Origin: an uncultured Phycisphaerales bacterium
GTDB taxonomy: Bacteria; Planctomycetota; Phycisphaerae; Tepidisphaerales; Tepidisphaeraceae
Direction: 5' to 3'
Length of the DNA: 64,000 nucleotides
Assembly: GCA_903871935.1 (NCBI GenBank)
Contig: CAIQIQ010000081.1
Location: 1-64,000 of the forward strand
Part shown: piece after piece, positions 1 to 64,000 of the stretch
How positions within the stretch are numbered: position 1 is the stretch's first letter
How the letters are laid out: every line of letters starts with the position of its first letter
The notes under the pieces: model-generated
Seen by the model: the letters and a program-made list of their open reading frames with translations, nothing else
Databases searched by the model: none
What the model was told of the DNA's origin: nothing
Translations under genes and position numbers: made by a program

Positions 1-240
1 CCCGTCTATCCTGTCCATCTATGTGAGAATCGGTTCTCTCCCCCATCACCACACCGGAATTGAACCTGCGGCAATCTGCGCCCATCCGCGGATCACGCCT
101 CTGTGGCTTGCCCTTTGCGGCCTTTGCGCCCTATGTGGTTAAGTCCTCCGCCTGGCTTCTTTCCGTGTCTTCCGTGTATTCCGTGGTTACCTCTGCGAGC
201 TCCGTGACCTCTGTGTGAGGTTCCCTTCTGCGCCTGAATG
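1..240. repeat. Non-coding stretch of short quasi-repeated phrases
   Basis: No convincing gene is seen. The sequence is built from near-repeats of a few phrases: TTCCGTG occurs three times with a 9-bp period (161-167, 170-176, 179-185), followed by variants such as CTCTGCG, CTCCGTG and CTCTGTG; CTGCGCCCATCCGCGG (97-112) and CTGTCCATCTATG belong to the same style. Similar phrase repeats are found between genes in many bacterial genomes, so I read this as an interspersed repeat, not a coding region. Short reading frames here lack a ribosome binding site and coding character. Confidence 0.5.
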
Positions 241-331
241 CTGTTCGTGGCGCCGTAAGCGGTACGAAGTTTACCCGCCGCGGCGGGCGGGCGTGAGACA
301 TCTCCTCTTAAACACATGGAGTGCTGCGCAT

Positions 332-461
332 GTGTCGCGCAGGCGCGCACCGCCACTTACAGCAATCTTTTCAGATTTTTCAACTCCGACCTCCAAGAAT
401 CAATGGAAAACCGCAAATCCGCACTCCCAGTGGTGCGCTTTGCGCGCACAAAGCGCGACAC
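332..461. repeat. GCGCGACAC motifs and a perfect 8-bp inverted repeat
   Basis: GTGTCGCGC lies at 332-340 and its complement GCGCGACAC at 453-461. Overlapping the second is a perfect inverted repeat, GCGCTTTG (435-442) and CAAAGCGC (449-456), with a 6-base loop. The same GCGCGACAC word recurs three times between 52182 and 52282, the non-coding stretch before clpS. No gene is recognised between 241 and 753. Confidence 0.45.
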
Positions 462-753
462 CGCCTGTATAGGTAGACACCCGCTATTTCTCAACCGAAT
501 ACCACCGCTAAGTTAGTGCTCGACGTCGAGCGCAGCGGGATCCCGGCTGCGCCGGGACTCCACGACCTGCCAAACAGGCAGTGAACCAAAGTGGAACAGA
601 ACGGAACGTCCTTCCTGTTCCACCCGACCAGTGACCAGGCATCCCGGCGCCGCGCTTTGCGCACCGATCTTGAGCACCTTCGGCCTACCCTTCGTGCCTG
701 CGTGCCTTCGTTTCCGCAATCCGCAATCCGCTCTCCGCTCTTCTTCAGAGGAC

Positions 754-879
754 TTATCCACAATCACCCCGAACCTGCGCACCTCCTCCCCCAATCTACA
801 CCTAACCGCTTGTCTCCACAGCACTTGCCGTCTAGGGGGTACCCCTGCGAAGAACCTGCGCACCTGCTACTTATCCACA
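754..879 (+). repeat. Boxed intergenic element, copy 1
   Basis: This element is delimited by two perfect TTATCCACA 9-mers, the canonical DnaA box, at 754-762 and 871-879 (117 bp start to start). Inside, each box is accompanied by an AACCTGCGCACC word (772-783 and 853-864), and a GGTACC core lies at 839-844. Copies on the opposite strand occur at 28005-28130 and 46198-46307. The element lies before murJ; the open frame running through it is an upstream extension of the murJ frame and is probably not translated. Confidence 0.75.
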
Positions 880-1055
880 ATCGCTCTCGCCCGATGTTGA
901 GCGAGGCGAGATGCCGGCGCCGCCGGGACCCTCTCCCACTCTCCGCGTCCCCTTGTCCCCGCGTCCCCACTATTGCACAACCTCCCCGCCCACCGCACAA
1001 TGCCAAAGGCTGTTTCCCGTTGGCCATTCACGGACGAAAGGCTCGCGCTGTACGC

Positions 1056-2789
1056 ATGTCCGACAGTGAACTTCCCATTCCCATCCTTACCACTGCCCTG
1101 CTCCCTTCCCCAGCCTCGGCCGACCGCTCCTTCCTCTCGCATGCCAAAGTCATCTCCGCCCTAACTCTTCTGAGCCGCATCTTCGGCCAGTTGCGCGAAA
1201 CAGTCCTCGCCGCTTTTCTCGATACCAGCATCGCCGCCACCGCCTTCCGCGCTGCCTTCGCCGTGCCGAACATGTTCCGCAAGCTCTTCGGCGAAGGCGC
1301 CCTCTCCGCCGCCTTCATTCCGCTCTATGCCAAGAGCCTGAAGGAGAACTCCCCCGAACAGGCCCGCGCTTTTGCCGCTGCCAGCGTGAACCTGCTTACC
1401 CTCATCCTGATCGCCATCACCCTGATCGGCGAAACCATTCTCATCGGCCTGATCCTTTTTGCCGACCCTCAGCGCGAGAGCTTTGTCCTGATGCTCAAAC
1501 TCTCCGCCATCATGCTTCCCTATGTGGTGCTGATCTGCCTCACCGCCTTCCTCAGCGGCATCCTCCAGGTTCACCGCCAGTTCGCCCTGCCGGCCGCCGC
1601 CCCTGTCCTGCTCAACGTCATTCACATCGCCGTTACCGGCTGCGGCGGCCTGCTGCTGGGCATCACGGCTGCAACCAACAACAATGCCCGTCTCGCCAAA
1701 CAGACCACCCTCACCTACTGGCTGGCGGCCATGGTCCTCTTTGCCGGCGTCGCCCAGATCGCGCTGCTGCTCCCGGCCTTGAAGAAAGTGGGGTTCCGCT
1801 TCTGCTTCCGCGAATCGATCTGGACTCCACAGGTGAAACAGATGCTGCGCATGTCGGTGCCGGTCGCCATGGCCGCCGGCGTCCTGCAGATCTCCGTGCT
1901 GATGGATATAGGCATCTCCCTGGTACTCGCCCGCGATATAGACAAGCACACGCAACTGCTCATCACAGATCTCAGTATCGCCGGCCACACGTTCCAGCTT
2001 CCGATGGCACTCGGCGCTCTCACGCGCCTGAACATGGCCCAGATGCTCTACCAGTTCCCTCTGGGTATCTTCGCCATTGCGCTGGCCACCGCGATCTTTC
2101 CCGGCCTGAGTTCCGATGCTCTTGAGCACGACCGCAGGCGCTTCAACCAGACGCTCAAGGCTGGCATCGAAGCTACGCTCTTCGAGGGAATCGCCGCCAG
2201 TGTGGGTTTGATCCTCGTTGCCGAACCCACCATCCGTATTCTCCTCAAGTACGGCACAATGACCGAGCAGGATGTCCACCTGATCGCCCGTTCGCTGATC
2301 GTCTACGCCTCGGCCATCTGGGCTTACTCGATGCTGCAGATCATCAACCGCGCCTATTACGCCCTGCACGACACCAAGACCCCCTTCATCATGGCGGTTG
2401 TTAATATCGTTCTGAACCTGGTGGTCGAGCTGCCGCTGCTCTGGACGTCGTTGGGCGAATCCGGCATGGCGGTCGGCACCGCCGTCAGTTTCTCCGTCCA
2501 GGCGATTGTGATGCTCTGGATGCTAAAGGGCCGCATCGGCGACTTCGGCATCGGCAAGATCGGCGCCGCCGCCGCCAGGATGCTCCTCGCCGCCGCCGCC
2601 ATGGCCTGCGTCTGCGTCGCCATCCAGTATCTGCCCTTCTGGCCCTCCGGCACCGGCAAACTCGCCGCCCTGATCCAGCTCCTGTCGCTGATGGTTTTCG
2701 GCGGCCTTACCTACCTTCTCACCTGCCACCTGCTGGGCCTGCGCATCCTGCAAGACCTTCTCCCCACGCGTTTCCGGCAGGGCCAGTAA
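1056..2789 (+). CDS. murJ: MurJ/MviN-family lipid II flippase
   Basis: A 577-residue polytopic inner-membrane protein of the MurJ (MviN) family, which moves lipid II across the membrane for peptidoglycan synthesis. After a short polar N-terminus the family opening is clear: 'SALTLLSRIFGQLRETVLAAF' in variant form, then 'AAFAVPNMFRKLFGEGALSAAF', the conserved F-R-L-F-x-E-G-A segment, followed by about 14 hydrophobic spans. Length is normal for the family (about 510-550) with a small N-terminal extension. The frame is open upstream to 591 but that stretch is a repeat, so I chose the ATG at 1056; the ribosome site is weak. It stands alone, ahead of the ECF-sigma gene on the same strand. Confidence 0.9.
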   Translation: MSDSELPIPILTTALLPSPASADRSFLSHAKVISALTLLSRIFGQLRETVLAAFLDTSIAATAFRAAFAVPNMFRKLFGEGALSAAFIPLYAKSLKENSPEQARAFAAASVNLLTLILIAITLIGETILIGLILFADPQRESFVLMLKLSAIMLPYVVLICLTAFLSGILQVHRQFALPAAAPVLLNVIHIAVTGCGGLLLGITAATNNNARLAKQTTLTYWLAAMVLFAGVAQIALLLPALKKVGFRFCFRESIWTPQVKQMLRMSVPVAMAAGVLQISVLMDIGISLVLARDIDKHTQLLITDLSIAGHTFQLPMALGALTRLNMAQMLYQFPLGIFAIALATAIFPGLSSDALEHDRRRFNQTLKAGIEATLFEGIAASVGLILVAEPTIRILLKYGTMTEQDVHLIARSLIVYASAIWAYSMLQIINRAYYALHDTKTPFIMAVVNIVLNLVVELPLLWTSLGESGMAVGTAVSFSVQAIVMLWMLKGRIGDFGIGKIGAAAARMLLAAAAMACVCVAIQYLPFWPSGTGKLAALIQLLSLMVFGGLTYLLTCHLLGLRILQDLLPTRFRQGQ

Positions 2790-2975
2790 ACCCACCGGTT
2801 ACGTAAGGTATCCGTGACAACCACCCGCAATTTGCTCTGGATCTGCAAGCTGGGCAACAGAATCGTCGCGATCCTCTGGCATCCTTGCCGCGGGCTGTTA
2901 TTCTGAAGAATCGATCAGGTACGCTGTAATGCACCGTCCCCACCGTCGTCTGTTAAGTAGAGGCAGGGCTATAGC

Positions 2976-5156
2976 TTGGGTAAGACCGACCGGCAAGATC
3001 CGGCTCAAATCCTCATTGAGCTCAAGGGCACACAAAGTGCCCCTGCCCTTGATGCGCTGGTGCAGCGCTATTTCGCGATGGTCTACTCAACCTGTCTGCG
3101 GATCACGCACGATCGTCACGATGCCGAGGATGCGGCCCAGGCCGCGTTTCTGTGTCTGGCCCGGCAGATGCGTGACCACAAGGACATCCGTGCCATGGGT
3201 CCGTGGCTCTACCAGGTTGCGTGCAACACATCGGTTGATATTTGTCGCCGGCGCAAACGGCGCGCCACCCATGAACCGCACTATGCAAAGCACGAGTCGG
3301 CCGGTGTGATCGACGACCCAGCTAGCCATGCGGATCTTGCCGAGACCCGCCCCGCCGTGCTGGAGGCACTGAACAAGCTGCCCACACGCTATCGCCTGCC
3401 GCTGATCATGCACTACTTCGGCGGTATGTCACAGGAGCAGTTGGCGAAGGAATTGGCGTGCACGCGTAATGCATTGCGCGTGCGCTTGCATCGGGGGCAC
3501 AAGCTGCTCCGAAGGTTGCTCGAGAAACGGGGAATATGTGTGGCCGGAGGTTTGCTTGGGGTGATCCTCACTGAGGCCGTGCGATCGCAGGTGTCCGATG
3601 GGCTGGTCGGATCGACGATCGCCCTCGGACGCCAGGTGAATGGCGCGGGGCTCTTTACATGTGCCGCGAGCCCGGATGTGCTGGCCGCGGCCGCGCAGGC
3701 GGCAGTTCCCGTCGGGAGAGCCAAGGTCTGGATCGTCATCTCGCTTGCTGTGGCATCGGCTCTCACCGCCAGCGCCCCGCTGTTCGCCCGCCTCAGGGAT
3801 ATGCCGCACCTGCCCAATCCGCTGGACCTTGCTCCACTCAAACTGCCGGAACTGGTCGCGCCATTACTCAGGTTGAGCAGTGCCGATTCGCCGCCAACTT
3901 CATCGCCATTGGTCCATACTGGGTCCGCGCCGACGATCCGCACAGCCAACACCACCATGCAACCCGCGCCGGCACCCGCATCTCCCGCACTGTGGCCGGA
4001 CCTGCTCTCACCTGCTGCCATCACCGGCTACGTAGCTCGCACCGCTATCGCGTCCGCGTGCACTGCACGACCTGAAGCAACCGAATTCGAGCTCCCCACG
4101 CTTGTCGCACGTCCCCAGCCAGTCGCCGGGTCCGGATCGTCGGCCTATACCCCCTCTCGGTCAGTCGCTCATAGCGCCATTTCAGACTACAGCGGGGGCG
4201 CCACTGAGCCGCCGGCCACCGTCGCCGCAACATTCCAGCCAGCGATAAGCAGTCCGTGGATACCTTCGAAAACCATGAGCAGGGGACACGGTGCTGACTA
4301 CATCGAATTGACGACCGACACTGATTCTGCGGGCTGGATGATCTTCCTGGGTAAGTCCGGCGGCACCATCGATGCTCTGTATGCAACCCAGTCCACCAGC
4401 CCTTCTCAGGTGCTGCTCAACCAGCCCAGCGTCTCTGATGCCCTTAATCACGCAATCGCAACAACCTACTCCGAGAGGCCAGCGACTACGGTACGACAAG
4501 TGCGACCAATACAAATACTGCAGAACAACGGCCAGGTGATCGCCGATGGCCGGGTCGAAGACTACACATGGTGCAGCACAATCCAGAATGACGTGGACAA
4601 TCCTCGCGGCGGCTTCAATGGCTGGTTCGCGATGCATGGCGGCCGCATCGACCTGCCCGCGATCAACATCCATCGTGGCATCCAATCCTTCAACTGGGGC
4701 GAAGACGTTTCTGACACGACGATCGATCTGATCAATAGCATGCGCATCACCGCCACCGCGTCGGGCTCCTCTAAACTCAGTATTTCGCTGCTTGCAATCG
4801 ACTCCGCCGGCCTGCCCTCGTTCCCGGCTGGCCACTACTTCATTTCCGCCTATGAACTCTCCGGCGGCCAGACGATCATGGGGCCGATGCATACAACCGT
4901 ACGGTATGACGATGCCCGCCTGACCTATCTCGGGCTGAATGAGCAGTTCGTGAAGCTCTGGTACTGGAGCGATGCTGCCACCGGATGGCAGCGAGCATAC
5001 GACCACTTCAGCCGAGACACTCTGAATGATTGGGTCTCGGCAGACATCCCATCCGGCGTGCACTACATCGCAGTCTCCACTCCGGAGCCCGCATCGGCCA
5101 TGGCGCTTCTGGGTACCGGGGCGCTGTTACTCCTGCGACGCAGCCGAAAATCGTAG
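2976..5156 (+). CDS. ECF sigma factor fused to a transmembrane, PEP-CTERM-terminated extension
   Basis: 726 residues, TTG start preceded by AGGCAGGG. Residues 25-95 are sigma-70 region 2 ('RYFAMVYSTCLRI', 'DAEDAAQAAFLCLAR', 'MGPWLYQVACNTSVD'); residues 125-185 are region 4 ('LPTRYRLPLIMHYFGG', 'AKELACTRNALRVRLHRG'). A hydrophobic segment at 187-201 and a clear membrane span at 251-270 follow, then about 430 residues rich in Ser, Thr, Ala and Pro with beta-rich character. The end (about 703-726) is a textbook PEP-CTERM signal: 'TPEPASAMALLGTG', a hydrophobic run and 'RRSRKS'. ECF factors with extensions are known in planctomycetes; an exosortase-type tail on one is unexpected. The frame is continuous, so there is no visible sign of two genes. 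A membrane-tethered sensor-regulator is inferred. Confidence 0.82.
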   Translation: MGKTDRQDPAQILIELKGTQSAPALDALVQRYFAMVYSTCLRITHDRHDAEDAAQAAFLCLARQMRDHKDIRAMGPWLYQVACNTSVDICRRRKRRATHEPHYAKHESAGVIDDPASHADLAETRPAVLEALNKLPTRYRLPLIMHYFGGMSQEQLAKELACTRNALRVRLHRGHKLLRRLLEKRGICVAGGLLGVILTEAVRSQVSDGLVGSTIALGRQVNGAGLFTCAASPDVLAAAAQAAVPVGRAKVWIVISLAVASALTASAPLFARLRDMPHLPNPLDLAPLKLPELVAPLLRLSSADSPPTSSPLVHTGSAPTIRTANTTMQPAPAPASPALWPDLLSPAAITGYVARTAIASACTARPEATEFELPTLVARPQPVAGSGSSAYTPSRSVAHSAISDYSGGATEPPATVAATFQPAISSPWIPSKTMSRGHGADYIELTTDTDSAGWMIFLGKSGGTIDALYATQSTSPSQVLLNQPSVSDALNHAIATTYSERPATTVRQVRPIQILQNNGQVIADGRVEDYTWCSTIQNDVDNPRGGFNGWFAMHGGRIDLPAINIHRGIQSFNWGEDVSDTTIDLINSMRITATASGSSKLSISLLAIDSAGLPSFPAGHYFISAYELSGGQTIMGPMHTTVRYDDARLTYLGLNEQFVKLWYWSDAATGWQRAYDHFSRDTLNDWVSADIPSGVHYIAVSTPEPASAMALLGTGALLLLRRSRKS

Positions 5157-5199
5157 CGGTTGCCTTCCCATCGCCGCGCGCGTACAAATCCATCCGCCT

Positions 5200-6888
<1,689 letters not shown>

Positions 6889-6909
6889 GGGAATCGCGCG
6901 GCCGCCGTA

Positions 6910-7275
6910 CTATTCTTCCTGCTGATTGCCGGCCTGTGGCTCGGTGGAACTGCCCGATGGCTGCGCCTTGCGGAAGATCGCCAGAACACGGTCGATGTGG
7001 ACAACGAAGAGGCGGTTGTCGTGCTCCAACTCCACCGGGATCGCCTCACGCGGATCAAAGAGCACCTTGTCATACTGCCGGATCGTATGATCCTCATCGT
7101 TCTCGATCTGCTTGCTGATGGCAATGACCCGGCCGGTGATGACCGGAATCTCGTGGCTATCAGGCAGAACGATGCCGCTGCGCGTTTCGCGCCTGTTGTC
7201 ATCCTTGCGAACGACCACCCGTTTGCCAATCGGCTCAATGACGTCAAACTCTTTGCTGTTCCGCTTTGCGCTCAT
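6910..7275 (-). CDS. GroES-family co-chaperonin (Cpn10)
   Basis: 121 residues with start at 7275 ('MSAKRNSKEFDV'). The Cpn10 fold is plain: 'IEPIGKRVVVRKDDNR', then the mobile-loop type 'SGIVLPDS' that contacts GroEL, 'GRVIAI', 'YDKVLFDP' and 'HIDRVLAIF'. GroES is normally 95-100 residues; this one has about 12 extra N-terminal and 15 extra C-terminal residues, the latter polar and Gln/Glu-rich. No groEL is next to it; instead it is the last gene of a leftward run behind an aminotransferase and a GH63-like glycosidase, 52 bases after the latter. It may be an additional, divergent GroES rather than the main one. Confidence 0.85.
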   Translation of the reverse strand: MSAKRNSKEFDVIEPIGKRVVVRKDDNRRETRSGIVLPDSHEIPVITGRVIAISKQIENDEDHTIRQYDKVLFDPREAIPVELEHDNRLFVVHIDRVLAIFRKAQPSGSSTEPQAGNQQEE

Positions 7276-7327
7276 ATATCCGGTCAGTGTACTGCGAAGG
7301 GTGGAGGATGGGGAAGAGCCCGGCGAA

Positions 7328-9055
7328 CTATCGTCCGCCGCGCTGCGCCGGAAGAACAATGTCATGTGCCAACACCTGAAAGGAACTACTCGTCCAGGTA
7401 TATGCTGGATCGCGCAGCGGCTTGCCGGACAGAGCATCGAAGTTCTCAGCCATTCCATTGGCCGCCACCGTAGCACAGAAGCGGGTGGCAATCTCCCGAG
7501 CGAGTTCTTTCTCGCCGCACTGCATCAGACCATCGACGATCAGGTGAGTGGATGGCGCCCAGATCGGTCCGCGCCAATAGCCATCCGACTCATACTTCGC
7601 ACTTTTCACATTCTCGGTCGCCAGGCCATGTTTGGTCAGGAAACGTCCTTCTGAGGCGATGCCGGCCACGAGCTTCTGACGGATATCCGGTGGCAGGCGC
7701 TGCCCGAGTATCAGCGGCATGAACAGCACCAGGCTATCGCCACCTTCAGCGATCTGGTGATCGCCATTGCGCGGAGCGACAAAAGCATCGCCACGCCAAC
7801 TGTGCGCCAAGAGCTGCTCCAGCATCCGATCGGCCAGCTTTGTCCAGCGCCGAGCATCCCGCTTCTTTCCAATCTTCGTGGCGACGTCGGCCAACACATC
7901 CATCTGGATCGTGAGGAACGAGCACAAGTCCGGCCCTTCCAGCGGCACACCCACATCAAACGCGGTGGAATTGTCCCAGCCGGAGTCATTCCCATGCAGA
8001 TACTGCGGGACCCCATCGCGATCTGAGTCGCAGTGCATCAGCCACCAGTTCGTCCACGCCGCCAACGGCTCGTAAAACTCTTTCAGCCGTCGCGGTGTTA
8101 CCGCACTGCCGCTCTGCATCATGTAGCGCAGAGCCCATCCATGGATCGGAGGCTTTACGAACGTTCGAGTGAACGTGCGATCGTTGTAACAGTCCGGCAG
8201 CGCCCCGCTGGCGTCCTGATGGTCAAAGGGAAGCTGCAGTTGATCCCACGCCAGGTCGGGATTGCGATGTGATAGCGCCATGGCGTTGAAACAATGGTCC
8301 CAGCTCCAGACCTGCGCCATCCAGTTCTTGCTCATCAGCATGGCCGGGCGGCGGAAGTGCCCCTCGGGGGCCACGATCGCCGACCAGTTCACATATGCCG
8401 CCAGCTCGCCCGCCGATTCCATCGATTCCGATACCGAAGGCGATGCCCGATAGAACTGCTCAAACTCCCGCTGTACATCGCGCACAGCATCCTCGAAATT
8501 CTGTCGTTCCCGCCACGGTGGCAGTACGCTGACAAACTCCTCAATCACCCCTTCCACCGTTCCTGCGCCCTTCGGGCCGGAGACGAACTCGGCAACCACG
8601 CGCTCGCTGTGCACCTTGTTCCATGGCGCATCGACATGCAATTGTCCGCGAAGAGGCGTAAGGCCAAAGTTGCTCCGATGTATAAAGCTCTTTACCTGCC
8701 AGCGTCCCTCGTCCATCGGCAGCGCGAAGGCATGGGTGCCCGGATCCAGGCACAACGTCAGGCGCAGCTTCACCCCATGTGCGAGAAACCGGATGCACTT
8801 GGGCGTGGCAAAGCAGAATCGTGCGTTCCCCGCCTTGGATTCCAGTTTCAGCATGGCCGGTCCGGCCGTTTCCGTAAACGCTACCGGCTTGTCCCCATCC
8901 AGCAACTCCACCAGGAAGACGGACGTTCGTGGCGCGTCGCCATGCACCGTGCGGATGACGACGCCGGCAGCATGGTCGCTCGCCTGCCCATGGCGAGAAA
9001 TCGCCATGTATGACCCGGCCCTGCTGAATGGGACCCTGGCAATATCGAATGTCAT
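7328..9055 (-). CDS. GH63/GH37-like (alpha/alpha)6-barrel glycoside hydrolase
   Basis: 575 residues, start at 9055 with GAAGGTGAAGGC directly before the ATG. No signal peptide. The first 200 residues look like a beta-sandwich domain; the rest is the (alpha/alpha)6 barrel of trehalase/GH63-type enzymes with 'WSWDHCFNAMALSHRNPDLA', 'QDASGALPDCYNDR', 'GNDSGWDNSTAF', 'YWRGPIWAPSTHLIVDGL' and 'AYTWTSSSFQVLA'. The Asp of GNDSGWDNS matches the family's catalytic acid position. Substrate cannot be read from sequence: mannosylglycerate, glucosylglycerate and alpha-glucosides are all used by relatives. It lies 10 bases after the DegT aminotransferase gene, so the two are probably co-transcribed. Confidence 0.82.
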   Translation of the reverse strand: MTFDIARVPFSRAGSYMAISRHGQASDHAAGVVIRTVHGDAPRTSVFLVELLDGDKPVAFTETAGPAMLKLESKAGNARFCFATPKCIRFLAHGVKLRLTLCLDPGTHAFALPMDEGRWQVKSFIHRSNFGLTPLRGQLHVDAPWNKVHSERVVAEFVSGPKGAGTVEGVIEEFVSVLPPWRERQNFEDAVRDVQREFEQFYRASPSVSESMESAGELAAYVNWSAIVAPEGHFRRPAMLMSKNWMAQVWSWDHCFNAMALSHRNPDLAWDQLQLPFDHQDASGALPDCYNDRTFTRTFVKPPIHGWALRYMMQSGSAVTPRRLKEFYEPLAAWTNWWLMHCDSDRDGVPQYLHGNDSGWDNSTAFDVGVPLEGPDLCSFLTIQMDVLADVATKIGKKRDARRWTKLADRMLEQLLAHSWRGDAFVAPRNGDHQIAEGGDSLVLFMPLILGQRLPPDIRQKLVAGIASEGRFLTKHGLATENVKSAKYESDGYWRGPIWAPSTHLIVDGLMQCGEKELAREIATRFCATVAANGMAENFDALSGKPLRDPAYTWTSSSFQVLAHDIVLPAQRGGR

Positions 9056-9065
9056 GCCTTCACCT

Positions 9066-10166
9066 TCAAGCAACGGCTTCGAGCAGGCTCGCCGCGGCGT
9101 AGCGGATCTCCTCTTCCCTGAGTTCAGGGTAGATCGGCAGCGCCAGAATATGTTTGCACGCCTCTTCGCTCGCGGGGAAGTCGCCTTCCTTGCACCCCAG
9201 ATTGGCAAAACATGTCTGCATGTGCAGCGACAGCGGATAGTAGATCGCCGCCCCAACGCCCTTTTCCGCCAGTTTCGCCTTCACCTGGTCGCGGTTGGGC
9301 ACCAGTACGCAATACTGGTTGTAGACGCTCCAGTTTTCCGGCTGGATGTAGGGAATGGTGACTTTGCTGCCGGCCAGAAGCTCGGCATACAGCGCAGCGT
9401 TCTTGCGCCTCGCCTCGTGCCAGCCCTCCAGGTGACGCAGCTTGATCTCCAGAACCGCCGCCTGCAGGGCCGAAAGACGGAACATCCCTCCGACAAAATC
9501 ATGGTAGTAGGTATGCCCTGACCCATGCACGCGCATCTTCCGGCATTTGACGGCAAAATCATCATCATTCGTGCAGATCGCGCCGGCATCGCCGAATGCA
9601 CCCAGGTTCTTCGTCGGATAAAAGCTCAGACACCCTGCGAAACCAAGGTTGCACGCGCGCTTGCCGTTGTACTTGGCGCCGATCGCCTGGGCCGCATCCT
9701 CGATCACCGGCAAACCGTACTGGCACGCCAACGCATTGATGGGATCCATGTCAGCGCACTGGCCAAAGAGATGCACCGGCATGATCGCCTTGGTATTCTT
9801 CGTGATCGCTTTGCCTATTCCTCCCGGGTCGATGTTGAACGTGCGCGGATCGATATCGACAAACACCGGCTTGGCGCCAGCGCGAACAATGCACCCGGCC
9901 GTGGCGAAGAAAGTGAATGGCGGACAGATGACTTCGTCGCCGGCTTTGATATCCAACGCCATCAGGGTGCACAGCAGCGCATCGGTACCGCTGGAGACGC
10001 CAATCGCGTGCTTCGTGCCGCAATACTCGGCCAGATGCTTCTCAAACCGCTCCACGCGAGGACCCAGAATGAAATCCTGGTTATCGCAGACCTCGTCCAG
10101 AACCGCGCGAATCTCGTCCCGCATGGTGCGGTATTGCCCCTGAAGATCAAGCAATTTCACTTTCAT
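9066..10166 (-). CDS. DegT/DnrJ/EryC1/StrS-family sugar aminotransferase
   Basis: 366 residues, PLP-dependent aminotransferase acting on nucleotide-linked keto-sugars. Visible hallmarks: 'GVSSGTDALLCTLMAL', 'VICPPFTFFATAGCI', 'PVHLFGQCADMDPI', 'VIEDAAQAIGAKY', and 'SFYPTKNLGAFGDAGAI', whose Lys is the Schiff-base residue. The start 'MKVKLLDLQGQY' is the usual opening of the family; the ATG at 10166 lacks a good ribosome site. First gene of a leftward operon with the GH63-like enzyme and GroES. The usual partners (dehydratase, acetyltransferase, glycosyltransferases) are absent nearby, so the product sugar is unknown. Confidence 0.92.
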   Translation of the reverse strand: MKVKLLDLQGQYRTMRDEIRAVLDEVCDNQDFILGPRVERFEKHLAEYCGTKHAIGVSSGTDALLCTLMALDIKAGDEVICPPFTFFATAGCIVRAGAKPVFVDIDPRTFNIDPGGIGKAITKNTKAIMPVHLFGQCADMDPINALACQYGLPVIEDAAQAIGAKYNGKRACNLGFAGCLSFYPTKNLGAFGDAGAICTNDDDFAVKCRKMRVHGSGHTYYHDFVGGMFRLSALQAAVLEIKLRHLEGWHEARRKNAALYAELLAGSKVTIPYIQPENWSVYNQYCVLVPNRDQVKAKLAEKGVGAAIYYPLSLHMQTCFANLGCKEGDFPASEEACKHILALPIYPELREEEIRYAAASLLEAVA

Positions 10167-10324
10167 AGGGGGGCAAAGCCTACGACCAACCCCATCCAAA
10201 GGCAACCATGCACGCGCGGGCCAATATGTGGTCAACCGTGCCGCCGCTGCCTCTTGCCCGCACTCGGCAGCCGTAACCCGCATTACACCCGCGAAGCCTC
10301 GTTTTCGCGGACCCCTATTTTGCG

Positions 10325-10354
10325 TTCACAGTTGTGTCCGCCTGGTGGTAAAAT
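10325..10354 (+). promoter_or_regulatory. Candidate sigma-70-type promoter
   Basis: TTCACA (10325-10330) and TAAAAT (10349-10354) are spaced 18 bases apart, followed by a strong AGGAGG at 10372-10377. The nearest in-frame GTG for the downstream 135-codon frame is 20 bases beyond that site, while a GTG only 4 bases away opens a 9-codon frame ending at 10411. Confidence 0.35.
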
Positions 10355-10397
10355 GGGCAATCAGCGGGAACAGGAGGGTCTGTGGTAATCCCCGCGT

Positions 10398-10805
10398 GTG
10401 GTCTTTTTTAGTCTTGGGGTGATCCTCGCCATGTTGATTCCGCACATATCGTGGGTCTTTGTGCCTGCCTCGGCAATCGTCGGCGAACTCGATGGCCTCG
10501 AACCAGCCAGCATGGACGAACACTCCCACATCATCGGCCCGGCGGGCCGATACAGCCTCCCAGGCCTTCTTGTACCCGTAAGTGAACTGGAGCAGCGCGG
10601 CATCCCTGAGTTAGTCGCCCAGCCGGCCGCCATGATAATCGGCCTTTCCACCCACGAGCAGGCCATTCTCTTTCCGCACTCAGGCGGATTATGGAAATTG
10701 CTGCTCTGCTCACGCAAGAGCCAGCTCGAAACGTATACCTTTCGCGATCGCCCGGAACCCCGCCCTGTTGCCGCCGTTCCTCGGCGCAGGCAGCCCGTGT
10801 GGTAG
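10398..10805 (+). CDS. Hypothetical protein with hydrophobic N-terminus (doubtful)
   Basis: A 135-residue frame beginning with GTG. Residues 1-28 are hydrophobic ('FFSLGVILAMLIPHISWVF'), then a mixed region and a basic, Pro-rich tail. No family is recognised. In favour: a promoter-like sequence and AGGAGG site just upstream, and a second codon position rich in T and C as in membrane or exported proteins. Against: the ribosome site is badly spaced for this start and another frame is open on the opposite strand. It may be a frame-shifted or decayed gene. Confidence 0.33.
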   Translation: MVFFSLGVILAMLIPHISWVFVPASAIVGELDGLEPASMDEHSHIIGPAGRYSLPGLLVPVSELEQRGIPELVAQPAAMIIGLSTHEQAILFPHSGGLWKLLLCSRKSQLETYTFRDRPEPRPVAAVPRRRQPVW

Positions 10806-10853
10806 CCGGCTTGTTTGCAGACTTTTGCCGCACGCAAGTTCAAGACCATCGCC

Positions 10854-11237
10854 TCACCGTTTGCTGATTCCAAACTGCAGCGATGGGCCGATTGCTTCCA
10901 GCGTCGCCTTGCCAACTCCCTCCACATGATCCAGATCGCTCAAATCGGCGAAAGCCGGACTGCGCCCGGCGGCCAGTTGCTTATCCCGATATGCGACGAT
11001 GCGTCCGGCCATTGCAGGCCCAAGGCCAGGAATGGCCGCCAATTCTTCCGCTGAGGCAGTATTGGGATCGAGCCGCAACTCGACGGATGGTGCTATGGCC
11101 GGTGCCTGGTCCGCGATCTGCCATCCCGAGTTGGACCGGACGATCAGCACAACACCGGCAATCATGACGAGAATTACCACCACGAAATGGTGGTGATGTC
11201 GGAAATGGCGTTGTTCAGGCAACTGGGGCATGCCCAT
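10854..11237 (-). CDS. ComEA-type helix-hairpin-helix membrane-anchored protein
   Basis: 127 residues; ATG at 11237 preceded by GGAGGAG with 7-base spacing. His-rich cytoplasmic start, one membrane span ('FVVVILVMIAGVVLIV'), a linker, then 'LDPNTASAEELAAIPGLGPAMAGRIVAYRD' in pieces typical of ComEA: first HhH 'LAAIPGLGPAMAGRI' and second 'LDHVEGVGKATLEAI'. ComEA proteins bind DNA outside the membrane during competence; HhH single-span proteins are also used in other DNA-contacting roles. No other competence gene is nearby. Downstream of the GH10-like gene on the same strand. Confidence 0.85.
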   Translation of the reverse strand: MGMPQLPEQRHFRHHHHFVVVILVMIAGVVLIVRSNSGWQIADQAPAIAPSVELRLDPNTASAEELAAIPGLGPAMAGRIVAYRDKQLAAGRSPAFADLSDLDHVEGVGKATLEAIGPSLQFGISKR

Positions 11238-11285
11238 CGAAGTTCTCCTCCGCGACCCGCTGCCCAATGCGCTGGCTTCGGATAG

Positions 11286-12794
11286 TCACTTGCGATTCCA
11301 TGCCTGGAACTTCTCGCGCATCTCCTGCAGCTTCATATACGCGGGGCGTGGCTGGAACATCTCATCCAGCAGGCCGCCGCCGGGAATCGTGTGGTGAATG
11401 TCCGCCACATTAGCCCAGGCGATGCTCTCCACGAAGGGCTTGCTGAACACCAGACGATACATCGCATCCAGCCACTCAGCCTGCAGTTGCGGATCCCATG
11501 GTCGGCGCCACCTGCCACCCCGCGATGGATCAAGCTTGCCTCCGGAACGGTCACCAGGATCTGGCGTCGACCGCGACGGAGCGCACATGCCTGTCAGAAA
11601 CACCGGCTTTCCGAACCCCGAAAACCGGTCGAGCAGGGACGAATACTGGAACAGATCGCGCATGTAATGGCCGGCCAACGGCACGCCGGTCTCCAGTTCC
11701 ACGCCAAAGCCTTCAAAATTGATCCCTGATTGCGCTACCATCTCCGCATACAGCAGCGGCGGCGCCCCGGTTGTCATGCGCTGACGATGCTCGCCAAACG
11801 GCTGCGTGATCGAGACCAGTGTCCGGGCGCCAGGCATCACGTTCTTTACCTGTCCCACCAGCAGACGGGTGAACTCAATGCACTGCTCAAAACTCAACGG
11901 GAACAACGTATTGGAGCCCAGGCCCGAGACGACATTCCACACGGAAACGACCTTGCGGTAACGGTAGACGATCTTCTGGATGTACTCCAGACACAGGTCC
12001 CGCATGGTGTCGAACTCATTTTCCCAGATGTACATCCAGTCCGGCACATCCTGTTCGCGCAGTTGGATCAGCGGCCCGGCGATAATCGGCATACGCTTGC
12101 GGCTCAGCAGGTCGACCCAATCATCAATCTGCTGTGTGATGAACTCCTGTTCAGTGGGCTGCACCATCCGCCAGGGGATCGGCAAAACAGCATAGTCAAA
12201 CCCGTTGATCACGGCCTCACGGTATTTCTCGCTCTGAATCGTCGGATCGACGCGGCAGCCAAACATGTGGCGCACATACGGACCACTGGTCTTGCGGCGG
12301 TTCAGCAGCAGTTCACAGTGAAACACCGCAAGCTGCTCCGACATATCGACAGCCGCTTCCAGCGCCTGGTCGGCATAGCGGGCTGCATCTGCCGGATCGT
12401 CCTGCCGCGACAGCGCTTCGACAAACAGATCCTGCGCCTGCTGAAACAGTTCCTGCATCCGCTCGATGCGCGGGAAGTCGAACAGATTCCAGTCCTCGCG
12501 CTTCTGCACAATCTTCATGAGCCTGGCGCGAGCCAGTTCGATATTCAGGTTGTAAGGTTGATCGCGATGCTGCAGCCGCGTCGTCTCGAGGTGGAACGCC
12601 CCCAAAGGCCCGACATCCCAAAGCAGACCCAGCGCGATTGCGTGCTCATCGGCGCGATTTGCGATCAACAGCCCATCGCGGAACAGAATCTCTCCAGCGA
12701 TCGGCACGCTCTCGGGACCAAGGACCACGGGAGCAACCGGCTGGAAAGTCTGAATCTGCTTGCCGTCCTTGAAGATTGCAAACTTTACTGCCAT
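11286..12794 (-). CDS. GH10-like TIM-barrel protein lacking catalytic glutamates
   Basis: 502 residues without signal peptide, ATG preceded by GAAGAAACCTG. Residues 1-170 form an unrecognised N-terminal domain; from about 180 on the order of elements matches GH10 xylanases: 'FGCRVDPTIQSEKYREAV', 'FDYAVLPIPWRMVQPTEQEF', 'PIIAGPLIQ', 'YRYRKVVSVWNVVSG', 'FEGFGVELETG', 'LLDRFSGFGKPVFLTGM', 'SKPFVESIAWANVAD'. In active GH10 enzymes the fifth element ends in N-E and the last strand carries a nucleophilic Glu (TELD); here these are S-G (near 287) and T-G (near 399). I infer a non-hydrolytic carbohydrate-binding or structural role. Next to the poly-acidic gene, 72 bases away. Confidence 0.75.
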   Translation of the reverse strand: MAVKFAIFKDGKQIQTFQPVAPVVLGPESVPIAGEILFRDGLLIANRADEHAIALGLLWDVGPLGAFHLETTRLQHRDQPYNLNIELARARLMKIVQKREDWNLFDFPRIERMQELFQQAQDLFVEALSRQDDPADAARYADQALEAAVDMSEQLAVFHCELLLNRRKTSGPYVRHMFGCRVDPTIQSEKYREAVINGFDYAVLPIPWRMVQPTEQEFITQQIDDWVDLLSRKRMPIIAGPLIQLREQDVPDWMYIWENEFDTMRDLCLEYIQKIVYRYRKVVSVWNVVSGLGSNTLFPLSFEQCIEFTRLLVGQVKNVMPGARTLVSITQPFGEHRQRMTTGAPPLLYAEMVAQSGINFEGFGVELETGVPLAGHYMRDLFQYSSLLDRFSGFGKPVFLTGMCAPSRSTPDPGDRSGGKLDPSRGGRWRRPWDPQLQAEWLDAMYRLVFSKPFVESIAWANVADIHHTIPGGGLLDEMFQPRPAYMKLQEMREKFQAWNRK

Positions 12795-12866
12795 CAGGTT
12801 TCTTCGTTGCGAAGATCGGAATATAGGCGGTGAATGGCATCTTCACAAGGAACCGGCAATGCTAAA

Positions 12867-13418
12867 TCAGTCTTCTTCGTCATCAAACTCTTCGTCTTCG
12901 TCGTAGTCGTCATCGTCGTCCGAGTCGTATTCCTCTTCTTCTTCCTCTTCCTCTTCCTCGTCCTCTTCTTCATCCTCCTCGTCGGCGTCTTCCTCTTCTT
13001 CTTCCTCTTCCTCCTCCTCATCGTCTTCTTCGTCGAACTCGTCCTCCTCTTCATCCTCTTCGTCGTCGAACTCGTCCTCTTCCTCATCCTCTTCGTCGTC
13101 GAACTCGTCCTCGTCGTCATCGTCATCGTCGTCGTCGTCGGAATCGCCCTCCTCCTCTTCCTCGCCATCCTCGTCGTCCGCATCCTCCTCATCCTCTTCC
13201 TCGTCCTCCTCTTCATCCTCCTCGTCTTTGGTCTCCTCCTCTTCTGGTTCCTCTTCATCCTTGCGCCGTTTGGCGTTCTGCGGGAGCAACAGATCGTCCA
13301 CAAACCCGGCAAACGGGTTGATCAGGTCTACGTTCGATCCGCCCGGGGTGGCAGCACATGCCTCCAGCCCAAAGAGCCTCGCGAGCCTGTTCCGTTTTAT
13401 CTGCGTTATCATGGTCAT
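12867..13418 (-). CDS. Protein with a 125-residue Asp/Glu-only tail
   Basis: 183 residues. The first 50 are ordinary ('ITQIKRNRLARLFGLEACAA', 'NPFAGFVDDLLLPQNAKRRK'); from about residue 54 to the end almost every residue is Asp or Glu, with isolated Ala, Phe, Gly, Ser and Tyr. Within it 'DEFDDEEDEEE' is repeated, and the DNA is an array of GAG/GAA/GAC/GAT triplets. Predicted charge is extreme, so the tail must be disordered. Function unknown; calcium or basic-protein binding is possible. Two start codons (13418 and 13412) are equally plausible. The opposite strand gives a false hydrophobic frame. Confidence 0.72.
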   Translation of the reverse strand: MTMITQIKRNRLARLFGLEACAATPGGSNVDLINPFAGFVDDLLLPQNAKRRKDEEEPEEEETKDEEDEEEDEEEDEEDADDEDGEEEEEGDSDDDDDDDDDEDEFDDEEDEEEDEFDDEEDEEEDEFDEEDDEEEEEEEEEEDADEEDEEEDEEEEEEEEEEYDSDDDDDYDEDEEFDDEED

Positions 13419-13640
13419 CAGCCCCAGTCATTCGCTAACTCGTATTACCAGTAGCCCGCCACCGCTTTGGTTGGCAAGGGCGGCGCGTATATAACCGGGG
13501 TAGTCCAACAGAGTCAAGAGAAGAAAATGCCATATGAACGCCAGGGGCTGCCTGAACCGGCTTTATCCCTGCCGCGACGGGCAATTTGGCCAGATCACAC
13601 GGGGCTGAACGGATCGAGGTCTGGTGTTGAAGACAACTCG

Positions 13641-15560
13641 CTAAGCGGCAGGTTTCAGGGCAAGCTTGCCGATCGGCCGTCGCCAGCGGGTCTTCATGAA
13701 AGCCGCGACAAAAAACACCATCGTGGCGGTAAGAACGCCCCAGGAGATATCCGGGCGCAGGCTATCGCAGAACTGTGCAAAATCGGGGTTCAACAGCCGA
13801 TGCTGATACTGTGCCAGCAGCGTGGGGTTGGCCAGCATCATAGCATTACCCGTCTGCAGGAAGGTCAATGCCACCAGAGCCAGGTTCAGCATGCTCAGAC
13901 CCACGCTGCAGCCGATAACGATGGCTGCGGCCGTTGAGGCGAAGATCAGATACCGCTCATGTATCTGAGCGGGAATCGCGTAGAACAGCAGCCAGGGAAC
14001 TATCACCGCCACCAGGAAACGGCGGTCATTCCTGCGCCAGTGGATCGCAATCGCGATGGTACTGACGAGCGTCAGGATGAGGTAGATGCACAACAGCAGT
14101 TCGCGCAAGACGACCTCTCGGGCTTCAGCCGGCCATCCGAAAATCGCTTTGGCGGGGATCGAAAAGACCGCCTCCATCGGGTTAGACCAGCCAAAGCGGC
14201 GCTCCAGCAAGGCGCAGAGGTTATTGCCAGGGCCGATCACTAACTCTACGTGGCGCTCCGTGCTATACCTGAAGCCCAACTCCCACCACTGCGACCCGCC
14301 GTGGTAATAGACCATGCACAGCAGCAGCGCTACGCCCATGGTGCCAAAGAGGACAATGCCCTGAGTGCGCAGCCGGCCAGCCCAGGCAAACGCAACCACC
14401 ATGACCGCCAGCATCACCAAGGGCCAGGCAGAAACACCCCACTGTCCAAGCGCCGGGCGAAGGATCAGATAGGCCACCAATGCCATGATAGGAGTCCAGC
14501 ACGGGCCACGGAACCATCCGGTAAACAGCCGCCAGCCATTAGCCAGCACCACCGCGGCCATGCACGATCCGACCCACGCGAAGGCCGGCCAGTCGAATAC
14601 GCGAGCGGGCTCGCCAGGGAGGATCACCGGCCGGTACGTAAGCATCCAACCGATGACGACGAGGCCAAAGGTCCCGATAAAACCTGCAGCAAAGCGAAGC
14701 ATTCGCCCCGGCTGACCCGCAAAGAGCGGCCACAACAGGAATATCCAGACCACCGCGAACTGCTGGCCTTTGAACATGATCCCCAGACCCATCACGATGC
14801 CGGCGATGAACCAGTATTTCCAACAACACAGCAGGATCGTCCAGAGATAGAACGGGACCACCCACACATCCCAACTCGGCCAGCCGTGGGCGCCCAGGAC
14901 CATGGCCGGGTTCAGCCAGAGCAGGCAGAACGCGGCAATCGGCCGCCAGCCCATGGCCAATTGGCGATCCAGCCACGTATGGCCGGGAACCAGCAGCCGC
15001 GATTCCGGCGGCCCCGTCCGCCAGACCCAGTGCCGCACCAGCAAGAGCGCTGCAGTGGCTGCCATGAATTCCAAGAAGGTGTTGAAATACATCACGAATG
15101 CCGAGAATTCATGCTCTTCGTGCCATTTCTCCACATTCGCACGGGCCTGTGGCCCAGTTGCTGGAGCGGTAGAGGTCCGGGTGGACGCCTGCAAATGGTT
15201 CCAGGAGCGGTCGGCCGAGTAGCGCCACTGATTGAAGTACGCCCATGCGGCAAAGGTGGCCAACTGTAACGGCGGGCAGTCCACCTTATGCGCTTCATCG
15301 GGCGGCACGGCGACCTGGTTCTCGTAGACGTTCAGATAACCTTTCGCCATCGCCTCGCGGCCGGACATATAGTCCCGAATGATGTCAGGGCGGATTCGTG
15401 CCGGCTGGCTGTAATCCCACATAAATCGCCGCCACTGGCAGCCGACGACCAGCGAGCCGATCACGATGCTCAGAATGGTGATCACCAACCCCCAACGATA
15501 GAGGAAGCGCCCCCAGCTTATCGACGTAGCTTCCGCTGCAATGGCTGTCCCGTCACCCAT
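13641..15560 (-). CDS. Polytopic membrane protein, GT-C-like glycosyltransferase
   Basis: 639 residues with about a dozen membrane spans. After the first span (residues 23-42) comes a large polar loop ('PARIRPDIIRDYMSGREAM', 'NVYENQVAVPPDEAHKVD'), as in GT-C enzymes that use polyprenyl-phosphate sugars; 'NPAMVLGAHGWPSWDVWVVPF' and 'GLGIMFKGQQFAVVWIFLLWPL' resemble GT87/PMT-type proteins. No diagnostic metal motif is obvious, so the specific activity is open. It starts 14 bases after valS and is probably read through from it. The stop is TAG at 13641. Confidence 0.68.
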   Translation of the reverse strand: MGDGTAIAAEATSISWGRFLYRWGLVITILSIVIGSLVVGCQWRRFMWDYSQPARIRPDIIRDYMSGREAMAKGYLNVYENQVAVPPDEAHKVDCPPLQLATFAAWAYFNQWRYSADRSWNHLQASTRTSTAPATGPQARANVEKWHEEHEFSAFVMYFNTFLEFMAATAALLLVRHWVWRTGPPESRLLVPGHTWLDRQLAMGWRPIAAFCLLWLNPAMVLGAHGWPSWDVWVVPFYLWTILLCCWKYWFIAGIVMGLGIMFKGQQFAVVWIFLLWPLFAGQPGRMLRFAAGFIGTFGLVVIGWMLTYRPVILPGEPARVFDWPAFAWVGSCMAAVVLANGWRLFTGWFRGPCWTPIMALVAYLILRPALGQWGVSAWPLVMLAVMVVAFAWAGRLRTQGIVLFGTMGVALLLCMVYYHGGSQWWELGFRYSTERHVELVIGPGNNLCALLERRFGWSNPMEAVFSIPAKAIFGWPAEAREVVLRELLLCIYLILTLVSTIAIAIHWRRNDRRFLVAVIVPWLLFYAIPAQIHERYLIFASTAAAIVIGCSVGLSMLNLALVALTFLQTGNAMMLANPTLLAQYQHRLLNPDFAQFCDSLRPDISWGVLTATMVFFVAAFMKTRWRRPIGKLALKPAA

Positions 15561-15574
15561 TCTTGTCCTCGACG

Positions 15575-18538
15575 CTACAGCTTCGCCAACTCGGCCTCCG
15601 CCTCCGCAAGTTGCTTCGTCGTCTGCTCAACCAGATGCGGCGGAGCCTTGGCGATGTAGCCTTCATTGCCCAGGCGACCCTTCATCGCGGCGATCTGCTT
15701 TGTCAGTTCTTCCTTGCGCTTGCTCAACCGGCCCTTCTCAGCATCAGCATCGATCATGCCTTCGATGAAGATCTCATTTGTGCCGATCACAGTCCGCACC
15801 GCGCCGGCCGGGGCGGATAGGCCTGAGGCAATCGTATTGATCGTGCAGGTTGCCAAGAGTTGGATTGTGGCGACGTTCGACTGCAGGACGGCCTGGGTTG
15901 CGGCATCGGCCGGGCTGATCGAGACCGTAACCACCTTCTTCACATCCACCTTGTGCTCGTTGCGCACATTGCGGATGGCGACGATCGTCTCCTGCATCAG
16001 AGCAAACTCTCGCTCAACCTGCTCGTCGATGAGCTTCGTGCCATCCTTCGGCCAGGAAGCATGGATGAGTAGCGGGCTCAACGGAGCATCAACCAGATTC
16101 GCGATCGAGCGGCTGGGCCGGACCTCGTTCAGCCTCCACCAGATGGTTTCGGTAATGAAAGGAATCATCGGATGCATCAGCCGCAGCGACTGATCCAGAG
16201 CGGCCGCCAGAACCGCGGCCGTCGTACCAGCCTTTTCCGGCGTCTTGAAGATCGGCTTGACGATTTCCACATACCAGTCGCAGAAGTCGTTCCAGAAGAA
16301 TTGGTAGCACGCCCGGGCATACTGGTCGAACCGGTAGTTGGCGATGGCGTCGTTGGCCTCGGCGACGGTGCGGGCCAGGCGGGAAAGTATCCACTTATCG
16401 GCCAGCGAAAGCTGGTCGGCGGTTGATTGTTGATTGTTGATTGACTCGAGGTTCGACAGGGCAAAACGGCTGGCATTCCAGAGCTTGTTGCAGAAGTTCC
16501 GGCCGACATCGAACTTATCACTGGTATTGCGGCCATCTGGCAGCTTCTTTACCGGCAAACGGACATCCTGTGTCTCCGTCGCCATCTGCGTCATCGTAAA
16601 ACGCAGGGCATCCGCGCCGTGGGTATCGATGATATCGACAGGGTCGACGCCATTGCCCTTGCTCTTGCTCATCCGCTCGCCCTTGCCGTCCAGGATCGTC
16701 GGATTGATGGCAACATCGAAGAACGGCACAAACCGCTGAATCTCCAACTTGACGTCTGAAATGTCAGTCTTGCTCGTAAACCTGTTCTCGCCCATGTTGT
16801 ACAGATTCATCATCACCATTCGGGCAACCCACAGCGTGATGATGTCTCGGGCCGTGACCAGCACCGAAGTCGGATTCCACTTAGCCAGTTCCGCCGTCTT
16901 CTCCGGCCACCCCAACGTGGAGTGCGGCCAAAGCGCCGAGGAGAACCAAGTGTCAAGCACATCGGGGTCTTGGACGAAGCCAAGTTCCGTCAGTTTCGAT
17001 TCAGTGTGGGCCTCGGGTTGCCTCACGCATACGAGAAGCTGAGCCGGGATCTCGGCGTTCTTGTCCTTGCTAAGTGCAGCCGTCTCCGCTGAAACCGCAA
17101 TGGCTTCCGGATGCTCACGCTGCATATGCACGACCGTCGACAATGCACCAGTCACTGGGGCAAATGCTTTCAGATCGATGCCCTTCCAATGCGATCCCTT
17201 GGGACTAATCTGGAGAGCCTTGAACCCGTTGCGTGCGTTCTCGTCAAGCGTCTTGCTCCACACCGGAATCCGATGCCCCCACCACAACTGCCGCGAGATC
17301 GGCCAGTCTCGCTTTTCGCCCAACCAACTCAGGTACTGCTGTGCATGCCGCTCCGGATGAAACTTCACCATCCCCTGCCGCACGACCTCCAGCGCCGGCT
17401 CGGCCAGTGGCGCCATGCGCACGAACCACTGATCCGACAGATACGGCTCGATCGCCGTCTTCGACCGGTCCGAATGACCGACCTGCGTCTCGTAGGGCTC
17501 TTCCTTCACCAGCAGGCCGTGACCCTTCAGGTCATCGACCACCTTCGTGCGGGCCTTATCCCGGCGCATGCCGGCATACGCTCCGGCATTCTCGTTCAGC
17601 GTGCCATCGGGGTTGAGAATGTTGATGAGATCAATCTCGTCAGTCTTGCCCTGATGTCGCTGCCACACCGCATAGTCGTTCGGATCGTGCGCCGGCGTCA
17701 CCTTCACGCACCCCGTGCCGAACTTCGGGTCCACCAGTTCATTATCCGCAATGATCGGAATCAACCTTCCCGTAAGCGGCAGCGTCACCTTCAGCCCAAT
17801 CGCCCAACTCCACCGCCGATCCTCCGAGTTCACCGCCACCGCCGTATCGCCCAGCATCGTCTCCGGCCGAGTCGTCGCCACGACCACGTGATCCGGTCTT
17901 CCCTCCGTGCCTTCAATCGGGTACTTGATATACCACAAGAACGTCTTCACATTCTCGTGATAAATCTCATCATCCGAGATCGACGTCTGCAGATGCACAT
18001 CCCAGTTCACCAGGCGCTTGCCGCGGAAGACCAGCCCATCCTTAAAGAGCTTGAAGAAGGTCTCGCGCACCGCCCGGGCGCACTGCTCATCCAGCGTAAA
18101 CCGCAGCCGATCCCAGTCGCACGAGCACCCCAGCCGCTTGAGCTGCTCGACAATCCGGTCGCCATACTGCTCTTTCCACGCCCAGATCCGCTTGACCAGT
18201 TCCTCTCGGCCGACATCGTGACGAGTCTTGTTTTCCAGTTCCTTGAGCTGCTTCTCCACCACCGCCTGCGTGGCAATGCCAGCGTGGTCGACACCGGGGA
18301 TCCACACAGAGTTCTTGCCTTCCATGCGCGCCTTGCGCGTCAGGATATCCTGCAGCGTGTTGTTGATCGCATGGCCCAGATGCAGCGCCCCGGTGACATT
18401 CGGCGGCGGGATTACGATCGAAAACGGTTCGCCCTTGGCCTTCGGGTCGGCCGCAAACGCCTTCTTTTCGATCCAGGTGGCATAGGCCTTGGCTTCCACC
18501 GCGGCCGGTTCATACGTCTTGGAAAGCTCGCTGCTCAT
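15575..18538 (-). CDS. valS: Valyl-tRNA synthetase
   Basis: 987 residues, class Ia synthetase that charges tRNA-Val and edits Thr. Features in order: 'PPPNVTGALHLGHAINN' (HIGH, about 46-60), CP1 editing insert with 'TTRPETMLGDTAVAV', 'RQLWWGHRIPVW', 'RMSKSKGNGVDP' (KMSKS equivalent, near 600), anticodon-binding domain, and a C-terminal coiled-coil arm ('RLSKRKEELTKQIAAMKGRL') that is normal for bacterial ValRS. I chose the ATG at 18538 ('MSSELSKTYEP') over one eight codons upstream because it matches the family opening; the ribosome site is weak in both. A membrane protein gene follows closely. Confidence 0.95.
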   Translation of the reverse strand: MSSELSKTYEPAAVEAKAYATWIEKKAFAADPKAKGEPFSIVIPPPNVTGALHLGHAINNTLQDILTRKARMEGKNSVWIPGVDHAGIATQAVVEKQLKELENKTRHDVGREELVKRIWAWKEQYGDRIVEQLKRLGCSCDWDRLRFTLDEQCARAVRETFFKLFKDGLVFRGKRLVNWDVHLQTSISDDEIYHENVKTFLWYIKYPIEGTEGRPDHVVVATTRPETMLGDTAVAVNSEDRRWSWAIGLKVTLPLTGRLIPIIADNELVDPKFGTGCVKVTPAHDPNDYAVWQRHQGKTDEIDLINILNPDGTLNENAGAYAGMRRDKARTKVVDDLKGHGLLVKEEPYETQVGHSDRSKTAIEPYLSDQWFVRMAPLAEPALEVVRQGMVKFHPERHAQQYLSWLGEKRDWPISRQLWWGHRIPVWSKTLDENARNGFKALQISPKGSHWKGIDLKAFAPVTGALSTVVHMQREHPEAIAVSAETAALSKDKNAEIPAQLLVCVRQPEAHTESKLTELGFVQDPDVLDTWFSSALWPHSTLGWPEKTAELAKWNPTSVLVTARDIITLWVARMVMMNLYNMGENRFTSKTDISDVKLEIQRFVPFFDVAINPTILDGKGERMSKSKGNGVDPVDIIDTHGADALRFTMTQMATETQDVRLPVKKLPDGRNTSDKFDVGRNFCNKLWNASRFALSNLESINNQQSTADQLSLADKWILSRLARTVAEANDAIANYRFDQYARACYQFFWNDFCDWYVEIVKPIFKTPEKAGTTAAVLAAALDQSLRLMHPMIPFITETIWWRLNEVRPSRSIANLVDAPLSPLLIHASWPKDGTKLIDEQVEREFALMQETIVAIRNVRNEHKVDVKKVVTVSISPADAATQAVLQSNVATIQLLATCTINTIASGLSAPAGAVRTVIGTNEIFIEGMIDADAEKGRLSKRKEELTKQIAAMKGRLGNEGYIAKAPPHLVEQTTKQLAEAEAELAKL

Positions 18539-18798
18539 AGTTAAGACAGATGAGCTTACCACCCGCTGAGGTATCCGTAAAACGGCACATCTTCACTTGG
18601 ACCGCTCCTGAATGGAGCCCAAGCCATTTCCCCAACGCTTTGACCGGCCCGCTTATTGCCATCCTGAAGGCCCGAAGCACTGTGGCTGAGCCCGCCAGCA
18701 CAGCCATGCAAAAGATTCAGGGTGCCCTTCCGTGAATCCATGGAAGTACAATCGCTCTGGAGATCGTCTGGAGATCTTTGTCAGGGGAACAACAACCT

Positions 18799-19158
18799 AT
18801 GAGTATCGACGAACAGACAAACGTGCGGCTCGACTCGCTTCTCAGTTACCTGCGTGAAGGTCGGATCCTCGATGCGATGCGCGAGTTCTACGCCGACAAC
18901 GTAACGATGGAGGAGCCTGGCCAGTCAACCCACGGGCTGGCAGCCAACACCGAGCGCGAGAAGAACTGGCTATCGTCGGTCAGGGAGGTGCGCAATCTCC
19001 AGGTGCCTCGCCACGCGGCAGGCCCCAACACAGCGATGTACGAGTGCATCCTGGATTGGACCGACACTCAGGGCAAAGACCATCACATCGAGCAGGTTGC
19101 CGTGCAGACCTGGAAGCATGGGAAGATCATCCACGAACGTTTTTACTACGACGCCTAA
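18799..19158 (+). CDS. NTF2/SnoaL-like protein
   Basis: 119 residues; ATG at 18799 behind AGGGGA. Sequence runs helix ('DSLLSYLREGRILDAMREFYAD'), 'NVTMEEPGQSTHGLAAN', then four beta strands ('NTAMYECILDW', 'HHIEQVAVQTWKHGKIIHERFYY'), the order of a SnoaL/NTF2-like cone fold. Such proteins are small enzymes or binding proteins; no catalytic residues can be assigned. It ends 4 bases from the convergent transketolase stop. Faces away from valS. Confidence 0.7.
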   Translation: MSIDEQTNVRLDSLLSYLREGRILDAMREFYADNVTMEEPGQSTHGLAANTEREKNWLSSVREVRNLQVPRHAAGPNTAMYECILDWTDTQGKDHHIEQVAVQTWKHGKIIHERFYYDA

Positions 19159-19162
19159 TGGA

Positions 19163-21067
19163 TCAGATCAGCTTCTTCAGCGTCTGCATGATGCCCTCGG
19201 GATCAAGTCCCTGATAGCCCACCTGCTGCCATAGCCCGCCGGGCCCACCTCGATGCACGCCGATGTGGTTATATCGGCCGCAAAAGCCGCGCTTCAACAG
19301 TTCGCTGCCGAAGCGACTGCCCAGTCCGGTCTTCACATTGAAACCCTCAGCGACCATCACAAAGGGGCTGTCGGCCAGCATCTTCATGGTCGCCTCATCG
19401 TACACGTTCAGCGTTGGCTTATTGATCAGGCCAACCTTTACCCCTTCGGCCTGCAGGCGGATGACCGCATCGAGGGCACGATACAGTGTGTCGCCGAAAG
19501 AGACGATGTAGCCACCACCGGCCGGCGCCTGACGGACGATCTCATCCTCGCCGATCTCAAACGTATAGCCCCCGCCGTAGAGCGGCGTGCCATCTTCCCT
19601 AAGGATGTCAGGAACGGCTGAGCGCGTCGTGAACACGAAACGAATCCCCGGATCATTGAAGATGCGCTCGATGCACGCCTTCATCTGGTGTTGATCGGCC
19701 GGAAAGTACAGCCGCGTGTTATCGTGGCCCTCTTCCGTCAGACCGTTATCGGCGAACATGTTATTGATGCCGAAATGGCAGGTGTTGTCGGCCATGTCAT
19801 CGCAGCCCGCATGGCTGAAATGCGCCAGAACATTGACGCCGTTCAGCCGCGCCATCGTAATCTCGGAGATGCACATCTCCAGGAATGCCGAGAATGTGCC
19901 GAAGATCCCCTGCTTGCCCTTCTCCATGCCAAAGCCAGCCGCCGACGAGAAATTGCCGCGTTCCATAATGCCGGCCGAGATGTATATCTCAGGGAACTTC
20001 TTGTGAATGTGGTGCAGGCCGCACGAGCCTTCAAGATCGCAGTCAAACACGCGGACACTGGCCAGGCGCTGCTCGGGCGTCATCTTCTCAAGCTGGGCAT
20101 TGATCAGCTTGCCGAAGTCGTCGCGGTTCTTGCCCGCGCCGGTCGACCCCTTGTACACATGCGTGATCTTCTCACCCTTGACGTTCTTCAGGTAATCGGC
20201 AGCGATCTTATTACCGCGTTTTTCAAGATAATTGATCGCCGTGGCGGTCTTAATGACGTCGTGGGCGTGATTGGAGCCTTCCAGGCCTTCGATGCCCGGG
20301 GCCATCTTACGGCTTACGACAACCGCCACCGGGCCGGCCGTGGTGCACGCCTGCGCCAAGGCAGCATAGATCGCATCAACATCATCACCGCTGACGCGCA
20401 ACACCTTCAGGCCATGCCCCTCAAGCGTGCGGGCGACGTCATACCCGGGCATGTACTTGCTGGGGTAACCAGCGATGGTGACATCATTGTTATCGACGAT
20501 CAACTTGACGTTGAGCTTCTGGGCCACGCACAGACGGGCAGCTTCGGCGTCATCCCCTTCCATCTGCGAGCCATCTGATCCGAGCATGAAAACGACCTTG
20601 CCAGGATTGGCGATGGCAACGCCGTTGACCAACGACCACATGTGGCCCAGCCGGCCGGAAGAGAACTTCACGCCCGGCGTAAGCCCGCGCTCAGGGTGCC
20701 CCGGTAGCTGCTGATTGAACTCGCGATAGTGATGGAGCTTCTCAGCCGGCATGGCGCCGTCGAGAACCGACAGCAGGTATTGCGTGGCCACGCGATGCCC
20801 TGCCTCATCAAACATGATGGGAAGGCCGAAGGCCGGATCATTGGCGCAAAAAGCGCGGGCAATAAGCACTTCCGGGACGGTGTCATAGGCGCCGCCCGTA
20901 TGGCCGCCCAACCCTTTGGCATCGGCGATAGCCGTAAAGAACACGATCGCATCGCGGCATATCTGGATATTGTGCCCCAGCGTGGCTTTCTGTTCCGCGG
21001 TTAGCTTGTTGCTGGCCGGGCTGAGTTTCAGCGGCTTGAGCTGTGACAGATCAACTTCAAATGGCAT
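19163..21067 (-). CDS. Transketolase
   Basis: 634 residues; ATG at 21067 directly after AGGAGAAAAC. TPP-dependent transfer of two-carbon units in the pentose phosphate pathway. 'DAKGLGGHTGGAYDTVPEVLIARAF' at the N-terminus, the TPP motif 'GSDGSQMEGDDAEAARLC' with 'LIVDNNDVTIAGYPS', then the pyrimidine domain ('FDCDLEGSCGLHH', 'SAGIMERGNFSSAAGFG') and C-terminal domain ('GYIVSFGDTLYRALDAV', 'INKPTLNVYDE'). The sequence is distant from E. coli TktA, as is usual for planctomycete homologues, but all three domains are present and full length. Confidence 0.88.
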   Translation of the reverse strand: MPFEVDLSQLKPLKLSPASNKLTAEQKATLGHNIQICRDAIVFFTAIADAKGLGGHTGGAYDTVPEVLIARAFCANDPAFGLPIMFDEAGHRVATQYLLSVLDGAMPAEKLHHYREFNQQLPGHPERGLTPGVKFSSGRLGHMWSLVNGVAIANPGKVVFMLGSDGSQMEGDDAEAARLCVAQKLNVKLIVDNNDVTIAGYPSKYMPGYDVARTLEGHGLKVLRVSGDDVDAIYAALAQACTTAGPVAVVVSRKMAPGIEGLEGSNHAHDVIKTATAINYLEKRGNKIAADYLKNVKGEKITHVYKGSTGAGKNRDDFGKLINAQLEKMTPEQRLASVRVFDCDLEGSCGLHHIHKKFPEIYISAGIMERGNFSSAAGFGMEKGKQGIFGTFSAFLEMCISEITMARLNGVNVLAHFSHAGCDDMADNTCHFGINNMFADNGLTEEGHDNTRLYFPADQHQMKACIERIFNDPGIRFVFTTRSAVPDILREDGTPLYGGGYTFEIGEDEIVRQAPAGGGYIVSFGDTLYRALDAVIRLQAEGVKVGLINKPTLNVYDEATMKMLADSPFVMVAEGFNVKTGLGSRFGSELLKRGFCGRYNHIGVHRGGPGGLWQQVGYQGLDPEGIMQTLKKLI

Positions 21068-21157
21068 GTTTTCTCCTGATAAACCCAACACAGTGGGAAC
21101 TCATTTTGCGGCGGGCAGCATTGTCTATAAAGGGTAAACGTAAGCAAGATCGGCCGC

Positions 21158-22636
21158 TCACCCCAACTTCGCCTTCATCCGCTCCTGCACCAGCTTCGGA
21201 TTCAGCCCCTTGGCGCTCTTCATCACCATCCCCATCAGCGACCCAAATGCGGCTTGCTTGCCCGCTCTATAGTCCTGCAGGCTCTTGGGGTTCTGGGCGA
21301 TCAGGGCATCAATCGCAGCATCAATCGCCCCGGTATCCGAACTCTGAATCAGGCCCAGGCTCCCCGCAACCTGCTCGGCCGGCGCATCTCCTTCAAGCAG
21401 CTTGTCAAACACCGCGCCCGCCGCCGATGCCGCCAGTTTGCTCGCGTCAATCAGCTTCGCCACTTCCGCAAAGCGAACCGGCGTGATCGGCAACTTGCCC
21501 ATCGAGACCCCCCGCTCATTAGCCAGCCGCTTGCCATGCGACAGCAGCAGGTTGCAGGCTCGCTTGGCATCAGCGCCTGCAGCGATAATTGCATCATAAA
21601 AGTCGGCCGTGGCGCGATCGTCAGCGATGATGGCCGCATCAACCGCAGAAAGCCCACAGACCTCGCAATACCGCTTCAACCTCGCGGCCGGCAACTCGCC
21701 AATCGAAGCCTTGATCTCCGCCAGCCACGCATCGCTCACCTCGACCACCGGCAAGTCCGGGTCAGGGAAATAGCGATAATCGTTCGCCTCTTCCTTGTCG
21801 CGCTGGTGGAATGTCACCTCGCGCGAAGAGTCCCAACCATACGTGCTCTTCTTGCCCAGCGATCCGGTCTCGATCCACTGCTGCATCTGGCGTTGGATTT
21901 CGTAGTCGCTGGCCTTGCGCAGAGCTTCAAAGCTATTGAGGTTCTTGATCTCTGTGATCGCGGTCTTGATCACCTTCCCATCGCCATCGGTGATATGGAC
22001 GTTGATATTGGGCTCAAAGCGCATGTGGCCCATCTGCATCTGGCCTTCGGATACACCCAGGTGCTGCACCAGCCGCTGCAACTCCTGCCCATACGCCGCC
22101 ACTTCTTCACCGGAAGACAGATCCGGCTCCGTCACAATCTCCAGCAGCGGCGTCCCCGCCCGATTCAGGTCAACAATGCTGTGGTCAATCGTGAACCCGC
22201 CAGGCGCCTCATGCAGCAGCTTGCCGGCATCCTCTTCCAGGTGCGCCCGGCGGATGCGGACGCTCTTCGTGCTGCCATCGGGCAGCGGGACAATGAACGT
22301 GCCTTCCCCGCAAAGTGGCAGGTCATACTGACTGATCTGATAGTTCTTGGGCAGGTCGGGATAGTAATAACTCTTACGGTCCCACTTGGTGTGGCGATTG
22401 ATCTTGCACCCCATCGCCAAGCCGACTTTCATCGACCACTCGACCGCCTTCTTATTCATCACCGGCAACACGCCCGGCAGACCCAGGATAACCGGATCAA
22501 CCAGTGTGTTCGGCGCAGCGCCGAAATTCGTCGCCCCATTGGCGGCCGACGTAAACATCTTGGAAGCTGTGGCCAATTGCACATGTACTTCCACGCCGAT
22601 CAGAACCTTAAAGCTTTTAATGATACGCTCAGCCAA
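21158..22636 (-). CDS. gatB: Asp/Glu-tRNA amidotransferase subunit B
   Basis: 492 residues. GatB is the kinase/tRNA-binding subunit of GatCAB, which turns misacylated Asp-tRNA-Asn or Glu-tRNA-Gln into the amide form. Seen: 'VLIGVEVHVQLATASKMF', 'KWDRKSYYYPDLPKNYQISQ', 'DLNRAGTPLLEIVTEPD', 'EIKNLNSFEALRKASDYEI', 'DYRYFPDPDLP', and a YqeY-like C-terminal domain. No ATG fits the family opening; TTG at 22636 ('LAERIIKSFKVLIGVE') follows AGGAG at a good distance, so I chose it. gatA and gatC are not in the window. Confidence 0.94.
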   Translation of the reverse strand: MAERIIKSFKVLIGVEVHVQLATASKMFTSAANGATNFGAAPNTLVDPVILGLPGVLPVMNKKAVEWSMKVGLAMGCKINRHTKWDRKSYYYPDLPKNYQISQYDLPLCGEGTFIVPLPDGSTKSVRIRRAHLEEDAGKLLHEAPGGFTIDHSIVDLNRAGTPLLEIVTEPDLSSGEEVAAYGQELQRLVQHLGVSEGQMQMGHMRFEPNINVHITDGDGKVIKTAITEIKNLNSFEALRKASDYEIQRQMQQWIETGSLGKKSTYGWDSSREVTFHQRDKEEANDYRYFPDPDLPVVEVSDAWLAEIKASIGELPAARLKRYCEVCGLSAVDAAIIADDRATADFYDAIIAAGADAKRACNLLLSHGKRLANERGVSMGKLPITPVRFAEVAKLIDASKLAASAAGAVFDKLLEGDAPAEQVAGSLGLIQSSDTGAIDAAIDALIAQNPKSLQDYRAGKQAAFGSLMGMVMKSAKGLNPKLVQERMKAKLG

Positions 22637-22912
22637 GTTGCGGCTCCTATCTGTAACCGAGGGAAGTATAACGGATGATGGCCAATACCGTAACGACAAG
22701 CCAACGGCGACCGCAAAGGGACTGTGTGACACATCAGCGGCAAAAAGAGCGGTCGGGCGTAAGCCCGCCGGTTTCAGAGAATCAGCCCTGAATATTCACT
22801 GGACATTCGTCGACATGAGAGAACGCGAAGGCGAAATGGTGCCCTTTGCCCGTTCGTTGGTAATATGAAACAGCGTGCCCAACGGCTCCGGCTGTATTGT
22901 AGGAGATGGCAT

Positions 22913-23584
22913 ATGGATGAACCTACGCCCCTTGACTACGAACGTGTGGAGCCACGAAAAGCACACGGCCTGAGATTCATTCACTATGTACTAATCGTCA
23001 TCGTGGCCTTACTGGTGGCTTCGATCTTCGTGCCAAGCGGTGGCCACTCGCGAAGACAGGCCAATCAAATCAAGTGCGCCAGTAACCTCCGCCAGATTGG
23101 CCAAGGCATCCAGCTCTATGCTCAGGCTAACCTGGGCTTCTTCCCTCCCGACCTGCAGACGCTCGCCGCAACCCAGCCGCTTGGACTATCCGTAATGATC
23201 TGCCCCAGCACCTCCGACCAGACACCGGCCAATATCGGGGCTATCAGTGCTGCGGGCAGATGCTCCTATATCTACGTTGGTGCGAACCTGACCTCCAAAG
23301 CCGACCCAAGTTGCATTCTGGCACTCGAAGACCCGGCCAACCACAACCTCGAAGGCGGCAACATCCTCTTCGCCGACGGCCACGTGGAGTTCTTTGTCCT
23401 CCCCGAGTTCCAGTTCTTCCTCAACGAACTGAACGCCGGCCGAAACCCACCATCCACCCAGACACCCGCTCTCTCGAAAGCCGCCGCCGAACAGGACTAC
23501 CAGAAGAACTGGAAATCCCGCATGCCCCAACTCAAATCCGGCGTCTGGCGCATCCCCACCACCCAGCCCGCAAAGGCCCAATAG
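22913..23584 (+). CDS. Prepilin-like protein with H-x-DG motif, paralogue 1
   Basis: 223 residues; ATG behind AGGAG. Cytoplasmic start, one membrane span near residue 25-42 ('YVLIVIVALLVASIFV'), then 'RRQANQIKCASNLRQIGQGIQLYA', the core of the planctomycete type II pseudopilin-like family, and 'GGNILFADGHVEF' (a His 11 residues before Asp-Gly, one more than the usual spacing). The classical prepilin cleavage motif is missing, so it may simply be membrane anchored. Its closest relative is the gene at 27229-27909; the last 60 coding bases are nearly identical in the two. Confidence 0.75.
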   Translation: MDEPTPLDYERVEPRKAHGLRFIHYVLIVIVALLVASIFVPSGGHSRRQANQIKCASNLRQIGQGIQLYAQANLGFFPPDLQTLAATQPLGLSVMICPSTSDQTPANIGAISAAGRCSYIYVGANLTSKADPSCILALEDPANHNLEGGNILFADGHVEFFVLPEFQFFLNELNAGRNPPSTQTPALSKAAAEQDYQKNWKSRMPQLKSGVWRIPTTQPAKAQ

Positions 23585-23593
23585 CTCCGTGGA

Positions 23594-23610
23594 GCAGGCT
23601 TGTAGCCTGC
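23594..23610 (+). terminator. Hairpin after paralogue 1
   Basis: GCAGGCT (23594-23600), loop TGT, AGCCTGC (23604-23610), nine bases after the stop codon. The second paralogue has the hairpin GCAGCCT-TGC-AGGCTGC at the same place: two stem pairs are exchanged in a compensating way. There is no T-run, so a transcript end or an RNA-stabilising stem is possible. Confidence 0.5.
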
Positions 23611-23702
23611 TTCCCCAGCGCCACCGTCCGCCATAACGGCCCAGACCTGTAGGTACTTGCCTGCGCTTTATGCGTGAACGTGCCCCCCATATGTTCTGAC
23701 GT

Positions 23703-23939
23703 ATGCGAACGACCATCGACATCAACGATGAGCTATATCGCCGGGCGAAGGAGATGTCCATGCGCAGCGGCCGCCCATTGAAAGAGATTATCGAAGATGC
23801 GTTGCGCCTTGCCCTCAGAGAGCCCGAATTTCCGCAAAGCAAGCGACTGAAGCTGCCGGAATCAAATGCGTTTCCTGGCGTACGGCATGGCGTGAACCTG
23901 GACAGTAGTGCTGCATTGCTGGAGGAAATGGAGAGCTAA
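23703..23939 (+). CDS. VapB-type antitoxin
   Basis: 78 residues: 'MRTTIDINDELYRRAKEMS' is a ribbon-helix-helix DNA-binding domain, followed by 'GRPLKEIIEDALRLAL' and an acidic, flexible C-terminus ('NLDSSAALLEEMES') that in VapB proteins wraps round the toxin. Complete by length. The VapC reading frame would begin immediately after its stop (ATG at 23941) but is mostly deleted, leaving an antitoxin without a toxin. No obvious ribosome site before the ATG; these operons are usually autoregulated. Confidence 0.82.
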   Translation: MRTTIDINDELYRRAKEMSMRSGRPLKEIIEDALRLALREPEFPQSKRLKLPESNAFPGVRHGVNLDSSAALLEEMES

Positions 23940-23940
23940 G

Positions 23941-24086
23941 ATGAATGCCAAGGGGAAATCGTTCCCGATGCATATCATGCCTCTCTCGCCATCGAGCATG
24001 GTTGCGAGTGGATCTCAACCGACCAAGATCACGCGCGGTTTGCGGGCCTGACATGGCGGCGCCCCTTCGCGGGCGCATCCTTGTGA
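23941..24086 (+). pseudogene. VapC (PIN-domain toxin) remnant
   Basis: The ATG at 23941, one base after the antitoxin stop, is where vapC should begin, but after a few codons the sequence jumps, in another frame, into the C-terminus of a PIN domain: 'GEIVPDAYHASLAIEHG' then 'CEWISTDQDHARFAGLTWRRP' (frame of 23967, stop TGA at 24084). The D-A-Y-x-A-x-L-A-I-E-H-G and T-D-x-D-x-x-R-F segments are the third and fourth acidic motifs of VapC. A full VapC has about 130 residues; roughly 90 are missing, including the first catalytic Asp. An internal deletion is the simplest reading. Confidence 0.8.
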
Positions 24087-24210
24087 AGCAGTCAGCCTGC
24101 TGTACCTCTCGCACACAAACGTAGAGCGCGGAGTCCATGCCTGCGGTGATACCCAGCGCCGGGACCTTCCCTCGCCTTCCACACCCGCGGCCAGCATTGC
24201 CTCGCTTGAG

Positions 24211-24243
24211 TAAGCATCCACGCCCGTAGGGCGTGGATGCTTA
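24211..24243 (-). terminator. Perfect 15-bp hairpin at a gene end
   Basis: TAAGCATCCACGCCC (24211-24225), loop GTA, and its exact complement (24229-24243). The stem includes the TAA stop of the leftward gene ending at 24241. It has no following T-run, but position and strength suggest transcript termination or 3' protection. Between the VapC remnant and this stem (24087-24210) nothing else is seen. Confidence 0.6.
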
Positions 24244-25881
24244 CTTACCGCCCCACTGGTCATAACTGTTAACCAGCTCGAAATACTCCTTCATATGTCC
24301 AAACCCGCTGCCCCACTGCGTATACATGAAACCCAGAATGTTCGGCACGCCGGCCGAATCCTTCTTCCACGTCGTGATGTTCTCTTTCATCCCTTTCGTC
24401 GTTGTCTGGTCGTAATAGCCGCACAGCACCTGGCTGTGCCCGCGATCGGCGAAGAACTTTAGGCCCTCCGGAGAGCTGACCCAGTTGCACACGATGACAT
24501 CCTTCGCCAGCCCTGCCTCCGCCCCGCCCCACGTGCCATGCAGCAGATAGTAGTTCGCTGGCATCTTCTCGCCCTTGGCATTGGTCCAACCGGCCGGCCA
24601 GGCGTTCTGTTGCGGCGCGTACATATCACTCCACGTGTAGATCACGCTCTTGGGGTCCGCCGCCCGGATCATGTCGTACCCGCGCTTGGTAATGTCCGCG
24701 AGCGTCTTGCCTGGCGTCACCGCCTGATTCTCCCAACCGCAGATCCGAATCTCGTCAAAGTTCATGAAGTAATGCCCGGTATCCCACACCTTGGCGCATC
24801 CACTGACATCCTTCTGCATGATCTCGTACACCGCCGGATCTTCCAGCGTGATGCTGTTCTGGTCTGCGTAGATCTTGTAACTGTGGAAGAACGACACCAG
24901 GATCTTCTGCCCATCCTTGATCCGCGAGTTATCCGTCAACTCGATGTTGTTGTAGCGCCCTTTCTCCTGGTCAAAATCTCCCGACCCCTGGGAAATCTGC
25001 GGGTCCACCAGCCGCTTAAAATCCTTCCCTTCCTCGTACACCGTCTTGCCATCTTCGCTGGTCACCTTCAGCGGCGTCAGATCCTGCTTCAGATTGTCCC
25101 GCCGCAGGATGAACAGTGGCCCGGCCAGTTCGATCTTCACATCCTTCACCAGCTTCAGATCCGCCACCTTCACCCGGAACAACACTGAATCGCTGTCCAG
25201 CGTGTTGAACGTGTTGGTCGACACCCACTCATCGCCCTTCTGTGCCATGTGCGTGTTTGTCCGCGTCAGCCAGCGCATCCCATCGCCGACATGCCCGGCC
25301 GCCCGGAACGGCTCCTTCTCATCCTGGCCATCCTGGTCCTTGGAGAACGGATACGCACTAGTCCGCAACGTCACCTTGTAATACATAAACTGCGGCAGCT
25401 TCATTTCCTGCCTGTACTCGCCATCCTCCACCTTTGACATGAACTTGGCCGCATCCAGAATCGGCGTCGAATCGGGCGCCGCCGTCTTTCCCTTGACGAC
25501 AAACGGCATGTCCTTCACCGGCAACCCCGCACCCAGATTCGGGTTAAACCCCAGGTAACGCCCCGAATACCCGAACGCAAACACCGACGGCACCAGGGTA
25601 ACGCCCATGTCCTTGGCCGCCTTCTTCACCTCGCCCACGCGCGCCACATATTGCGCATTATCCGCGCTGCGCAGCCAAGCGCTGTCCCCCACCAGAATAT
25701 GCGTGCACCCGCAATCTTTGCTCTGCTTCATCAGCGCGATGAACTGCTTCATCCCCGCATCGCTGCTTAAGTTCGCATTGCACATGTTCCACTGCTGGGA
25801 ATACTTCTCCTGCCCCTGAGCTGCACTCGCCACCAGCATCGCCAGCAAACCGCACGCACAAAGGATCAGTCGTTTCGTCAT
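24241..25881 (-). CDS. Secreted TIM-barrel glycosidase-like protein
   Basis: 546 residues; ATG at 25881 behind CGGGAG. A standard signal peptide ('KRLILCACGLLAMLVASAAQGQ'), so exported. The body alternates helices and strands: 'DAGMKQFIALMKQSKDCGCTHILVGD', 'EVKKAAKDMGVTLVPSVFAFGYSGR', a beta-rich insert (about 140-350), then 'HYFMNFDEIRICGWEN', 'GYDMIRAADPKSVIYTWSDMYAP', 'ILGFMYTQWGSGFGHMKEYF'. The N-F-D-E-I-R segment resembles the GH20-type catalytic D-E pair. No exact family recognised; a polysaccharide-related role is inferred. Same strand as the amidohydrolase upstream. Confidence 0.65.
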   Translation of the reverse strand: MTKRLILCACGLLAMLVASAAQGQEKYSQQWNMCNANLSSDAGMKQFIALMKQSKDCGCTHILVGDSAWLRSADNAQYVARVGEVKKAAKDMGVTLVPSVFAFGYSGRYLGFNPNLGAGLPVKDMPFVVKGKTAAPDSTPILDAAKFMSKVEDGEYRQEMKLPQFMYYKVTLRTSAYPFSKDQDGQDEKEPFRAAGHVGDGMRWLTRTNTHMAQKGDEWVSTNTFNTLDSDSVLFRVKVADLKLVKDVKIELAGPLFILRRDNLKQDLTPLKVTSEDGKTVYEEGKDFKRLVDPQISQGSGDFDQEKGRYNNIELTDNSRIKDGQKILVSFFHSYKIYADQNSITLEDPAVYEIMQKDVSGCAKVWDTGHYFMNFDEIRICGWENQAVTPGKTLADITKRGYDMIRAADPKSVIYTWSDMYAPQQNAWPAGWTNAKGEKMPANYYLLHGTWGGAEAGLAKDVIVCNWVSSPEGLKFFADRGHSQVLCGYYDQTTTKGMKENITTWKKDSAGVPNILGFMYTQWGSGFGHMKEYFELVNSYDQWGGK

Positions 25882-25936
25882 AATGAAGCTCCCGAGAGAA
25901 GAAGACCTGATCATACCATCACGGCGATGACCCGCA

Positions 25937-26962
25937 TCATACCATCCACCGCTTCATGAGCGTATCAACATCGGCCGCCAAAGACCGCGGTTTGGCCCCA
26001 ACCCTTCGCACGAAGTTATCCACACAGATCTTGCGTACGGCGTCGGCCGGCAGATTCAAACCATGCAGTTTCGGCCGTTCGTCCGGCGTCATGGCCGGAT
26101 CCTCCGGCACGTCGAACCGATCATCGGTCTCCAGGAACCGCCGGATCATCATGCCGCGATCCTGTCCCCAGCCGCAGCCCATGCCAAAATCGCTGCCATA
26201 GAGAATCCGGTCGGCGTACTTGATGAAAAACGCCCGCGCCTTCGCGTGGTTGGCAGTAAAATTGTGATACATCTCCACACCCGGCGCCAGGTCCAGCGCA
26301 TAGTTAGGATAGGTGTCCAGTAGCTTGGCAGCATCGTCAAGTCGATCCGAGAGGAAGAAGAAATGCGGCAGCGTCACGTTCAACTTCGGGTGCCGGAGGA
26401 AGACGCGTTCAATCTCCTCGTCGATCTGCTTCTTCTTCGGCACCGTTGAGTCATACCACCAACCGCGCGTGCGCGCCCATGGCGGCACGGTATGCTCGCT
26501 CCAGAATTCCGGCGGATCGCCCACGTGCCAGAGCACCGGGAACCGTGTTTCTTCCGCCCACTTAAGCATCGGCTCAAACAAGGCCCCATCCAGCGGATGC
26601 CCGACAAACTTGCGGAAATCGGGTTTGCCCGTAAGCAATTTGAGCCCATCGCACCCCATGTCGCGCAGCTTCTGCACCTGCTCGACCAGCGGCACGCGCG
26701 GCTTGTACGCGCCATCGGTGATATCACTAAAGTCCAGCCCGCCGAACACGAACACCTCTTCCGGCATCCGCTGTTTCATTTCCAGCGCCTGGCGAAACCC
26801 CTTCCCGTCGGGGTCATGTCGACTGCGCCCGATATTCTGGACCGCGAACTTGCGCGTGCCGGTGTACTTCAGGTCCGCCAGCAGCTTGTCACACATCTCG
26901 CGACCAGGCAGGTGAATATGCCCATCGATCAGCGGCAACGATTGATTGATCCCATCACTCAC
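25937..26962 (-). CDS. Amidohydrolase-2 family TIM-barrel hydrolase
   Basis: 341 residues; GTG start behind GGAGG. 'PLIDGHIHLPGR' gives the metal-binding H-x-H, with 'DGLKLLTGKPDFRKF', 'FPVLWHVGDPPEFW', 'LNVTLPHFFFL' and 'DRILYGSDFGMG', the last holding the conserved Asp of the family. Members decarboxylate or hydrolyse cyclic or aromatic carboxylates; the substrate here is not predictable. Placed 55 bases upstream of the secreted TIM-barrel gene, and may share a transcript. A single TTATCCACA lies inside it (26016-26024), probably by chance. The 266 bases upstream (26963-27228) show no gene. Confidence 0.8.
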   Translation of the reverse strand: MSDGINQSLPLIDGHIHLPGREMCDKLLADLKYTGTRKFAVQNIGRSRHDPDGKGFRQALEMKQRMPEEVFVFGGLDFSDITDGAYKPRVPLVEQVQKLRDMGCDGLKLLTGKPDFRKFVGHPLDGALFEPMLKWAEETRFPVLWHVGDPPEFWSEHTVPPWARTRGWWYDSTVPKKKQIDEEIERVFLRHPKLNVTLPHFFFLSDRLDDAAKLLDTYPNYALDLAPGVEMYHNFTANHAKARAFFIKYADRILYGSDFGMGCGWGQDRGMMIRRFLETDDRFDVPEDPAMTPDERPKLHGLNLPADAVRKICVDNFVRRVGAKPRSLAADVDTLMKRWMV

Positions 26963-27228
26963 TTCATATCCTCCCGCGCCTCAGCGCGAATCTTTATGAT
27001 GATGACGATGATGATGCCCCCGCCGCCAACTCATGTCAAAGACCCCACTAGAGCGCGGCGTCTACGCCCGCGGCCGTCACCAGCGCCAGGACCATGGCCC
27101 GCCATCCATCCCCACCGCGCCAGCGAACGTACGACGGCTTCGCTCCAAGCTGACGTCGCCCGCCCGACCCACGCCAAACAACATGAAATGGCATACCCCC
27201 AGCTACGGCTGTACTATGGGGGCCAGCA

Positions 27229-27909
27229 ATGGACGAAAGACCAGTGCTTGACTATGGCCGGCCGGAACGCCGCAACGGGACGAATGTCCCGCTCCCAATT
27301 GCCTTGGCCATTATCGCTGTGGCAACGGTGCTGCTTTGGGTGGTGATTGGCCCGGGCGGCCATTCACATTCGCGCGAAAAGGCCAATCAGATCAAGTGCG
27401 CCAGCAACTTGCGCCAGATCGGCCAGTCAATGCAGCTCTACGCGCAGGATAACGGTGGCCTCTTCCCGCCGAACCTGCAAACGCTGGCCGGGACCCAACC
27501 GATTGGATTGGACGCAATGGTCTGCCCCAGCAGCCCCGACACCAAGCCCCCGAATACTGCGTCAATCGGCAGTCCATCTGGATGCTCCTACATCTACGTC
27601 GGTGCCGACTTGACATCGAAGGCCGATCCAGACTGCATCCTCGCGCTCGAGGACCCTGACAACCACGGCCTCACAGGCGGCAATGTCCTCTTCGCCGACG
27701 GCCACGTAGAGTTCCTCGATCTTCCTGCGATCCAACTCATCCTCCTCCAGCTGAACGCCGGCCGCAACCCACCCGCCTCCCTCACCCCAACCCTCTCCCA
27801 AGCCGCCGCCGAGCAAGACTACCAGACCAACTGGAAATCCCGCATGCCCCAACTCAAGTCCGGCGTCTGGCGCATCCCCACCACTCAACCCTCCACCACT
27901 CCCCAATAG
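27229..27909 (+). CDS. Prepilin-like protein with H-x-DG motif, paralogue 2
   Basis: 226 residues, same plan as the gene at 22913: short start 'MDERPVLDYGRPERR', one membrane span ('PIALAIIAVATVLLWVVIG'), 'REKANQIKCASNLRQIGQSM', 'CSYIYVGADLTSKADPDCI', 'GGNVLFADGHVEFLDLP', and an end 'NWKSRMPQLKSGVWRIPTTQP' that is shared almost letter for letter. The middle differs much more than the 3' end, suggesting gene conversion or strong constraint on the tail. The pair encloses 3.6 kb with the broken toxin locus, the TIM-barrel gene and the amidohydrolase. Confidence 0.75.
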   Translation: MDERPVLDYGRPERRNGTNVPLPIALAIIAVATVLLWVVIGPGGHSHSREKANQIKCASNLRQIGQSMQLYAQDNGGLFPPNLQTLAGTQPIGLDAMVCPSSPDTKPPNTASIGSPSGCSYIYVGADLTSKADPDCILALEDPDNHGLTGGNVLFADGHVEFLDLPAIQLILLQLNAGRNPPASLTPTLSQAAAEQDYQTNWKSRMPQLKSGVWRIPTTQPSTTPQ

Positions 27910-27920
27910 CCCCCCGTGGA

Positions 27921-27937
27921 GCAGCCTTGCAGGCTGC
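27921..27937 (+). terminator. Hairpin after paralogue 2
   Basis: GCAGCCT (27921-27927), loop TGC, AGGCTGC (27931-27937), in the context GTGGAGCAG...CTGCTTCC, which is also present after paralogue 1. The stem differs from that one by paired changes. Confidence 0.5.
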
Positions 27938-28004
27938 TTCCTCAGCACCACCACCCGCCAACCCGGGCCGGGCTCTCCAGCCACGCCGCATGGGGGTGTG
28001 CGAT

Positions 28005-28130
28005 TGTGGATAAGTGAGGAGATGCGCAAGTTCTTCGCGGGGTACCTCCATGGCGATAGGTGCTGTCGTAGCAAGTAGTTAGGAGAACAATGGGGGAGGA
28101 GGTGCGCAAGTTGTTCGGGCTTGTGGATAA
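28005..28130 (-). repeat. Boxed intergenic element, copy 2
   Basis: On the minus strand, with TGTGGATAA at 28005-28013 and 28122-28130, again exactly 117 bp apart. The associated words read GATGCGCAAGTT (28021-28032) and GGTGCGCAAGTT (28101-28112), and the GGTACC core is at 28041-28046. Alignment with copy 1 extends over the whole 126 bp. It lies between paralogue 2 and the aldo/keto reductase, in a 677-base stretch with no gene. Confidence 0.78.
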
Positions 28131-28201
28131 CTCGCAAAGGATGAAGGCCCGCCACGGCGGGTAAACTGCAGGATGAAGCATAGAAAGGGGGAGAAATCGA
28201 A

Positions 28202-28295
28202 GATGCGCAGGTTGTGTGCGCACATTCGCGCCAATCGTAACTTACGGTGGAATAGCTGGTTATGTAACATTCGGTGAGGAAGGTGCGCAAGTTTC
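28202..28295 (-). repeat. Degenerate half-copy of the boxed element
   Basis: GATGCGCAGGTT (28202-28213) and GGTGCGCAAGTT (28282-28293) repeat the inner words of copy 2 at the same 80-bp distance, but the flanking 9-mers are absent. The sequence TGTGTGCGCACA (28214-28225, overlapping) is a palindrome-like addition. Confidence 0.45.
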
Positions 28296-28435
28296 TTCCC
28301 GGTCACCGGTCAGACGCGCAAGCCCTGGCGACGGAAAGGAAGCGCGGGTGGTAATGCGGCCCAAAGCCTACCAATCCGATAGGAGAACAGGTATTCACTT
28401 GCCAAAGAACTGGGGTTGGCGCGAACAAAACGCAT

Positions 28436-28453
28436 CCCCCTATATATAGGGGG
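28436..28453. other. Perfect 18-bp palindrome
   Basis: CCCCCTATATATAGGGGG reads the same on both strands. It lies 134 bases from the end of the aldo/keto reductase gene, after the boxed element. It could be a bidirectional terminator, a protein-binding site or a cruciform; nothing in the sequence decides. Remaining bases 28454-28586 hold nothing recognisable. Confidence 0.6.
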
Positions 28454-28586
28454 TCTTCGCAAGAAACCGTAGGGGGGAGATGAGTAATGACAAGCACTTA
28501 ACGAAATCCAAAATTCTTCCGACGTTTTCACGGGGCAATAAGCTGCAATATGGCGACAGATTGGCTTGCGGGAGAGTCGGGCGAGT

Positions 28587-29456
28587 CTACGCCGCCGTGA
28601 AAATCAGTTCCTGCTTCTTCGCCAGTTCGACAACCTGTCTCGTCTCGGCCGCGGTGACCGGGACGAAGCGTTCAGCAATATCGATCGCCATCCGAAAAAG
28701 GTCAGCATGCCCGGGCGAGACCGCCGCCGTGATCGGCTGACTTAACGCGAATCGCAACCCCAACTCCGCTTCCCGCGGATCCGTCAGCGGCTCATACCAG
28801 CACTTCTTGTACTTGCTGCGCAGCGGGTGATTCTTCGGCCATTGGCCCTTCGCCATGGCCTTCAGCGCCAAAATCGTCACCCCCTGCTTCTTCGCCCGCT
28901 CAATGACCTGCGGGCCAAAGTTCCCGGCGTTGAACGTGGCAAAGTTGATCGGAAACAGGATCGAATCAAACGGATAGCGATCCAGCGCCGCAAAAGCCGC
29001 TTCCACCGAATGGGCAGAAAAGCCCACGTGTCGAATCCGGCCATCCTTCTTCGCCTCCTCAATCACTGTCATCGCCCCATCCTTCGCAAAGACGCGCTCC
29101 ACATCCTCTTTCACATCCGTGATGTGGTGCAATTGATAGAGGTCAAAGTAGTCGGTGCGCAAACGCTCGAACGACCGCTTCAGGTCGGCCGCCGCCCCGG
29201 ACGCGTCACGCTGCTCCGTCTTGCATGCCAGGAAGCAATTCTTGCGGTACGGCTGCAGCGCCGGTCCCAGTTTCACCTCCGCATCACCATACCCGGGCGC
29301 CACATCGAAGTAGTTCACGCCGCGTTCAACTGCCTCCGCTACAATGCGGCCTGAGAACTCCGGCGTTTCATCCGTGACGATAATGGCACCAAAGCCAACG
29401 ATGGAAATGTCGATGCCGGGCTTGTAGGGACGCTTCGGAAAACTTCCTGCAGCCAT
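28587..29456 (-). CDS. Aldo/keto reductase
   Basis: 289 residues; ATG at 29456 behind AAGGAAGG. NAD(P)H-dependent oxidoreductase with an (alpha/beta)8 barrel. The tetrad is visible: Asp and Tyr in 'NYFDVAPGYGDAEVKLG', Lys in 'CFLACKTEQRD', His in 'LYQLHHITD'. C-terminal 'LRFALSQPITAAVSPGHADLFRMA' fits the cofactor-binding segment of the MviM-neighbour type of planctomycete reductases. Substrate unknown. The longer frame upstream overlaps the divergent dnaJ promoter and is not used. Confidence 0.88.
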   Translation of the reverse strand: MAAGSFPKRPYKPGIDISIVGFGAIIVTDETPEFSGRIVAEAVERGVNYFDVAPGYGDAEVKLGPALQPYRKNCFLACKTEQRDASGAAADLKRSFERLRTDYFDLYQLHHITDVKEDVERVFAKDGAMTVIEEAKKDGRIRHVGFSAHSVEAAFAALDRYPFDSILFPINFATFNAGNFGPQVIERAKKQGVTILALKAMAKGQWPKNHPLRSKYKKCWYEPLTDPREAELGLRFALSQPITAAVSPGHADLFRMAIDIAERFVPVTAAETRQVVELAKKQELIFTAA

Positions 29457-29511
29457 CGCGTTTGCCTTCCTTCTCCGTAAGATGCTCTGACGCACATTAT
29501 AGTGCTGCCGG

Positions 29512-29539
29512 TTTACCGCCACACGGTCCAGAGTATAAT
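29512..29539 (+). promoter_or_regulatory. Probable promoter of the DnaJ-like gene
   Basis: TTTACC (29512-29517), 16-base spacer, perfect TATAAT (29534-29539); the ATG at 29585 would leave a leader of about 40 bases. Confidence 0.5.
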
Positions 29540-29584
29540 CCACTGACAAGCAACGAGTTCGAAACGCAGGGAACGACTCCATAC

Positions 29585-30574
29585 ATGGCCAGCAAACGCG
29601 ACTACTACGATGTTCTGGGTATCGGCCGGGGTGCTTCGGCCGATGACATCCGCAAGGCACACCGCAAGCTCGTCCGCCAGTACCACCCCGATGCCAATCG
29701 CGATAACCCGCAGGCGGCCGAGCGATTCCGCGAGGTGCAGGAAGCCTACGACGCCCTCTCCGACACGGAAAAACGCAAGCAGTATGACGAGTTTGGCCAT
29801 GCAGCGTTCGACCCGCGGTCACAGCAGCCGCAAGGTGCAGCCGCCGACCCGTTCGAAAACCTTCGCCGCGGCGGGGCAGGACGAAACTACCGCTCCTGGA
29901 AGGCCAGCCCCAATGTCACCGTTGAGGATTTTGACACCAATGCGGGCGGCTTTGCCGACATCTTTGAGCAGTTGTTCGGCCGCGGCGGAGGCACAGGAGC
30001 TAAGCGCAAATCCGAGCCTCGCCAGCAGCAACGCGGATCAGACATCGAGCATTCGGTCACCATCAGCTTCGAACAAGCCGCCCGCGGCTGCACCATGCCG
30101 CTGCAACTGAACCGCGAAGGCCAGATCGAAACCATCGACCTGAAGATCCCCTCGGGCGTAAAAGATGGAAGCCGGGTGCGGCTCCGGGGCAAAGGCCAAC
30201 CCGGTCCCAGCGGCCAGTACGGCGACCTCTATATAACCACCCGCGTGGTTGAGCACCCCTATTACCACCGCCAGGATCTAGACATCTACATCGATCTGCC
30301 CGTCAGCATGTATGAGGCAATCCTGGGGGCGAAGATTGATGTGCCGACCCTGGATGGCAAGGTGACGCTGACTATTCCGCCCGGCACCAGCAGCGGAGCC
30401 AAACTGCGGATCAAGGCGCGCGGCATCCGCCGCGGTAGTGAGCAGGGAGACCAGTTTGTCGTCGTCAAAGTGATCGTGCCGAAGAACGTGGACGACCACG
30501 ACAAGCGGACACTTGAACAACTGGCCGCCAAGTATCCCGTGCAGGCCAGACAGGATGTGCGCTGGCAGCAGTAG
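29585..30574 (+). CDS. DnaJ-like co-chaperone without zinc finger (CbpA type)
   Basis: 329 residues. J domain at 5-70 with the Hsp70-activating HPD in 'LVRQYHPDANRDNP'; a Gly/Phe-poor linker with 'FADIFEQLFGRGGG'; then the two C-terminal beta domains ('DIEHSVTISFEQAARGCTMPL', 'RVRLRGKGQPG', 'VSMYEAILGAKIDVPTLDG', 'PGTSSGAKLRIKARGI'). The four CxxCxGxG repeats of DnaJ are absent, so it belongs to the CbpA/class B group. Followed 27 bases later by a small membrane protein, probably in the same transcript. Confidence 0.9.
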   Translation: MASKRDYYDVLGIGRGASADDIRKAHRKLVRQYHPDANRDNPQAAERFREVQEAYDALSDTEKRKQYDEFGHAAFDPRSQQPQGAAADPFENLRRGGAGRNYRSWKASPNVTVEDFDTNAGGFADIFEQLFGRGGGTGAKRKSEPRQQQRGSDIEHSVTISFEQAARGCTMPLQLNREGQIETIDLKIPSGVKDGSRVRLRGKGQPGPSGQYGDLYITTRVVEHPYYHRQDLDIYIDLPVSMYEAILGAKIDVPTLDGKVTLTIPPGTSSGAKLRIKARGIRRGSEQGDQFVVVKVIVPKNVDDHDKRTLEQLAAKYPVQARQDVRWQQ

Positions 30575-30601
30575 TGCACGCTGCCAACCAAAGGAGCAGG
30601 C

Positions 30602-30961
30602 ATGAACACCAAAAGCTTACCGGCCGCGCGCAGGCGAGGTGTTTCCTGGGCGCCGGTGCTGTTCCTGCTGGCATTTCTTGTCGCCCTGGGTGTGATCGCC
30701 CTGATCTACCTTGAGCCCATGTTGCGGGCGGCGACCACCGCCACACCGCAGGATCGCGGCCGGCTCTCAGCATTTGCGATGCTGGCACTGATGGTGCTGA
30801 TCATGGCGCTTCTGGTGGGACTGATGCTGGCACTACGGATTGGCCGGAACATCGCCAGGATGTCCCAGCACAAGCCCAAGCCAACGCACTACCCCGATGC
30901 CTGGGAAGAATCCGCCCGGAGAATCAAGACCCCCGAGGCCAATGAGTTGGAAGACAAGTAA
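30602..30961 (+). CDS. Small membrane protein, two spans
   Basis: 119 residues; ATG behind AAGGAGCAGGC. Two hydrophobic segments (about 16-39 and 58-82: 'VLFLLAFLVALGVIALIYL', 'LALMVLIMALLVGLMLAL') separated by a short polar loop, then a basic and finally acidic cytoplasmic tail ending 'TPEANELEDK'. No family recognised. Its position after the DnaJ-like gene suggests a link with protein quality control, but that is only context. It converges on the PII gene. Confidence 0.7.
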   Translation: MNTKSLPAARRRGVSWAPVLFLLAFLVALGVIALIYLEPMLRAATTATPQDRGRLSAFAMLALMVLIMALLVGLMLALRIGRNIARMSQHKPKPTHYPDAWEESARRIKTPEANELEDK

Positions 30962-30980
30962 CAGTTCGCAATCACCAATC

Positions 30981-31325
30981 TCAAGGGCCAATTGCGGCCG
31001 GGCCGGCTTCCTTGGTCCGGATGCGGTAGCACGCGTCCAGCGGCAGCACGAAGATCTTGCCGTCGCCCACAGCGCCGGTAAACGCGGCTTCCGTAATGGC
31101 GTCCACCGTCGGCTGGACGAAATCGTCGTTAACGGCAATCTCCAGCTTCACCTTGGGCAGCAGACGGATCATTCCCTGGTTGCCACGATACTGCTCGGAA
31201 AAGCCCCGCTGCGTCCCGCAACCGCGAACATCGGAAACCGTCATCAGAACGACGTCTCGTTCCACGAGCGCGGCCTGGACATCTTCGAACTTGTCCGGAC
31301 GCACGATAGCCACAATCATCTTCAT
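30981..31325 (-). CDS. PII nitrogen regulatory protein lacking Tyr51
   Basis: 114 residues, trimeric sensor of 2-oxoglutarate and ATP/ADP. 'MKMIVAIVRPDKFEDVQAAL', 'LPKVKLEIAVNDD' and 'GDGKIFVLPLDACYRIRT' (ending of the family 'GxGKIFVxxVxxxxRIRT') are all present. In the T-loop, 'GFSEQYRGNQGMIRLLPK', the position of the uridylylated Tyr51 of E. coli GlnB/GlnK is Gly51, while Tyr46 is kept. Covalent control by a GlnD-type enzyme is therefore unlikely; control by effectors alone is inferred. Encoded just after amtB, 85 bases away, so it is probably the GlnK that blocks the transporter. Confidence 0.93.
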   Translation of the reverse strand: MKMIVAIVRPDKFEDVQAALVERDVVLMTVSDVRGCGTQRGFSEQYRGNQGMIRLLPKVKLEIAVNDDFVQPTVDAITEAAFTGAVGDGKIFVLPLDACYRIRTKEAGPAAIGP

Positions 31326-31410
31326 GTCAGTTCCTCGAAAGCGATGGTTCAGGATCGAATCAACTCAGCGGCTTGTCGTGCCGTTCCTGCTGGTTTGAAG
31401 TCACTCGTGT

Positions 31411-33207
31411 CTACTTGCCGGAAACATGGACCGACTTCTTGATCGGCCGTGACCTGCTGACGTTCACCGCAGCGCCGGCAGGAGCTGCCAAAGCGGTAAC
31501 CACATACTCGGGATAGGCCGAGATCCCGTGCTCGTGAAGGTCCATGCCTTCCAGTTCGCCTTCTCTTGAGATACGCAGGATGCCAACGGCGTCCAGCACC
31601 TTGAAGATCGCAAAGGCAATCGCGAAAGTGCTGATGACAATGGTAGCGCTGCCGATGCATTGAGCGGCGAGCACCTTCACTCCACCGCCATAGAGAAGAC
31701 CGGTTAGCGCCGGATTCGATGCGGCGTCGACCACGGGAGTTCCGGTATTCGAGCTACCGGCGGCCGCATACTCACCGCTGGCGAACAAGCCCAGTGACAA
31801 CGTGCCCCAGACACCGCAGACGCCATGTACCGGCCAGGCGCCGATCGGATCGTCAACGCGAAGGTACTCAAGCAGGTCAACTGCCAGAAGCACAATCACG
31901 CCAGCTATTCCACCAAGGATCAGTGACCCCAATGGGCTGACCCAGTAGCAGGGGCAGGTAATGGCCACCAGACCCGCCAGAAAGCCGTTGGTGATCGCAG
32001 CGGCATCCCACTTGCCGGTTCGGATATACATGAAGAAGACGGCGGTCAGGCCTGCGGCACACGCGGCAAGTGTCGTGTTGGCCGCGACGCGAGCGATTCC
32101 GCCAATGTCCATGGCCGACAGTGTCGAGCCCGGGTTGAATCCATACCAGCCAAACCAGAGCAGAAGACCACCACACACGGCTATCGTCAGATCATGCGGC
32201 AGCATCGGCGCGCCGCCATCACGCTTGAACCGGCGCCCAATCCTGGGTCCCAGTACGATTCCGCCGGCCAAGGCAATCCACCCACCGATCGAATGCACGA
32301 CCGTAGAGCCGGCAAAGTCGTGGAAGTTCATGCCCAACATCTCAAGGAACATACCCTTGCCGCCCATGGTGTATAGGAAACCATCCGGACCCCAGGCCCA
32401 GTGCCCGATGATCGGATAAATGAAGCCTGATACGCAGATGCTGTAGAGAATGTCGCCGACGAAGCCGGTCCGGCCGATCATCGTTCCTGAGCAGATCGTC
32501 GATGCACAGTCGGCAAAGGCGAACTGGAAAAGCCAGTGGGCCAGCACCGGAATGCCGGTGGCGCCATACAAGGACATCGCGGTGATGTTCTGCAGGAAGA
32601 ACCAGCTCTTGCTCGGGTCATTGGGATCGTGCCAGCCGATGAAACCATTGCCACCTCCGAACATGAACGCGTACCCGAAGGCATAGTACAACACACCGCA
32701 GAGGCAGGTGTCGAACACGCACTCGACCAGCACATTTACCGTCTCGCGCGATCTGCAAAAACCCGCCTCCAGCATGGTGAATCCAACCTGCATGCCAAAG
32801 ACCAGGAACGCGCCCAGCAGCGTCCAGAGCGTGTTGATCGGATTAATCAGCGGGTTCTTGGCTGTGTCCGACAGATCCGACACCATCACCATGGTCGCCG
32901 AAGGAGCGGTGGTCGCGGCTGCCGGAGCAGCCCCGCCAGTCAGGACATTACCCGCCGGCGCCATGCCGGGCATATTGTCGACTGGAGCCTGAGCGTAAGC
33001 CGGCGTACCCGATACCAGTTGTGGACTCGCCGAGATCAGGGCGGGAACCACGATGACAATTGCAAGCAGCAGCGCCAGGCCCAGGAACTTGCCGACCGCA
33101 ATCGTGGCCGCGAAACGTCGCCATTCCGGATCACCCATCCGGGTCTTCAGCCGAGAGAACTTCGCTGCCAGCGACAGCTTCTCACGCTTGTGTTCACTAC
33201 GTCTCAT
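31411..33207 (-). CDS. amtB: Ammonium transporter
   Basis: 598 residues, longer than the usual 400-450. ATG at 33207 behind GAGGAG. Residues 1-60 contain a membrane span and a signal-peptide-like end ('PQLVSGTPAYAQA'), followed by a Thr/Ala/Pro-rich region up to about 110; the Amt domain then starts at 'NPINTLWTLLGAFLVFGMQVGFTMLEAGFCR'. Pore features are intact: 'GMNFHDFAGSTVVHSIGG' with the Asp and first pore His, and 'GAWPVHGVCGVWGTLSLG' with the second His. Forms a unit with the PII gene behind a sigma-54 promoter, the typical nitrogen-limitation arrangement. Confidence 0.94.
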   Translation of the reverse strand: MRRSEHKREKLSLAAKFSRLKTRMGDPEWRRFAATIAVGKFLGLALLLAIVIVVPALISASPQLVSGTPAYAQAPVDNMPGMAPAGNVLTGGAAPAAATTAPSATMVMVSDLSDTAKNPLINPINTLWTLLGAFLVFGMQVGFTMLEAGFCRSRETVNVLVECVFDTCLCGVLYYAFGYAFMFGGGNGFIGWHDPNDPSKSWFFLQNITAMSLYGATGIPVLAHWLFQFAFADCASTICSGTMIGRTGFVGDILYSICVSGFIYPIIGHWAWGPDGFLYTMGGKGMFLEMLGMNFHDFAGSTVVHSIGGWIALAGGIVLGPRIGRRFKRDGGAPMLPHDLTIAVCGGLLLWFGWYGFNPGSTLSAMDIGGIARVAANTTLAACAAGLTAVFFMYIRTGKWDAAAITNGFLAGLVAITCPCYWVSPLGSLILGGIAGVIVLLAVDLLEYLRVDDPIGAWPVHGVCGVWGTLSLGLFASGEYAAAGSSNTGTPVVDAASNPALTGLLYGGGVKVLAAQCIGSATIVISTFAIAFAIFKVLDAVGILRISREGELEGMDLHEHGISAYPEYVVTALAAPAGAAVNVSRSRPIKKSVHVSGK

Positions 33208-33348
33208 TGAAGATTCTCCTCGATCACAGGGAACGCTATAGGGAATCCGCGCGGTTCATCACAACAGAGGTCCGGCGGCGTCCATAGCATGCCGCCGACC
33301 ACCAGCGCTCAACGTACCGTCAGACTCGCTGTGGCCGAGCGGGCAGGA

Positions 33349-33363
33349 GCAAACATGGTGCCA
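33349..33363 (-). promoter_or_regulatory. Sigma-54 promoter of amtB-PII
   Basis: On the minus strand TGGCAC-CATGT-TTGC matches the -24/-12 consensus with the correct 5-base gap (plus-strand reading GCAAACATGGTGCCA). The start of transcription would be near 33337, giving a leader of about 130 bases to the amtB ATG at 33207. Regulation by an NtrC-type activator is inferred; no clear enhancer pair was found between 33364 and 33700, which otherwise holds nothing recognisable. Confidence 0.72.
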
Positions 33364-33701
33364 TATCACCGTGGGCTCTGAATGAATGCAGGACCCCTCT
33401 GCCCAGACAGCCGCCTACAGTCAGTCCACGGCGGGAGGAGCGGGGCCGCAGACGGCGGCGCTGCCACCTCAAGGGCACCGGTTTGCCGGGAAGAACCATA
33501 CCGCCAGTGCCTTGAAAATGGGCAGCTTCCACCAGACGGCACGGCACCGCCCAACAAACAGCCGATCCTGGTAGATCGAACTGAACAGAAGTGCAATGCC
33601 TGGACCTATAGCGTGTACAGTCTCCGCCGGCGTTCATCGAAAGGTGGCCGCGGGCTTTCTCTGATAACAGATCGGGAATCGCGAGCCGACCCCGACCGGG
33701 C

Positions 33702-33729
33702 TTGACACGCCCGCCCGCACGGCTAGCAT
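33702..33729 (+). promoter_or_regulatory. Promoter of the riboswitch transcript
   Basis: Perfect TTGACA (33702-33707), 16-base spacer, TAGCAT (33724-33729). A start near 33736 lies just before the riboswitch aptamer. Confidence 0.65.
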
Positions 33730-33745
33730 TCCCGCTCTTTGTGAC

Positions 33746-33877
33746 CGCCGAAGTCCGGAGACGGACGCGGGGAACCCAAGGGTCGCGGTGGGAAATCATC
33801 GGCGACCAGGGGCGCAGGGACTGACAAAAGTCCCAGGGCACTTTCAAGCCCCAGCCCGTCAGCTAACCTCGTAGGCG
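33746..33877 (+). promoter_or_regulatory. c-di-AMP riboswitch (ydaO-yuaA type)
   Basis: The conserved blocks of this class occur in order: CGCCGAAGTCC at the 5' edge, GGGGAACCCA (33769-33778), GGTGGGAAATC (33787-33797), AGGGCAC (33835-33841) and the signature GTCAGCTAACCTCGTA (33858-33873). The closing stem P1 pairs CGCC (33746-33749) with GGCG (33874-33877), giving a 132-base aptamer like that of B. subtilis ydaO. The gene downstream is an APC-type transporter with a USP domain, matching the family's known link to potassium and amino-acid uptake. Ligand binding would be expected to lower expression. Confidence 0.88.
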
Positions 33878-33878
33878 C

Positions 33879-33910
33879 GGAACGAAGCAGGCAGATGTCT
33901 GCGGCGTTCC
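33879..33910 (+). promoter_or_regulatory. Hairpin directly after the aptamer
   Basis: GGAACG (33879-33884) pairs with CGTTCC (33905-33910) around an inner stem GCAGA-TG-TCTGC (33891-33902). It starts one base after P1 and may be part of the expression platform; no T-run follows, so a simple intrinsic terminator is not evident. 33911-34078 is a further leader of unknown role. Confidence 0.45.
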
Positions 33911-34078
33911 GGTTGAAAGGGCACAACGCCTCGCTCTCCTGCCGGCCGGGTCGGTAAGGTAGACTGGAGTACTGCTCCTGTCCGCCTGACAGGCCCAATC
34001 GGCCTCTTTCCGAGCGACGTTCGTGCGTAGCCTCTTCCACTGTCTCGCGGGCAGGACCACGCGAACAGTTGGAGTGAG

Positions 34079-34102
34079 ATGCGTTCGGACAATCTACTAT
34101 GA
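34079..34102 (+). CDS. Seven-codon upstream reading frame overlapping the transporter start
   Basis: ATG at 34079 with a well-placed GGAG six bases earlier encodes 'MRSDNLL' and stops at TGA 34100-34102, overlapping the ATG of the transporter (34099) as ATGA. The transporter ATG itself has no ribosome site, so translation by coupling from this leader is a reasonable inference. Confidence 0.4.
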   Translation: MRSDNLL

Positions 34103-35931
34103 ATCCTGAAGTTGCTGCGCCTGCGGGCGACCGCCGGGCGTTGTGGCTCCTTGTGAGTAAGCGCCCGCGAAATGTCGGCTGGCGCCAAGCTGCCGGTCTG
34201 CTCTTTGGCGACTGGGGCACAAGCCGCTTGTATGTTCTGGGGCTGGCGTTCTTCTTTGCCCCGCAAAGCAGCCTCTGGCTCCTGATCGCCATGAGCCTGC
34301 TGCTGCTGGGCGTCGGCTGGGCCTATACGCAGATCTGCCGTGTCTATCCCGATGGCGGCGGCGTTTACTCGGCTGCCAAGAAAGTCAGCCGCAATCTGGC
34401 AGTGATCGGGGCTTTGTTGCTCTTTGCCGATTACGTCGTTACCGCCAGCCTCTCCGCGCTCGACGCCTTCCACTACTTCGGCCTGGAGGCGACGCCATCG
34501 CTCTTTGCCTGGAACTCACCGGGCATGTGGGCCATGGTCGCCATCGCCGTGATCGGTGTGATGAACCTGCTGGGTCCGCGCCATACCGGCGGCTTCGCAG
34601 TCGTGGCCGCGATGGCAATGGTCTGCGCCACCCTTGTCATCACCTGTTATGCTATGCCGCAGATCCACTGGGCCGATCTTCCCGCGCGAGTTGGCCGGCC
34701 CGAAGGCTCCTTCGGCAGCCTCTGGCTGAGCTTCGTGGCCATCGTGCTGGCGCTCTCTGGAGTCGAAGCGATTGGGAACCTCACCGGCGTGATGAAGAAA
34801 CCTATCGGCCGGACCAGCCGCAAGGCAATCTGGGTCGTCGCCATCGAGGTTGCACTCTTCAATGTCGTGCTGGGGATCGCCATGGTCGCCATGCTCCCCA
34901 ACAGCCAGAACGCCGAGCACAAGGAAGACATGATGGCCTTCCTCAGCCGGGCCTACGTAGGCCACTGGCTGGAACTGGCCGTGCGCGGGTTCGGCGGCGT
35001 GTTGCTGCTCTCGGCGGTGAATACAGTGGTCACCGACATGATCTCGCTGCAGTATCTGCTCTCGCGCGACATGGAACTGCCGCGGTTCTTCCAGAAACTC
35101 AACCGCTTCGGCGTGCCCTGGATCGGCGCAGTGATCGCAACACTGGTGCCTTGCGTGGTGCTCGTGGTTTCGCACGACCTGGAGCATCTGGCGGCGCTAT
35201 ACGCGATTGGCGTTGTGGGCGCTGTCGCGATCAACGTCACCCTGGTCGCCCGGCATCCGCGGCTGCATGGTTGGGTGCGCAAGACTGCTGCCAGCGCATT
35301 GGGACTGTTGCTGCTGGCGATCTGGGTCACCCTGGCGACCACGAAGCTGCACGCCTTGCTGTTCGTCTCCATCGTCCTGGCCGTCGGCCTGACCGCCCGC
35401 TGGCTTACCAAGCGCTTTGCTGATCAGAGCACCCATGCCGACCTGCTGCAGCAGGCGATCAGTGAACAGCTCTCGCCTATGGTGTTCAGCGGGCCCAAGA
35501 TCATGGTCGCAACCGCAGGTTCAGCGCAACTGGCAGATGCTGCGCTGGATTACTGCAAACAGCGTGGAGCTGCACTGGTCGTCACGTTCATCCGCGAGAT
35601 CAACCTTACATCCACGGGGCCCGGCGACGCCCGAATGACCATCGAGACCGATCATTCCGCACAGGCGGTGTTCGCCGAGTTTCTTCACGCCGGCCACAAG
35701 CACGGCGTTCCAGTCATCCCCGCATACGATGCTGGATCGAATACGGTTGAACTGCTCGCTGAACAGGCGGCCGTTTGCGGGGTCGACGAGATTCTGCTGG
35801 GCTCCTCGCGCCGAGGGACGCTGCACAAGTTGATCAAAGGAAGCTTCCAGCGCAAGCTTGAATCAATGCTGCCTCCGGAGATCCGCGTGTGCGTGCTTGA
35901 TGTAGCAGTTGGGGATTCAGCCCATCAATAA
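34099..35931 (+). CDS. APC-superfamily transporter with C-terminal USP domain
   Basis: 610 residues. About 12 membrane spans in residues 35-450, opening with 'GWRQAAGLLFGDWGTSRLYVLGL' and 'RVYPDGGGVYSAAKKVSRNLA' (helix 1 and 3 substrate segments of amino acid/potassium APC proteins); 'LALSGVEAIGNLTGVMKKP' is the helix 6 region. From about 465 to 605 lies a universal-stress-protein fold: 'GPKIMVATAGSAQLADAAL' and 'CGVDEILLGSSRRGTLHKLI'. Placed behind a c-di-AMP riboswitch, as are KimA-type potassium importers, whose size is similar (about 607); substrate K+ or amino acid cannot be settled from sequence. Confidence 0.85.
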   Translation: MNPEVAAPAGDRRALWLLVSKRPRNVGWRQAAGLLFGDWGTSRLYVLGLAFFFAPQSSLWLLIAMSLLLLGVGWAYTQICRVYPDGGGVYSAAKKVSRNLAVIGALLLFADYVVTASLSALDAFHYFGLEATPSLFAWNSPGMWAMVAIAVIGVMNLLGPRHTGGFAVVAAMAMVCATLVITCYAMPQIHWADLPARVGRPEGSFGSLWLSFVAIVLALSGVEAIGNLTGVMKKPIGRTSRKAIWVVAIEVALFNVVLGIAMVAMLPNSQNAEHKEDMMAFLSRAYVGHWLELAVRGFGGVLLLSAVNTVVTDMISLQYLLSRDMELPRFFQKLNRFGVPWIGAVIATLVPCVVLVVSHDLEHLAALYAIGVVGAVAINVTLVARHPRLHGWVRKTAASALGLLLLAIWVTLATTKLHALLFVSIVLAVGLTARWLTKRFADQSTHADLLQQAISEQLSPMVFSGPKIMVATAGSAQLADAALDYCKQRGAALVVTFIREINLTSTGPGDARMTIETDHSAQAVFAEFLHAGHKHGVPVIPAYDAGSNTVELLAEQAAVCGVDEILLGSSRRGTLHKLIKGSFQRKLESMLPPEIRVCVLDVAVGDSAHQ

Positions 35932-36004
35932 GCACGCTGCGTTTTCCTGGTGGAGTACTATCGCACGTTTCGAGGATATGAGCCGGCCACCGGACGGTTA
36001 CGGA

Positions 36005-37393
36005 TTAAGTAACAGTGAGGTGGTCCAGATGATACCACCCATCCTCGGTAATGCCTGCCATGGCCAGCTTGACGACCGGAGTATCCGTCTCGGGGTCAGT
36101 GATTCCCACCTGCACCGCATAGTTTCCGGGCGGTACAGCGTCTGAGATGGGAAATGCACTGTCAAAGACGCTGTCGCCGGGCAACCAGTTGATGATTCGA
36201 GCCGTCGTTCCAAACACGAAAGATGCGGTTTCGCTCTTCAAACGGACGGCAAACTGGAACGGTTTGTAGCAGGGAGCGACACCCAGGTTCTCAATCCAAC
36301 TGGTGAAACTAAAGCTTCCTCCGCGAGCAACCTCCACCGGGAAAGTAAACCGTCGTACCGCCAGGCGATAACCCATCTTCTTGAGCCAGCGATCCATTTT
36401 GGGTTTGAGGACCGGCGGAATCGGCGAGGATTTGGCATTAAAGCTTGAGATGTGCCACTTCAGCGACTCATCGATGATGTAGTCAATATCCCAGCCCATA
36501 TCGAGCCAGTGCTGCACCACCCAGCACACCTCGAAGGACACCGGCGCTTGCTTCCAGGCATCCTGCATTCCCGCGTTGATGATCATCCGGGGATACATGT
36601 CGAGCATATGACACCAGCCGCCGGGATCGAAGTATTTGTGGTCGGCTTCATATTCACTGGGTATTCGCAAATCGCCCAGACAGTCGGCGCGATAGCCGAC
36701 CGCTCGCCTGGAAAGGGCGTAGCGGCACGAGTTGCCACCGTATAGGAGCATCAGGAGAGGAGTCGCCGTAAATGTGTCCAGATAGGCGTCCACCAGACTC
36801 GTCATGGAAGCGTCGGGTAATGCGTCAATGCCTTCGCTTTCACCCCAGGCGCCCACGACCGAGACATCGACGCTTTCGAGTCCCGGGTGGCCGTTGTAGC
36901 GCAGCCCCATGGCTCGGATGAAGTTCCCAAAATGCTCCACAAAGAGCGGGTTCCGGGCGTCCACCATCCATTTTCCTTCCATCCAGGCTTCGGTCATCCA
37001 CTCGCGGCCCTCGCCCACCAGTTGCCGGTACCAATCGGGCACATCCTCTGCTTTTCCGTGTGAGCCATGGGGTCCCACGCGAAGCATCAAGGTTTGCCCG
37101 CGTCGCTTGGCGACGGCAAGAGCTTCATCAATCAGGTCCCAGCGGAAGACATCTTTCTCCGGCTGGATGTAGCGCCAGTAGACACGGAAATAGGCGATGG
37201 TGGTGTCGGGATGATCCTTGTTTTCCAATGACCCGGTATCGGGCTGATACACAATCGGGAAACCCTCGGTCCATTTCTTGCCTTCATTCAGCGGATCGCC
37301 ATTGAAGCGCTGCAAGGTTGTAAACCCGATCCCCGGATTAATAAGAACATCGTCGATCAGTTGTGGCCTGATGACTCTGGTTTTCTTGTTCAT
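36005..37393 (-). CDS. TIM-barrel protein with DUF4832-like C-terminal domain
   Basis: 462 residues, no signal peptide. 'INPGIGFTTLQRFNG' and 'AYFRVYWRYIQPEKDVFRWDLIDEAL' mark the beta-galactosidase-like (GH42/GH10-type) barrel; 'VDVSVVGAWGESEGID' near 190 holds the E-x-E pair at the acid/base position. Residues about 330-460 are a beta-sandwich ('FPVEVARGGSFSFTSWIENLG', 'GNYAVQVGITDPETDTP') as in DUF4832 proteins. Likely acts on a carbohydrate; the substrate is unknown. Last gene of a leftward set with a lipoprotein and argD. Confidence 0.72.
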   Translation of the reverse strand: MNKKTRVIRPQLIDDVLINPGIGFTTLQRFNGDPLNEGKKWTEGFPIVYQPDTGSLENKDHPDTTIAYFRVYWRYIQPEKDVFRWDLIDEALAVAKRRGQTLMLRVGPHGSHGKAEDVPDWYRQLVGEGREWMTEAWMEGKWMVDARNPLFVEHFGNFIRAMGLRYNGHPGLESVDVSVVGAWGESEGIDALPDASMTSLVDAYLDTFTATPLLMLLYGGNSCRYALSRRAVGYRADCLGDLRIPSEYEADHKYFDPGGWCHMLDMYPRMIINAGMQDAWKQAPVSFEVCWVVQHWLDMGWDIDYIIDESLKWHISSFNAKSSPIPPVLKPKMDRWLKKMGYRLAVRRFTFPVEVARGGSFSFTSWIENLGVAPCYKPFQFAVRLKSETASFVFGTTARIINWLPGDSVFDSAFPISDAVPPGNYAVQVGITDPETDTPVVKLAMAGITEDGWYHLDHLTVT

Positions 37394-37481
37394 GTCGTAT
37401 TGAGCTCAAGTGCTGGCTCAAGCTCCGCTCCTTTTCGATTCGGTTGTCACATCCGTCATCCCAGCAAACCACGTCCGGCTC

Positions 37482-38489
37482 TCAGCGGCGGGCCGGAGCC
37501 GTTGGCGATGGCTCAGCAAGATGCAGCTTCTCGCGCCCTGTGGCATCCTCAAACTGCTGCTGAGTCAGTTTTGCATTCAGCCGGTACAACCGGGGATACA
37601 GCACCAGAACATACTCCATCAGACCAGCCGAATCTTCTGCAGTAAGAAACGCCCTTCCCAGGAGACTGCTATCAGAGCGCACCGCTGATGTCGGCGCCAT
37701 CACCAGCGCCAATCCCACAGGAAGGCGCAGTTGCATGCCCATATCGTACATCGCTTCTGGTTGCGCGAAGTCGACCTCGAACTCGTTATTGCGCTTGGTC
37801 ACGCGCGTTTCCCGCCGCGACGTCCGCACCACCGGGCAAACATCCATCGCGATTTTCCCCCGCTCCGCTGGATCCGGGGCGAAACGCAGCCCCCAGAAAT
37901 TGTCCGAGTCCCCGTAACTTCGGCCCTGGAGCCGTCCATCCACACTGAAGAAAAAGAGCGTCTGAGACGAAACCGACCGGATATCGATCTCCGCCCTGCC
38001 CGAGCCGCGCGCCATCGACGTCCGCGACGTGACCCCCGCATGACGCTCGACCTCTGACTTCAGTGGCGACCACGCAGAAGCCTCAATCGTGGCGAAGCGC
38101 ATGCCATTGGCCGAAAGGAACTGCTGCTGTCCGGGAGTGAGCATCCGGTCCGAGGTCACCTGCCAGAACGCGGGACTGCCACTGAGCGAACCCATTGGCG
38201 CGGCAATGCGAATCACCTCGACCAGTACGGAAAGGTTGTCGTCCGCGGCAATCGTCTCGCCCGGCACCAATTCCTGGTACACATAACTAGGCTGCTCGGC
38301 GAAAAATGGCGGCAGCGCCGCTGAACCTGACGGCTGCGACGTCGGCATCGTGGTCGGCTTGCTTCTGAACAGGCTGCAGCCAGACAGGACAAGCGCCGCC
38401 AGCAACATCAACGGGATGCTCAAGCGCAGCCCGCGGACAACGGCATCCGACCTCAATTGGACGTCGGTTTCTTTCATTCGCATGTCCAT
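37482..38489 (-). CDS. Lipoprotein of unknown function
   Basis: 335 residues. Positively charged start, hydrophobic run 'LSIPLMLLAALVLSGC' with a lipobox L-S-G-C near residue 38, then a Pro/Ser/Thr linker; so anchored by lipid on the outer face of the membrane. The body has 'GETIAADDNLSVLVEVIRIA', 'EIDIRSVSSQTLFFFSVDGRL' and 'AMYDMGMQLRLPVGLALVMAP'. No family recognised. ATGs at 38489, 38483 and 38477 are all possible starts. Lies 37 bases after argD. Confidence 0.72.
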   Translation of the reverse strand: MDMRMKETDVQLRSDAVVRGLRLSIPLMLLAALVLSGCSLFRSKPTTMPTSQPSGSAALPPFFAEQPSYVYQELVPGETIAADDNLSVLVEVIRIAAPMGSLSGSPAFWQVTSDRMLTPGQQQFLSANGMRFATIEASAWSPLKSEVERHAGVTSRTSMARGSGRAEIDIRSVSSQTLFFFSVDGRLQGRSYGDSDNFWGLRFAPDPAERGKIAMDVCPVVRTSRRETRVTKRNNEFEVDFAQPEAMYDMGMQLRLPVGLALVMAPTSAVRSDSSLLGRAFLTAEDSAGLMEYVLVLYPRLYRLNAKLTQQQFEDATGREKLHLAEPSPTAPARR

Positions 38490-38526
38490 CCCCGCGCCGC
38501 AGATTCATCTCCTGCCATCAGACTCA

Positions 38527-39735
38527 TTAAAGCGAGCGGATAACGCCGATCAGCCGGCTCAGGCCCTCATCGAGGTCGGCCTTGGTAATATTGATCGGCG
38601 GCGCCAGGCGCACAACCTTATCCGCTGTGACATTTACCACAACGCCCTGCGCCAGGCCCTTCTCCACCAACTGCTTGGGGGCTTCTTTCATCTCGATGCC
38701 AATAAACAGTCCTTTACCGCGGATGTCCGATATCTTCGCCATCGCCGGAGCGTCATCCCTGATCCTGGCGACCGCGTGCTCGCCGAGCAGCCGGGCATTC
38801 GCAAGCAGCCCATCGCGCTCAATGACTTCGAGTATTGCCTTGGTCACTGCCATGCAGATGCAGTTGGCGCCCAGGGTGCTGCCGTGCTTGCCAGGCGTAA
38901 GCAGCGCTGCAAGTTCAGGCCGGGCGTGCATGATGCCCACGGGAAGGCCACCGCCCACCGCTTTGCCCAGGGTCATGATGTCAGGCAGGACAACTTTTCG
39001 CTCGGAGTCGGTCAGGTGCTGATGTCCAAACCATTTGCCGGTTCGGCCGCAGCCAGTCCATACCTCGTCAAAAATGAGCGTCAGTCCCTTCTCATTGCAG
39101 AGCTTGCGGACGCGGGCGGGATAGTCGGCCGGATACAGGTTTACGCCGCCTTCGCCCTGAATCGGCTCCATGAGAATCCCGCAGGTGTCGGCGTCAACGG
39201 CCGCCGCCAGCACATCGAAATCGCCGCCATCCACCTGCACGAAACCGGCAACATCGGGCTTGAACCCTTCGCGATATTTCGCGTTGCCCGTGGCCGCCAG
39301 CATGGCAAGGGTGCGGCCGTGAAAACTCTTCTGCAGCGATATGATCTTGTATCGGTTCTGTCCGTTCGATTGGCCTCGAAGGCGGGCAAGTTTGCACGCC
39401 GCCTCATTTGCCTCTCCGCCGCTCTGGCAGAAAAACGTCTGCCCCGCAAAGGCAAGCCGGCCGAGGCGATCGGCGACGTCAATCTGGGGCAGGGTCCAGA
39501 ACGTATTGCCGACATGCCAGAGCGTGGCCGCCTGCTGCGCGGCGGCCTGGATCAATGCGGGATGGCAGTGCCCCAGAATCGCTCCCCCGAAGCCGGCGAA
39601 CAGGTCAATGTATTGCCGGCCATCGGCATCCCAGAGGCGCGAGCCGCTGCCGCGCACCATGGCGACCGGAAGCCGGCCGTAATTGCCGATCAGAACCTTC
39701 TTGCCCGATTCGATTACAGACTGATTGTTGAGCAT
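38527..39735 (-). CDS. argD: Acetylornithine/succinylornithine-type class III aminotransferase
   Basis: 402 residues, PLP enzyme of arginine synthesis. 'LWDADGRQYIDLFAGFGGAILGHCHP', 'FFCQSGGEANEAACKLAR', 'FHGRTLAMLAATGN', 'ILMEPIQGEGGVNLYP', 'LIFDEVWTGCGRTGKWFG' and 'MTLGKAVGGGLPVGIM' (Lys = Schiff base) give the family. ArgD is the best guess by length and motifs; related enzymes such as beta-alanine or ornithine aminotransferases cannot be fully excluded, since no other arg genes are nearby. A small coiled-coil gene precedes it by 35 bases. Confidence 0.85.
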   Translation of the reverse strand: MLNNQSVIESGKKVLIGNYGRLPVAMVRGSGSRLWDADGRQYIDLFAGFGGAILGHCHPALIQAAAQQAATLWHVGNTFWTLPQIDVADRLGRLAFAGQTFFCQSGGEANEAACKLARLRGQSNGQNRYKIISLQKSFHGRTLAMLAATGNAKYREGFKPDVAGFVQVDGGDFDVLAAAVDADTCGILMEPIQGEGGVNLYPADYPARVRKLCNEKGLTLIFDEVWTGCGRTGKWFGHQHLTDSERKVVLPDIMTLGKAVGGGLPVGIMHARPELAALLTPGKHGSTLGANCICMAVTKAILEVIERDGLLANARLLGEHAVARIRDDAPAMAKISDIRGKGLFIGIEMKEAPKQLVEKGLAQGVVVNVTADKVVRLAPPINITKADLDEGLSRLIGVIRSL

Positions 39736-39770
39736 TGTTGTGTTTGTCTTTAGAAAGGCACGAACGATCT

Positions 39771-39998
39771 CTAGTTTCCGGGTTCCTCATCGGGAACCAG
39801 CGCACGCAGCAGGTTCAACTCGTTGAGAATATTGCGCAGATCGTGCAGCAATTGCTGTTCAAACGTGCGTGACGGGATGGCCTTGCGCTCACCCAGAACA
39901 GACACAATCGTCGTATGGACCTCTTGCAGCGTGCCCTTCAGCCGCGTGTTCTCTTCGGTAAGTTGTCGTACTTTTTCATTCAAGTCTGACGCATCCAT
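39771..39998 (-). CDS. Small coiled-coil protein
   Basis: 75 residues; ATG at 39998 behind GGGAGGCGTA. Almost all helix: 'LNEKVRQLTEENTRLKGTLQEVHTTI' has heptad leucines and valines, then 'FEQQLLHDLRNILNELNLLRAL'. Resembles short cell-division or scaffolding coils in size only. Probably first gene of the argD operon. Confidence 0.65.
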   Translation of the reverse strand: MDASDLNEKVRQLTEENTRLKGTLQEVHTTIVSVLGERKAIPSRTFEQQLLHDLRNILNELNLLRALVPDEEPGN

Positions 39999-40146
39999 TA
40001 CGCCTCCCGGCTGCAATCCTGTCGATCAGTCCACATCCACCGTCTTACCGGTGGCGCTATCTCAAGTGGGCGATGGATTGTAAGGTCGCACCGGATGAGC
40101 AGCAAGCATAGCGGAACGCCAAGCACGCACTACAATCACGTTGATA

Positions 40147-40944
40147 ATGAACAGCCCGAGCGATTGGCAGATCACTATATCCCCCGGCGGAGATGCAACG
40201 CTGCAACGCTTCTCCCTGGACCCGGGCCATATCTTCGATGACCCGCGAATCACGGTATGGCGGGACCTCCCTGAGCGTCAGAATGCATACATGCTGGCCT
40301 CTTCCACCTCAATCGGACCTGCCCGGCTGCATATAAAGAGATACAAATCGCCGCACGGGCCAGAGGCCGCCACCGAAGCCGGGGCGGTCGAGTTGCTCCG
40401 TCAGGCTGGCATCGCGACGGTGCCACTGGTGGCTTGGGGAACCTCGCCCGACGGACGGGGTTTCCTGATCAGCAGTGATCTGACCGGCATGATTCCGGCC
40501 GACCAGGCCATTCGTAATGCGACGTCGGACACAAACATCCTTCCGCGGATTGGCGCACTGGCAGCGAAACTGCATCGGTCGGGGTTGCATCATCGCGACC
40601 TCTACCTGTGCCACTTCTTTGTCGACCCTGGAGATGATCGCTCGGAAGTCCACCTGATCGATCCCGGCCGCGTCTCCCGCCTGCCGAGGGTTCCGCTGAA
40701 CTTGCGTTGGATCGTGAAGGACCTGGCACAGCTCTGTTACAGCCTCCGCGAGACCGGCATGGGCGGCAAACAGAATGACGAGCTCCTGCGCTGCTACTTC
40801 GCCCAGGGGCAAGTGCCCTGCCAATGGCTGATCCGGCGGCTGATTCCCCTGAAAACAGCTTTTATCGCGAGACACGACCGGAAACTCCGCACGCGGCAGC
40901 CGACCAGGAATATCTCAATCGGACAGGCAAACCCGAAGCAGTAA
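40147..40944 (+). CDS. InaA/WaaP-type lipopolysaccharide kinase-like protein
   Basis: 265 residues with a protein-kinase-like fold. 'ARLHIKRYKSP' carries the ATP-binding Lys, 'AATEAGAVELLRQAGIATVPLVAWG' the helix C Glu, 'KLHRSGLHHRDLYLCHFFV' the catalytic H-R-D, and 'LIDPGRV' replaces D-F-G. Such kinases phosphorylate Kdo or heptose of lipopolysaccharide in the cytoplasm. The ATG at 40147 follows a TTG two codons earlier; no ribosome site is clear. Monocistronic upstream of ruvA, divergent from the coiled-coil gene. Confidence 0.78.
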   Translation: MNSPSDWQITISPGGDATLQRFSLDPGHIFDDPRITVWRDLPERQNAYMLASSTSIGPARLHIKRYKSPHGPEAATEAGAVELLRQAGIATVPLVAWGTSPDGRGFLISSDLTGMIPADQAIRNATSDTNILPRIGALAAKLHRSGLHHRDLYLCHFFVDPGDDRSEVHLIDPGRVSRLPRVPLNLRWIVKDLAQLCYSLRETGMGGKQNDELLRCYFAQGQVPCQWLIRRLIPLKTAFIARHDRKLRTRQPTRNISIGQANPKQ

Positions 40945-40988
40945 CGCGGCGCTTTCATTAGCCGAACGCCTGCTTATGCTAGTACATC

Positions 40989-41618
40989 ATGATCTGCGCG
41001 ATTACAGGACGACTGCGGCAGGTGGGCGAACGCAATGTGACCCTGGCGGTCGGCGCGATGGAATATGAACTGCTCGTCCCCGCCTCCGACCTGCAATCAC
41101 TTACAGCACAAATCGGGGCAGAAGTCACGTTCCACACCATCCTGTATCTTGAAGGGGACGCTGCGCGTGGAAACCTGGAGCCGCGCCTCATCGGCTTTTC
41201 CAGTGCGCGCGACAAGGCATTCTTTGAGAAATTCACGACTGTGAAAGGCATTGGCACCAAGACTGCATTGCGCGCGCTGTCGGTTCCCGCAGCGCAAATC
41301 GCATCCGCCATCGAGTCGCGCAATAACCGCTTCCTGACCCAGCTTGAGGGAATCGGCAAACGCACTGCGGAACTGATCATCGCCGAACTCTCCGGCAAGG
41401 TGAGCAAGTTCGCAGCCGGCGTCACGATCGAGGGATCACCCGATCGGCACGCGGCCATGATGAATCAGTCAGAGGTCGATGCCGTCAACGCCATGGTCGC
41501 GCTGGGCGAACGACGCTCTGATGCGGAGCGCCTGCTGGAAACCGTGAAACACGAGAACCCCGCAATGGCCACAACCGATGCCCTCCTGCGGGAAATGCTG
41601 CGCCGTCGGGCGATGTAA
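40989..41618 (+). CDS. ruvA: Holliday junction branch migration protein RuvA
   Basis: 209 residues. Domain I OB fold ('MICAITGRLRQVGERNVTL', 'LYLEGDAARGNLEPRLIGF'), two HhH motifs in domain II ('FTTVKGIGTKTALRAL', 'QLEGIGKRTAELIIAELSGK'), flexible linker, and domain III ('DAVNAMVALGERRSDAERLLETV') that contacts RuvB. The usual acidic residues of the pin differ somewhat. ruvB and ruvC are not in the window. Confidence 0.93.
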   Translation: MICAITGRLRQVGERNVTLAVGAMEYELLVPASDLQSLTAQIGAEVTFHTILYLEGDAARGNLEPRLIGFSSARDKAFFEKFTTVKGIGTKTALRALSVPAAQIASAIESRNNRFLTQLEGIGKRTAELIIAELSGKVSKFAAGVTIEGSPDRHAAMMNQSEVDAVNAMVALGERRSDAERLLETVKHENPAMATTDALLREMLRRRAM

Positions 41619-41763
41619 AGCTCGGAACTCTTTTTAGCAGATGAGCCCGCTCGCGCTCACCGATCCCAACGAAATCCATCCAGTTTTCTCGTTCCTCAAA
41701 CGCATGACCCTGCCTACTGTTTAGATGAACCAAGGGTTTTGTAGAAAAAGAAGGAGAACGGGG

Positions 41764-42039
41764 ATGTCAAACCAAGAGAGTATCGGCGTATCGCAGAGCA
41801 CTCACGCGACCTCGGCCGCCGAATCGGCGCGCTTGAGTTATCTTCACGCGCGAGATGCAGCGCAACAGGTTGTCGGCCAGGTCCGGAACCGGGCCACCGA
41901 TTACCTTGAACAGGGCAAGGCCAAGGCGGCCGACGTGCGGGTGAAAGTTCAAGACACGGTCCGCGAGCACCCGATCAAAACGATCCTGATCGCGGCCGGC
42001 GCGGGCGTGCTTCTCGGCATGCTGCTGCGCCGTCGCTAG
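41764..42039 (+). CDS. DUF883/ElaB-YqjD-like membrane-anchored protein
   Basis: 91 residues; ATG behind AGGAGAACGGGG. A long amphipathic helix ('ESARLSYLHARDAAQQVVGQVRNRATDY'), then 'REHPIKTILIAAGAGVLLGMLLRRR', the C-terminal anchor of YqjD/ElaB proteins, which in E. coli bind ribosomes at the membrane in stationary phase. First gene of a three-gene cluster with a YqjE-like and another anchored protein. Confidence 0.82.
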   Translation: MSNQESIGVSQSTHATSAAESARLSYLHARDAAQQVVGQVRNRATDYLEQGKAKAADVRVKVQDTVREHPIKTILIAAGAGVLLGMLLRRR

Positions 42040-42090
42040 AGCGCCGCAGCAACCGACCTGCCCGCACAACAGGGATCGAGGAGATAGCCG

Positions 42091-42564
42091 ATGGTTGCCG
42101 GCACTGAGCAGCAGCGGGAAACCACCAGTAGCGCAGTACCAGATCCGTCGATCCGTCACCTGACGGATCAACTGCGTGCCCGGGCCATGGAGTTCGGGAC
42201 CTACGCGAAGTATCTGGTGTCGCTGCAGATCGATCGCTTCAAGCTCACCGCGACGCGCCTGGTGGTCTACGCCATTCTGGGAACTGCGGCCCTGGCGGTC
42301 GCCGGCGCCGTTCTGATATTCGGTACCGGCTTGTTGCTGCTTGGGGTCTCCGGGCTGATTGGAAGTCTTCTCGGAAGTTTCTGGCTCGGGGCAACCATCG
42401 TCGGGTTCCTTGCGCTGGCCGTGCCATCTGCGACGGGTGTGATCGCCCTGCGTGTGATGGATAAGCGAGCGTTTGCCGCTTTGCGCACGAAATATGCCGC
42501 TATCCGGCAGAAGCAGAAGATGGCGTTCGGTCGCGATATCAAGGAGGCATCCGATGCCCGATGA
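42091..42564 (+). CDS. YqjE/phage-holin-like membrane protein
   Basis: 157 residues; ATG behind GAGGAG. Polar start, then two long membrane spans ('LVVYAILGTAALAVAGAVLIFGTGLL' and 'FWLGATIVGFLALAVPSATGVIAL') and a basic C-terminal helix. Matches the YqjE/DUF1469 layout. Second in the cluster, 51 bases after the DUF883 gene, overlapping the third gene by 11 bases. Confidence 0.78.
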   Translation: MVAGTEQQRETTSSAVPDPSIRHLTDQLRARAMEFGTYAKYLVSLQIDRFKLTATRLVVYAILGTAALAVAGAVLIFGTGLLLLGVSGLIGSLLGSFWLGATIVGFLALAVPSATGVIALRVMDKRAFAALRTKYAAIRQKQKMAFGRDIKEASDAR

Positions 42565-42988
42565 CTTCTTCGCACAGGAACAGAAGATGGCGACTCGTGC
42601 CCTGCTGACATGTTACCGCGAAGCCTGGCAGGCGATCGAACAGGACACGAAGATCAAGCCACTGATCCAAAAACGCCCGCTGACCTCAATCGCTGTGGCG
42701 GCCGCAGGTGGATTGGTCGCAGGCTATCTTCTGACTCCACGGCGCGGTAGACGGCCGGCAAGCCCTCCACCCGCCAATCTCTCCCCAAGTGCGGTGCGCC
42801 CGGAACACCACGGCCTCCTGGTGACGCTGGAAAAGGAATTGGCCAGCGCGATTATGCCGGCGCTGCGAACCCTCGCAGTATCCACTGCCGGGATGGTGTT
42901 CTCAGAAATGCACCAGGGCAAGACAAATGGCAAATCGTCTCATGAACAAGGGCAAGACGATCCGCCGCAGCCCCGGATGCAGCTCTGA
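42554..42988 (+). CDS. Small membrane-associated protein, third gene of the DUF883 cluster
   Basis: 144 residues; ATG at 42554 behind AAGGAGG. 'IKPLIQKRPLTSIAVAAAGGLVAGYLLTPRR' is again a YqjD-like H-P-x-x-x-hydrophobic anchor with a following Arg cluster; unlike YqjD the anchor is in the middle, and a second weakly hydrophobic helix follows ('LEKELASAIMPALRTLAVSTAGM'), then a Gln-rich polar tail. No family name can be given. Confidence 0.7.
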   Translation: MPDDFFAQEQKMATRALLTCYREAWQAIEQDTKIKPLIQKRPLTSIAVAAAGGLVAGYLLTPRRGRRPASPPPANLSPSAVRPEHHGLLVTLEKELASAIMPALRTLAVSTAGMVFSEMHQGKTNGKSSHEQGQDDPPQPRMQL

Positions 42989-43003
42989 TTGCCAAGCGCA
43001 CGG

Positions 43004-44080
43004 TCACATGCGGTGCTGTTCGATCAGGTATTCGATGCGCTTGTCGAAGTTGCGCGTGGCCTGCATGGGGATATAGCGTTCAAAGATCGTATCCAGGTCG
43101 CGCCGGGCTACTGCCGGTCGGCGCAGATACCACAGATCCATCACGCGATTAATCAGATCACCGGCCGTGCCGTCATAGAGGCACCAGGTGTGCAGCGACG
43201 CAGGGAGAAACTCGCTGTAAAAGCCATCCTTGAGCAGAATGGGAATGCACCCGCACGCCATGGCCCGCATCGCCAGGGCGTCAAATTCCTGGCACGACTG
43301 GCAGGAGATGTATAGCTCGCATCGCCGCATCGCGCGAACAACATCCGCCTCGCTCTTCATATTCACGTTGACAACCGGAATCTCATCGGGGATCCCATTC
43401 AGCGGGCCGCCCAGCACATGCACAGCCACGGGCTCACGGCGATTTGATATCTCCGCCAGCACCGCCTTGTATACATCAGGATCGGCGCCCTCGCGATTAT
43501 CGATGCAGAGAGTCCGCCCCTTGCGCTCGGCATCCATCTCGCGGGCGTCGCGCGCTGGCGGCACAATCTCAACCGGGGGATGGATCAACTGGCTCTTGGC
43601 CACGATCGCGCGCAGCGGCTGCTTACCGCCAAGCTCCGGATGGGCGTCATACAGGGCGGCCGCATGCGAGAGAAACCCGCGCATGTGATAAAGGCTGTTG
43701 AACCAGACTTCGGTTGCCGTGCTTACCGTCGAGAGCAGAGCCAGACGCGTCTGCTGGTCGTTGACCGCCGCACCGGTAAGCTGGTTGCAGTAGAAGTAGG
43801 CAATGCTGGGCTTGTGGCCGAACTCCGGGTTCAGGCGCAGAAAATCAGCCAGATTGATCGAATCGCTGGTGAACAGCATGTCGCACTTCAGGTGCGGCGT
43901 CCGCGCGATCTGCTGGGTAAACCACTGCGCTGCGGTGCTCAACCGCCGCTCCAGCCGCCGGGCCGGGAGCTTAAACACCATCCAGCGGTGCTTACTATGC
44001 CGTGACAGCAACTCCAAGGTCTGCTTGCGGACCCCGCCGTAAAACGGTTCCAAAGCGATGATGTCGAGCTGCCGTGCCAT
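43004..44080 (-). CDS. QTMAN/DUF3524-like glycosyltransferase
   Basis: 358 residues, GT-B fold. The N-terminus 'IIALEPFYGGVRKQTLELLSRHS' and 'WMVFKLPARRLERRLSTAAQWF' match the DUF3524 domain of the tRNA-queuosine mannosyltransferase GTDC1/QTMAN; 'DMLFTSDSINLADFLRLNPEF', 'IAYFYCNQLTG' (HEN in the animal enzyme becomes YCN) and 'EVWFNSLYHMRGFL' follow in the same order. The C-terminal half is a GT4-type nucleotide-sugar domain ('LALRAMACGCIPILLKDGFY'-like segment near 270). Encoded 6 bases after glyS in an rpsT-glyS operon, which supports a tRNA role; the exact substrate is inference. Confidence 0.72.
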   Translation of the reverse strand: MARQLDIIALEPFYGGVRKQTLELLSRHSKHRWMVFKLPARRLERRLSTAAQWFTQQIARTPHLKCDMLFTSDSINLADFLRLNPEFGHKPSIAYFYCNQLTGAAVNDQQTRLALLSTVSTATEVWFNSLYHMRGFLSHAAALYDAHPELGGKQPLRAIVAKSQLIHPPVEIVPPARDAREMDAERKGRTLCIDNREGADPDVYKAVLAEISNRREPVAVHVLGGPLNGIPDEIPVVNVNMKSEADVVRAMRRCELYISCQSCQEFDALAMRAMACGCIPILLKDGFYSEFLPASLHTWCLYDGTAGDLINRVMDLWYLRRPAVARRDLDTIFERYIPMQATRNFDKRIEYLIEQHRM

Positions 44081-44086
44081 GAGCCC

Positions 44087-45436
44087 CTATACCGTCAACC
44101 TCTCAAGAAGATACAGGAGAATCTTGTCACATGCCACGCGCTGCTGAGCCATGCTGTCACGATCGCGGACCGTAACGGAGTTATCCTGAGCCGTCTGGCC
44201 ATCAATCGTCAGGCAGAATGGCGTACCAGCCTCATCCTGGCGGCGATAGCGGCGGCCGACCGCGCCCTTCTCGTCATAGAACACCGGGAAGTGCTTCTGC
44301 AGATCCTTATAGATCGCCATCGCCCGTTCGGGCATGCCATCTTTCTTGACCAGTGGGAAGATCGCTGCCTTCACCGGGGCCAGCCGCGGGTGCAGGTGCA
44401 GAACCGTCCGCGTATCCTCCTTCTTGCTCTCCTCATCAACGATCTTCTGGTCCTCATACGCCTCGCAAAGGAACGCCAACAGCGAACGCGTTGCCCCGGC
44501 AGCCGGCTCGATCACGTGCGGGATAAAGCGTTCCTTGGTCTCATCGTTGAAGTAGCTCAGATCCTTGCCGCTGTACTGCATGTGCTGCTTGAGGTCGTAA
44601 TCGCCGCGGTGGGCAATTCCCTCAAGCTCGCCCCACCCCCACGGGAAGAGATACTCGATATCGCTTGTGCCTTGTGAATAGTGGGAAAGTTCTTCTTTAG
44701 CGTGTTCGCGCAGACGGAGCTTGTCGCTCTTGATGCCCAAATCCTTGTACCACTTGAACCGCGCATCGCGCCAGGTGGCATACCACTCCAGGCTGGTGCT
44801 GGGATGGCAGAAGAACTCCATCTCCATCTGCTCAAACTCGCGCGAGCGGAAGATGAATTGCTTGGGAGTGATCTCATTGCGGAAGCTCTTGCCCATCTGG
44901 GCAATCCCGAACGGGACCTTGATGCGGGTCGAATCGCAGACGTTCTTGAAGTTGACGAACATGCCCTGGGCGGTCTCCGGACGAAGGAAGACTTCCTGGC
45001 CGCTCTCTTCCACCGGACCCAGGGTCGTCTTCAACATCATGTTGAACTTGCGGGCCTCGGTCAGCTGGCAATCGGTATGCTCGCCGGGCTTCTTGCTGGG
45101 CTTGCGGGGACACTGGCTTTCATCAATCTGATCCGCACGGAAGCGGGCCTTGCAGGCCTTGCAGTCAACCAGCGGATCGGTGAAGTTCACCTCGTGGCCG
45201 CTCGCCTGCCAGACCGTGCGATTCATCAGGATGGCCGTCTCAATGCCAACCACATCATCGCGGCCGGTGACCATATCGCGCCACCATGCGTTCTTGATGT
45301 TCCGCAGCAGTTCCACGCCCAAAGGGCCGTAATCCCATGTGCCCTGCAATCCGCCGTAGATGTCAGAACCGGGGTAAATGAACCCGCGGCGCTTGCACAA
45401 TGAGACAATCTTCTCCATTACGGTTGGTTCAGGCAT
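44087..45436 (-). CDS. glyQS: Glycyl-tRNA synthetase, single-chain class II
   Basis: 449 residues, the alpha2-type enzyme found in archaea, eukaryotes and part of the bacteria. 'LCKRRGFIYPGSDIYGGLQGTWDYGPLG' is the family opening; motif 2 'FRNEITPKQFIFRSREFEQMEMEFF', 'LEGIAHRGDYDLKQHMQYSG' and motif 3 'HVIEPAAGATRSLLAFLCEAY'; anticodon domain 'LAPVKAAIFPLVKKDGM'. Four Cys in 'CKACKARF...CP' make a partial zinc site. ATG follows AGGGAG. The gene order rpsT, glyQS, glycosyltransferase is consistent with one transcript. Confidence 0.94.
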   Translation of the reverse strand: MPEPTVMEKIVSLCKRRGFIYPGSDIYGGLQGTWDYGPLGVELLRNIKNAWWRDMVTGRDDVVGIETAILMNRTVWQASGHEVNFTDPLVDCKACKARFRADQIDESQCPRKPSKKPGEHTDCQLTEARKFNMMLKTTLGPVEESGQEVFLRPETAQGMFVNFKNVCDSTRIKVPFGIAQMGKSFRNEITPKQFIFRSREFEQMEMEFFCHPSTSLEWYATWRDARFKWYKDLGIKSDKLRLREHAKEELSHYSQGTSDIEYLFPWGWGELEGIAHRGDYDLKQHMQYSGKDLSYFNDETKERFIPHVIEPAAGATRSLLAFLCEAYEDQKIVDEESKKEDTRTVLHLHPRLAPVKAAIFPLVKKDGMPERAMAIYKDLQKHFPVFYDEKGAVGRRYRRQDEAGTPFCLTIDGQTAQDNSVTVRDRDSMAQQRVACDKILLYLLERLTV

Positions 45437-45467
45437 GCGACAGCTCCCTTACGCTTGGACGAACAGC

Positions 45468-45489
45468 CGCCCCGGATTACCCCGGGGCG
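45468..45489 (-). other. Hairpin between rpsT and glyQS
   Basis: CGCCCCGG (45468-45475) and CCGGGGCG (45482-45489) with a six-base loop in the 136-base intercistronic gap. No T-run follows on the minus strand; it could be an RNA-processing or attenuation element. Confidence 0.4.
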
Positions 45490-45572
45490 CGGTGATCTGC
45501 TCTGAAACTCCACGGACCTCCGCTTGCTTGCCAGCGAAAGTGCCGCAGAGAATTGTGCTTGCGGACCGGCGG

Positions 45573-45854
45573 CTAGGCGCTGGCCTTGGCGGCCTTCATG
45601 GCATTGACGCGCTTGGCAGCGCGGCTGCGCTTGCGGGCGGCCGTATTCTTGTGAATCGTGTGCTTGGATGCGACCTTCGCCAGTTTCGACGAGAGTTTGT
45701 TCAACTCCGTCTGTGCCGCACCCAGATCACCAGCGCCGATGGCCGCCGTCAGGGCCTTGCCCTGTACCTTGAGGACGCCCTTACGGACGCGGTTGCGGGC
45801 CTGACGCTTGGCGTTCTGACGAATCCGCTTTTTGGCTGACAGAGAATGTGCCAC
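45573..45854 (-). CDS. rpsT: Ribosomal protein S20
   Basis: 93 residues with GTG start behind GGAGATATAGGAAC. 'AHSLSAKKRIRQNAKRQARNR' is the S20 opening; three long basic helices follow ('AQTELNKLSSKLAKVASKHT') and 'IHKNTAARKRSRAAKRVNAM' near the end. Binds 16S rRNA early in small-subunit assembly. First gene of the leftward operon. The longer frame upstream runs through an inverted repeat and is not translated. Confidence 0.93.
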   Translation of the reverse strand: MAHSLSAKKRIRQNAKRQARNRVRKGVLKVQGKALTAAIGAGDLGAAQTELNKLSSKLAKVASKHTIHKNTAARKRSRAAKRVNAMKAAKASA

Positions 45855-45981
45855 GTTCCTATATCTCCTGCAATCCAGTAATCGACCTGAAACCTTCACG
45901 CCGCTGGCGTGAAGCGAGCAATGTACATTAACAGCACACGCCGGGGTTTGTCCAGACGGCGACCGAGTGCGCGACCTTCGG

Positions 45982-46091
45982 GGTGTGGCCATGTTTTGTG
46001 GCAAGAGCCAGTGGCACGTGCCGACCTCGGCCGTAGCAATGCCGCCGGCGCAGCCGCTTCCTCGTAGATTGCCGCAAAATATGGCCACACC
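45982..46091. repeat. Long imperfect inverted repeat (23-bp arms)
   Basis: Left arm 45982-46004, right arm 46069-46091. The arms are complementary at 21 of 23 positions; both exceptions would be G-U pairs in RNA, so a transcript could form an uninterrupted 23-bp stem with a 64-base loop that contains GGCACGTGCC. Arms start with GGTGTGGCCAT and end with GGCAA. It looks like a small mobile or repeated hairpin element. The flanks 45855-45981 and 46092-46197 show no gene. Confidence 0.65.
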
Positions 46092-46197
46092 GCCCTCGGG
46101 CGTACCCGCTCTTCCGGGAGCCAGGGGGCGAGGCGAAGAGCGAAATGTGGAAAGAGCAAAAGCAGAGGGCGTGAGAGCGAGAGGGGGTGAGGACGGT

Positions 46198-46307
46198 TGT
46201 GGATAAGTAGGTTGCGCAGGTTGTTTTGGGCGACCCAACATGGTGCTATCTGGCGTGTTTACATGGAGTTATGGTTATCTCTCGTGAGGAGATGCGCGTG
46301 TGGATAA
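46198..46307 (-). repeat. Boxed intergenic element, copy 3
   Basis: Minus strand; TGTGGATAA at 46198-46206 and 46299-46307 (101 bp). GTTGCGCAGGTT (46211-46222) follows the first box and GATGCGCG (46291-46298) precedes the second. The centre is shorter and more diverged than in copies 1 and 2, and the GGTACC core is missing. Between rpsT and the zinc-ribbon operon; 46308-46428 has no gene. Confidence 0.68.
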
Positions 46308-46428
46308 GTATGTCGCCGACTCGGGGCGCAGGCAAACATCGGACATGACCACCAAGGACGGGGATCAGGCACAGCTCTTGCTCGCGGTTGAGCCGGAAGG
46401 ATGAGCCCTCAAAGGCTGTGATGCATTC

Positions 46429-46746
46429 CTAGCTGCCGTACGTGTTGAGAGCGACGACCATCCCTGCCAAGCCACCCAGAAGAGTCAATACGAGCGAAAT
46501 CACCACTGCCCAAGGGGATTCGACCCTACGGCGCAAGAAGGTTAAGTGAACGACAAAGAAGATGGCAGGAGTAAGGAACACAAGAACTCCAGCCGGGTAA
46601 AGCCGGAATAGTACCGCAGCGTGAGCAATGCAGATGAGGACCTGAGCAAAGCTAAAGAGAAGTTCATCGGCGATAGCGCCGAGCGTCATTGCGGATGCTG
46701 GGATACGGCTCCGCTGGCTGCGCGATTCATTTTGTACGGGTTTCAT
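46429..46746 (-). CDS. Small membrane protein, last gene of the zinc-ribbon operon
   Basis: 105 residues; ATG at 46746. Three hydrophobic spans ('LLFSFAQVLICIAHAAVLFRL', 'AGVLVFLTPAIFFVVHLTFL', 'WAVVISLVLTLLGGLAGMVVAL'). No zinc ribbon and no known family. It is 43 bases after the preceding operon gene; the ribosome site is poor. Confidence 0.62.
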   Translation of the reverse strand: MKPVQNESRSQRSRIPASAMTLGAIADELLFSFAQVLICIAHAAVLFRLYPAGVLVFLTPAIFFVVHLTFLRRRVESPWAVVISLVLTLLGGLAGMVVALNTYGS

Positions 46747-46789
46747 CAGCAAGCAGTCTACCACGACCGCAAGGCTCAACGTTAGCAGA

Positions 46790-47416
46790 TTACACCTTCC
46801 TATCACAACTTGCCCTCCGAGCAGGAATGGCTGTCCCACATTCTGGGCATCTGTCTTTGCTGGCTCGCAAGTCGTAGCCACACTTACGACAGACACCAGT
46901 TTTCGATCTTGTCGGTCGGATGAGCTGGGTAACGAGAACCAAGCCAGCCGGGATACCCAGCCACAGGTCGGTGATCGAAAAAGCCATCAGGGAGCCCGGA
47001 GAGTCCGGACCGAACCCGTATGTCATTCCCGGCGTCCGCACAGTTACGCAGTGCGCCAAGTACACCTCGGCAAACACGTGCGATGCCAGGATGCCAACCA
47101 CCGCAAGCGGGAAAAACAGCGAAAATCGACTACTCTGATGGCCGTGTGCGAGGCTCCCGCAGAGCCAGATTAATACCAAGTCACTGGCGACCGGTACGAT
47201 CCAAATCCAAATCGTATTCACGTGAAGCCAAAGGGCGACCGCTTTGGCAAGGCCAACAGCGCCCAACGGGAATACCCGAAGTGTTTGAGCATCCGCTTGG
47301 TCCAGAACGTACATTGCGACAACAAAGCCCAAGAGAACAAGGTGGACGCTAATTCCCCAAAACCCAATACGCCACACGAGAAGAATACGAACTGGACTCG
47401 TCTCATTGCCGGCCAT
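46790..47416 (-). CDS. Membrane protein with C-terminal zinc ribbon
   Basis: 208 residues; ATG at 47416 behind GAGGAG and 13 bases inside the preceding gene. Four or five membrane spans ('ISVHLVLLGFVVAMYVL', 'WIWIVPVASDLVLIWLCG', 'LFFPLAVVGILASHVFAEV', 'LWLGIPAGLVLVTQLI') followed by 'CRKCGYDLRASKDRCPECG', two CxxC pairs that form a cytoplasmic zinc ribbon. The same ribbon ends two neighbours and is common in planctomycete membrane proteins. Function unknown. Confidence 0.7.
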   Translation of the reverse strand: MAGNETSPVRILLVWRIGFWGISVHLVLLGFVVAMYVLDQADAQTLRVFPLGAVGLAKAVALWLHVNTIWIWIVPVASDLVLIWLCGSLAHGHQSSRFSLFFPLAVVGILASHVFAEVYLAHCVTVRTPGMTYGFGPDSPGSLMAFSITDLWLGIPAGLVLVTQLIRPTRSKTGVCRKCGYDLRASKDRCPECGTAIPARRASCDRKV

Positions 47417-47999
47417 TGTCGAACTCCTCATGGTGTTCGCTTCCGGCATTGCTTGCCGCTTCAACCGGAATGGCTGTTCCGCATTCTGGGCATCTGTCTT
47501 TGCTGGCACGCAGATCATAGCCGCACGTGTTGCAGCGACCATGCTTAAGACGTGATCGCCACTTCTTCCACACACTCGAACGCGACGTCAGCCATATCGC
47601 AGGCAGAACCGCTGCCGCCAGCGACAACTGCCAGTTTCGTACCCGCAGTCCAAGCCACTCGTCTGCCGGACGGGAATCGACATTGCTCCTCGTCCAGTAA
47701 CGGAAACTCCAGAGCTGGCCAGGAGTGCCGGGATACTCGCGAAACTGAGGCGACACGTAGGGATGTCTGGCCGTACGCGTCGCTGCACTCACGGTCCGAG
47801 TGTACGGTGGCTCGAGTGCGTACACATGCAAGTAGCCAGATTCTGAGAGGACCTCAAGCTTATCGAATCCACCATCCCCCCAATAAGTAGTGAAATCGAC
47901 CGCGTCCACAACCCAGTAGCTCCGCATCCATAGAGCTAGGACGGCAAGCCACAGCAGCAGCGACACCGCCGAGAGGATGTTGAAGAGGCGGCATTTCAT
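47403..47999 (-). CDS. Membrane protein with C-terminal zinc ribbon
   Basis: 198 residues; ATG at 47999, overlapping the previous gene by 4 bases. N-terminal span ('FNILSAVSLLLWLAVLAL'), an outside domain with 'ESGYLHVYALEPPYTRTVS' and 'GTPGQLWSFRYWTRSN', a second span near 140-157, then 'CNTCGYDLRASKDRCPECGTAIP'-type ribbon. The start 'MKCRLFNILSAVSLLL' closely resembles 'MKGRLFTIVSALSLVL' of the next gene: tandem paralogues. Confidence 0.7.
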   Translation of the reverse strand: MKCRLFNILSAVSLLLWLAVLALWMRSYWVVDAVDFTTYWGDGGFDKLEVLSESGYLHVYALEPPYTRTVSAATRTARHPYVSPQFREYPGTPGQLWSFRYWTRSNVDSRPADEWLGLRVRNWQLSLAAAVLPAIWLTSRSSVWKKWRSRLKHGRCNTCGYDLRASKDRCPECGTAIPVEAASNAGSEHHEEFDNGRQ

Positions 48000-48451
48000 C
48001 CCGTTGCCTCTTGTGCGAGTATGGCTGTTCCACATTCCGGGCAACGGTCCTTGCTGGCACGCACATCGTATCCGCAGATGAGGCAGAGACCCGACTCAAG
48101 CCGCCTCGTTTGACGATACCTCGATATGCCATGAAACAAAGACCACGTTACCGGAAGAACCAATGTAGCGGGAACGCTGACATAGAGTGGGATGATTAGA
48201 TACCACCGGTATCTTGTTTCTCCTATCTCCTGCCATGTTGCGTATTTGATGCCACATTCGTACTTCTGGAGGTTGCGCAAGACTCTCTTGGGGAAGAAAT
48301 CACCTGTTCCAATGAAAGTATCCTGCCACTGCTCAACCAAGATCCTCTGAGTCCGGATTGTGAGCGGAGCATGGCGATGATAGAGCGTCACGATTGCCAC
48401 GCACAGCACCAGCGACAATGCCGAGACAATGGTGAAGAGGCGACCTTTCAT
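47996..48451 (-). CDS. Membrane protein with C-terminal zinc ribbon
   Basis: 151 residues; ATG at 48451 behind AGAGGCAAAGG. Span ('LFTIVSALSLVLCVAIVTLY'), outside domain of about 70 residues, span ('IIPLYVSVPATLVLPVTW'), and 'CLICGYDVRASKDRCPECG'. Shorter relative of the preceding entry. Overlaps both neighbours by ATGA, a sign of tight translational coupling. Confidence 0.7.
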   Translation of the reverse strand: MKGRLFTIVSALSLVLCVAIVTLYHRHAPLTIRTQRILVEQWQDTFIGTGDFFPKRVLRNLQKYECGIKYATWQEIGETRYRWYLIIPLYVSVPATLVLPVTWSLFHGISRYRQTRRLESGLCLICGYDVRASKDRCPECGTAILAQEATG

Positions 48452-49320
48452 GCCTTTGCCTCTTGAGTAGATGCCGCCATGCGCTGGTGCGACCTGTTCC
48501 ATCGAACCTTGTAGACAATGCGGTCGCCAAATCGCACACGGCGGGTCTGGCCGCCTTGCGTCCAGTCGAACCCATGGCTCCACCATTCGCCGGGATCGGC
48601 CACCATCACCAGCCGGCCCCGCCGCGGATCGATGCTGACGCTCTTGATGCTCGGCCGGCCGGCGAGCCCGTCGAAGCCGACAAACTCGCAACTATCAACC
48701 TGCATCCGCCAGACGCCGCGAGCCGTGCTGATGATCAGATCGCCGGTTATCGGATCAGGCGTCAGCTCATGAGCCCCCGAATCGGGCAGCGCGATCGTCT
48801 GCAGCGGCCGCCATGGCCCATCTCCTGGCATAGGCATGCGCAACACGGTCGCATCACCCACGGCCCAGATACATCCAAGAACCTGGTCCCATACCACGCC
48901 GTGCCCATGGGGCAGCGCAATGCTGGTCCACTCCGCCCAGGTGCCGGCACCCGCGCCGGCATAACGATAGGCAACCAGGTGATCGGTGCCGATAGAGCCG
49001 GCCGCCACGATGGTTCCATCGGGCAGCAACTCAGCGCTGTGTGCGTTGGCCAGCGGAGCGGCAAACACGACGCAACCCGCCCCGCTCGCATCGACAAGAG
49101 CCACCCCGCCATCTCCGGAGGATGTCACCAACAGAAGCGGCCGACCGCACAGCACGACCGGCTTGACCTCATCGGTAAATCGGAACCACGGCCGCTGGGC
49201 ATCAGCCAGGCCGGCCACAGCGCGGAAGTCGATCGCCGCGGCCCGCCGCAGATGGGGGCCGTCCTGATCCATCTGGAGCGTATACCGTTCCACAATCTCA
49301 TCGCCGCAGGTCCAGAGCAT
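48448..49320 (-). CDS. Beta-propeller protein (DUF6528-like), first operon gene
   Basis: 290 residues; ATG at 49320 directly behind GGAGAGGTGTG. Repeating blade-like strands: 'VMLWTCGDEIVERYTL', 'GRPLLLVTSSGDGGVALVD', 'AHSAELLPDGTIVAAGS', 'HGHGVVWDQVLGCIWAVGD', 'AHELTPDPITGDLIISTARG', 'IKSVSIDPRRGRLVMVADPG'. Resembles planctomycete/Bacteroidetes propellers of the DUF6528 type. No signal peptide with this start; a longer frame from GTG at 49398 exists but lacks a ribosome site. Drives the zinc-ribbon genes downstream, overlapping the first by 4 bases. Confidence 0.72.
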   Translation of the reverse strand: MLWTCGDEIVERYTLQMDQDGPHLRRAAAIDFRAVAGLADAQRPWFRFTDEVKPVVLCGRPLLLVTSSGDGGVALVDASGAGCVVFAAPLANAHSAELLPDGTIVAAGSIGTDHLVAYRYAGAGAGTWAEWTSIALPHGHGVVWDQVLGCIWAVGDATVLRMPMPGDGPWRPLQTIALPDSGAHELTPDPITGDLIISTARGVWRMQVDSCEFVGFDGLAGRPSIKSVSIDPRRGRLVMVADPGEWWSHGFDWTQGGQTRRVRFGDRIVYKVRWNRSHQRMAASTQEAKA

Positions 49321-49439
49321 CACACCTCTCCATGGCAAGGTTTCCCCCAAGGCGGCCGCACGATAACGGTGAACGTCCACTTTTGCGATCGAGATCACGG
49401 TTCAGTGATGCACCGGCTGAGCTGGCCGGACGGTGTGGG

Positions 49440-50051
49440 TTATGCCCGCTGGCGTCTGCGGCGCAAGAACATAGCGCCGCCGGCAGCCACGAGACTCAGG
49501 GCCATCGGTTCGGGAACGGTGCCCTCGCCGAACACGACATCATGGATCGTGGAGTAGTAAGCGCTGCTGTAGCCGGACTCGTCAGACACACGAACCGTGC
49601 AGGTGGCGATAGGGCTGGTGCTGACGAAACCGACAAAGCCCTGCGTGCTGAGTGTCTGCGTCGTGCCATCGTCCAATGTCACAATGACCGGAACATCGAC
49701 GTAGTTGCCGAAGAAATCGGTCGCTCCAGCATGGAGTCCTACAGCGTTAACGGAATTCGGCGAGCCAGCGAAGCTGATGTCGATGCTTGCAGGGAGATTG
49801 CCTGTGGAGAGGGCCCCGACGAGCGAGAAGAGCCCTCCGGTCGATGAAATCGTACCACTGTAGGTTCCGTTTCCGGTGGCGAGGGGATTGGAGGTGTTGA
49901 TGGGATTGCCAAACCCGATGCCGTGCAGTGGTACCGAAGCGCTGCCGGCGCTGAGGGCCGCATTGAACGCCGATTCGTCCAAGATGTACGTCGCCGCTTG
50001 AGCGGCTACCGGAGCCGCCGCGCACACCAGAGCCATCAGCAACTTGCACAT
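49440..50051 (-). CDS. Secreted PEP-CTERM protein
   Basis: 203 residues; ATG at 50051 with AGAGG at good distance. Signal peptide ('CKLLMALVCAAAPVAAQA'), a beta-rich domain with 'GLFSLVGALSTGNLPASIDISF' and 'VPVIVTLDDGTTQTLSTQGFVGF', and the sorting tail 'VPEPMALSLVAAGGAMFLRRRRQRA': P-E-P, hydrophobic span, Arg cluster. An exosortase is expected to process it; none is in the window. Function of the mature part unknown. Confidence 0.85.
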   Translation of the reverse strand: MCKLLMALVCAAAPVAAQAATYILDESAFNAALSAGSASVPLHGIGFGNPINTSNPLATGNGTYSGTISSTGGLFSLVGALSTGNLPASIDISFAGSPNSVNAVGLHAGATDFFGNYVDVPVIVTLDDGTTQTLSTQGFVGFVSTSPIATCTVRVSDESGYSSAYYSTIHDVVFGEGTVPEPMALSLVAAGGAMFLRRRRQRA

Positions 50052-50400
50052 GATCATACCTCTTGATCTTACTGTCTCGTATCCAAAGCCCGACCACGCG
50101 CCAAAATTCCCGCCGCGGCACCGTTGGCAAGCCGACGACGCCGCTGCAGTCTCCTTATCTTACCACCAGCCTCATCCATTACAAGCGGATTATGCCGGCC
50201 ACGGAGAAGGTGATATTCGACATTCTCACCCATTACGTCGCCCGGCCCGCCCGGTGACCTCTCTGCAGACCTCGCCGCCCTCCTGTTGCCCCAATGCTGT
50301 TGGTGCTATGCCCGACAGGCATCATACACTAGACTCCTGCAAACGGGCCCGCGGCGGTCGCAGGCACGGAGTCAGTCGGCATATCCCTGGTAGAGACACG

Positions 50401-50895
50401 ATGGAAACGAGGAGCCCGGGGCCAGCAGCATCGTGCGTATTCTGTCGCATCGTGCGTGGTGAACTGACGCCCAAAGTCCTCGCATTTCGCGACAACCAGA
50501 CCGCGGTGTTCCCCAGCCTCCACCAGCAGCCGCGGAACCGCGGCCATATGCTCGTCGTACCCACCCGACACGTGGCACATATCTATGAGATCGACAGCGA
50601 TCTTGCAGGCCCTTTGATGATGACACTCGCGCGCGTTGCTGCAGCAGTGAAGGCCGTGTGTCGTGCCGATGGCATTTCGATTCGCCAGAACAACGAGCGG
50701 CACGGCGGCCAGGACGTCTTCCACGTCCACTTTCACGTGATCCCCCGCTTCGCAGGCGATGGGTTCACCACCGGCCATGACCGGTTCCCTCTTGGCACGG
50801 CCGAGGTGCCCCTCGAGGAACGCGTAGCCCAGGCAACGAAGTTGTCCGAAGCGCTCCGACTGCCTACGGCGAACATGCCTCGGGCTGCCGGCTAA
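50401..50895 (+). CDS. HIT-family nucleotide hydrolase
   Basis: 164 residues. 'CVFCRIVRGELTPKVLAFRDNQTAVF', 'RNRGHMLVVPTRHVAHIYEID' and the histidine triad 'QDVFHVHFHVIPRF' (H-x-H-x-H) with its catalytic middle His. Cytosolic hydrolase of AMP-linked substrates (HinT/Fhit type). C-terminal extension of about 40 residues. The ATG at 50401 fits the family start; the frame extends upstream without sense. Confidence 0.9.
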   Translation: METRSPGPAASCVFCRIVRGELTPKVLAFRDNQTAVFPSLHQQPRNRGHMLVVPTRHVAHIYEIDSDLAGPLMMTLARVAAAVKAVCRADGISIRQNNERHGGQDVFHVHFHVIPRFAGDGFTTGHDRFPLGTAEVPLEERVAQATKLSEALRLPTANMPRAAG

Positions 50896-51064
50896 CCCAC
50901 GGTTGCTGCCAGCAACTCCGGGTGTCAAAGGGCAAAGGGCGACATTCCACATATGCGCCGATCATATGCCCCGCCGCTGCAGACAACCTCGTCGCCCTCC
51001 CACCCCTGCGACGGCGAGGTACTTGGATTGCAGCGATGCCATTGCCGTTATAGGGTATTGTGCA

Positions 51065-51463
51065 ATGGAAGACCCACACACTTCGTCATTCCAACAGCAC
51101 AATGTGTTGCCCTACGCAGGACCACAACTCGTCCGTTCCACACAGCGGATAGCGATATCGGAAACACGTGGGTTCGGCGTAGCAATGCTCTCGACGATGT
51201 GTGCGTTATACGCAGTCAGATTTCTTGGGGGAGGTATGGCAAGTGTGGTTCGTTACTATGACCAGCGTTATATCTTCCAAGCAAGCCAATACATCGCATT
51301 GGCCGTCCTACTGGTGGGTGCGACAGTTGGCGTGCTAGCGCTGATGATCGCCTGGCGTATGGAGCGTCGCGGCCGGGCGCGATACCTGGTGATTGGCGTA
51401 ATCGCTGGATGCTGGCCAATGCTGGTGGTGTGGGTCAGGGCACACGACATTCTTTTTCGGTAA
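51065..51463 (+). CDS. Hypothetical membrane protein
   Basis: 132 residues with three likely spans ('GVAMLSTMCALYAVRFLGGGM', 'YIALAVLLVGATVGVLALMIAW', 'YLVIGVIAGCWPMLVVWV'). Polar N-terminus, 'MERRGRAR' loop. No family seen, weak ribosome site. A second membrane protein starts six bases after its stop. Confidence 0.6.
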   Translation: MEDPHTSSFQQHNVLPYAGPQLVRSTQRIAISETRGFGVAMLSTMCALYAVRFLGGGMASVVRYYDQRYIFQASQYIALAVLLVGATVGVLALMIAWRMERRGRARYLVIGVIAGCWPMLVVWVRAHDILFR

Positions 51464-51468
51464 CTTGG

Positions 51469-51879
51469 ATGATGAACTCCGTACATAAGTCGGAAGCCGA
51501 GCAAACGCGCGAAGGAGAAATCGGGGCCCGTCGCGAGGCAACGATGTCACCACTGCCGCTCAAGGACGTTCTGCAGTTCTGTTTCTCCTTGGCGGTAACG
51601 TCGGGCGTTCTCTGGTTCGCCTCCCGCGCCTTGTTGGTCATTATGTGGGTCCTTGGTCTTCCCCTGCTCAAGAGCATGGGGCTTCTCCCGTCATCCGGAC
51701 GGGCGGAAAACGCGGTCGCAAGGTTTCTTATTGCGTCGACGCAAGCGGTACTACTTGTGGCCACGCTTATCGTCGGATGGCGGGTGGCCAAGGCCACCAA
51801 GTCCTATTTCGTGTTCTTTGGCGTAGTGGCCGCATGCGCCGGCGCATTTGTGATTGCGCATCTGATAGGCCTTCTGTAA
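51469..51879 (+). CDS. Hypothetical membrane protein
   Basis: 136 residues from ATG 51469; an alternative ATG at 51544, behind CGAGGC, would give 111 residues and has the better ribosome site. Three spans ('VLQFCFSLAVTSGVLWFAS', 'ASTQAVLLVATLIVGWRVA', 'FVFFGVVAACAGAFVIAHLIGLL'). No family recognised. Probably co-transcribed with the gene at 51065. Confidence 0.58.
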   Translation: MMNSVHKSEAEQTREGEIGARREATMSPLPLKDVLQFCFSLAVTSGVLWFASRALLVIMWVLGLPLLKSMGLLPSSGRAENAVARFLIASTQAVLLVATLIVGWRVAKATKSYFVFFGVVAACAGAFVIAHLIGLL

Positions 51880-52181
51880 GCGCAGCGATTGGAGCCGAGA
51901 CGTAGATCTCTGTGAGCAATCCGCATGCCGCGGCTCACCGAAAATAATGCGAATTTTGTTCGCACGCCGTAAACCATTATCAAACCTCAATCTCTCTTTA
52001 TCGAATCTTGCAAGCACTCCCCTATTATGGAGGGACGTGTTTTTCACCCTCTCCTGGCCCCCCGGCCACGCTATTTGACAACCGAATACGCTTCTTGGTC
52101 TCGCTGAGAGGGGATGACCAAAGGGGAACAAAACTGCTTTCGCGTTCCTCCCCGACCGTCCGTGTCTAGAGGAAGATGCAG

Positions 52182-52282
52182 CGCGCGACACTTTTCCATT
52201 TTTAGCGCACTAACTTGCACTCAAACCCTTGTCCCATCAACACTTAACCGCGCGCGACACTGATGCATCTTGCGCGCGACAC
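52182..52282. repeat. Three GCGCGCGACAC words before clpS
   Basis: GCGCGACAC-type words at 52183-52191, 52252-52260 and 52274-52282, two of them preceded by GATGCA. Same word as at 332-340 and 453-461. The stretch 51880-52453 holds no gene; its first part is unusually AT-rich for the window. Confidence 0.45.
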
Positions 52283-52434
52283 GTTCCCGTCCCTCTCCAA
52301 CTCCTGCTCCCATCGCCACTTACACCACGCCCCGGCGCAACAGGATCGCCCAGATCATCCCACTGTCGCGCGCCAAGCACCTCCGTACCGTCACTCATCA
52401 CTCCATCACTCGCCACTCATCGGAGAGCCTTCCT

Positions 52435-52443
52435 TGGTATAAT
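52435..52443 (+). promoter_or_regulatory. Extended -10 promoter of clpS
   Basis: TGGTATAAT is a perfect extended -10 (TGn-TATAAT); no -35 is apparent. Transcription from about 52450 would begin four bases before the ATG at 52454, i.e. a leaderless message. Confidence 0.5.
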
Positions 52444-52453
52444 GCCCTCCCGT

Positions 52454-52816
52454 ATGGCAGATGGCGATTCATCCTCTGTTGCCACGATTGAGCCGGCCAA
52501 GGCGAAACCCGCCGTTAAGCCCCGCCCAACCGTCAAGCCCCGCCATGCCCCGCGCTACAACGTCGTCCTGCTCGATGATGATGACCACACCTACGAGTAC
52601 GTCATCGAGATGCTGGGCAAAGTCTTCGCCTACCCGGTCGAGAAGGCGTTTGGAATGGCCGTAGAAGTTGACACCACCGGCCGGGTGATCGTCTTCACCG
52701 GCATGATGGAGCAGGCGGAGTTCCGCCGCGACCAGATCCGCGCCTACGGCGCCGACTTCCGCATGGCCCGAAGCAAGGGCTCCATGTCCGCGACCATCGA
52801 ACCCGTGGACGACTAA
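52454..52816 (+). CDS. clpS: ClpS-like adaptor protein
   Basis: 120 residues. A Pro/Lys-rich N-terminal tail, then the ClpS core 'YNVVLLDDDDHTYEYVIEMLGKVF' with the D-D-D/H-T region that binds N-degrons, 'KAFGMAVEVDTTGRVIVFTG' and 'EQAEFRRDQIRAYGADFRM'. Delivers N-degron substrates to ClpAP/ClpCP. The N-degron pocket His is not as in E. coli (H-T-Y-E-Y-V in place of D-x-x-T-P-M-E-F-V), so specificity may differ. Converges on murA with a 10-base gap. An ATG at 52442 lies within the promoter -10 and is less likely. Confidence 0.87.
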   Translation: MADGDSSSVATIEPAKAKPAVKPRPTVKPRHAPRYNVVLLDDDDHTYEYVIEMLGKVFAYPVEKAFGMAVEVDTTGRVIVFTGMMEQAEFRRDQIRAYGADFRMARSKGSMSATIEPVDD

Positions 52817-52826
52817 ACATCGCGCG

Positions 52827-54137
52827 CTACATGTTCTTTTCCGGCCCGCGCTCGATCGTCGCGCCCACGGCATTCAACTTCGCCTCGATCTTTTCGTAGC
52901 CGCGGTCGATGTGGTAAATCCGGCGGATCTGTGTCTGGCCTTTGGCGACCAACGCCGCCAGCACCAGCCCGGCCGATGCCCGCAGATCCGATGCCATCAC
53001 CGTGGCGCCCTGCAGGTCCTTCACACCCTGGATAATCGCCGTGGCCCCTTCCTTCCTCACCCGGGCGCCCATGCGGTTCAGTTCACCGACATGCAGAAAG
53101 CGATCGGGGAAGATGCGTTCGGTGACAACACTGTTGCCATCGGCCAGGCACAGTAGCGCCAGGAGCTGCGCCTGCAGGTCGGTTGGGAATCCCGGATACG
53201 GCTGCGTAGTCATCTCTACGGGATTCAGCCGCCGGGTTGTACTGACGCGTGCGGTCAGACCATCGCGTTCACAGTGCACGCCCACCGACTCCAGCAGATC
53301 GACAACGCTGATCAGGTGATCCAGTTCGCAGTTGCGCAGTTCCAGTTCACCATTGGTAATCGCGGCCGCGATGATGAACGTGCCCGCTTCGATGCGGTCG
53401 GGGATGATCTTGTGCTCGCAGGCGGCGAGCTTGTCGACACCGTCAATGCGAATCTCTGGAGTACCATGGCCCCTGATCCTCGCGCCCATCTTGATGAGCA
53501 ACTCAGCGCAGTCGACCACTTCCGGCTCGCACGCAGCCCCCACCAGGACCGTCTCGCCCTCGGCCAGGGCGGCCGCACACATTACATTGATGGTTCCCAG
53601 CACGGTCGGTCCCTGGGCGCCGCCCAGGTACATCCGCGCACCTTTCATCCGGCCGCGAACTTCACCGATCACGTCACCGGACTCAATGTGGAACTGCACG
53701 CCCAGCTTGGCCAGACCGCGCAAATGCAGGTCAATGGGGCGATCGCCGATCGAGCAGCCGCCAGGCATTGCCACCCGCGCCCGCCCGCGCTTGGCAAGCA
53801 ATGGCCCCAGCACGCAGATCGAGGCCCGCATCGTCGTCACAATGTCATATGGAGCCCAGCACTGCTGTTCGCTCATCACCTCAACTTCCAGCGGGCCATT
53901 GAGGATGATGTTGCCGGCCGCCGTCTTGGGCTCCAGCCGCTTCACATCACAGCCAAGCTGCGCCAGCAGTTGGACCATGGAGTCCGTATCCGAAAGACGG
54001 GGAACACCCTTAAGCACTGTCCGCCCGCTCGCCATCAGGCACGAGGCCATAATCGGCAGAGAGCTGTTCTTGGATCCGGAAACCTCGATGGTGCCCTTGA
54101 GTCTGCTGCCGCCGCGTATGAAGAAACTGTCCGACAT
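52827..54137 (-). CDS. murA: UDP-N-acetylglucosamine 1-carboxyvinyltransferase
   Basis: 436 residues; ATG at 54137 behind AAGGAG. First committed step of peptidoglycan synthesis, transfer of enolpyruvate from PEP. 'GTIEVSGSKNSSLPIMASCLM' (Lys and Asn of the active site), 'RVAMPGGCSIGDRPIDLHLRGL' with the catalytic and fosfomycin-reactive Cys near 128, 'YPGFPTDLQAQLLALLCLADG', 'IRRIYHIDRGYEKIEAKLNAVGA'. Complete. Together with murJ it shows a normal peptidoglycan pathway. Confidence 0.96.
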   Translation of the reverse strand: MSDSFFIRGGSRLKGTIEVSGSKNSSLPIMASCLMASGRTVLKGVPRLSDTDSMVQLLAQLGCDVKRLEPKTAAGNIILNGPLEVEVMSEQQCWAPYDIVTTMRASICVLGPLLAKRGRARVAMPGGCSIGDRPIDLHLRGLAKLGVQFHIESGDVIGEVRGRMKGARMYLGGAQGPTVLGTINVMCAAALAEGETVLVGAACEPEVVDCAELLIKMGARIRGHGTPEIRIDGVDKLAACEHKIIPDRIEAGTFIIAAAITNGELELRNCELDHLISVVDLLESVGVHCERDGLTARVSTTRRLNPVEMTTQPYPGFPTDLQAQLLALLCLADGNSVVTERIFPDRFLHVGELNRMGARVRKEGATAIIQGVKDLQGATVMASDLRASAGLVLAALVAKGQTQIRRIYHIDRGYEKIEAKLNAVGATIERGPEKNM

Positions 54138-54308
54138 GTGGGCCACTCCTTGGCCGGTTGTCCACCATCGTTGGGCGGACCGCCTGCATCCCTGCACAGC
54201 CAGCGATCCTGCGGCTGCTACCGTGACAACCGCGCGTGCGTCGCTGATGTTGCATATTCTGCCATGTGCGTGGTGCGAAACAAGTTAACCTATCCCGACC
54301 ACACACCG

Positions 54309-55529
54309 TTATTCTGCGACAGCCTCATCGGGCTCCGCCGCCGTCACGGTGGCGACGGCCGGCTGCGGGTGATACCCCACCGCCAGCAGCAACCCGGCCA
54401 CCAGCACCAGCCCGGCCGCCCACCAGTATGCGGCGTTATACCCGTACCTCGCGATCGGCCCGGCTGCGAAATTGCCCACAATCCGCCCCCCACCAATCAC
54501 CAGCATGGCAAACAGCCCCTGCAAGGAATGCCGAAACCGCGCCTCTCCCATACTGTTCAGCAGCACGATCGGCCCCACCTGCAGCACCAGGACCATCGCT
54601 CCGTGGCAGACTTGCGTTCCGATGGCGACGTACGGATTGGCAACCGCCGCCAGCAACGTCATCCGCACCAGGATCACGGCCGTCCCTATCAGCAAAAACC
54701 GTCGTGGTCCGAAAAACGCCATCAGCCGGCCGAACGCGAGCATGAACAGAATCTCACCCAGAACCCCAATGTTCATGATCATCGCCGACCACTCTTTGCT
54801 GATCCCCAGCCCCTTGGTGAGGTAGACGGGGTAGAACGAGTAGTAGCAGGCAGCCGCCATCTGCAGAAGAAACGATGCGATGCAGAGAATGAGCATCTTC
54901 CTGCCGAACAGAACGCGGGCGGCCTCAACCGTCGGCAGTTTGCGTTCGCGGGACATATCCCGCGCGCCAATGGATGGCAGCATCAGCGAGTTCAATCCTG
55001 CCGCGAAGGCGAAGCCGGCCGCCAGATACAGCACAACCGTCACGTCCTGCGTCCTGCGCACCAGCAGATACAGCGCCAGCCCCGGCACGATGTATCCGAT
55101 GGTGCCCCAGACGCGCACGCGGTGAAACGCTACAACCGCCAGCCCCTGTCTGCCCCGCTCCTCCTGGATGGCAAAGTTAATCCCATCCTGAAGCGGATTG
55201 ACCGGAATCTGCACGATATTGGTCATCAGCCAGCCGCAGAGGATAGCCAGGAATGTCCCATAGAGCGGAAGCACGATGAGCGAGACCGCCGTCAGCATCA
55301 ACAGCCCGGCAAGCATCTTGCGCCCATCCAGGTGCGTATCGGCAATCAGCGTCACCAGCACCGGCGAAAGCACCACCGCCAGGCTGGCCACCCCCATCAC
55401 CATCCCGATCTGCATGTTGTCCAGGTGCATCTGCTGGAAATAGATCGACATGAACGGGATCAGGCAGCCGTTGACGGCGTAGTTCAGGAAGTACTGCAGT
55501 CTGAGGTGGAACATCAGCGGCAGAAGCAT
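54309..55529 (-). CDS. MFS transporter, nucleoside-permease-like
   Basis: 406 residues, 12 predicted spans. 'LRLQYFLNYAVNGCLIPFMSIYF' and 'TLIADTHLDGRKMLAGLLML' (D-x-x-x-x-R-K loop between helices 2 and 3) resemble the NupG/LacY-like MFS_1 branch; 'RVRVWGTIGYIVPGL' and 'RFRHSLQGLFAMLVIGGGRIVGNFAAG' are the matching second-half segments. Substrate unknown. Start lies only 23 bases from the divergent MoxR-like gene. Confidence 0.83.
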   Translation of the reverse strand: MLLPLMFHLRLQYFLNYAVNGCLIPFMSIYFQQMHLDNMQIGMVMGVASLAVVLSPVLVTLIADTHLDGRKMLAGLLMLTAVSLIVLPLYGTFLAILCGWLMTNIVQIPVNPLQDGINFAIQEERGRQGLAVVAFHRVRVWGTIGYIVPGLALYLLVRRTQDVTVVLYLAAGFAFAAGLNSLMLPSIGARDMSRERKLPTVEAARVLFGRKMLILCIASFLLQMAAACYYSFYPVYLTKGLGISKEWSAMIMNIGVLGEILFMLAFGRLMAFFGPRRFLLIGTAVILVRMTLLAAVANPYVAIGTQVCHGAMVLVLQVGPIVLLNSMGEARFRHSLQGLFAMLVIGGGRIVGNFAAGPIARYGYNAAYWWAAGLVLVAGLLLAVGYHPQPAVATVTAAEPDEAVAE

Positions 55530-55552
55530 ACTCGCCGTGCCTAGTATTGGCC

Positions 55553-57007
55553 ATGAAGTCCAGTGCAGCGAGCAGTGCCGTACACCCTCAGGCGGCGACA
55601 GTTGGCCAGCTTAAGGCGACAGGATATCACCCCGTAAGCGTCAAGGAGGAATTGCGCCGGAACCTCATCCGCAAGCTCAGGACCGGCGAGGAACTGTTCC
55701 CCGGCATCATCGGTTATCGCGATACCGTGGTGCCGCAGATCATCAATGGCATTCTCTCGCGGCATGATCTGCTCTTCCTGGGCCTGCGCGGCCAGGCAAA
55801 GACGCGCATCCTCCGCATGCTGCCGAGCCTGCTGGATGAGTGGATTCCTGTCATGGCCAGCATCGAGATCAATGATGATCCGATTCGGCCGCTCACGCGG
55901 ATGGGCCAGCGGATCATCGACGAGCAGGGAGATGATGCCAAGATCGAGTGGGTGCATCGTGAGAATCGCTATCACGAGAAGCTGGCAACTCCCGATGTCA
56001 CCATCGCCGATCTGATCGGCGAGATCGACCTGGTGAAGCATGCCGAGGGACGCTATCTCTCCGATGAATCAACCATGCACTATGGCCTGATCCCGCGCTC
56101 CAACCGCGGGCTCTTCGCCATCAACGAGTTGCCCGACCTCGCGCCGCGCATCCAGGTAGGTCTATTCAACGTGCTGGAGGAACGCGATGTGCAGATTCGC
56201 GGATACCCCATCCGGCTGAACCTGGATCTGTGCCTGGTTTTCTCGGCCAATCCGGAAGACTACACCAACCGCGGCCGGATCGTCACGCCGCTCAAGGACC
56301 GCATCGGCTCGGTAATCCGCACCCACTATCCTCAGTCGATCGAGGAAGGGATCGAGGTATCCCACCGCAACGCATGGCTTGCGCGCACCGGATCGAGCGC
56401 TTCAGGGGTGGAGGTCGTCATTCCGCCCTACCTCGGCCAGATCGTCGAACAGATGGTAATGTTCGCCCGCAGCAGTCCCAATGTCTCGCAGGCATCGGGC
56501 GTATCCGTCCGCGCATCGATCTGTTGCATCGAGGCCGTCTGCTCCAACGCCGAGCGGCGCGGCATCATGGCCGGCGCCAAGCGCGTGGTCGCCCGGCCGG
56601 GAGACTTGCATCATCTGATCGCCGCGTGCCGTGGGAAGATTGAACTATCCCTTGCCGACGATGAATCATCCGAAGACAAGCTCATCCAGTCGCTGACCGG
56701 CGAGGCGGTAAAGGCGGTCTTTGCCGAGATGGCGGATGTCGCCGACTATCAGCCGATCGCCGAGCAGTTCAAGGCGAACCTGACGTTCCCATCCGGCGAT
56801 GAGATCTCCGACGATGAGTTTGTGGCGAATATGGAGCTCGTGCAGGGGCTGCCCAAGGCGGCCGCGCAACTGGCGGCGGAACTGAAGCTCGACGCCAAAG
56901 ATGCCGCAACGCTGGCCAGTGTGGGCGAGTTCATTCTCGAAGCGCTCTACGTCAACAACCGCCTGACCAAGTACAGCCGCGCCGGCAAGGCGTTCTTCCG
57001 GAAGTAG
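55553..57007 (+). CDS. MoxR/ChlI-type AAA+ ATPase
   Basis: 484 residues. Walker A is 'LGLRGQAKTRILRML' (G-x-x-G-Q-A-K-T; Ala instead of the last Gly), Walker B region 'GLFAINELPDLAPRIQVGLFNVLEE' (E-L-P in place of D-E), sensor 1 'FSANPEDYTNRGRIVTPLKDRIG' and a helical C-terminal domain. Belongs to the magnesium-chelatase/MoxR group that usually works with a VWA-domain partner; none is adjacent. The ATG has no ribosome site and a TAGTAT just before it, so a leaderless start is possible. Confidence 0.82.
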   Translation: MKSSAASSAVHPQAATVGQLKATGYHPVSVKEELRRNLIRKLRTGEELFPGIIGYRDTVVPQIINGILSRHDLLFLGLRGQAKTRILRMLPSLLDEWIPVMASIEINDDPIRPLTRMGQRIIDEQGDDAKIEWVHRENRYHEKLATPDVTIADLIGEIDLVKHAEGRYLSDESTMHYGLIPRSNRGLFAINELPDLAPRIQVGLFNVLEERDVQIRGYPIRLNLDLCLVFSANPEDYTNRGRIVTPLKDRIGSVIRTHYPQSIEEGIEVSHRNAWLARTGSSASGVEVVIPPYLGQIVEQMVMFARSSPNVSQASGVSVRASICCIEAVCSNAERRGIMAGAKRVVARPGDLHHLIAACRGKIELSLADDESSEDKLIQSLTGEAVKAVFAEMADVADYQPIAEQFKANLTFPSGDEISDDEFVANMELVQGLPKAAAQLAAELKLDAKDAATLASVGEFILEALYVNNRLTKYSRAGKAFFRK

Positions 57008-57009
57008 CT

Positions 57010-58599
57010 CTAATGGATGAACCGCATTTCCCCGAAGTTGGGGATGAGATCCGGGGCGCTGTCGTAATAGAGCCGGTAACCCGCCGGCCAGTAGACCAGC
57101 AGAGCCTTGCCCAGCAGAAACCGCGCCGGCACCACGCCCGCCTGAGCTTCGACATCTTCCGCTGGCAGGTGCACGGAATCCGTCCAGTAGCGGCCATCCT
57201 GCGATAGCGGCGAATTATCGCCCAGCGTGAAATACTCATCCTTCCCCAGTACAACAGGGTTGTCCGGGCCGCCACGCGGAACTGGCGCCCCATTGCTCAT
57301 CCGCACCGTATAAAAGACGTCTCGCCAAAGCGACAGGTGCGTGATGCTGCAGACCTGGTCCCGGGCCTGAATGCTGGTGGTGGGATAGGGCGGAATTGTG
57401 TTCTCGCGGCGCAACAGTTCCACGTCGGGCGCATATTGCTGTGGTGTGGTCGCCAGCACTTCCTGCCCATCAATCAGCAGGCGCACCTGGTAGTCGAGAT
57501 TCATGAACTCGACCCGCACTGGCCGGGCATCGAACTTCCAGAGCTTACGGGCGAGAAGCGTTGTCTTCTCCGGATCGGACATGTCTGCCCGCAGCAATTC
57601 CACGGCATCGGGAAGCAGTCGTGCGGTAAAGATGTCCTCACGCTTGGACAGGCGCAGTTCCAGCGGGCCAGAGCCCCCGGATCGCGAATAGTTCAAGCCC
57701 AGTTTCAGATCACTCACCGGATAGAGCATCCCCTGCCCGCTTGGCGAAGCATTCTGGTCATAGGCCAACCAGTCTGTCAGTGGCCCCTTATTGCGCTCAT
57801 GGGTCCTTCGATCAAACGTCAGCTTGTCAACGCCGGCCAGGTTGCTGAAGTTAAACGCACGGGCGCCCGTTTCATCGCGCGTGTAATGCCAGGAAGCGTT
57901 GCCGGAGCGCCAGGGAATGTACGACTCAACCGTCTGCGTCTCGTATGCCGCGCGCGATTCAGGCGTCAGCCCCAATGGCGCATAGTCGCTGTCATTGACG
58001 ATCCGCCAGAGCGCATCCTGCACGACATCGCTCTTGCGCTGTATCTGCCAGTCCCCGGCACTGGGATCGGGCTTGGTAGCAACGTAGATATCCCCATCCA
58101 GGATCATGATGCTCTCGCCCGGCGTACCGATCAGGCGTTTGATATAGGCCTGGCTGTAGTGATACAGGTTCGGATCAGAGGGGGTCTTGAACACGACCAC
58201 ATCCCAGCGCCGCGGCGGCCGCAGCAGATAGGCGTACTTCAGCACCAGGATGCGATCTCCGTAATAGATGAGGGGACGATCGGCCTGTGCGCTGTCTGCC
58301 CGGAAGCCGCAGTTGGAACAATGAATCGGCAGTCCATTTTCCGTAAACCGGGGGATGTTGATCTCCGTCGAGGCCGACCTCGGACCTGCATAGTTCACAT
58401 CATAGTGATAGCCGCAGTTCTCACAGATGAAGCGGCTGTGCGCCCCTTTGAGGGTTGGCGCCATCGACCCGGTGGGAATGACAAATGCCTCCACGACGAA
58501 CACGCGGAACGTGAACGCCAGGATCAGCATCAGCATAATCTGGTTGAAGGTTTCCCTCCACCCCGAATGCGGCTTTGTTACACTGCTCTTTGTCGGCAT
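57010..58599 (-). CDS. lepB: Signal peptidase I with zinc-ribbon and large insert
   Basis: 529 residues, about twice the normal size. Span at 18-38 ('FNQIMLMLILAFTFRVFVVEAF'-like), then catalytic 'IPTGSMAPTL' (Ser45), a zinc-ribbon-like insert with C59-x-x-C62 and C94-x-x-C97, the general base in 'YIKRLIGTPGES' (Lys154), an insert of about 290 residues rich in strands, and 'GDNSPLSQDGR' at 460, matching the GDN/S box E. Cleaves export signals on the outer face of the membrane. Start chosen at 58599 where the family pattern begins. Ends two bases from the MoxR-like gene's stop. Confidence 0.9.
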   Translation of the reverse strand: MPTKSSVTKPHSGWRETFNQIMLMLILAFTFRVFVVEAFVIPTGSMAPTLKGAHSRFICENCGYHYDVNYAGPRSASTEINIPRFTENGLPIHCSNCGFRADSAQADRPLIYYGDRILVLKYAYLLRPPRRWDVVVFKTPSDPNLYHYSQAYIKRLIGTPGESIMILDGDIYVATKPDPSAGDWQIQRKSDVVQDALWRIVNDSDYAPLGLTPESRAAYETQTVESYIPWRSGNASWHYTRDETGARAFNFSNLAGVDKLTFDRRTHERNKGPLTDWLAYDQNASPSGQGMLYPVSDLKLGLNYSRSGGSGPLELRLSKREDIFTARLLPDAVELLRADMSDPEKTTLLARKLWKFDARPVRVEFMNLDYQVRLLIDGQEVLATTPQQYAPDVELLRRENTIPPYPTTSIQARDQVCSITHLSLWRDVFYTVRMSNGAPVPRGGPDNPVVLGKDEYFTLGDNSPLSQDGRYWTDSVHLPAEDVEAQAGVVPARFLLGKALLVYWPAGYRLYYDSAPDLIPNFGEMRFIH

Positions 58600-58734
58600 C
58601 GTTGGCCAATGATAGTCGGGCCAGCGCAAGCGGCAAGCTGGTCGAAGTGTACACGCACACCTGCGCACCTTTTCACTGGCAATGCCGCAATCGGCTGGTA
58701 AGCTGGTTTCTATATTCGGGAAGAGAGGAGCCGC

Positions 58735-61539
58735 ATGTTCCGTCTACTGGCCTGTCTCGTTCTGGCTGCCGTACCGGCATTCGCCGCCGAACAGTTCTAT
58801 CGCATCTCATCTGCGGACCTGAAGCTTCTGGATGGAAGCAAATGGCCCGTAACCGGATCAGGCTCTGCGCTCGCACCCGGCCAGTTCCGCGTCGAGATGG
58901 ATCCGGGCGCTGAGGCCTATACCCTGGGCTCCTGGGAGTTGAATCAGGACTACACTGGTGGTGAAAACATCCTGATCCGATCCACAACGGACAAGAGACC
59001 CTCCGGCACCCTCTACCTGCGCCCCCAGCCACAGTGGATGCGCAGCTCCGCGCCGGCAAATGTTCCCAAGGAGCCCGCGGTCACGATCGTGCGCTTTGAG
59101 GTCGCCGTGGACCCGTTGCCCGCAACCGCGCCGGCTTCGCAACAGTCCCGACCCGATGCGCAGCCCTCTGGTCCAGTGGCGCAACTCGACCCGCGGTCTC
59201 AGTTCTACTATGCCAAGGCCAGCTACTACACGCAGATGCAGAACCTGGGCAACACCGGCGCTGCGTGGTTCAGATACCAGGCCCTGCTCGCCGAAAAGGA
59301 ACTCTCACCAAGCCAGACACGCCGCCTCGACATGCCGATGTTCAACCGCGGAATGTTGGAGCATCCCGAATACGACCTGTTCACAGGCGGCCGCGCTGTC
59401 AGTGAGAACCTCCAGCTCGATCGGCCAATCAGGCCGGGCGCTACCGATCAGAACGCCAACGATCAGTCCGCTTCCGCAGTGAACGTCGCCGACATTCCAG
59501 GTATCTCCGTCGCTGAGATGGACTTCGCCAAACTCCTGGGCAACGCCCAGCCTCAGCTCGATGCTGCGGCGGAACTGATCCCCTCCGACCAATACGCCGT
59601 CTTCTTTCCATCGATCACCTCGATGTTCCAGATGGTTGATCAACTGAAGACCAGCGCCCTACCCGTCGTAGAGAACATCATCCCGCCATCCACTGACCAA
59701 AGCTTTCTGCGGCGCTACCAGGTCCAGCTTGGCCTCGAATCCAGCGAACTGGCGCGGCTCTTGGGTCCACAACTGGTTACTTCCGTCGCCATTACAGGCT
59801 CCGACCCCTTCTTCCCAACCGGAACCGACGTCGCCATCCTCTTCCGCTCACCTTCCCCGCAACTGCTTGCCCCTGTTCTCCTGGCTCGCATTGCCGCCTC
59901 GGCCGGCACACAGGTCAAACCACAGACCGCCTCCACCGGCAGTACCTCCTATACGGCATTCACCACGCCCGACCGTTCCATCTCATCCTACCTGGCGACC
60001 GTCAACGACACGGTTATTGTAAGCAATTCTCTGGCCCAGCTTCGCGCCATCGTCCAGGCGTCGGCGAATAAAACCGGCTCGCTGACCTCGGCACCCGAGT
60101 ACCGATTCTTCCGTTCGCGCAACCAGCTGGGCGATCCATCGGAATCGCTTTTCTTGGTCATTCCCGATGCCGCCATCCGCAAGTGGTGTTCGGCACGCTG
60201 GCGGATCGCCGACGCCCGGCGCATCACTGCTCGATCCAAGCTGCTCCAGGGCCGCGCTGCAGAGCTTGCATCGGGCAAATTGCAGGCTGATTCTCCCCGC
60301 GATCCCGTCTATGGTGACCTGAACTTCCTGACTCCGATTAGTGAGTTTCCGCTCGACAAGGTTTCCCGCGCCGAATCCCAGGCGTACACCCAGTGGCGCG
60401 ATCGCTATCAGCAGTACTGGCGCGGCGCATTTGACCCCATCGCCCTGAAGATGAGCCTGAACGCATCGGGCATCTCGGCCGATCTGACTGTTATGCCCCT
60501 GATCGCATCCACCGAGTACCGCGACATGATCGCCGTGACCAGTGGCGTCTCGATCGATGCCAGCAGCGGAGATCCGCATGACGCCATCTTTCATTTCGTG
60601 ATGAGCCTGAACCGCGAGTCTGCCCCGGTACGTCAGTTCGCCTCGCTCGGGTCGCAAATGGGGTTGCAGATCGACCCACTGGGCTGGTTGGGCAAGTCGC
60701 TTGCCATCTATATCGACGACGATCCCATCCTGGCCGAGATGGCCGCCTCGGAAGCACCGCAAGTGTTTGCCGAGAAACACCTTGGCCAACTCCCCATCGC
60801 CGTGCGCGTGGAATCCACCAGTCCATTCAAACTCGCCGCCTTCCTGACCGCGCTGCGCACCAAGATTGACCAGACCGCACCCCGTCTTACCGCATGGCAG
60901 ACCCTCGAATCCAGCGGTTTGCCTTACGTAAAGATCACCGCCACGCCGGGCCAGGGAATGCCCGATCCCACCGAGATTGTCATCTGCTATGCCGCGCTGC
61001 CCGATTCGCTGCTGATCTCGCCCAGCGAAGCTCTGATCAAGCGAGCGCTCGCCCGAGTCGCCGCAAACGGACCGGCGACTCAACGTGCCGTCGCTGCAAA
61101 ACCGGCCGCTGCCCCTACAGCGCGACCATGGCTTGGAACCAATGTTGCGGTTCAGGCCCGCTCCCGCGCCGCCGATCTGTTCCAACTCGCCAGCCGCTTC
61201 GACAACGACCCGCTCGTCGAATCGTCGTGGAACAACCTCTCCATCCTCAATGAGTATCACCGCCTCTTCCCCGATCAGGATCCCATCGCTTTGTATGAAC
61301 GCGCGTGGGGCACGCATCTTGTCTGCCCGGCCGCGGGCAAGTACGTGTGGAACGAACAGTTGCGGACCATGGAATCCACCGTCACCGGCTGCCCGGAAGA
61401 TCCGAAGAAGCTCCCCAAGCGCGACCTGGTCATGAACCGCTTCAGCTTTGGCAACCTCGGGCTGAGCTTCGAGAATGGTGGCCTTCGCGCACGCATGATG
61501 CTCGAGACTCCGTCTGTACCAATGCGCACAGACAAGTGA
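58735..61539 (+). CDS. Large exported protein of unknown function
   Basis: 934 residues; ATG behind AGAGGAGCCGC. Signal peptide 'FRLLACLVLAAVPAFAAEQF'. Residues 20-130 are beta-rich; about 130-210 a Gln/Tyr-rich region with 'RSQFYYAKASYYTQMQNLG'; from 250 on alternating segments such as 'SDQYAVFFPSITSMFQMVDQL', 'VAITGSDPFFPTGTDVAILF', 'DTVIVSNSLAQLRAIVQAS' and 'DSLLISPSEALIKRALARV' recall DUF3352-type surface proteins that report on dynamic range of repeats. No catalytic motif is seen. Five bases before the URO-D-like gene. Confidence 0.72.
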   Translation: MFRLLACLVLAAVPAFAAEQFYRISSADLKLLDGSKWPVTGSGSALAPGQFRVEMDPGAEAYTLGSWELNQDYTGGENILIRSTTDKRPSGTLYLRPQPQWMRSSAPANVPKEPAVTIVRFEVAVDPLPATAPASQQSRPDAQPSGPVAQLDPRSQFYYAKASYYTQMQNLGNTGAAWFRYQALLAEKELSPSQTRRLDMPMFNRGMLEHPEYDLFTGGRAVSENLQLDRPIRPGATDQNANDQSASAVNVADIPGISVAEMDFAKLLGNAQPQLDAAAELIPSDQYAVFFPSITSMFQMVDQLKTSALPVVENIIPPSTDQSFLRRYQVQLGLESSELARLLGPQLVTSVAITGSDPFFPTGTDVAILFRSPSPQLLAPVLLARIAASAGTQVKPQTASTGSTSYTAFTTPDRSISSYLATVNDTVIVSNSLAQLRAIVQASANKTGSLTSAPEYRFFRSRNQLGDPSESLFLVIPDAAIRKWCSARWRIADARRITARSKLLQGRAAELASGKLQADSPRDPVYGDLNFLTPISEFPLDKVSRAESQAYTQWRDRYQQYWRGAFDPIALKMSLNASGISADLTVMPLIASTEYRDMIAVTSGVSIDASSGDPHDAIFHFVMSLNRESAPVRQFASLGSQMGLQIDPLGWLGKSLAIYIDDDPILAEMAASEAPQVFAEKHLGQLPIAVRVESTSPFKLAAFLTALRTKIDQTAPRLTAWQTLESSGLPYVKITATPGQGMPDPTEIVICYAALPDSLLISPSEALIKRALARVAANGPATQRAVAAKPAAAPTARPWLGTNVAVQARSRAADLFQLASRFDNDPLVESSWNNLSILNEYHRLFPDQDPIALYERAWGTHLVCPAAGKYVWNEQLRTMESTVTGCPEDPKKLPKRDLVMNRFSFGNLGLSFENGGLRARMMLETPSVPMRTDK

Positions 61540-61544
61540 AACCC

Positions 61545-62603
61545 ATGAACTCACGCGAACGTATTTTGGCCGCGATCAACCACGCTCCGCTTGACCGCGT
61601 CCCCACGGATATCTGGGCAACCGGGGAGGTCATGGCAAAGCTCAAGGCTCACTTCGGTGAAGCGGCCGATATCAAGGCTCTGCTTCGCATCGACGGGTTC
61701 GGCGGCGTGGGTCCGAAGTACATCGGTCCGCCGCTCCCTGCCATGCCCCCCGGTGAGTCCTGCAACGAATGGGGGATGAAGCACAAGCCGGTGAACTACG
61801 GCACCGGCACCTACATGGAACAGTACTTCCATCCACTGGCCGAGGCTCGGACGATCGACGATCTGGATCGCTATCGTTGGCCCAAGGCCGACTGGTACGA
61901 CTTCTCCACCGTCGCCGATCAAGCCCGCCTCCTGCGCCCGCATAAAGCGATCCAGGCCGGCTACATGGCTCCCTTCTACTATCACAATCTCACCCGCGGG
62001 CTGGAACTGTCCCTGATGGATCCCTTCGACGATGCCTCGTTCACCAACGCCCTGCTCGACCACATCTGCGACTTCTTCTACGAATACCACTACCGCCTTT
62101 TCGAGAGTGCCAAAGGCATGATCGACGTCGCCCAGGTCACCGACGACCTTGGCAGCCAGACCGGCCCGCTGATCAGCCTCGATATCTTCCGCACCTTCTA
62201 CAAGCCGCGGATGCAGCGGTTCATCGACCTCTGCCACAGCTTCAAGATCAAGGTTTTCCATCACGATGATGGTTCCTGCCGGCCGTTCCTCCCCGAGCTG
62301 GTGGCGATGGGCATCGACATCCTCAATCCCATTCAGCACAACTGCCCCGGCATGGACATGATCGAACTCAAACGTGAGTTCGGACAAAAGCTTTGCTTCC
62401 ACGGCGCTATCGACAACCAGCAGATCCTCCCCTTCGGCACGCCGCAGCAGGTGCGTAAGGAAGTGCGCGATGCCATTGACGCCCTGGCGTCGGATGACAC
62501 AGGCTACATCCTTGCCCCCTGCCACAACCTCCAGGCCGTCTCTCCAGTCGAAAACATCCTTGCCATGTACGATGAGGCCTGGAACTACGGCAAACTGGGT
62601 TAG
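61545..62603 (+). CDS. Uroporphyrinogen-decarboxylase-family protein
   Basis: 352 residues. 'NSRERILAAINHAPLDRVPTDIWATGEV' is the common start of the URO-D/methyltransferase superfamily, followed by 'IDVAQVTDDLGSQTGPLIS', 'FKIKVFHHDDGSCRPFLPELVAMGIDILNPIQ' and 'FHGAIDNQQILPFGTPQQVRKEV'. The Arg residues that bind uroporphyrinogen in HemE are not apparent; this is the branch close to MtaA/CmuA methyl-transfer proteins, common in planctomycetes with unknown substrate. Likely cotranscribed with the exported protein. Confidence 0.82.
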   Translation: MNSRERILAAINHAPLDRVPTDIWATGEVMAKLKAHFGEAADIKALLRIDGFGGVGPKYIGPPLPAMPPGESCNEWGMKHKPVNYGTGTYMEQYFHPLAEARTIDDLDRYRWPKADWYDFSTVADQARLLRPHKAIQAGYMAPFYYHNLTRGLELSLMDPFDDASFTNALLDHICDFFYEYHYRLFESAKGMIDVAQVTDDLGSQTGPLISLDIFRTFYKPRMQRFIDLCHSFKIKVFHHDDGSCRPFLPELVAMGIDILNPIQHNCPGMDMIELKREFGQKLCFHGAIDNQQILPFGTPQQVRKEVRDAIDALASDDTGYILAPCHNLQAVSPVENILAMYDEAWNYGKLG

Positions 62604-62661
62604 CGCCCCCTCCGCCTTCCATTTGAGTCCTGGCGCGTGCCCGGCTACTCTCTGCCATGTC

Positions 62662-63663
62662 ATGACCGACGCGTATCAACAGATCATCACTGCCCTTGAG
62701 GCGTCAAGGCACGTTCTGGTTACCACCCACATCCGCCCGGATGGCGATGCGCTGGGGTCGGCGGCCGCAATGATCCTCGCCATGCGTCGCAAAGGCATTG
62801 CCAATGAGCTGTTGCTGCTGTCGCACTGGCCGACCAAGTATGCCTTCCTCCGTGATCAGCTTGCCATTCCATGCCATGATGCCGAAAAGGCATGGCCGGC
62901 CGGGCTGGACCTCCAGGCCTTCGATGCCATCATGGTCGTCGATACCGGCACCTGGTCGCAGCTTCCTGGCCTGCAGGAGAGACTCGACGGCTTTGCCGGC
63001 AAGAAGCTGGTGATCGATCATCACCGGACACAGGAGAGCTGGGCCGACCTGAAGCTAGTCTCGACCGATGCCGGGGCGGCCGGTGAGATTGTCGCGGAAC
63101 TGCTCGACCGGTGGCAGGTGCCCTTTGACAACGAAATCGCCGCCGCCCTGTTCATCGCCATCACCACCGACACTGGTTGGTTCCAGTTCTCCAATACTCG
63201 CCCCTATACGCTACGTCTGGCCGCCCGATTACTTGAGGCCGGCGTGAACATGGATGACATTTACAAGCGTCTCTATCAGGCCGAGCGCCGGGAGCGCGTC
63301 CGGCTGCAGACGCGAGCCATGCAATCGCTGGAACTGCTGGCCGGCGGGAAGCTCGCGGTCATGACCATCCGCAAGGTTGACTTCGCCGACACTGGCGCCA
63401 GCGTCCCCGATACAGAGAACCTGATCAATGTGCCGATGCAGATCGGCTCGGTAGAGGTCTCCATGCTTATCGCCGAGCCGATCGACTTCGGCCCAACTCG
63501 AGTAAGCCTGCGCAGCAAAGGCGCTGTCGATGTTTCGAAGTTTGCGGAGCGCTTCGGCGGCGGCGGCCATGCCCGCGCGGCCGGCTTTACGCTTCAAAAG
63601 GACACCGCCAACACGCACGGTGTCGTCGTCGCGGCGATGGTGGCCGAATTGGGCTATGCCTGA
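62662..63663 (+). CDS. nrnA: DHH-family phosphoesterase NrnA
   Basis: 333 residues. DHH motifs: 'VTTHIRPDGDALGSAAAM', 'IMVVDTG', 'LVIDHHRTQESWAD', 'ITTDTGWFQFSN'; the DHHA1 end has 'GGGGHARAAGF'. NrnA hydrolyses short oligoribonucleotides, pAp, and pApA, the breakdown product of c-di-AMP. This ties in with the c-di-AMP riboswitch at 33746. ATG at 62662 overlaps no other gene; it faces the redoxin gene with a 3-base gap. Confidence 0.92.
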   Translation: MTDAYQQIITALEASRHVLVTTHIRPDGDALGSAAAMILAMRRKGIANELLLLSHWPTKYAFLRDQLAIPCHDAEKAWPAGLDLQAFDAIMVVDTGTWSQLPGLQERLDGFAGKKLVIDHHRTQESWADLKLVSTDAGAAGEIVAELLDRWQVPFDNEIAAALFIAITTDTGWFQFSNTRPYTLRLAARLLEAGVNMDDIYKRLYQAERRERVRLQTRAMQSLELLAGGKLAVMTIRKVDFADTGASVPDTENLINVPMQIGSVEVSMLIAEPIDFGPTRVSLRSKGAVDVSKFAERFGGGGHARAAGFTLQKDTANTHGVVVAAMVAELGYA

Positions 63664-63666
63664 AGC

Positions 63667-64000
63667 TTACTTGTACTTCACGCTGCACCCATAGGACCGC
63701 GTCTCAGGCTGAGTCACGGTCTGGCCTGCCAGGAGCTGATCCAGCGCCTTCTCCACATAGTTTGTCCTGTCGGCCTTGTTGCCCTGCGGGTCATCGTCGA
63801 TCCCGCCTCGATAGGCCAGCTTGCCCTGCTGATCAATGATGAACATGTGCGGAGTAGTCTTTGCCCCATACGCCTTGGCAACCGTCCCACCCGTGTCGGA
63901 CAGGATCGGATACGGTAACGCATACTGGCTGATCCAAGCCGCATTGTCGGCGGGCGTGGCCGAACTCGTGGTGTTGACCGCTAGCCACACCACCTTGCCG
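63667..64000 (-). CDS. Redoxin/TlpA-like protein, incomplete at the window edge
   Basis: C-terminal 110 residues only; the gene continues past the right edge. 'VVWLAVNTTSSATPADNAAW', 'PYPILSDTGGTVAKAYGAKTTPHMFIID' and 'GKLAYRGGIDDDPQGN' are the back half of a thioredoxin-like AhpC/TSA domain, including the cis-Pro in T-T-P. The active-site Cys lies outside. Ends with 'SYGCSVKYK', a Cys near the C-terminus that occurs in many planctomycete redoxins. Confidence 0.82.
   Translation of the reverse strand, partial: GKVVWLAVNTTSSATPADNAAWISQYALPYPILSDTGGTVAKAYGAKTTPHMFIIDQQGKLAYRGGIDDDPQGNKADRTNYVEKALDQLLAGQTVTQPETRSYGCSVKYK

Follow-up and report, generated by a model that had tools for sequence, protein, structure and literature searches.

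The question raised by this locus is how a c-di-AMP riboswitch controls the potassium importer gene that begins 207 nt beyond the end of its aptamer, an arrangement that is kept in front of the gene's relatives. The window, meaning the whole stretch of 64,000 nucleotides analysed here, had received a first-pass annotation that joined a promoter, an aptamer, a following hairpin, and a 7-codon frame into one leader. These elements and the gene are positioned as follows.

33702-33729, + strand: sigma-70-type promoter TTGACA-16-TAGCAT, 10/12 consensus, position conserved in relatives
33736-33892, + strand: c-di-AMP (ydaO-type) aptamer, RF00379, 73.6 bits, E 3.3e-15
33880-33909, + strand: optional hairpin between aptamer stem P1 and stem P8, from fold prediction
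34079-34102, + strand: 7-codon frame, ATG 34079 to TGA 34102, proposed as a leader peptide and judged here to be a chance frame
34099-35931, + strand: gene for a KimA-like K+ importer of 610 aa, with an APC transporter domain and a weak Usp domain

The covariance search that the first-pass annotation had proposed as a check on its ydaO-type aptamer bore the call out, since the RF00379 match is full length (model positions 1-134 of 134) and scores 73.6 bits against a cut-off of 38. The promoter was confirmed as well. Its TTGACA-16-TAGCAT arrangement occurs once at 33702-33729 where 0.1 would be expected by chance, and a TTGAC box with fitting spacing and a -10 box ending 2-7 nt 5' of the aptamer match was present at 17 of 22 loci, a count over the relatives' loci with the window included. 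Aptamer and promoter both exceed chance expectation, and the sequence supports a putative c-di-AMP riboswitch transcribed from a dedicated promoter. Neither the aptamer class nor its connection with kimA is new. The hairpin after the aptamer does exist at 33880-33909, but it is an optional insert without conservation in relatives, being absent in L003, L006, L007, and L013 and replaced by other sequence in L005, L009, L011, and L018. Immediately upstream of the riboswitch, genes for a P-II regulator and an ammonium transporter run divergently on the - strand (window 30981-33207).

The 610-aa product matched PF13520 at 106.7 bits and PF00582 slightly below its cut-off, and among solved structures its best match is the K+ importer KimA (6s3k, E 1.4e-17, residues 39-494). 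With an APC-fold domain, a C-terminal Usp-like domain, and KimA as the closest relative, the protein is predicted to be a KimA K+ importer, and the aptamer appears to belong to the 5' leader of a known regulon member. A single diadenylate cyclase is encoded in the genome (DAC domain, 129 bits), by which prediction the organism likely makes c-di-AMP. Transporter homologues align from about residue 13, and the ATG of riboswitch-bearing relatives lies 10-20 codons ahead of the conserved core as it does in the window, so ATG 34099 is very likely the true transporter start. As had been noted before, this ATG has no good Shine-Dalgarno of its own (-3.2 kcal/mol).

A search of the + strand from 33892 to 34099 revealed no intrinsic terminator or terminator-like site, so the leader does not conform to the terminator type known from B. 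subtilis. The earlier suggestion that the platform acts other than by termination is probably right. The B. subtilis ydaO/kimA and B. thuringiensis kdp switches share with the window the aptamer family RF00379, a K+-uptake gene, an own promoter, and an expected OFF response (PMC6488665, PMC9960051). They end in an intrinsic terminator, whereas in the window none was seen and a structured domain follows. This conserved domain, at 33914-34058, had been overlooked in the first-pass annotation and is a likelier platform than the leader peptide. Its parts are listed below.

33914-34058, + strand: conserved P8/pseudoknot domain, whole match to covariance model R1, 73.5 bits, a score that is not independent because the window is among the 16 sequences that built the model
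33921-33936, + strand: 5' strand of P8, GCAC 33921-33924, AACG 33925-33928, and GCUC 33933-33936, from covariation
33937-33942, + strand: b, UCCUGC, start of the P8 loop and 5' strand of the probable pseudoknot, conserved and complementary to b', with few two-sided changes
33944-34004, + strand: variable hairpin P9 within the P8 loop, from fold prediction
34012-34026, + strand: 3' strand of P8, GAGC 34012-34015, CGUU 34018-34021, a bulged C, and GUGC 34023-34026, from covariation
34051-34056, + strand: b', GCAGGA, 3' strand of the probable pseudoknot, conserved

Between aptamer and ATG, the relatives have the blocks TGAAAG, GCACAACG, GCUCUCCUGC, GAGC..ACGUU.GUGCG, and GGCAGGAC in common, while P9 varies in length among them and is unusually long in the window. 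The long stem P8 (GCACAACG..GCUC / GAGC..CGUUcGUGC) displayed strong covariation. It was found by unsupervised alignment and folding of 16 loci, with two-sided changes in 7 of the 10 pairs. Own strands paired at -17.1 kcal/mol compared with -13.6 (sd 0.68) for strands swapped between loci, and none of 20000 swaps was as good. The strands of the swap tests were hand-placed on conserved blocks, a bias against which the unsupervised alignment and fold guards in the case of P8. Taken together, P8 and b/b' had 89% of cells paired, as against 29-42% when slid. These results establish stem P8, which would be the first helix of an H-type pseudoknot.

The crossing helix is of a different standing. For b/b' alone, 85% of cells were paired, no two-sided change appeared in the alignment test, and 6220 of 20000 swaps did as well; the two strands are nearly invariant, which means that covariation neither proves nor excludes their pairing. 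Complementarity is kept with other letters in L007 (CUUCC with GGAAGG) and in L169/L172 (ACUCC with GGAGU). Judged from the sequences, b/b' probably forms the crossing helix of an H-type pseudoknot. Downstream of the aptamer, Rfam yielded no known RNA family and microRNA noise only. A spacer hairpin that would bring b' near the ATG was considered and rejected, as the spacer is no more structured than expected (mean z +0.5).

Comparison of one sequence per genus disclosed a mean pairwise identity of 51% for the domain and 57% for the aptamer, against 33% for the spacer to the ATG, 30% for the upstream region, and 27-29% for shuffled controls. In 14 loci, b' lies 42-49 nt 5' of the start codon; five loci (L008, L010, L014, L020, L189) in which the domain is partial or unclear were excluded from counts. 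The named relatives are Phycisphaerae, including Tepidisphaeraceae and Humisphaera. Within the window's family the domain precedes KimA-like genes, and in four other families it precedes TrkH-type genes (PF02386; L012, L169, L170, L178, L193). The window's own genome has a second RF00379 site (G000:C6:72872-73162; L002, L220) that scored 37.6 bits, barely below the cut-off, with the domain at 63 bits, upstream of a kimA paralogue. A sister genome of L012 carries the same aptamer and domain (L004), but its frame stops after 18 codons, where the TrkH-type gene of L012 is intact.

Model R1 matched in 16 of 397 genomes of the class, in all cases at RF00379 loci except one. The exception (G108, E 9e-4) was rejected as a free-standing domain, for the locus has no c-di-AMP aptamer and reads as coding sequence. 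Over 392 genomes of the phylum the model gave no credible addition, the one match in G499 being weak (E 0.005). All credible occurrences of the domain adjoin c-di-AMP aptamers of Phycisphaerae; the aptamer-adjacent matches are the model-building loci and similar ones, which shows restriction and not independent discovery. What is new is a conserved platform of stem P8 and a probable pseudoknot in Phycisphaerae c-di-AMP riboswitches, common to two kinds of K+-uptake gene. Our literature search found no paper joining c-di-AMP and Phycisphaerae; it was thin on subscription papers, and an earlier description is possible.

How the domain might act can be proposed as follows. Transcription would start at the own promoter and place a KimA-type potassium importer under a c-di-AMP riboswitch, probably without an intrinsic terminator. 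The platform would be P8 with b (UCCUGC) at the start of its loop, pairing with b' (GCAGGA) about 45 nt before the start codon as an H-type pseudoknot. At high c-di-AMP (K+ replete), ligand binding to the aptamer would favour the fold of P8 and pseudoknot, and translation of the importer would drop. When c-di-AMP is scarce, b would probably pair with the adjacent upstream tail (AGGGC with GCUCU), leaving the start region open; the 7-codon frame would have no role. We put the chances of such an OFF switch on importer translation, working through the P8/pseudoknot domain, at about even. The OFF direction is suggested by analogy, c-di-AMP riboswitches of K+-uptake genes elsewhere being OFF switches (PMC6488665, PMC9960051). 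We infer the switching partner of b, as well as the action on translation and its effect on the ribosome. The tail pairing is possible in most relatives and weak in L169, L170, and L193. Pairing of b with the 3' strand of aptamer P1 as the alternative state was dropped because 90 loci offered it no support in a swap test.

The closest precedent is the translational c-di-AMP riboswitch reported for C. glutamicum nlpC, a cell-wall peptidase gene, which like the window has no terminator. There, CTCC was proposed from one sequence to pair either with an upstream GGAG or, in a pseudoknot, with the GGAG of the ribosome site (PMC9960051). In the window, by comparison, b' sits about 45 nt before the ATG, and the arrangement includes a large stem, P8, backed by covariation.

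In L169/L172 the equivalent of b' is a GGAG 8 nt before the ATG, which resembles a Shine-Dalgarno and fits a blocking role. Most relatives, like the window, have b' about 45 nt ahead of the ATG, too far away to be the gene's own Shine-Dalgarno, so that any blocking would have to affect how the ribosome lands; alternatively, 30S and S1 might be recruited by the pseudoknot. Recruitment would make the pseudoknot a standby landing site for 30S/S1 ahead of a weak start without structure, with the aptamer controlling its formation. The constant distance of 42-49 nt and the spacer free of excess structure agree with this, as does the precedent of E. coli tisB, whose standby translation depends on a 5' pseudoknot (PMC7708055). 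The tisB pseudoknot is likewise of the H-type and likewise sits in the 5' leader, away from the start codon; it is not a riboswitch, it promotes translation, and we claim no sequence relation to the window. Pairing would, on the other hand, block rather than help in L169/L172, and since the c-di-AMP switches known for K+ genes turn expression OFF, the ligand would have to disrupt the fold. Recruitment is therefore possible but doubtful.

An action of the domain on transcription, through Rho, pausing, or a non-canonical terminator, would agree with the terminating switches of B. subtilis and B. thuringiensis (PMC6488665, PMC9960051) and with the U-tailed terminator hairpins that sister families have at the same place after the aptamer (L151, L158, L160, L161). 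From these hairpins it follows that Phycisphaerae use at least two kinds of platform. The window locus itself has no U-tract hairpin, however, and a transcriptional role does not explain why the spacing between b' and the start codon is conserved, so we regard it as unlikely.

The domain could also be a functional module of its own, either a second sensor or a ribosome/S1-binding device, attached by Phycisphaerae to the c-di-AMP aptamer before different potassium-uptake genes; we are inclined to doubt this too. Its sensor version, in which the domain either forms a tandem with the c-di-AMP aptamer or extends it, is suggested by conservation near the aptamer level, short invariant blocks, and occurrence before two unrelated K+-uptake gene families. 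Tandems of Na+-I and c-di-AMP aptamers do exist (PMC9337991), and in that of Dehalobacter a structured RNA adjoins the c-di-AMP aptamer as it does here. The Na+ aptamer lies upstream and has its own terminator, and an alternative pairing of the right shoulder of P1 was proposed (PMC9337991); the window's domain lies downstream and matches no Rfam family. That lack of Rfam resemblance, and the fact that the domain is never credibly found without a c-di-AMP aptamer, unlike an independent aptamer, make a second sensor improbable.

The first-pass annotation suggested that the platform may act through a leader peptide, with the 7-codon frame translated under control of the aptamer and re-initiation at the overlapping transporter ATG; the frame, a GGAG at 34071-34074 before its ATG, the overlap with ATG 34099 as ATGA, and a transporter ATG without a good ribosome site are all present, but the comparison with relatives and the base rates both speak against this mechanism, which we rejected as highly improbable. 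A comparable ATG frame is absent in the own-genome paralogue (L002), in the same genus (L024), and in L003, L006, L009, L011, L013, L018, and L178, that is, in nearly all relatives. L009 and L011 keep GCGAAC...GTTCGGA as a predicted hairpin without the ATG, and L170 has an overlapping frame of 3 codons. Within the window, a short overlapping ATG frame occurs at 4 of 60 large ORFs and at 4.3% of all ATGs. Good ribosome sites were seen in only about 30% of the first-ATG starts of large ORFs, for which starts are approximate; with about 70% lacking one, the absence at 34099 needs no leader peptide. The frame is thus real as sequence, unconserved, compatible with chance, and best read as such.

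Other c-di-AMP leaders of the Phycisphaerae were observed alongside. Canonical leaders with a tail:CUCUC hairpin followed by a GGAG-type ribosome site occur at L143, L144, L146-L148, L150, L159, L163, and L165. At the canonical loci the tail:b hairpin received modest swap support (265/20000), and pairing of b with the Shine-Dalgarno was discarded because own strands did no better than swapped ones. In the window's family, the riboswitches of L015, L017, L026-L030, L185, and L203 come with a simple P8-like hairpin together with a good Shine-Dalgarno, and precede a short protein (77 aa in L027) without a Pfam match. Two c-di-AMP riboswitches are arranged back to back, one on each strand with about 100 nt between them, at G020:C163:4368-4846 (L005, L025). 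In L158, L164, L166, and L167 the riboswitch is followed by very short, putative kdpF-like frames and then kdpA, as identified by eye, an order that resembles the B. thuringiensis kdp switch.

Most knowledge of how c-di-AMP riboswitches work concerns terminators, and the pseudoknot of the reported translational example from C. glutamicum was only proposed (PMC9960051). Here, five families have kept a platform that combines a covarying stem with a probable pseudoknot, ahead of two unrelated types of K+-uptake gene, which makes a translational mechanism testable by simple b/b' swaps. If the proposed mechanism is true, the platform of a riboswitch, generally its quickly evolving part, can show nearly the conservation of an aptamer.
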